The notes beneath the pieces were generated by a model. That model did no database searches, was not told the origin of the DNA, and saw nothing but the letters and a program-made list of their open reading frames with translations. A program made the translations under genes and the position numbers. From assembly GCA_021442885.1 (NCBI GenBank), contig JABUVA010000001.1:2692-22748 (forward strand): 20,057 nucleotides of DNA, read 5' to 3'. Source of the DNA: Methanobrevibacter sp. GTDB lineage: Archaea; Methanobacteriota; Methanobacteria; Methanobacteriales; Methanobacteriaceae. The number at the start of each line of letters is the position of its first letter. The first letter of the stretch is position 1. Positions 1 to 20,057 of this stretch are shown piece after piece.

Positions 1-395
1 GCTTTAATTTCACTCATATTTCCGCGAATTGCAGCTATATTAAATTTTAATAAATCTAAGACAATATTATTTCTTAAATCTCCAATTCCCACTCCAACAG
101 GATCTATAACAACAGGAGTATTAATTTTATTTGCACATTCTGCTGCAATTTTCATAGCTTTAATCTGATTTTTGTTAGTTGTTCCAATGTTTATAACAAC
201 AACATCAGATATTTTAACAAAATCTTCAATTTCTTCAGATTCTTCTGTCATTACAGGAGATCCTCCAATAGCTAGAACAGCATTTGCACAGTCATTAACA
301 GTTACAATATTTGTTATACATTCTGTTAATGGTGTTATTTCTCGAATTTTTTCTAGTTTTTCTGGAATTTGATTTAAGATTTTTTCATTTTTCAT
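1..395 (-). CDS. thiM: Hydroxyethylthiazole kinase, N-terminal part (cut by window edge)
   Basis: Reading the minus strand from the ATG at 395 gives an uninterrupted 131-codon frame that runs off the window. It begins MKNEKILNQIPEKLEKIR and then shows the hallmarks of ThiM: the TNIVTVNDCANAVLAIGGSP block (about residues 28-47), a DPVGVG block (about 98-103) and IRGNMSEI near the cut end. ThiM phosphorylates 4-methyl-5-(2-hydroxyethyl)thiazole with ATP in thiamine salvage, in the cytosol, and belongs to the ribokinase-like fold. About half of the usual length of around 265 residues is present; the catalytic C-terminal part lies outside the window. No good ribosome binding site is visible before this ATG, but no upstream start fits better. 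A TPP riboswitch was looked for upstream and not recognised. Thiamine genes may continue to the left (inference). Confidence 0.9.
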   Translation of the reverse strand, partial: MKNEKILNQIPEKLEKIREITPLTECITNIVTVNDCANAVLAIGGSPVMTEESEEIEDFVKISDVVVINIGTTNKNQIKAMKIAAECANKINTPVVIDPVGVGIGDLRNNIVLDLLKFNIAAIRGNMSEIK

Positions 396-589
396 AAATT
401 TATTATTTATCTTTAAATTATTTAAATTTAATTTCTTATTTTTTCATATAACTAAATTTTAAGTGGTATTTTAGTTTTTAAATAATTATAATCTTTATCA
501 TATTTTTGGTTTTTATGATAAATAGCTATCAATATGTTTTTAACCATTTTATCTGTTAATAATTTTTATTTTAATTATAAAAAGAAATT

Positions 590-605
590 AAGGAGGATTC
601 TCCTT
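590..605. repeat. Short perfect inverted repeat (6-bp arms, 4-nt loop)
   Basis: The arms AAGGAG and CTCCTT enclose a GATT loop. Read on the minus strand the hairpin is followed by a T-rich stretch, so it could weakly terminate leftward transcription. On the plus strand the GGAGG looks like a ribosome binding site, but the TTG downstream is followed by a stop two codons later, so no peptide is encoded. It could also be a small regulator-binding palindrome. Function unknown. Confidence 0.4.
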
Positions 606-696
606 GAAATAGGGATAGTTCTTAATATTTTTTAAATCAAATTTTGTTGTTGTTAATAAAGTGATGAATTTCATAGTAAACTATTTAAAGTAGTAG

Positions 697-711
697 TTAT
701 AATATATTTAT
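697..711 (+). promoter_or_regulatory. Candidate TATA box for tRNA-Thr
   Basis: TTATAATATATTTAT lies about 30-40 bp before the mature tRNA-Thr 5' end, a suitable distance for a transcript starting just upstream of the tRNA. The surroundings are AT-rich, so the exact box is uncertain. Confidence 0.4.
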
Positions 712-739
712 TTGTTGTAATAATTATAATAATTATCAT

Positions 740-813
<74 letters not shown>

Positions 814-863
814 TTTCAAATTCTTTTCTTAAAATTAATTTAAATTTTACTCATATTAGTTTT

Positions 864-883
864 AAAAAAGAAACATTTATATA
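864..883 (+). promoter_or_regulatory. Archaeal BRE/TATA promoter for tRNA-Pro and tRNA-Tyr
   Basis: An A-rich BRE-like run (864-875) is followed directly by a perfect TTTATATA box (876-883). Transcription would start near 905-910, about 30 nt before tRNA-Pro. The 13-mer AAACATTTATATA here is repeated exactly before tRNA-Asp, which supports its being a real promoter element. Confidence 0.7.
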
Positions 884-935
884 CTATTATATAGATATTA
901 TTAAAAGTATGATATTTATATCATTCTTCAATGTG

Positions 936-1010
<75 letters not shown>

Positions 1011-1017
1011 TCAAAGT

Positions 1018-1091
<74 letters not shown>

Positions 1092-1134
1092 TTTACATTT
1101 AAATATGTAAAAATATGTTTTCTTAATGTTAGAT

Positions 1135-1152
1135 TATGAAAACATTTATATA
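1135..1152 (+). promoter_or_regulatory. Archaeal BRE/TATA promoter for tRNA-Asp and tRNA-Lys
   Basis: An A-rich BRE-like run is followed by TTTATATA at 1145-1152. The AAACATTTATATA 13-mer is identical to the one upstream of tRNA-Pro. The predicted start near 1175 leaves a 5' leader of about 50 nt before tRNA-Asp to be removed by RNase P. Confidence 0.65.
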
Positions 1153-1227
1153 GTACTTTTTAGAAAAAGTATTGTTGTATTTATATTTAACCAGTTGATT
1201 AAATATAAATTTGTAAGTTAAATATTT

Positions 1228-1299
1228 GCCCTGGTGGTGTAGGGGCTATCATGTGGGCCTGTCGAGCCCGCGACTCGGGTTCAAATCCCGGCCAGGGCG
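1228..1299 (+). tRNA. tRNA-Asp (anticodon GTC)
   Basis: The acceptor stem is GCCCTGG/CCAGGGC with discriminator G1299, the expected aspartate identity base. The anticodon loop CTGTCGA gives GTC on a GC-rich stem. The T-arm closes around TTCAAAT. It is about 72 nt, without intron or encoded CCA. tRNA-Lys follows after 33 bp with no clear TATA box between, so the two are probably one transcript. Confidence 0.95.
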
Positions 1300-1331
1300 C
1301 TTTCAAATATTTAATTTTCCGAATGTTTTTA

Positions 1332-1406
<75 letters not shown>

Positions 1407-1459
1407 TTTCTAATTTTATATTTTAATCATTTTAACTTTTCTAGCTGGAGGAAATAAAT

Positions 1460-1711
1460 TTGTCAAAAATAGATATATTAGAACATAAACTTGTTCCAAA
1501 CCATGAACTCATGACCGATTCTGAAATTGAAGAAGAATTAGGTGATGCTGATTTTGAAATTGAAAATCTTCCTAAAATTAAAATTGATGATCCTGTTGTA
1601 GAAGATATGCAGTCTAGGGACATAAATGTCAAAGAAGGCAATATTTTAAGAATTACACGTGATAGTCAAACCGCAGGTACTTTTGTTACATATAGGATTG
1701 TTGAAGAGTAA
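1460..1711 (+). CDS. rpoH: DNA-directed RNA polymerase subunit H
   Basis: This 83-residue protein is the archaeal counterpart of the C-terminal domain of eukaryotic Rpb5, which forms part of the lower jaw of RNA polymerase. The family signatures are the opening ILEHKLVPNHELMTDSEIEE, the LPKIKIDDPVVEDM core and the ending ITRDSQTAGTFVTYRIVEE. The length is normal for archaeal RpoH. The start is a TTG at 1460, placed 8 nt after the strong ribosome binding site GGAGG at 1447-1451; there is no ATG that would keep the conserved N-terminus. It stands at its usual place, first of the polymerase genes, but a 265-bp gap with possible promoters separates it from rpoB2, so the two may be transcribed separately. 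Confidence 0.96.
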   Translation: MSKIDILEHKLVPNHELMTDSEIEEELGDADFEIENLPKIKIDDPVVEDMQSRDINVKEGNILRITRDSQTAGTFVTYRIVEE

Positions 1712-1719
1712 GGATTATT

Positions 1720-1727
1720 TTTATATA
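1720..1727 (+). promoter_or_regulatory. Candidate TATA box (distal) for rpoB2
   Basis: A TTTATATA match sits just after the rpoH stop codon. If used, transcription would start near 1750 and give a leader of about 225 nt before rpoB2. Confidence 0.4.
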
Positions 1728-1789
1728 ATTTTAGAATGGGTGTAATGATAGTAATATATGAATTCAATTATTTTTTATTTATGAAATTC

Positions 1790-1798
1790 TATATATAA
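1790..1798 (+). promoter_or_regulatory. Candidate TATA box (proximal) for rpoB2
   Basis: TATATATAA at this position would place the transcript start near 1817-1822. That is just before a pair of hairpins in the 150 nt leading to rpoB2. Confidence 0.4.
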
Positions 1799-1823
1799 TA
1801 AAATTTGAACTTGATTTGAGAGG

Positions 1824-1845
1824 AATTATCTAAACGGAGATAGTT
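1824..1845 (+). promoter_or_regulatory. Leader hairpin 1 upstream of rpoB2
   Basis: The arms AATTATCT (1824-1831) and AGATAGTT (1838-1845) form an 8-bp stem with one G-U pair and a 6-nt loop, AAACGG. It lies at the predicted 5' end of a transcript from the proximal promoter. The role is unknown; it could mark a protein-binding site, or be chance pairing in AT-rich DNA. Confidence 0.35.
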
Positions 1846-1880
1846 ATGAGTAAATTAAGAATAATAATCAAATGAATTAT

Positions 1881-1929
1881 TAATAAGAATTTATTTTAGG
1901 GCTTTCCTAATCTTATTATTTATTTTTAT
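1881..1929 (+). promoter_or_regulatory. Leader hairpin 2 with T-run upstream of rpoB2
   Basis: TAATAAGA (1881-1888) pairs with TCTTATTA (1911-1918), and TTAGG (1896-1900) pairs with CCTAA (1906-1910) around a GCTTT loop, leaving a 7-nt bulge on the 5' side. A T-rich stretch follows at 1919-1929. This resembles a terminator placed about 50 nt before the rpoB2 start. It could end rpoH transcripts or act as an attenuator. No experiment can be inferred from sequence alone. Confidence 0.4.
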
Positions 1930-1976
1930 TTAGTTAATTATTTCTTTGAGTATTTACATAATGTTGGAGGATGTCT

Positions 1977-3638
1977 ATGAAAAAGAGTGCTGTTACAGAT
2001 ACACAAAATGGAAATGAAAACATTAGTAAATCCCAAAATAAAGGAATTAAACGTGTTAGATCTTCACAAAAAAAGAAGAACAATAATTCTACCAATTGGG
2101 ATTTAGTTGATTCATTTTTCAATGAATATGATTTAGTAGATCATCATATTAAATCATATAATAATTTTGTGAATGAGAGGATACAAAATATTATTGATAT
2201 TACTGAACCTATTACTTTAAAGGATGATGAGGGAAATGTCATATATACAGTAAAAACAGGTAAAGTTAATATTAAAAATCCATTTACTAAGGAAGCTGAC
2301 GGTTCTGAAACTACTATTTTCCCTACCGAAGCGAGACTTAGAAACCTAAACTATTCTGCTCATATGTATTTAGAAATGAAATTAGAGTCTGATGATGAAG
2401 AAACTGAATTTGAAGATGTATACATTGGTGAATTGCCAGTTATGCTTAAATCAGATATTTGTCATTTAAAAGGACTTAACGATGAAGAATTAGTTGCCCA
2501 TGGTGAAGATCCTCAAGATTTAGGAGGATACTTTATTGTAAATGGGTCTGAAAGAGCTGTTGTTACTATGGAAGAAATAGCTCCTAATAAAATTATTCTC
2601 GAACGTCTTGGGGATGTAGATGAGAGAAGAGCTAAAGCTATTGTAACTTCTATTAAAAGTGGTTTTAGAGCAAGAATTTCTTTAGAATATAAAAAACCTC
2701 GTAAAAAAGGAGTATTTTTAAGAATTTCATTCCCTTATGTTCCTGGAGAAATCCCACTTGTAATTTTACTTAGAGCATTAGGATTTGCTACTGACCAAGA
2801 AATTATTACAGCTATTACTGATGATTTCCAATTCCAAATGATTATTGCAGATGATATTCAAGTATCTGATGCTTCATTAAAACTTGATGAAGATGAAATG
2901 GATGGAATGGATAAAGATGAATTAAGAAAATACTTACAATGTGCTGCTATTAAATACATTGGTAATCGTGTAGCTAAAGGAATGACTGAAGAGTATCGTA
3001 TTAAACGTGCTAAAGATGTTATTGACCGCTATTTATTACCTCATATGGGTATTGAATCAGAAAGACGTATTGATAAAGCAGTTTATCTTGCTGAAATGAC
3101 TGAAATGTTACTTCAAGTTATTCATGAACAAAGAAAACCTCACGATAAAGACCATTATACTAATAAAAGACTCAGAGTTTCTGGAGATTTAATGGAAGAT
3201 TTATTCAGAGTTGCATTTACAAGTTTAACAAGAGATATGAGTTACCAACTTGAAAGAACAATATCTCGTCATAAAGAACTTTCAATTAAGCAAGCTGTTC
3301 GTTCTGATGTATTAACAGAAAATATTAAACATGCTATAGCTACTGGAAATTGGGTAGGTGGAAGAGCTGGTGTAAGTCAATTATTAGATAGAACCAGTTA
3401 TATGGGAACTTTATCTCATTTAAGACGTGTTGTATCTCCTTTAACAAGAAGCCAACCTCACTTTGAAGCAAGGGATTTGCACCCAACTCAATTTGGTAAA
3501 ATCTGTCCAAATGAGACTCCAGAGGGTCCTAATTGTGGATTGGTAAAGAACTTAGCTCTTATGTGTAATATTTCTGAAGGTTCTGATGAAAAAGAAATTA
3601 TTGATGTAATTAAAGATATGGAAATTCTAACTGAATAG
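1977..3638 (+). CDS. rpoB2: DNA-directed RNA polymerase subunit B''
   Basis: This is the N-terminal half of the second-largest polymerase subunit, split from B' as in methanogens. After an unusual basic tail, the conserved fold starts at about residue 40 ([22 protein letters not shown]) and runs to the fork region [21 protein letters not shown] (about 501-521) close to the C-terminus. These parts make up the protrusion, lobe and fork around the DNA channel. The ATG at 1977 is chosen because the GGAGG at 1966-1970 directly abuts the ATG at 1971 but sits 6 nt before 1977. The length is 553 residues. The first 39 residues are rich in Lys, Asn, Ser and Gln and look disordered; this tail is not part of the usual subunit. 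rpoB1 begins 13 nt after the stop with its own ribosome binding site. Confidence 0.97.
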
Positions 3639-3651
3639 AGGAGGTGAAATT

Positions 3652-5532
<1,881 letters not shown>

Positions 5533-5550
5533 TTTTGAGGGGGTATTATT

Positions 5551-8373
5551 TTGAATAATTTTATTAAAAAAATCGAGCAAATTAATTTTGGTTTAATGTC
5601 TCCTGAGGATATTCGTAATATGTCTGTAGTTAGAATTGAAGCTCCAGATACTTATGACGAAGACGGATATCCAATTGAAGGAGGTTTAATGGATCCTCAT
5701 TTAGGTGTTATTGACCCTTCATTAAAATGTAGGAGTTGCGGTTATAGAGGTGGAGAATGTCAAGGACATTTTGGCAGTATTGAGCTTGCAAGGCCTGTTA
5801 TTCATGTTGGTTTTGGTGACATAATATTTAAAATATTACGTTCCACTTGTAATGAATGTGGTAGAGTTCTTTTAACTGATGAAGAAATTGAAGATTATAA
5901 ACAGAAGATTGATGAAGCTAAACATCATGGAGTCAGTTTAAATAATCTTTTAAAAGAGATTTATAATGTTTCTCGTAAAGATAAATGTCCTCATTGTGGA
6001 GCAGAACAAGGAGCAATTACAATTGACAAACCTGTTTCAATTAATCAAGAAATTGGGCCTAATGAAGTTTATAAATTAACTCCTTCTGAAGTTCGTGAAA
6101 GACTTGAAAGAATCACTGATGAAGACTCTTATATTTTAGGTGTTAATCCAGAAGTAGCTAGACCAGAATGGTTAGTATTAACTGTATTACCAGTTCCTCC
6201 TGTAACTGTAAGGCCATCTATTACTTTAGATACTGGTGAACGTTCAGAAGATGATTTAACACATAAATTGGTAGATATTTTAAGAATTAACCATCGTTTA
6301 ATTGAAAATATGGATGCTGGTGCCCCTCAACTTATTGTAGAAGATTTATGGGAACTCTTACAATACCATGTTACTACTTACTTTGATAATGAAGCTTCTG
6401 GTGTTCCTCCAGCAAGACATCGTTCTGGAAGACCTTTAAAAACATTAGCACAAAGGCTTAAAGGAAAAGAAGGTAGGTTTAGAAGTAATCTTTCAGGAAA
6501 ACGTGTTAACTTTTCAGCACGTACTGTAATCTCACCAGATCCTAATATTAGTATTAATGAAGTTGGTGTACCTGAAATGATTGCAAAAGAAGTTACTGTA
6601 CCTTCTTATGTTACTGAATGGAACATTGATGAAATGAGAAAATACATTGAAAATGGTCCAGATATACACCCTGGTGCAAACTATGTTATAAGGCCTGATG
6701 GAAGGAAAGTTAGAGTTTTAGATGACACTAAAGAAGGCATTCTAGAAAAATTAGACGAATTTGAACAACTTCCAGCTGATGATAGACATAATTTCATTGT
6801 TGAAAGACACTTAAAAGATGGAGATATGGTTTTATTCAATCGTCAACCTTCACTTCACAGAATGAGTATGATGGCACATGAAGTAAGAGTATTACCTTAT
6901 AAAACTTTCAGACTCAACCTATGTGTATGTCCTCCATACAATGCAGATTTCGACGGAGACGAAATGAACATGCACGTTTTCCAAACTGATGAATCTAGAG
7001 CAGAAGCAAAAAGTTTAATGCGTGTACAAGAACACATTCTTTCTCCAAGGTTTGGTGGACCAATTATTGGAGCTATTCACGACCACATTTCTGGTGCATA
7101 TATATTAACTAGAACAGGAACTGATTTTGACTTTGAAACTGCAATGCAGATAATTAGAAAATCACATCTTGACATTGATAATGCACTTGTAAGAATTGCT
7201 AAATTCAAAAAAGAGAATGATGAAGAAATGAAAGGTGATGATTTATCTGATACTCAACTAATTTCTTATTTACTAAAATTAAAAGAAGATGTAAGAATTA
7301 CTGGTAAAGAATTATTCAGTTTACTTTTACCAGAAAATTTAAATCTTAATTATAGAGCAGAAATCTGTAATAACTGCTCTCAATGTGAAAAAGAAGCATG
7401 TCAATATGATGCTTATGTTGTAATTAAAGATGGTCAACTTTTAAGTGGTGCTATTGATGAGAAAGCATATGGTTCATTTTCAGGAAAAATACTTGATAAA
7501 ATCGTTAAAGAATATGGGGCAGACAGAGCTCGTGAATTCCTTGATAGGTCTACAGATTTAGCTATTTGTGGAATTATGCAAAATGGAATTACTACAAGTA
7601 TTAATGACGAAGAAATTCCTGATGAAGCACAAGCAAGAATCACTGAACACTTAGATAAAGCAGAAGCTGAAGTAGATAAACTAATTACAACTTATGAAGA
7701 AGGTTTCCTTGAACCATTACCTGGTAGAAGTCCTGAAGAAACTCTTGAGATGAAGATAATGCAAGTTTTAGGTGAAGCTAGGGACGGTTCTGGTTCTATC
7801 GCTGAAAATTATCTTAAAATGGATGAATATGAAGATGGTAGAAGAAAATACCTTCCAAATTACTCAGTAATTATGGCACGTACTGGTGCTAGGGCATCAA
7901 TGTTGAACCTTACTCAGATTACAGCATGTGTAGGTCAACAAGCTATTCGTGGTGACCGTATTAAAAGAGGATACATTGACAGAGCATTACCTCACTTTAA
8001 GAAAAACGAACTTGGTGCTAAAGCGAAAGGATTTGTACACTCTAGCTATAAACATGGGTTAGATCCAATTGAATTCTTCTTCCACGCTATGGGAGGAAGA
8101 GAAGGATTGGTAGATACAGCTATTCGTACAGCACAATCAGGATATATGCAAAGAAGACTTGTAAACGCACTTCAAGATTTACAAGTAAAACCATCAGGAC
8201 TTGTAACAGATAATCAAGGAATGGTTATTCAAAATATGTTTGGTGAAGATGGTGTAGATCCTGCAAAAAGTGACTTTGGTAAAGCAGCAGACCTAGATAA
8301 GATTATAGATGAAATGAGACTTAAAGATGATGTTGATAATGAATCTTTAGTTAAAGCCGATGGGGGAAATTAA
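5551..8373 (+). CDS. rpoA1: DNA-directed RNA polymerase subunit A'
   Basis: This is the N-terminal two thirds of the largest subunit (940 residues), with the catalytic magnesium loop NADFDGD at residues 464-470 (D466, D468, D470). The clamp zinc site is C60, C63, C70 and H73; a second set is C100, C103, C146 and C149. The bridge helix follows FVHSSYKHGLDPIEFFFHAM near the C-terminus, and the protein ends in the foot region, where archaeal A' and A'' are divided. A further cysteine cluster, C606-x2-C609-x2-C612-x4-C617, lies in the region before the bridge helix and may bind a metal. The start is a TTG at 5551 after GAGGGGGT. The stop codon abuts the rpoA2 ATG directly, so the two are translated together and should be made in equal amounts. 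Confidence 0.98.
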   Translation: MNNFIKKIEQINFGLMSPEDIRNMSVVRIEAPDTYDEDGYPIEGGLMDPHLGVIDPSLKCRSCGYRGGECQGHFGSIELARPVIHVGFGDIIFKILRSTCNECGRVLLTDEEIEDYKQKIDEAKHHGVSLNNLLKEIYNVSRKDKCPHCGAEQGAITIDKPVSINQEIGPNEVYKLTPSEVRERLERITDEDSYILGVNPEVARPEWLVLTVLPVPPVTVRPSITLDTGERSEDDLTHKLVDILRINHRLIENMDAGAPQLIVEDLWELLQYHVTTYFDNEASGVPPARHRSGRPLKTLAQRLKGKEGRFRSNLSGKRVNFSARTVISPDPNISINEVGVPEMIAKEVTVPSYVTEWNIDEMRKYIENGPDIHPGANYVIRPDGRKVRVLDDTKEGILEKLDEFEQLPADDRHNFIVERHLKDGDMVLFNRQPSLHRMSMMAHEVRVLPYKTFRLNLCVCPPYNADFDGDEMNMHVFQTDESRAEAKSLMRVQEHILSPRFGGPIIGAIHDHISGAYILTRTGTDFDFETAMQIIRKSHLDIDNALVRIAKFKKENDEEMKGDDLSDTQLISYLLKLKEDVRITGKELFSLLLPENLNLNYRAEICNNCSQCEKEACQYDAYVVIKDGQLLSGAIDEKAYGSFSGKILDKIVKEYGADRAREFLDRSTDLAICGIMQNGITTSINDEEIPDEAQARITEHLDKAEAEVDKLITTYEEGFLEPLPGRSPEETLEMKIMQVLGEARDGSGSIAENYLKMDEYEDGRRKYLPNYSVIMARTGARASMLNLTQITACVGQQAIRGDRIKRGYIDRALPHFKKNELGAKAKGFVHSSYKHGLDPIEFFFHAMGGREGLVDTAIRTAQSGYMQRRLVNALQDLQVKPSGLVTDNQGMVIQNMFGEDGVDPAKSDFGKAADLDKIIDEMRLKDDVDNESLVKADGGN

Positions 8374-10143
8374 ATGGCTGAAAAAGAATACAATTTACAT
8401 TTTCATGTTGTAGATGGCAATGATAATGCTATTGGTAAAGCTAAAGTAAGCATTAATGATAAGGTAGCACGTACTGGAAAAGCAGGTGGTTGTAATATAA
8501 AAAACATTCCTGAAGGTTCTTATACAGTAACTGTTAATGCTGAAGGATTTTCTGAATATAGTGAGGAGATTTCTGTTCCTTATGAAGGAGATATAGAAAT
8601 TGTTCTTGATGGTTCTTCTGACATAGCAGTTAAAGAATCTGATGAAATAGCTCCAGTTATTAATAATGTAAATATTTATGTTAAAGATAATGAGGGAAAT
8701 CCAATTAATGGAGCTACTGTTACTCTTGGTGATTTTGAAGGATCTACTGATGAGAATGGTCTTTGCCTTATTGAAGATGTTGAAGAAGGAAAAAAATATA
8801 TAACTGTTAATGCAGGTAATTATGAAGAATATAGAAAAGAAATCATAATTCCTCATGATGGAGATTATAAAGTTTCCCTTAAAAAAGTAATGAGTGAAAT
8901 TGATTTAATAATTGATGATTTAAAGTCTAAATGGAATAGGGAGCTATCTGCACTTGAAAAAGATAAAATCCCTAAGATATTAGAAATTATTGATAAATTT
9001 GATTTCTATTTCCCTTTAAAATATAAAATTGATATTTCAGAAGCTTCTATTCGTAGAGAACTTAATGACTCTGAAATAGAAGAATTAATTGAAAGATTAA
9101 TAGAGGCCTATGAACGAGCTCATGTTGAAGCTGGGGAGGCTGTAGGAACTGTTGCTGCACAATCTGTTGGTGAACCAGGTACTCAGATGACTATGCGTAC
9201 TTTCCACTATGCAGGGGTAGTAGAATTAAACGTAACATTAGGTCTTCCAAGACTTATTGAAATCGTTGATGCAAGAAAGAAAATATCTACTCCAACAATG
9301 GATATATATTTAGAAGAAGATAAAAGAAATGACGAAGACTTTGTTAATTATTTAGCAAGTAAAATTGGTAAAAGTACTCTTAAAGATGTTTTACAGAATG
9401 AAGAGTTAGAAGCAGATTATGGGGATATGAAAGTGGAAGCAATTTTAGATCCTCAAAAAATTAAAGCTAAACACTTTGATTATGATGATGTTAAGAATAA
9501 AGTTAGAGGTGCTTTCAAAAAAACAGCATCATTTGATGAGGACAAGATTACTGTAAAACCACCAAAAAAATCTAATAACACTATTAGAGAACTTCGTCTT
9601 TTACGTGAAAAACTTCGTGATTTACGTATAAGTGGTATGAAAGGAATTGATAGGGTTATTATTCGTAATGAATCTATTCCAGGAACCGATAAAACTGAAT
9701 GGGTAATGCATACTCAAGGTTCTAATTTAAAAGAAATTCTTTCAATAGATGGTGTTGACAAAGAAAGAACTACTACTAATAGTATTCATGAAATTAAAGA
9801 GGTTTTAGGTATTGAAGCTGCTAGACAAGCTATTATTGATGAAATTATCAATACCTTAGAAAACCAAGGTCTTAGTGTTGATGTAAGACATATTATGCTT
9901 GTAGCTGATATGATGACTTCTGAAGGTATTGTTAAATCAATTGGAAGACATGGTATCAGTGGTGAAAAATCAAGTGTTTTAGCACGTGCGGCATTTGAAG
10001 AAACTGGTAAACATTTACTCCTTGCAAGTATTCGTGGAGAAGTAGATCATTTATCAGGTATTATTGAAAATATTATTATTGGACAACCAATACCTTTAGG
10101 TACTGGTTCTGTCGGTGTCAAAATGGCAGATAAAAATGAATAG
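8374..10143 (+). CDS. rpoA2: DNA-directed RNA polymerase subunit A'' with two N-terminal carboxypeptidase-regulatory-like domains
   Basis: The C-terminal part of the 589-residue product is a normal A'' subunit. It has the trigger-loop block [19 protein letters not shown] (254-272) with the catalytic-loop histidine H278 (matching yeast Rpb1 H1085), then jaw and cleft segments, ending in the conserved [10 protein letters not shown] motif. Unusually, about 172 residues precede it. These form two similar beta-rich repeats, residues 6-80 and 97-171. Both follow the pattern V-x-D...G/A-x-V...T...G-x-C-x-I...Y-x-TVNA...EY...EI...P-x-x-GD...L and are joined by an acidic linker. The pattern resembles carboxypeptidase-regulatory-like or Cna-B-like sandwiches. 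The frame is continuous. The ATG at 8374 directly follows the rpoA1 stop and has GGGGG upstream; the internal Met173 has no ribosome binding site at a proper distance. The function of the extension is unknown. Confidence 0.97.
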
Positions 10144-10154
10144 GAGGCTAGATG

Positions 10155-10451
10155 ATGGATGTAGAAAGAGGTATCAGGGTAGCTGTAGACACAGGTGATG
10201 TGACTTTAGGCTCTGAAAAATCAATTCAATCTTTAAAATTAGGAAAAGGTAAACTTGTTATTGTTGCTGCTAATGCACCTAAGGAAATTCTTGAAGATGT
10301 TGAATATTATTCTAATCTTTCAGGTATCCAAGCATACACTTATGATGGTTCAAGTGTAGACTTAGGTTCTGTTTGTGGTAAACCGTTTACTGTTGCTACA
10401 TTAATTATAAACGATCCAGGAGATTCTACAATATTAGACGATTTGAGGTAG
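10155..10451 (+). CDS. rpl30e: 50S ribosomal protein L30e
   Basis: This protein of about 98 residues belongs to the L7Ae/L30e RNA-binding family and sits in the large ribosomal subunit. The opening MDVERGIRVAVDTGDVTLGS, the block SIQSLKLGKGKLVIVAANAP and the end GSVCGKPFTVATLIINDPGDS are typical of archaeal L30e. The ATG at 10155 is preferred because it lies 7 nt after GGAGG (10143-10147); the ATG at 10152 would leave 4 nt and add one methionine. It starts 11 nt after rpoA2 and its last codons contain the ribosome binding site of nusA, so it is part of the polymerase operon, as in other methanogens. Confidence 0.96.
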   Translation: MDVERGIRVAVDTGDVTLGSEKSIQSLKLGKGKLVIVAANAPKEILEDVEYYSNLSGIQAYTYDGSSVDLGSVCGKPFTVATLIINDPGDSTILDDLR

Positions 10452-10457
10452 ATTTAC

Positions 10458-10889
10458 GTGTCTATCAAATTTAGTGCAAATGAAATCAGACTCATAGCCC
10501 TTTTTGAAAATATGACTGGAGCCATGGTTAAAGATTGCATTATCGATAATGACAATGACAAAGTCACTTTTGTAGTTAAAAAAGGTAATATGGGTTTAGC
10601 TATTGGAAAAGGTGGCAATACTGTCACAAAAGTTAAAAGAACTTTAGATAGAGATGTTGAGGTTGTTGAATTATCTGATGACCCTAGCCAATTCATTAAA
10701 AATCTTTTATCTCCAGCAGAGTTAAATACTGTTAAGATTACTAAATCAAAAGCTGGAGATCAGATTGCTATTGTTACAGCAGATAATACCAATAAGCGTA
10801 TTGCCATAGGTAAAAATGGAATTAATATTCAAAGAGCTAAATTATTAGCTAAAAGACAACATAATATAAATAATATTATTTTAAAATAG
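10458..10889 (+). CDS. nusA: NusA-like transcription factor (two KH domains)
   Basis: This is the short archaeal NusA (143 residues), which lacks the bacterial N-terminal polymerase-binding domain and S1 domain. Two KH RNA-binding domains are visible. The first has the GLAIGKGGNTV motif at about 47-57 and the second IAIGKNGINI at about 115-124. It is thought to bind nascent RNA during elongation, termination or antitermination. It starts with GTG at 10458, and its ribosome binding site GAGGT overlaps the end of rpl30e, so translation is probably coupled. It is the last gene before a long gap with a T-rich tail, suggesting that the polymerase transcript ends or weakens here. Confidence 0.95.
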   Translation: MSIKFSANEIRLIALFENMTGAMVKDCIIDNDNDKVTFVVKKGNMGLAIGKGGNTVTKVKRTLDRDVEVVELSDDPSQFIKNLLSPAELNTVKITKSKAGDQIAIVTADNTNKRIAIGKNGINIQRAKLLAKRQHNINNIILK

Positions 10890-10895
10890 CTAATA

Positions 10896-10926
10896 TTTTA
10901 TCTTTTATTTTTTTTATTATTTTTTT
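10896..10926 (+). terminator. T-rich terminator after nusA
   Basis: Runs of T, interrupted by single A or C, begin a few bases after the nusA stop. Archaeal RNA polymerase terminates at such U-tracts without needing a stem. Termination may be partial, as the next genes are often co-expressed. Confidence 0.6.
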
Positions 10927-11017
10927 CAATGTTATTATGAGGAGCAATCTTCACTTTTTTTATTATAAACTACTTTAACCATACATTTATAAAGGTTAAA
11001 AAATATATTCTATTATA

Positions 11018-11098
11018 AGATATCTGAACTTTTTGTTTTTATAAAACATTAACTACGTGTGCCTATTTTGTTGATGTTTTTAAATTCATTAGATATCT
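11018..11098 (+). promoter_or_regulatory. Nested inverted repeats in the rps12 leader
   Basis: The palindrome AGATATCT occurs at 11018-11025 and again at 11091-11098, so the two copies can pair as an outer 8-bp stem. Enclosed between them, AAAACATTAAC (11043-11053) pairs with GTTGATGTTTT (11070-11080): 11 bp with one G-U and a 16-nt loop. If transcription starts from the TATA box at 10986, the whole structure lies in the 5' untranslated RNA of the rps12-rps7-fusA unit. Alternatively the two 8-bp palindromes could be DNA operator sites 73 bp apart. Confidence 0.4.
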
Positions 11099-11218
11099 AT
11101 TTTATTATTATTGTATTATATCTTTCTAGAATTTAGATTGTACTTTAATTAGTATAAATCGCAGCGGTGGATTTTAGAGAAGATTTATTCAAATAAAAAT
11201 ATTTTAGAGGAAAAAAAT

Positions 11219-11644
11219 ATGCCAGGACTTTTTGCTGCAAAAAAACTTAAAAAGAATAGACAAAATTTTAAGTGGAAAGACGTGGATTACAAAAGAAGAG
11301 CTTTAAGATTAGATGTTAAAGCTGATCCTCTCGAAGGAGCTCCTCAAGCAAGAGGTATTGTAATCGAAAAAGTAGGGATAGAAGCTAAACAGCCTAACTC
11401 TGCTATACGTAAATGTGTACGTGTTCAATTAATTAAGAATGGTAAACAATTAACTGCTTTCGCACCAGGTGATGGAGCTATTGGTTTTATCGATGAACAC
11501 GATGAAGTTATGATTGAAGGAATTGGTGGACCATCAGGAAGATCCATGGGAGATATTCCTGGAGTTCGTTGGAAAGTATCTAAAGTTAACAATGTCGCTT
11601 TATCAGAAATGGTAAGTGGTAAAATCGAAAAACCTGTAAGATAG
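11219..11644 (+). CDS. rps12: 30S ribosomal protein S12
   Basis: This 141-residue protein is the archaeal/eukaryotic S12 (S23e) that lines the decoding centre of the small subunit. It contains the conserved loop [20 protein letters not shown] (57-76) and the [17 protein letters not shown] block, which holds the PGDG turn at 83-86. The N-terminal half is strongly basic, as expected for rRNA binding. It starts with ATG after GAGG and is followed by rps7 after 10 nt, in the classic streptomycin-operon order rps12-rps7-fusA-tuf-rps10. Its upstream leader may carry regulatory structure. Confidence 0.97.
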
Positions 11645-11654
11645 GTGGTTATTT

Positions 11655-12215
11655 ATGAGTAAATTATTTGATAAATGGGAACTTGATGAAATTCAAATTG
11701 ATGATCAAGGTTTAATTAAATACATTTGTTTAGATGAAACTTTTGTACCTCATACTTCAGGTAGACATGTTAAAAGACAATTCGCAAAATCTAAAGTTTC
11801 TATCGTTGAAAGATTAATGAATAAAATCATGAGAACTCATCTTAACTCTGGTAAAAAAAATAAAGCTTATAATATTGTAAAAGATGCATTAGAAATTATC
11901 AACAAAAGAACTAAAAAGAATCCTATTCAAGTTTTAGTTACTGCTGTTGAGAATTCTTCTCCTCGTGAAGAAACTACTCGTATTAAATATGGTGGTATTG
12001 GATACCAAGTAGCTGTAGACATTTCACCACAAAGAAGAGTAGATCTTTCATTAGGATTTTTAACTAGAGGAACTTTACAGTCTTCATTTAAAAATAAAAA
12101 ATCTGTTGCTCAATGTTTAGCAGATGAATTAATTCTTGCATCTGAAGAAGATTCAAGAAGTTTCGCTGTACAGAAAAAAGAAGAGAAAGAAAGAGTTGCT
12201 AAAGCAGCACACTAA
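11655..12215 (+). CDS. rps7: 30S ribosomal protein S7
   Basis: This protein of 186 residues matches archaeal S7 in length. It nucleates assembly of the small-subunit head by binding the 3' domain of 16S rRNA. Recognisable parts are the segment [39 protein letters not shown], and the block [20 protein letters not shown] typical of the archaeal and eukaryotic family. The C-terminus is charged ([13 protein letters not shown]). The GGTGG ribosome binding site lies immediately after the rps12 stop codon and 5 nt before the ATG, indicating coupled translation with rps12. The fusA ribosome binding site follows 15 nt after the rps7 stop. Confidence 0.97.
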
Positions 12216-12241
12216 TTATACTAATATATAAGGTGATTTTT

Positions 12242-14437
12242 TTGAGTAGAAGAGACAAAATGATTGCAAAAATCAAGGAGTTAATGTATGAACCTAATTT
12301 AATCAGAAATATTGGTATCTGTGCACACATTGATCATGGTAAAACTACCTTGACTGATAACCTTTTAGCTGGTGCAGGTATGATTTCTGAAGAACTTGCT
12401 GGTGATCAAAGGTTTATGGATTTTGATGAACAAGAACAAGCACGTGGTATTACTATTGATGCAGCTAACGTATCAATGATTCACAAATATAAAGATGATG
12501 AATATTTAATCAACTTAATTGATACTCCAGGTCACGTTGACTTTGGTGGGGATGTAACTCGTGCTATGAGAGCAGTTGATGGTGCAGTAGTTGTTGTATG
12601 TGCTGTTGAAGGTATTATGCCTCAAACTGAAACTGTATTTAGACAAGCTTTAAAAGAAAATGTTAAACCAGTTTTATTCATTAACAAAGTAGATAGGTTA
12701 ATCAACGAATTGAAATTAGAACCTGATGAATTACAAAAAAGATTCATTAACATCTACTTAGAAGCTAATAAATTAATCAAAAATATGGCTCCAGAAGAGA
12801 AAAAAGATGAATGGAACTTAGATATTGCTGATGGTAGTGTTGCATTTGGTTCAGCTTACCATAATTGGGCTATTAATGTTCCAATGATGCAAGATACTGG
12901 TGTTAACTTTAAAGATATTATTGATTACTGTAATGAAGAAAATCAAAAAGAATTAGCTCAAAAAGTACCATTATCTGATGTATTACTTGGTATGGTAGTT
13001 GAGCATTTACCTTCACCTAAAGTAGCTCAAGTTTACAGAGTACCAAATATTTGGGAAGGAGATATTGAGTCTGCTGCAGGTCAATGTATGGTTAATACTG
13101 AAGATGAAGGTCCTTTAGCTGTAATGGTTACTAATGTGTCTATTGATAAACACGCTGGTGAAGTTGCAACTGGTAGGGTTTATGGTGGAACACTTAAACA
13201 AGGTACTGAAATTTACATGGTTGGAGCTCATAAGAAAGCAAGAGTACAACAAGTAGGTGTATACTTTGGTCCTGAAAGAGTTTCTACTGATGCTGTTGTT
13301 GCAGGTAATATTGTATATGTTACTGGTGCAAAAGGAGCTACTGCTGGGGAAACTATCTGTTCACCTGAAGACAAAATCCAAGAATTTGAAGGTTTAGAAC
13401 ATATCTCTGAACCTGTAGTTACTGTAGCTGTTGAAGCTAAAAATACTAAAGATTTACCAAAATTAATTGATGTTTTAAGACAAGTAGGTAAAGAAGATCC
13501 TACTGTAAAAGTTGAAATTAATGAAGAAACTGGAGAACACTTAATTTCTGGTATGGGAGAACTTCACTTAGAAGTTATTGCTTACAGAATTAATGATAAA
13601 GGTGTTGATATCCAAACTTCCGAACCTATTGTTGTTTACAGAGAAACTGTTGCAGGTCAATCTCCTGAAGTTGAAGGTAAATCTCCTAACAAACACAATA
13701 GATTCTACATTACTGTTGAACCTTTAGAAGATTCCTTATTTAAAGCTATCCAAGATGGTGACTTAAAAGAAGGTAAAGTTAAAGGTAAAGAAGCTGCTAA
13801 TGATTTCATGGAATATGGATTAGATAAAGAAGAAGCAAGAAGAGTATGGGATGTATATAATAGAAGCTTGTTTATTAATATGACTCGTGGTATCCAATAC
13901 TTAGATGAAGTAAAAGAATTATTACTTGAAGGATTTGAATCTGCACTTGATGATGGTCCTTTAGCAAATGAATTTGCAATGGGATTAAAATTCAAATTAC
14001 ATGATGCAAAACTTCACGAAGATGCAGTTCACAGAGGACCTGCACAAGTATTACCAGCTATTAGAAAAGCAATCTATGCTGCTATTATGTCTGCTCAACC
14101 TGCTTTACTTGAACCTATGCAAAAAGTATTTATTAGTACTCCACAAGATTACATGGGTGCATGTACTAGGGAAATCCAAAATAGAAGAGGTCAAATTGTT
14201 GACATGAAACAAGATACTGGTGATATGGCAACAATCGAATCCAAAGTTCCTGTAGCTGAAATGTTTGGTTTTGCTGGTGATATCAGATCTGCAGCTGAAG
14301 GTAGATGTTTATGGTCTACTGAAATGGCTGGTTTCGAAAGATTACCTAATGAAATGCAAAATCAAATCACTAAAGAAATCAGACAAAGAAAAGGTTTATC
14401 CCCAGAACCATATGGTCCTGAACATTATGTAGGATAA
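12242..14437 (+). CDS. fusA: Translation elongation factor EF-2
   Basis: This is the GTPase that drives translocation on the archaeal ribosome (731 residues from the chosen start). The G motifs are AHIDHGKT (28-35), DTPGH starting at D94, and NKVD starting at N148. The effector region has [12 protein letters not shown]. Domain IV carries the diphthamide site in [11 protein letters not shown], with the modified histidine at H597, which marks it as archaeal/eukaryotic EF-2 and not bacterial EF-G. The start is taken as TTG at 12242, which gives [18 protein letters not shown] and lies 5 nt after AGGTGA. The upstream in-frame GTG at 12233 falls inside that ribosome binding site and is unlikely. 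A long T-run follows the gene. Confidence 0.97.
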
Positions 14438-14453
14438 ATATTAAAATTTAATT

Positions 14454-14474
14454 TATTTTTTTTATATTTTTTTT
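14454..14474 (+). terminator. T-rich terminator after fusA
   Basis: Two runs of eight T separated by a short ATAT-like stretch lie about 17 nt after the fusA stop, a good archaeal U-tract terminator. A new promoter for tuf follows within 60 bp, supporting separate transcription of tuf. Confidence 0.65.
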
Positions 14475-14503
14475 CTATAAAAAAATATATAAAATTTTTA
14501 TTT

Positions 14504-14528
14504 AAGAAAAACATTAAGTATTTATATG
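14504..14528 (+). promoter_or_regulatory. tuf: Promoter of tuf (EF-1A)
   Basis: An A-rich BRE-like segment (AAGAAAAACATTAAG) precedes TTTATATG at 14521-14528. The expected start near 14549-14553 gives a leader of about 55 nt. A dedicated strong promoter fits the heavy demand for EF-1A. Confidence 0.65.
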
Positions 14529-14547
14529 TTGTAATCTAAAATTATTT

Positions 14548-14568
14548 TTAAGCTATCATTGAGCTTAA
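14548..14568 (+). repeat. Inverted repeat at the predicted 5' end of the tuf transcript
   Basis: TTAAGCT (14548-14554) and AGCTTAA (14562-14568) are perfect 7-bp arms around ATCATTG. They lie at or next to the predicted transcription start. The repeat could be a 5'-end stabilising hairpin in the mRNA or a palindromic DNA operator overlapping the start site. Confidence 0.4.
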
Positions 14569-14605
14569 TATAATGTTTTTCAATCTTTAAAAAAGAGGTA
14601 TTATA

Positions 14606-15847
14606 ATGGCAAAAGAAAAAGAACATATTAATTTAGCATTTATTGGACACGTTGATCACGGAAAATCCACTTTAGTTGGACACTTGTTATTAAAAGCAGG
14701 TGCAATCGCTGAACAACAATTAGATGAAGGTGAAGATAAATTCCGTTTTGTTATGGATAAATTAGGAGAAGAAAGAGAAAGAGGAGTAACTATCGATTTA
14801 GCTCACCAAAAATTCTCCACTAAAAAATACGATTATACTGTTGTAGACTGTCCTGGACACAGAGACTTCGTTAAAAATATGATTACTGGAGCTTCCCAAG
14901 CTGATGCTGGTGTATTAGTAGTAGCTGCAGACGACGGTGTAATGCCACAAACCAAAGAACACGTATTTTTATCCAAAACTTTAGGTATCAATCAATTAAT
15001 TATTGGTATTAACAAAATGGATTTAGTTGACTACGATGAAGGTAAATTTGATGAATTAAAAGAAGAAGTATCTACTTTAATTAAATCTGTAGGTTTCAAC
15101 CCTGCTGATGTTCCTTTCATCCCATTATCTGCATTTGAAGGAGACAACATTAACGAAAAAAGTTCAAATACTGGATGGTACAAAGGACCAACTTTAATTG
15201 AAGCTTTAGATGACTTAAAACCACCTGAAAAACCTTTAGACTTACCTTTAAGAGTTCCTATTCAAGATGTATATTCCATTACTGGTGTAGGAACTGTACC
15301 TGTAGGAAGAGTAGAAACTGGTGTAATGAAAAAAGGTGAAAACGTAATCTTCGAACCAGCTGGAGCTTCTGGAGAGGTAAAATCTATCGAAATGCACCAC
15401 GAAGTATTCGATCTTGCTGAACCTGGTGACAACATCGGTTTCAATGTAAGAGGTGTAGGTAAAAACGATATCAGGAGAGGAGACGTAGCAGGTCATGTTG
15501 ACAACGCTCCTACTGTTGCTAAAGAATTCGATGCTCAAATTGTTGTTTTACAACACCCTGGTGTAATTACCGTTGGATACACTCCTGTATTCCACTGTCA
15601 CACTTCACAAGTAGCATGTACTTTCTTAGAATTATCTAAAAAATTAAACCCATCCACTGGTCAAGTAGATGAAGAAAACCCTGATTTCTTAAAAACTGGT
15701 AACGCTGCAATTGTAAAAGTTAAACCAACTAAACCTATGGTTATCGAAAACGCTAAAGAAATCCCACAAATGGGTAGATTCGCTATCAGAGACATGGGTC
15801 AAACTGTTGCTGCAGGTTTATGTATTAATATTACCCCTGCTAAATAA
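14606..15847 (+). CDS. tuf: Translation elongation factor EF-1 alpha (EF-1A)
   Basis: This 413-residue GTPase delivers aminoacyl-tRNA to the ribosome. The G1 motif GHVDHGKST is at 14-22, RERGVTID is the effector region, G3 DCPGH is at 81-85 and G4 NKMD is at 136-139. Domains II and III follow, with [10 protein letters not shown] and the terminal [15 protein letters not shown] block. It starts with ATG at 14606, 6 nt after AGAGGT. Codon choice differs from the surrounding genes: for two-codon families it often uses C-ending codons (AAC, TTC, CAC, GAC), as expected for a very highly expressed gene. It has its own promoter and is followed by a hairpin before rps10. Confidence 0.98.
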
Positions 15848-15869
15848 GTTTGATAGTTTATATTAAATT

Positions 15870-15895
15870 AAATATGGTTAATCCATATTTTTTTT
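15870..15895 (+). terminator. Hairpin-plus-T-run between tuf and rps10
   Basis: AAATATGG (15870-15877) and CCATATTT (15883-15890) are perfect 8-bp arms around TTAAT, and the T-run continues to 15895. This is the most bacterial-looking intrinsic terminator in the window. It probably ends most tuf transcripts, allowing less rps10 to be made than EF-1A. Confidence 0.6.
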
Positions 15896-15926
15896 ATTAT
15901 TTACTTTTGTTATTTGGAGTGTAAAA

Positions 15927-16235
15927 ATGAATCAAGCAAGAATCAAACTCACAGGTACTGATCCTGAAAAATTAGCAGTGGTTTGCGATCAACTTAAGAA
16001 AATTGCTGAAAGAACTGGTGTAGACTTATCTGGACCTATCCCATTACCTACTAAAAAGCTTGTTGTTCCTACAAGAAAATCTCCTGATGGAGAAGGTAAA
16101 GCTTCTTGGGAAAAATGGGAATTAAGAATTCATAAACGTTTGGTTGGTATTGGAGCTGACGAACGTGCTATGAGACAAGTTATGAAAGTTAATGTTCCAG
16201 ATAATGTTAGTATTGAAATCGAACTTAAGAGTTAA
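15927..16235 (+). CDS. rps10: 30S ribosomal protein S10
   Basis: This 102-residue protein matches archaeal S10 (eukaryotic S20e) in length and content. S10 sits in the head of the small subunit. Conserved parts are [20 protein letters not shown] at the N-terminus, the [22 protein letters not shown] loop and [13 protein letters not shown] with its basic rRNA contacts. ATG at 15927 follows TTGGAG. It stands in its normal place after tuf, but a hairpin with T-run separates them, so expression may depend on read-through or on a promoter not clearly seen in the 79-bp gap. Confidence 0.97.
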
Positions 16236-16245
16236 GTTCTAGTTT

Positions 16246-16280
16246 AAATATTTAGATTTTTTCTAAATATTTTTATTTTA
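16246..16280 (+). terminator. Perfect 11-bp inverted repeat with T-rich tail after rps10
   Basis: AAATATTTAGA (16246-16256) and TCTAAATATTT (16262-16272) flank a TTTTT loop and are followed by a T-rich tract. It probably terminates rps10 mRNA. The AT-rich arm also lies about 45 bp before tRNA-Ser, the distance seen for the tRNA-Thr promoter. It may therefore serve as the tRNA-Ser TATA region too. Confidence 0.6.
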
Positions 16281-16293
16281 TTATATTCATCCT

Positions 16294-16378
16294 GCCGAGA
16301 TAGTCTAGTCTGGTAAGGCGCAGGACTTGAAATCCTGTGGAGATGTCCTCCGCCTGGGTTCAAATCCCAGTCTCGGCG
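16294..16378 (+). tRNA. tRNA-Ser (anticodon TGA)
   Basis: This is a class II tRNA of 85 nt. The acceptor stem GCCGAGA/TCTCGGC is perfect, and the anticodon stem CAGGA/TCCTG holds loop CTTGAAA, giving TGA. A long variable arm (GGAGATGTCCTCC region) follows, as required for serine, and the T-arm is CTGGG-TTCAAAT-CCCAG. The discriminator is G16378. No intron or encoded CCA. Only 12 bp, mostly T, separate it from the stop codon of the oppositely directed cbiJ. Confidence 0.96.
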
Positions 16379-16390
16379 TTCTATTTTTTT

Positions 16391-17191
16391 TTAAAACAAG
16401 TATTCTTTTATTTTTTCATCAAGTTCATTTAAATTATGTACTATTGTTTTTTTATCTAATTCTTTTATTTCAGGTCTTTGAATTAGTATTATAGGTATGT
16501 TTTTGATATTAGCTGCTTTTATCTTAGCATCTACTCCACCAATTTCCCCACTTTCTTTTGTTATTATTAATCCTGCATTTAGTTTATCTATTAATTCTAA
16601 ATTTTCTTCTACTGTTGATGTTCCTTTCATAGGGATTATATTTTCTTTTGGTATAGCTAGTTTTTCACATTTTTTAAATGAACTTTCTACTTCTAAAATT
16701 CTTGGATAGAATTTTTCAACTGAAACAAATTTCACCAAGTCTTTCATAGTATTAGCTCCTGCAAAGTGTAGTACATTTACTTGATTGAATTTTTTTTCAA
16801 TTAATTTCCCAGCATCTTCAAATGATTTAACAGTATGTATATTTGTTTTATCATAATTATCTAAATTTGATGCATATCTCTCAAACCTAATGTATGGAAT
16901 TTCACATATTTTAGAAACTTCAATAGCTGTTTTTGTAACATGTGATGCAAATGGATGTGTTGCATCAATATATAAATCAAAATCAGTTTTTCCATTTAAT
17001 ACTTCTAACAAATCATCTTTTGGTAGTGGTTTAGATATAGTAGAATCACTTCCACCTTCTTTTGCTAATTTTCCACCATATTCTGTTGTTGTAGTTGTTA
17101 ATATATGGCTATTATAATTTTTTTTCAAGTGTTTTATAACTTCAATTGATTCTTTAGTTCCACCCATTAAAAAAACATTTATTTTTTTCAT
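16391..17191 (-). CDS. cbiJ: Cobalt-precorrin-6A reductase
   Basis: This protein of about 266 residues matches the CbiJ/CobK family. The family uses NADPH to reduce the macrocycle of (cobalt-)precorrin-6A in corrin synthesis; methanogens need corrinoids for methyl transfer to coenzyme M. Visible signatures are the nucleotide-binding start FLMGGTKES, DATHPFA (about 76-82), the RFERY motif (about 102-106) and the C-terminal ITKESGEIGGVDAK (about 210-223), with IQRP near the end. The ATG at 17191 is chosen. A TTG at 17200, immediately after the ATPase stop codon, is also possible and would add three residues; an AAGGA-like site lies at a proper distance for that alternative. It is the last gene of a minus-strand group with the ATPase and UPF0146. 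Confidence 0.92.
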   Translation of the reverse strand: MKKINVFLMGGTKESIEVIKHLKKNYNSHILTTTTTEYGGKLAKEGGSDSTISKPLPKDDLLEVLNGKTDFDLYIDATHPFASHVTKTAIEVSKICEIPYIRFERYASNLDNYDKTNIHTVKSFEDAGKLIEKKFNQVNVLHFAGANTMKDLVKFVSVEKFYPRILEVESSFKKCEKLAIPKENIIPMKGTSTVEENLELIDKLNAGLIITKESGEIGGVDAKIKAANIKNIPIILIQRPEIKELDKKTIVHNLNELDEKIKEYLF

Positions 17192-17200
17192 TTTAATCAA

Positions 17201-19717
17201 CTAGTCCTTTGGAATTGCTTTATTAACGATTTTATGGGAAATTATTATTATAACTGCAGCTATCAAAATCATAATCCAATCATATAGATTAATTGATGTT
17301 GTTCTAAATATCATTTGTAAAAATGGAACATATATTACTAGTAATTGTAAAATAAATGAAAGTGCAATAGCTAAATAAAGATATGTACTTCTTTTATCTG
17401 AGTTTGATTTAGAGTTATATGCATTAAATAGTTGGTACATTACAAATACTGTAAATGCTACTGTTGTTGCTTTTGTTTCTGTTGCTCCTATATTTATTTG
17501 ATATAAATATAGGATCAATGTTCCAATTGCCATTACTATTCCAGTTATTAGTATTTTAATTAGAACATTTTTATTTAGTATATCTCCAGTTTCTGGTTTT
17601 CTTTTCATTATGTCTTTTTCTGCTCCTTCAATTCCCAGTGTTTGTGCTGGTGGTCCATCCATTATAATATTAATCCATAGAAGTTGGATAGGATTAAATG
17701 GTAGTGGCAAGGACATAAAGGATGCTCCTAATATGGTTATTATTGCACCTACATTTGTTGAGACTTGAAATTTAACAAATCTTTTTATGTTATCATAGAT
17801 TTTTCGCCCTTCTTTTATTGCTTTTATTATTGTTGCAAAGTTATTATCTTGAATTACCATATCTGCTGATTCTTTAGCAACATCTGTACCTGATCCCATA
17901 GCTACTCCTATTGATGCTTTTTTAAGAGCAGGTGCATCGTTTACTCCATCTCCTGTCATTGATACTATGTTTCCTTTTGCTTGTAATGTTTCAACAATTC
18001 TCATTTTTTGTTCTGGATATACTCTTGCATAAACTTGTATTTCATCAACTATTTTTATATATTCTTCTTGTGAGAGTTTATCTAATTCTTCTCCATTAAT
18101 TATACGTCCATTTGTAAGGATTCCTAGTTCTCTTGCAATTGCAGCTGCTGTTTTTTCATGATCTCCTGTAATCATTTTTACTTCAATTCCTGCTTCTATA
18201 CATTGTTTAACAGCAGTTTTAGCTTCTTTTCTAGGTGGATCCATTAATCCAAGTAATCCTACAAATATTAGGTTTTCTTCAATATTTTCTTCTTGACTAT
18301 TACATTCTTTATATCCAAACCCTATCACTCTTAATGCTGAATTTGTCATTTCAGATATGTTGTTAACTATTGTTTCCTTAATTTTATCATCAAGGATATC
18401 TATACTTCCTTCATTATCAATATATTTACATGAGTCTAGAATTATTTCTGGTGCACCTTTACTTAGAACTATGTAGTTTTCACCGTTCTCATGTATACTA
18501 GTCATTCTTTTTCTTTCACTATCTAATGGAATCTCTTTTACTCTAGGATATTTCCTATTTAGTTCAGATTTTAAATAACCATTTTTTTTACCAAATTCCA
18601 TTATAGCTCCATCAGTAGGATCACCAATTATCTCACCATCTTTTTCATAGCTATTAACACACAAACTACTAATGAGATTTAATTTATCATTGTTAAAAAT
18701 CTTTTCAGCTCTTACAGTCATTTTATTTTCTGTTAAAGTACCTGTTTTATCACTACAAACAATAGTACATGAACCTAATGTTTCTACAGCTAAAAGTTTT
18801 CTAACAATAGCATTTGACTTTGCCATTTGTTGCATTCCTAAAGCTAATGTAAGAGTTAAAACTGCAGGAAGGCCTTCAGGGATAGCTGCAACTGCCAGAG
18901 ATACAGCAGTCATAAAGTTGTTAACAATATCGATATTTCTTAAAAAACCAATAATAAACACAAATACACAAACTACAATAGCTATTAATGCTAGGTATTT
19001 TCCAAGTCTATCTATTTTATTTTGAAGAGGAGTTTCTGTTTCACTTTCCTGAATCATATCAGCTATTTTACCAATAGATGTGTCCATTCCAACTGCAAAA
19101 ACAACACCAACTCCATTTCCTTTAATTACAGTTGAGTCCATATAAGTAATGTGTGATGAGAGTTTTCTTTCATTTTTTTCTATATCAATAGGTGTATTTG
19201 GATCATAATCTGTATTTTTACTTACAGGTAATGATTCTCCTGTTAATGAAGATTCATCAATTCTTAAATCATTAGTTTCAATTAAAATAAGATCTGCAGG
19301 AATTTTATTTCCTTCTTCAATTAACACTATATCTCCAACTGTTAGTTGATTACCTGGAATTAATTGAACTTCATTATCTCTTCTAACTACAGCATCTGTT
19401 TTTACTAATGTTTTAAGTTTATCCATAGCTTTCTCAGCACGATATTCTTGGGTAAAACCAATAATTGCATTTAAACATACAACAAGCAGTATAAAATAAC
19501 AATCAATAATATCTCCAATTGCATATGCAGCTATTGCAGCTATTATAAGAAGTATTATTAAAATATCAACAAATTGGCTTAAAAATAGAATGATAGGTGA
19601 TTTCTTTTTCTTTTCTTTAAGTTCATTTAAACCATATTTTTTCACTCTATTTTCTACTTCAATCTGGTTTAATCCTTCTTTGGTTGTGTTAAACTCTTTT
19701 AAAATTTTATTTATCAT
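17201..19717 (-). CDS. P-type calcium-transporting ATPase
   Basis: This 838-residue integral membrane pump is of the P2 (calcium) class. An N-terminal cation-ATPase segment precedes the first membrane pair (about 41-88), followed by actuator motif TGES (159-162). The M4 motif is AAIPEGLP (E281). The phosphorylation site is DKTGTLT with D323, and the hinge TGDGVNDAP starts at 588. M5 to M10 follow to the C-terminus. Compared with SERCA, the M4 glutamate and the M6 N683 and D687 are kept. Positions equal to SERCA E771 and T799 are A658 and M686, as in plasma-membrane pumps, so one calcium per cycle is expected (inference). It is probably an efflux pump for Ca2+ in the cell membrane. It starts 15 nt after the UPF0146 stop and abuts cbiJ. 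The ribosome binding site (GTGAG) is weak. Confidence 0.93.
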   Translation of the reverse strand: MINKILKEFNTTKEGLNQIEVENRVKKYGLNELKEKKKKSPIILFLSQFVDILIILLIIAAIAAYAIGDIIDCYFILLVVCLNAIIGFTQEYRAEKAMDKLKTLVKTDAVVRRDNEVQLIPGNQLTVGDIVLIEEGNKIPADLILIETNDLRIDESSLTGESLPVSKNTDYDPNTPIDIEKNERKLSSHITYMDSTVIKGNGVGVVFAVGMDTSIGKIADMIQESETETPLQNKIDRLGKYLALIAIVVCVFVFIIGFLRNIDIVNNFMTAVSLAVAAIPEGLPAVLTLTLALGMQQMAKSNAIVRKLLAVETLGSCTIVCSDKTGTLTENKMTVRAEKIFNNDKLNLISSLCVNSYEKDGEIIGDPTDGAIMEFGKKNGYLKSELNRKYPRVKEIPLDSERKRMTSIHENGENYIVLSKGAPEIILDSCKYIDNEGSIDILDDKIKETIVNNISEMTNSALRVIGFGYKECNSQEENIEENLIFVGLLGLMDPPRKEAKTAVKQCIEAGIEVKMITGDHEKTAAAIARELGILTNGRIINGEELDKLSQEEYIKIVDEIQVYARVYPEQKMRIVETLQAKGNIVSMTGDGVNDAPALKKASIGVAMGSGTDVAKESADMVIQDNNFATIIKAIKEGRKIYDNIKRFVKFQVSTNVGAIITILGASFMSLPLPFNPIQLLWINIIMDGPPAQTLGIEGAEKDIMKRKPETGDILNKNVLIKILITGIVMAIGTLILYLYQINIGATETKATTVAFTVFVMYQLFNAYNSKSNSDKRSTYLYLAIALSFILQLLVIYVPFLQMIFRTTSINLYDWIMILIAAVIIIISHKIVNKAIPKD

Positions 19718-19732
19718 TTATCTCACATTATT

Positions 19733-20057
19733 TTATATAGTATAAAAACTAGCTCGTTTATAGTTTTTGAGTTTCATAGTTTTAGGGCCAGTGTTAAGAT
19801 CTTCATTAAATAAAGGTTTAATTATTAATTTTGCATTATTATTTTCTATTAATTTTATTAAATAAGGTTGAATTTCACTTGGTGGTCTGATTGAATAAAT
19901 AATATCTATATTTTCATAAAGTTGCAAATTAGGATCTGTAATATCATCCTTTATAACATTTTCATCTGCTGGGTTTATATCAATTTTTATGATATTAACA
20001 TCATCTTTTGATTTTAAATAGTCATATACCTGTGTAAATTTTCCAACTCCAACTTCT
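19733..20057 (-). CDS. UPF0146 family protein, C-terminal part (cut by window edge)
   Basis: The minus-strand frame is open from the window end to the TAA at 19733 and gives 107 residues of a longer protein. It opens with EVGVGKFTQVYDYLKSK, continues with IIKIDINPA, DDITDPNLQLY, IYSIRPPSEIQPYLIKL and ends NYKRASFYTI. This pattern is that of the UPF0146 family found in methanogens. The early glycine-rich strand-loop and the following acidic strand end resemble a Rossmann-like SAM-binding fold, but no reaction is known to me. The N-terminal 10-25 residues are missing here. It lies 15 nt before the ATPase gene, in the same direction, so it is probably co-transcribed with it. The internal TTG at 19927 is not a likely start, because the conserved sequence extends upstream of it. 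Confidence 0.85.
   Translation of the reverse strand, partial: EVGVGKFTQVYDYLKSKDDVNIIKIDINPADENVIKDDITDPNLQLYENIDIIYSIRPPSEIQPYLIKLIENNNAKLIIKPLFNEDLNTGPKTMKLKNYKRASFYTI

Follow-up and report, generated by a model that had tools for sequence, protein, structure and literature searches.

Lineage-specific insertion domains of RNA polymerase, such as BEAN and HABAS, are already known (PMC11515920). Like the additions described here, they are additional folded domains in the two largest subunits, at positions specific to a lineage, but the insertions treated in that paper are mostly bacterial, unlike the archaeal case of this locus; its text has no match for Methano, carboxypeptidase, Ig-like, immunoglobulin, and foot. 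A second related system is the CarboxypepD_reg family (PF13620), with 5aq0, 1qmu, and 6hif_Y as solved examples. Sequence family and predicted fold are common to these proteins and to the extension of this locus, but here the domains form the N-terminal extension of a subunit of RNA polymerase. Also close are the Ig-like domains in virions of Methanobrevibacter tailed viruses, with vir075 (BK068243) and vir080 (BK063677) matching at 46.6% and 37%, respectively, over about 72 residues. The motif TGxAGGC is common to these virion domains and to repeat 1 of the extension, but they are coded in virion genes, whereas the copy described here is coded in the rpo operon. In a PMC literature search, which covers few preprints and subscription papers, no polymerase with such domains was found, and neither were transthyretin-like or J-domain-related modules on archaeal A'' or B'. 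Extra domains on RNA polymerase are thus known already, and it is these two kinds of module on archaeal A'' and B' that are apparently new.

The window, i.e., the whole stretch of DNA analysed (20,057 nt, G000:C11:2692-22748), comes from a draft Methanobrevibacter genome of 1.57 Mb that is 77% complete. The genes rpoB'', rpoB', rpoA', rpoA'', L30e, a NusA-like gene, EF-2, and EF-1alpha are co-directional in it, and features of rpoA'' are listed in Table 1. The A'' frame has an ATG start directly at the A' stop and continues uninterrupted over 589 codons, with about 172 extra N-terminal residues followed by a complete subunit. The subunit is considered complete because the TIGR02389 (rpoA2) match, with 492 bits against a cut-off of 420.65, covers positions 3-366 of 367 of the model. 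Frame and family match agree here with the earlier note on this DNA, in which a single uninterrupted frame joining some 172 residues to a complete A'' had been claimed. An antisense open frame of 153 aa is located opposite the extension (window 8395-8856, minus strand).

Table 1. Features of the A'' gene and its extension, with positions in the window
Feature	Position	Strand	Basis
rpoA1: A' (Rpo1N), stop codon touching A'' start	5551..8373	+	frame and family match
GGGGGA, ribosome-binding-like site, six bases upstream of ATG 8374	8362..8367	+	by eye, against 14 relatives
rpoA2: A'' (Rpo1C), 589-aa fusion, stop included	8374..10143	+	open frame; TIGR02389
Transthyretin-like / CarboxypepD_reg domain 1, residues 5-79	8386..8610	+	PF13620 35.2 bits alone; model strands 5-78
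Inter-domain linker, residues 80-95	8611..8658	+	pLDDT under 50 at 86-94; sequence differences at 84, 85
Transthyretin-like / CarboxypepD_reg domain 2, residues 96-169	8659..8880	+	
Linker and extra helix ahead of normal A'' N-terminus, residues 170-191	8881..8946	+	contains Met173 at 8890
A'' core, residues 214-584	9013..10125	+	TIGR02389 492 bits

The extension belongs to the CarboxypepD_reg family, as residues 1-172 reach 60.0 bits with PF13620 in two stretches (cut-off 32.3). Scored repeat by repeat, repeat 1 is over the cut-off and repeat 2, with 29.2 bits, is just under it. PEGA and other sandwich families also match these residues. In the structure model, the extension is predicted as two seven-stranded transthyretin-like beta-sandwiches. 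The earlier reading as carboxypeptidase-regulatory-like domains with a beta-sandwich, which was to stand or fall with the fold prediction, is borne out by the family score and by the predicted structure. Repeats 1 and 2 are identical at 26 of 72 positions (36%; E 9e-15, single comparison). Their origin by duplication had been proposed too, and a duplication inside A'' is plausible from this similarity, but it is uncertain because, within one alignment, repeat 1 resembles some virion domains (up to 43-44%) more than it resembles repeat 2 (34%); local duplication may therefore not be the full explanation.

The AlphaFold model of full-length A'' has RNA-polymerase chains as its PDB matches. Its core is poor (mean pLDDT 64.4, pTM 0.39), and it was left out of the placement of the extension, which comes from sequence alignments of A' and A'' and not from a polymerase model. 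On human RPC1 (7a6h_A), A' was aligned up to residue 928 and A'' from residue 1007, and yeast Rpb1 was matched by A' up to 877. The gap between the two alignments on RPC1 is presumably the foot of Pol II. The position of the extension at the A'/A'' break, one part of the earlier claim of a place near this foot, follows from the RPC1 alignment.

Two other database proteins, P0001 and P0002, carry the fusion. P0001 has 589 aa, comes from a contig of 3505 bp, and has its single difference to the window at residue 100; it represents a cluster of seven members, possibly including the window's own protein. P0002 is a 326-aa piece from another contig, of 8590 bp, and differs at residues 84, 85, 96, and 99. 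All five differences are confined to residues 84-100, in the linker or the first strand of domain 2. G+C content at codon positions 1, 2, and 3 is 0.529, 0.308, and 0.081 in the extension and 0.492, 0.324, and 0.137 in the A'' core; the extension looks like coding sequence because of this resemblance. In 14 hand-chosen relatives, A'' starts 3-18 bases past the A' stop, mostly behind a G-rich motif. Translation from Met173 (8890) and a sequencing error joining two frames had been named as the ways in which the fusion could fail. When the sequence was inspected by eye, no ribosome-binding-like site was seen before Met173, unlike at 8374, and the same frame is present in both P0001 and P0002. The fusion seems to be narrowly distributed. 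The extension alone as query gave 0 of 96 database candidates at E<=1e-3, and with the region 1-175 as query and lengths judged by whole protein, P0001 and P0002 were the only ones among 910 candidates. The closest relatives, L121 and L140, do not have the extension.

Rpo loci were collected from relatives (113 new loci, of which 112 contain rpo genes; 111 genomes), and the four large subunits were parsed across these and the window, with genome G056 left out. A search of the 138 family genomes with the extension gave some match at E<=1e-3 in 32 of them. The rpo frames matched besides the window are those of B' in G013, G036, G051, and G059 only; the N-extensions of these four B' subunits are all over the PF13620 cut-off, that of G013 with two stretches. 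Furthermore, P0093, an A'' database protein of 702 aa, has a PF13620-type domain over the cut-off at its C-terminus (residues 567-646). On the 110-locus tree, from which P0093 is absent, the window and the four B' carriers require at least three changes. The extension of A'' is thus real, as the earlier note had it, but not isolated, being one of several RNA-polymerase additions in the family. A'' frames from three other families, represented by 13 genomes, have lengths of 385-454 aa.

B' is the subunit with a further kind of N-terminal module. Of 109 B' sequences, from 108 loci, 36 have an N-extension of 100-300 aa. These 36 carry a J-domain-related N-module and all belong to the window's genus, which has 52 loci on the tree; the window B' has none. 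A profile of eight of these modules, seven of them with HPD, has E. coli DnaJ as its best PDB profile match (E 1.3e-5), and the remaining 28 match this seed profile with E values from 1.7e-12 to 0.0079 when only those 28 were searched with filters off. The modules with HPD, located between B'' and the B' core, are those of L115, L116, L117, L129, L135, L145, and L153. They are similar to the J-domain (PF00226) in this motif and in the DnaJ match, but 29 of the 36 modules are without HPD, and the PF00226 cut-off of 27.8 bits was reached by two of 13 modules scanned (L145 with 28.6 and L129 with 29.2 bits). A plain J-domain reading is weakened because of these two counts. Five more modules with HPD scored 18.0 to 26.9 bits, under the cut-off, and six scanned modules without HPD had no DnaJ match at E<=0.1. 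HSP70 was found in all nine genomes searched. In the window's genome, HSP70 (DnaK) is split across two frames (G000:C8:74196-75934), which is either real or a draft error. The B' of L197 (G129) has an N-extension of 406 aa with three tandem repeats and, by eye, NPDK-like motifs. Its relation to the J-domain is doubtful, with DnaJ at 19.3 bits and nothing convincing in PDB.

A' and A'' are also enlarged in relatives. In 24 loci A' is longer by at least 60 residues, which are placed mostly at core positions 145-167 and 528. N-terminal additions of at least 60 residues to A'' are present in 19 loci including the window; 18 of these are on the tree and require at least four changes. In four of five loci compared (L182, L184, L116, and L115), the N-terminal helical unit of A'' is copied in the addition, with best E values from 8e-9 to 9e-4; L185 is weaker, with 0.009 (all single comparisons). 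B'' and B' form one continuous frame of 1116-1183 aa in L143, L173, L174, L185, L186, L188, and L209. These seven loci require at least five changes on the tree. A split subunit thus appears to have been fused again several times, with draft frame errors as another possible cause. A second A''-like gene was found in L206 (G099:C9) about 9 kb from the normal A'' of 982 aa; it has 398 aa from its first start, is 52% identical to the window core, and is under the TIGR02389 cut-off. The A'' of L183 (G085:C1) has an acidic insert of 81 aa and a C-terminal repeat region of 74 aa.

Outside RNA polymerase, the best matches of the extension in the family are the C-termini of tail tube proteins (6e-16 and 3e-13) and virion-locus proteins with lengths of about 90-105 aa. 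Relatives of the vir075 or vir080 virion genes are coded in 14 of 25 loci (RNA-polymerase loci and the window not counted), when only the best match per genome, and so a part of the list, is taken and with some weak matches included (L236, 52 residues). Among 50,697 phage records four matches were found. The tail tube protein of vir075 matches best, with 46.6% over residues 7-78; two of the others are versions of vir080, and the fourth match, with 27.5%, is from an unannotated human-faecal phage. The tail-tube PHROG family matches the B' extension of G013 (3.2e-13), and it gave no match with the window extension at E<=0.01. In IMG/VR, none of 34 stretches found with the extension as query is a relative, and one of 18 found with the vir075 domain is. 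Two copies of the sandwich domain are also present in L240 (G085:C1), by eye a TIR-domain-like protein, and its motif GSTDENGxC recurs, again by eye, in repeat 2 of the window. A cell-surface origin was rejected, as none of the five other PF13620 copies in the window's genome, in frames of 2999 (three copies), 933, and 1194 aa, matched the extension at E<=1e-3. The source of the domain may be a pool of Ig-like modules circulating in virion genes of methanogen tailed viruses, a viral descent read from the similarity of short domains and not from a domain tree.

The sequences compared seem best explained if surface modules that fold by themselves were added recurrently at chain breaks of RNA polymerase. 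A'' would be made as a 589-residue protein with two self-folding transthyretin-like domains and flexible linkers at its N-terminus. In the family, comparison of loci shows that transthyretin-like domains, J-domain-related modules, and helical repeats are added at exposed breaks (A'/A'' and B''/B') and in loops, the modules probably joining in frame at exposed chain ends that tolerate them. The Ig-like module could have been recruited from the virion gene pool of methanogen tailed viruses, and the extension would be a non-catalytic surface module tethered at the foot region, at most a docking or assembly-supporting surface. Taken as a whole, i.e., a 589-residue A'' with two tethered sandwich domains as one case of recurrent, family-wide addition, with a virion source and a place at the foot, this account is reasonably probable.

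Its nearest rival concerns present use and has the same anatomy. An Ig-like module would have joined in frame by chance, been tolerated at the exposed A'' N-terminus, and would fold there while doing nothing useful, which is a serious possibility. Some neutrality is favoured, not strongly, because the extension occurs in a single species cluster of the sequences compared; the same breaks carry different modules in different species, and the window polymerase has a branch length of 0.23, which exceeds those of its neighbours L121 (0.035) and L140 (0.032). However, P0001 and P0002 are unchanged outside residues 84-100, and the same domain subfamily reached RNA polymerase at least three times. 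Some use is favoured, again not strongly, because the domain residues are unchanged and the subfamily arrived repeatedly. Such use could be as a docking or assembly aid, with the two domains binding a lineage-specific factor or helping A' and A'' to join at the foot. This is possible and somewhat doubtful, as no partner is known, close relatives assemble their polymerase without the extension, and 29 of 36 J-like modules are without HPD. Near-neutral accretion and docking or assembly are about equally likely as the present role. An extension that results from misassembly, or that is untranslated with A'' beginning at Met173, is very improbable: the genome is an incomplete draft and 8890 offers an in-frame ATG, but P0001 and P0002 share the frame with sequence variation, 8890 has no ribosome-binding-like site, and A'' starts directly after the A' stop here and 3-18 bases after it in the 14 relatives.

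The core subunits of the archaeal polymerase are generally regarded as almost invariant. In this family, close species differ by whole folded domains that were added repeatedly to A', A'', and B' at predictable sites, so that the polymerase surface is unusually changeable. Because these additions recur between near relatives, the role of a module is directly testable by comparison of polymerases with and without it. Filters of marker genes by length and domain content (rpoA2, rpoB) can fail in the family. A more far-reaching and rather unlikely view is that domestication is still under way on the RNA polymerase of gut methanogens, where virion Ig-like domains and J-domains were captured several times at the A'' and B' breaks and are used as lineage-specific recruitment surfaces. 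If so, DnaK might be recruited via the B' J-domain, for example, or a virus- or stress-related partner via the Ig-like domains, and the surface of a core enzyme would be rewired by modules from the organism's own viruses and chaperones.
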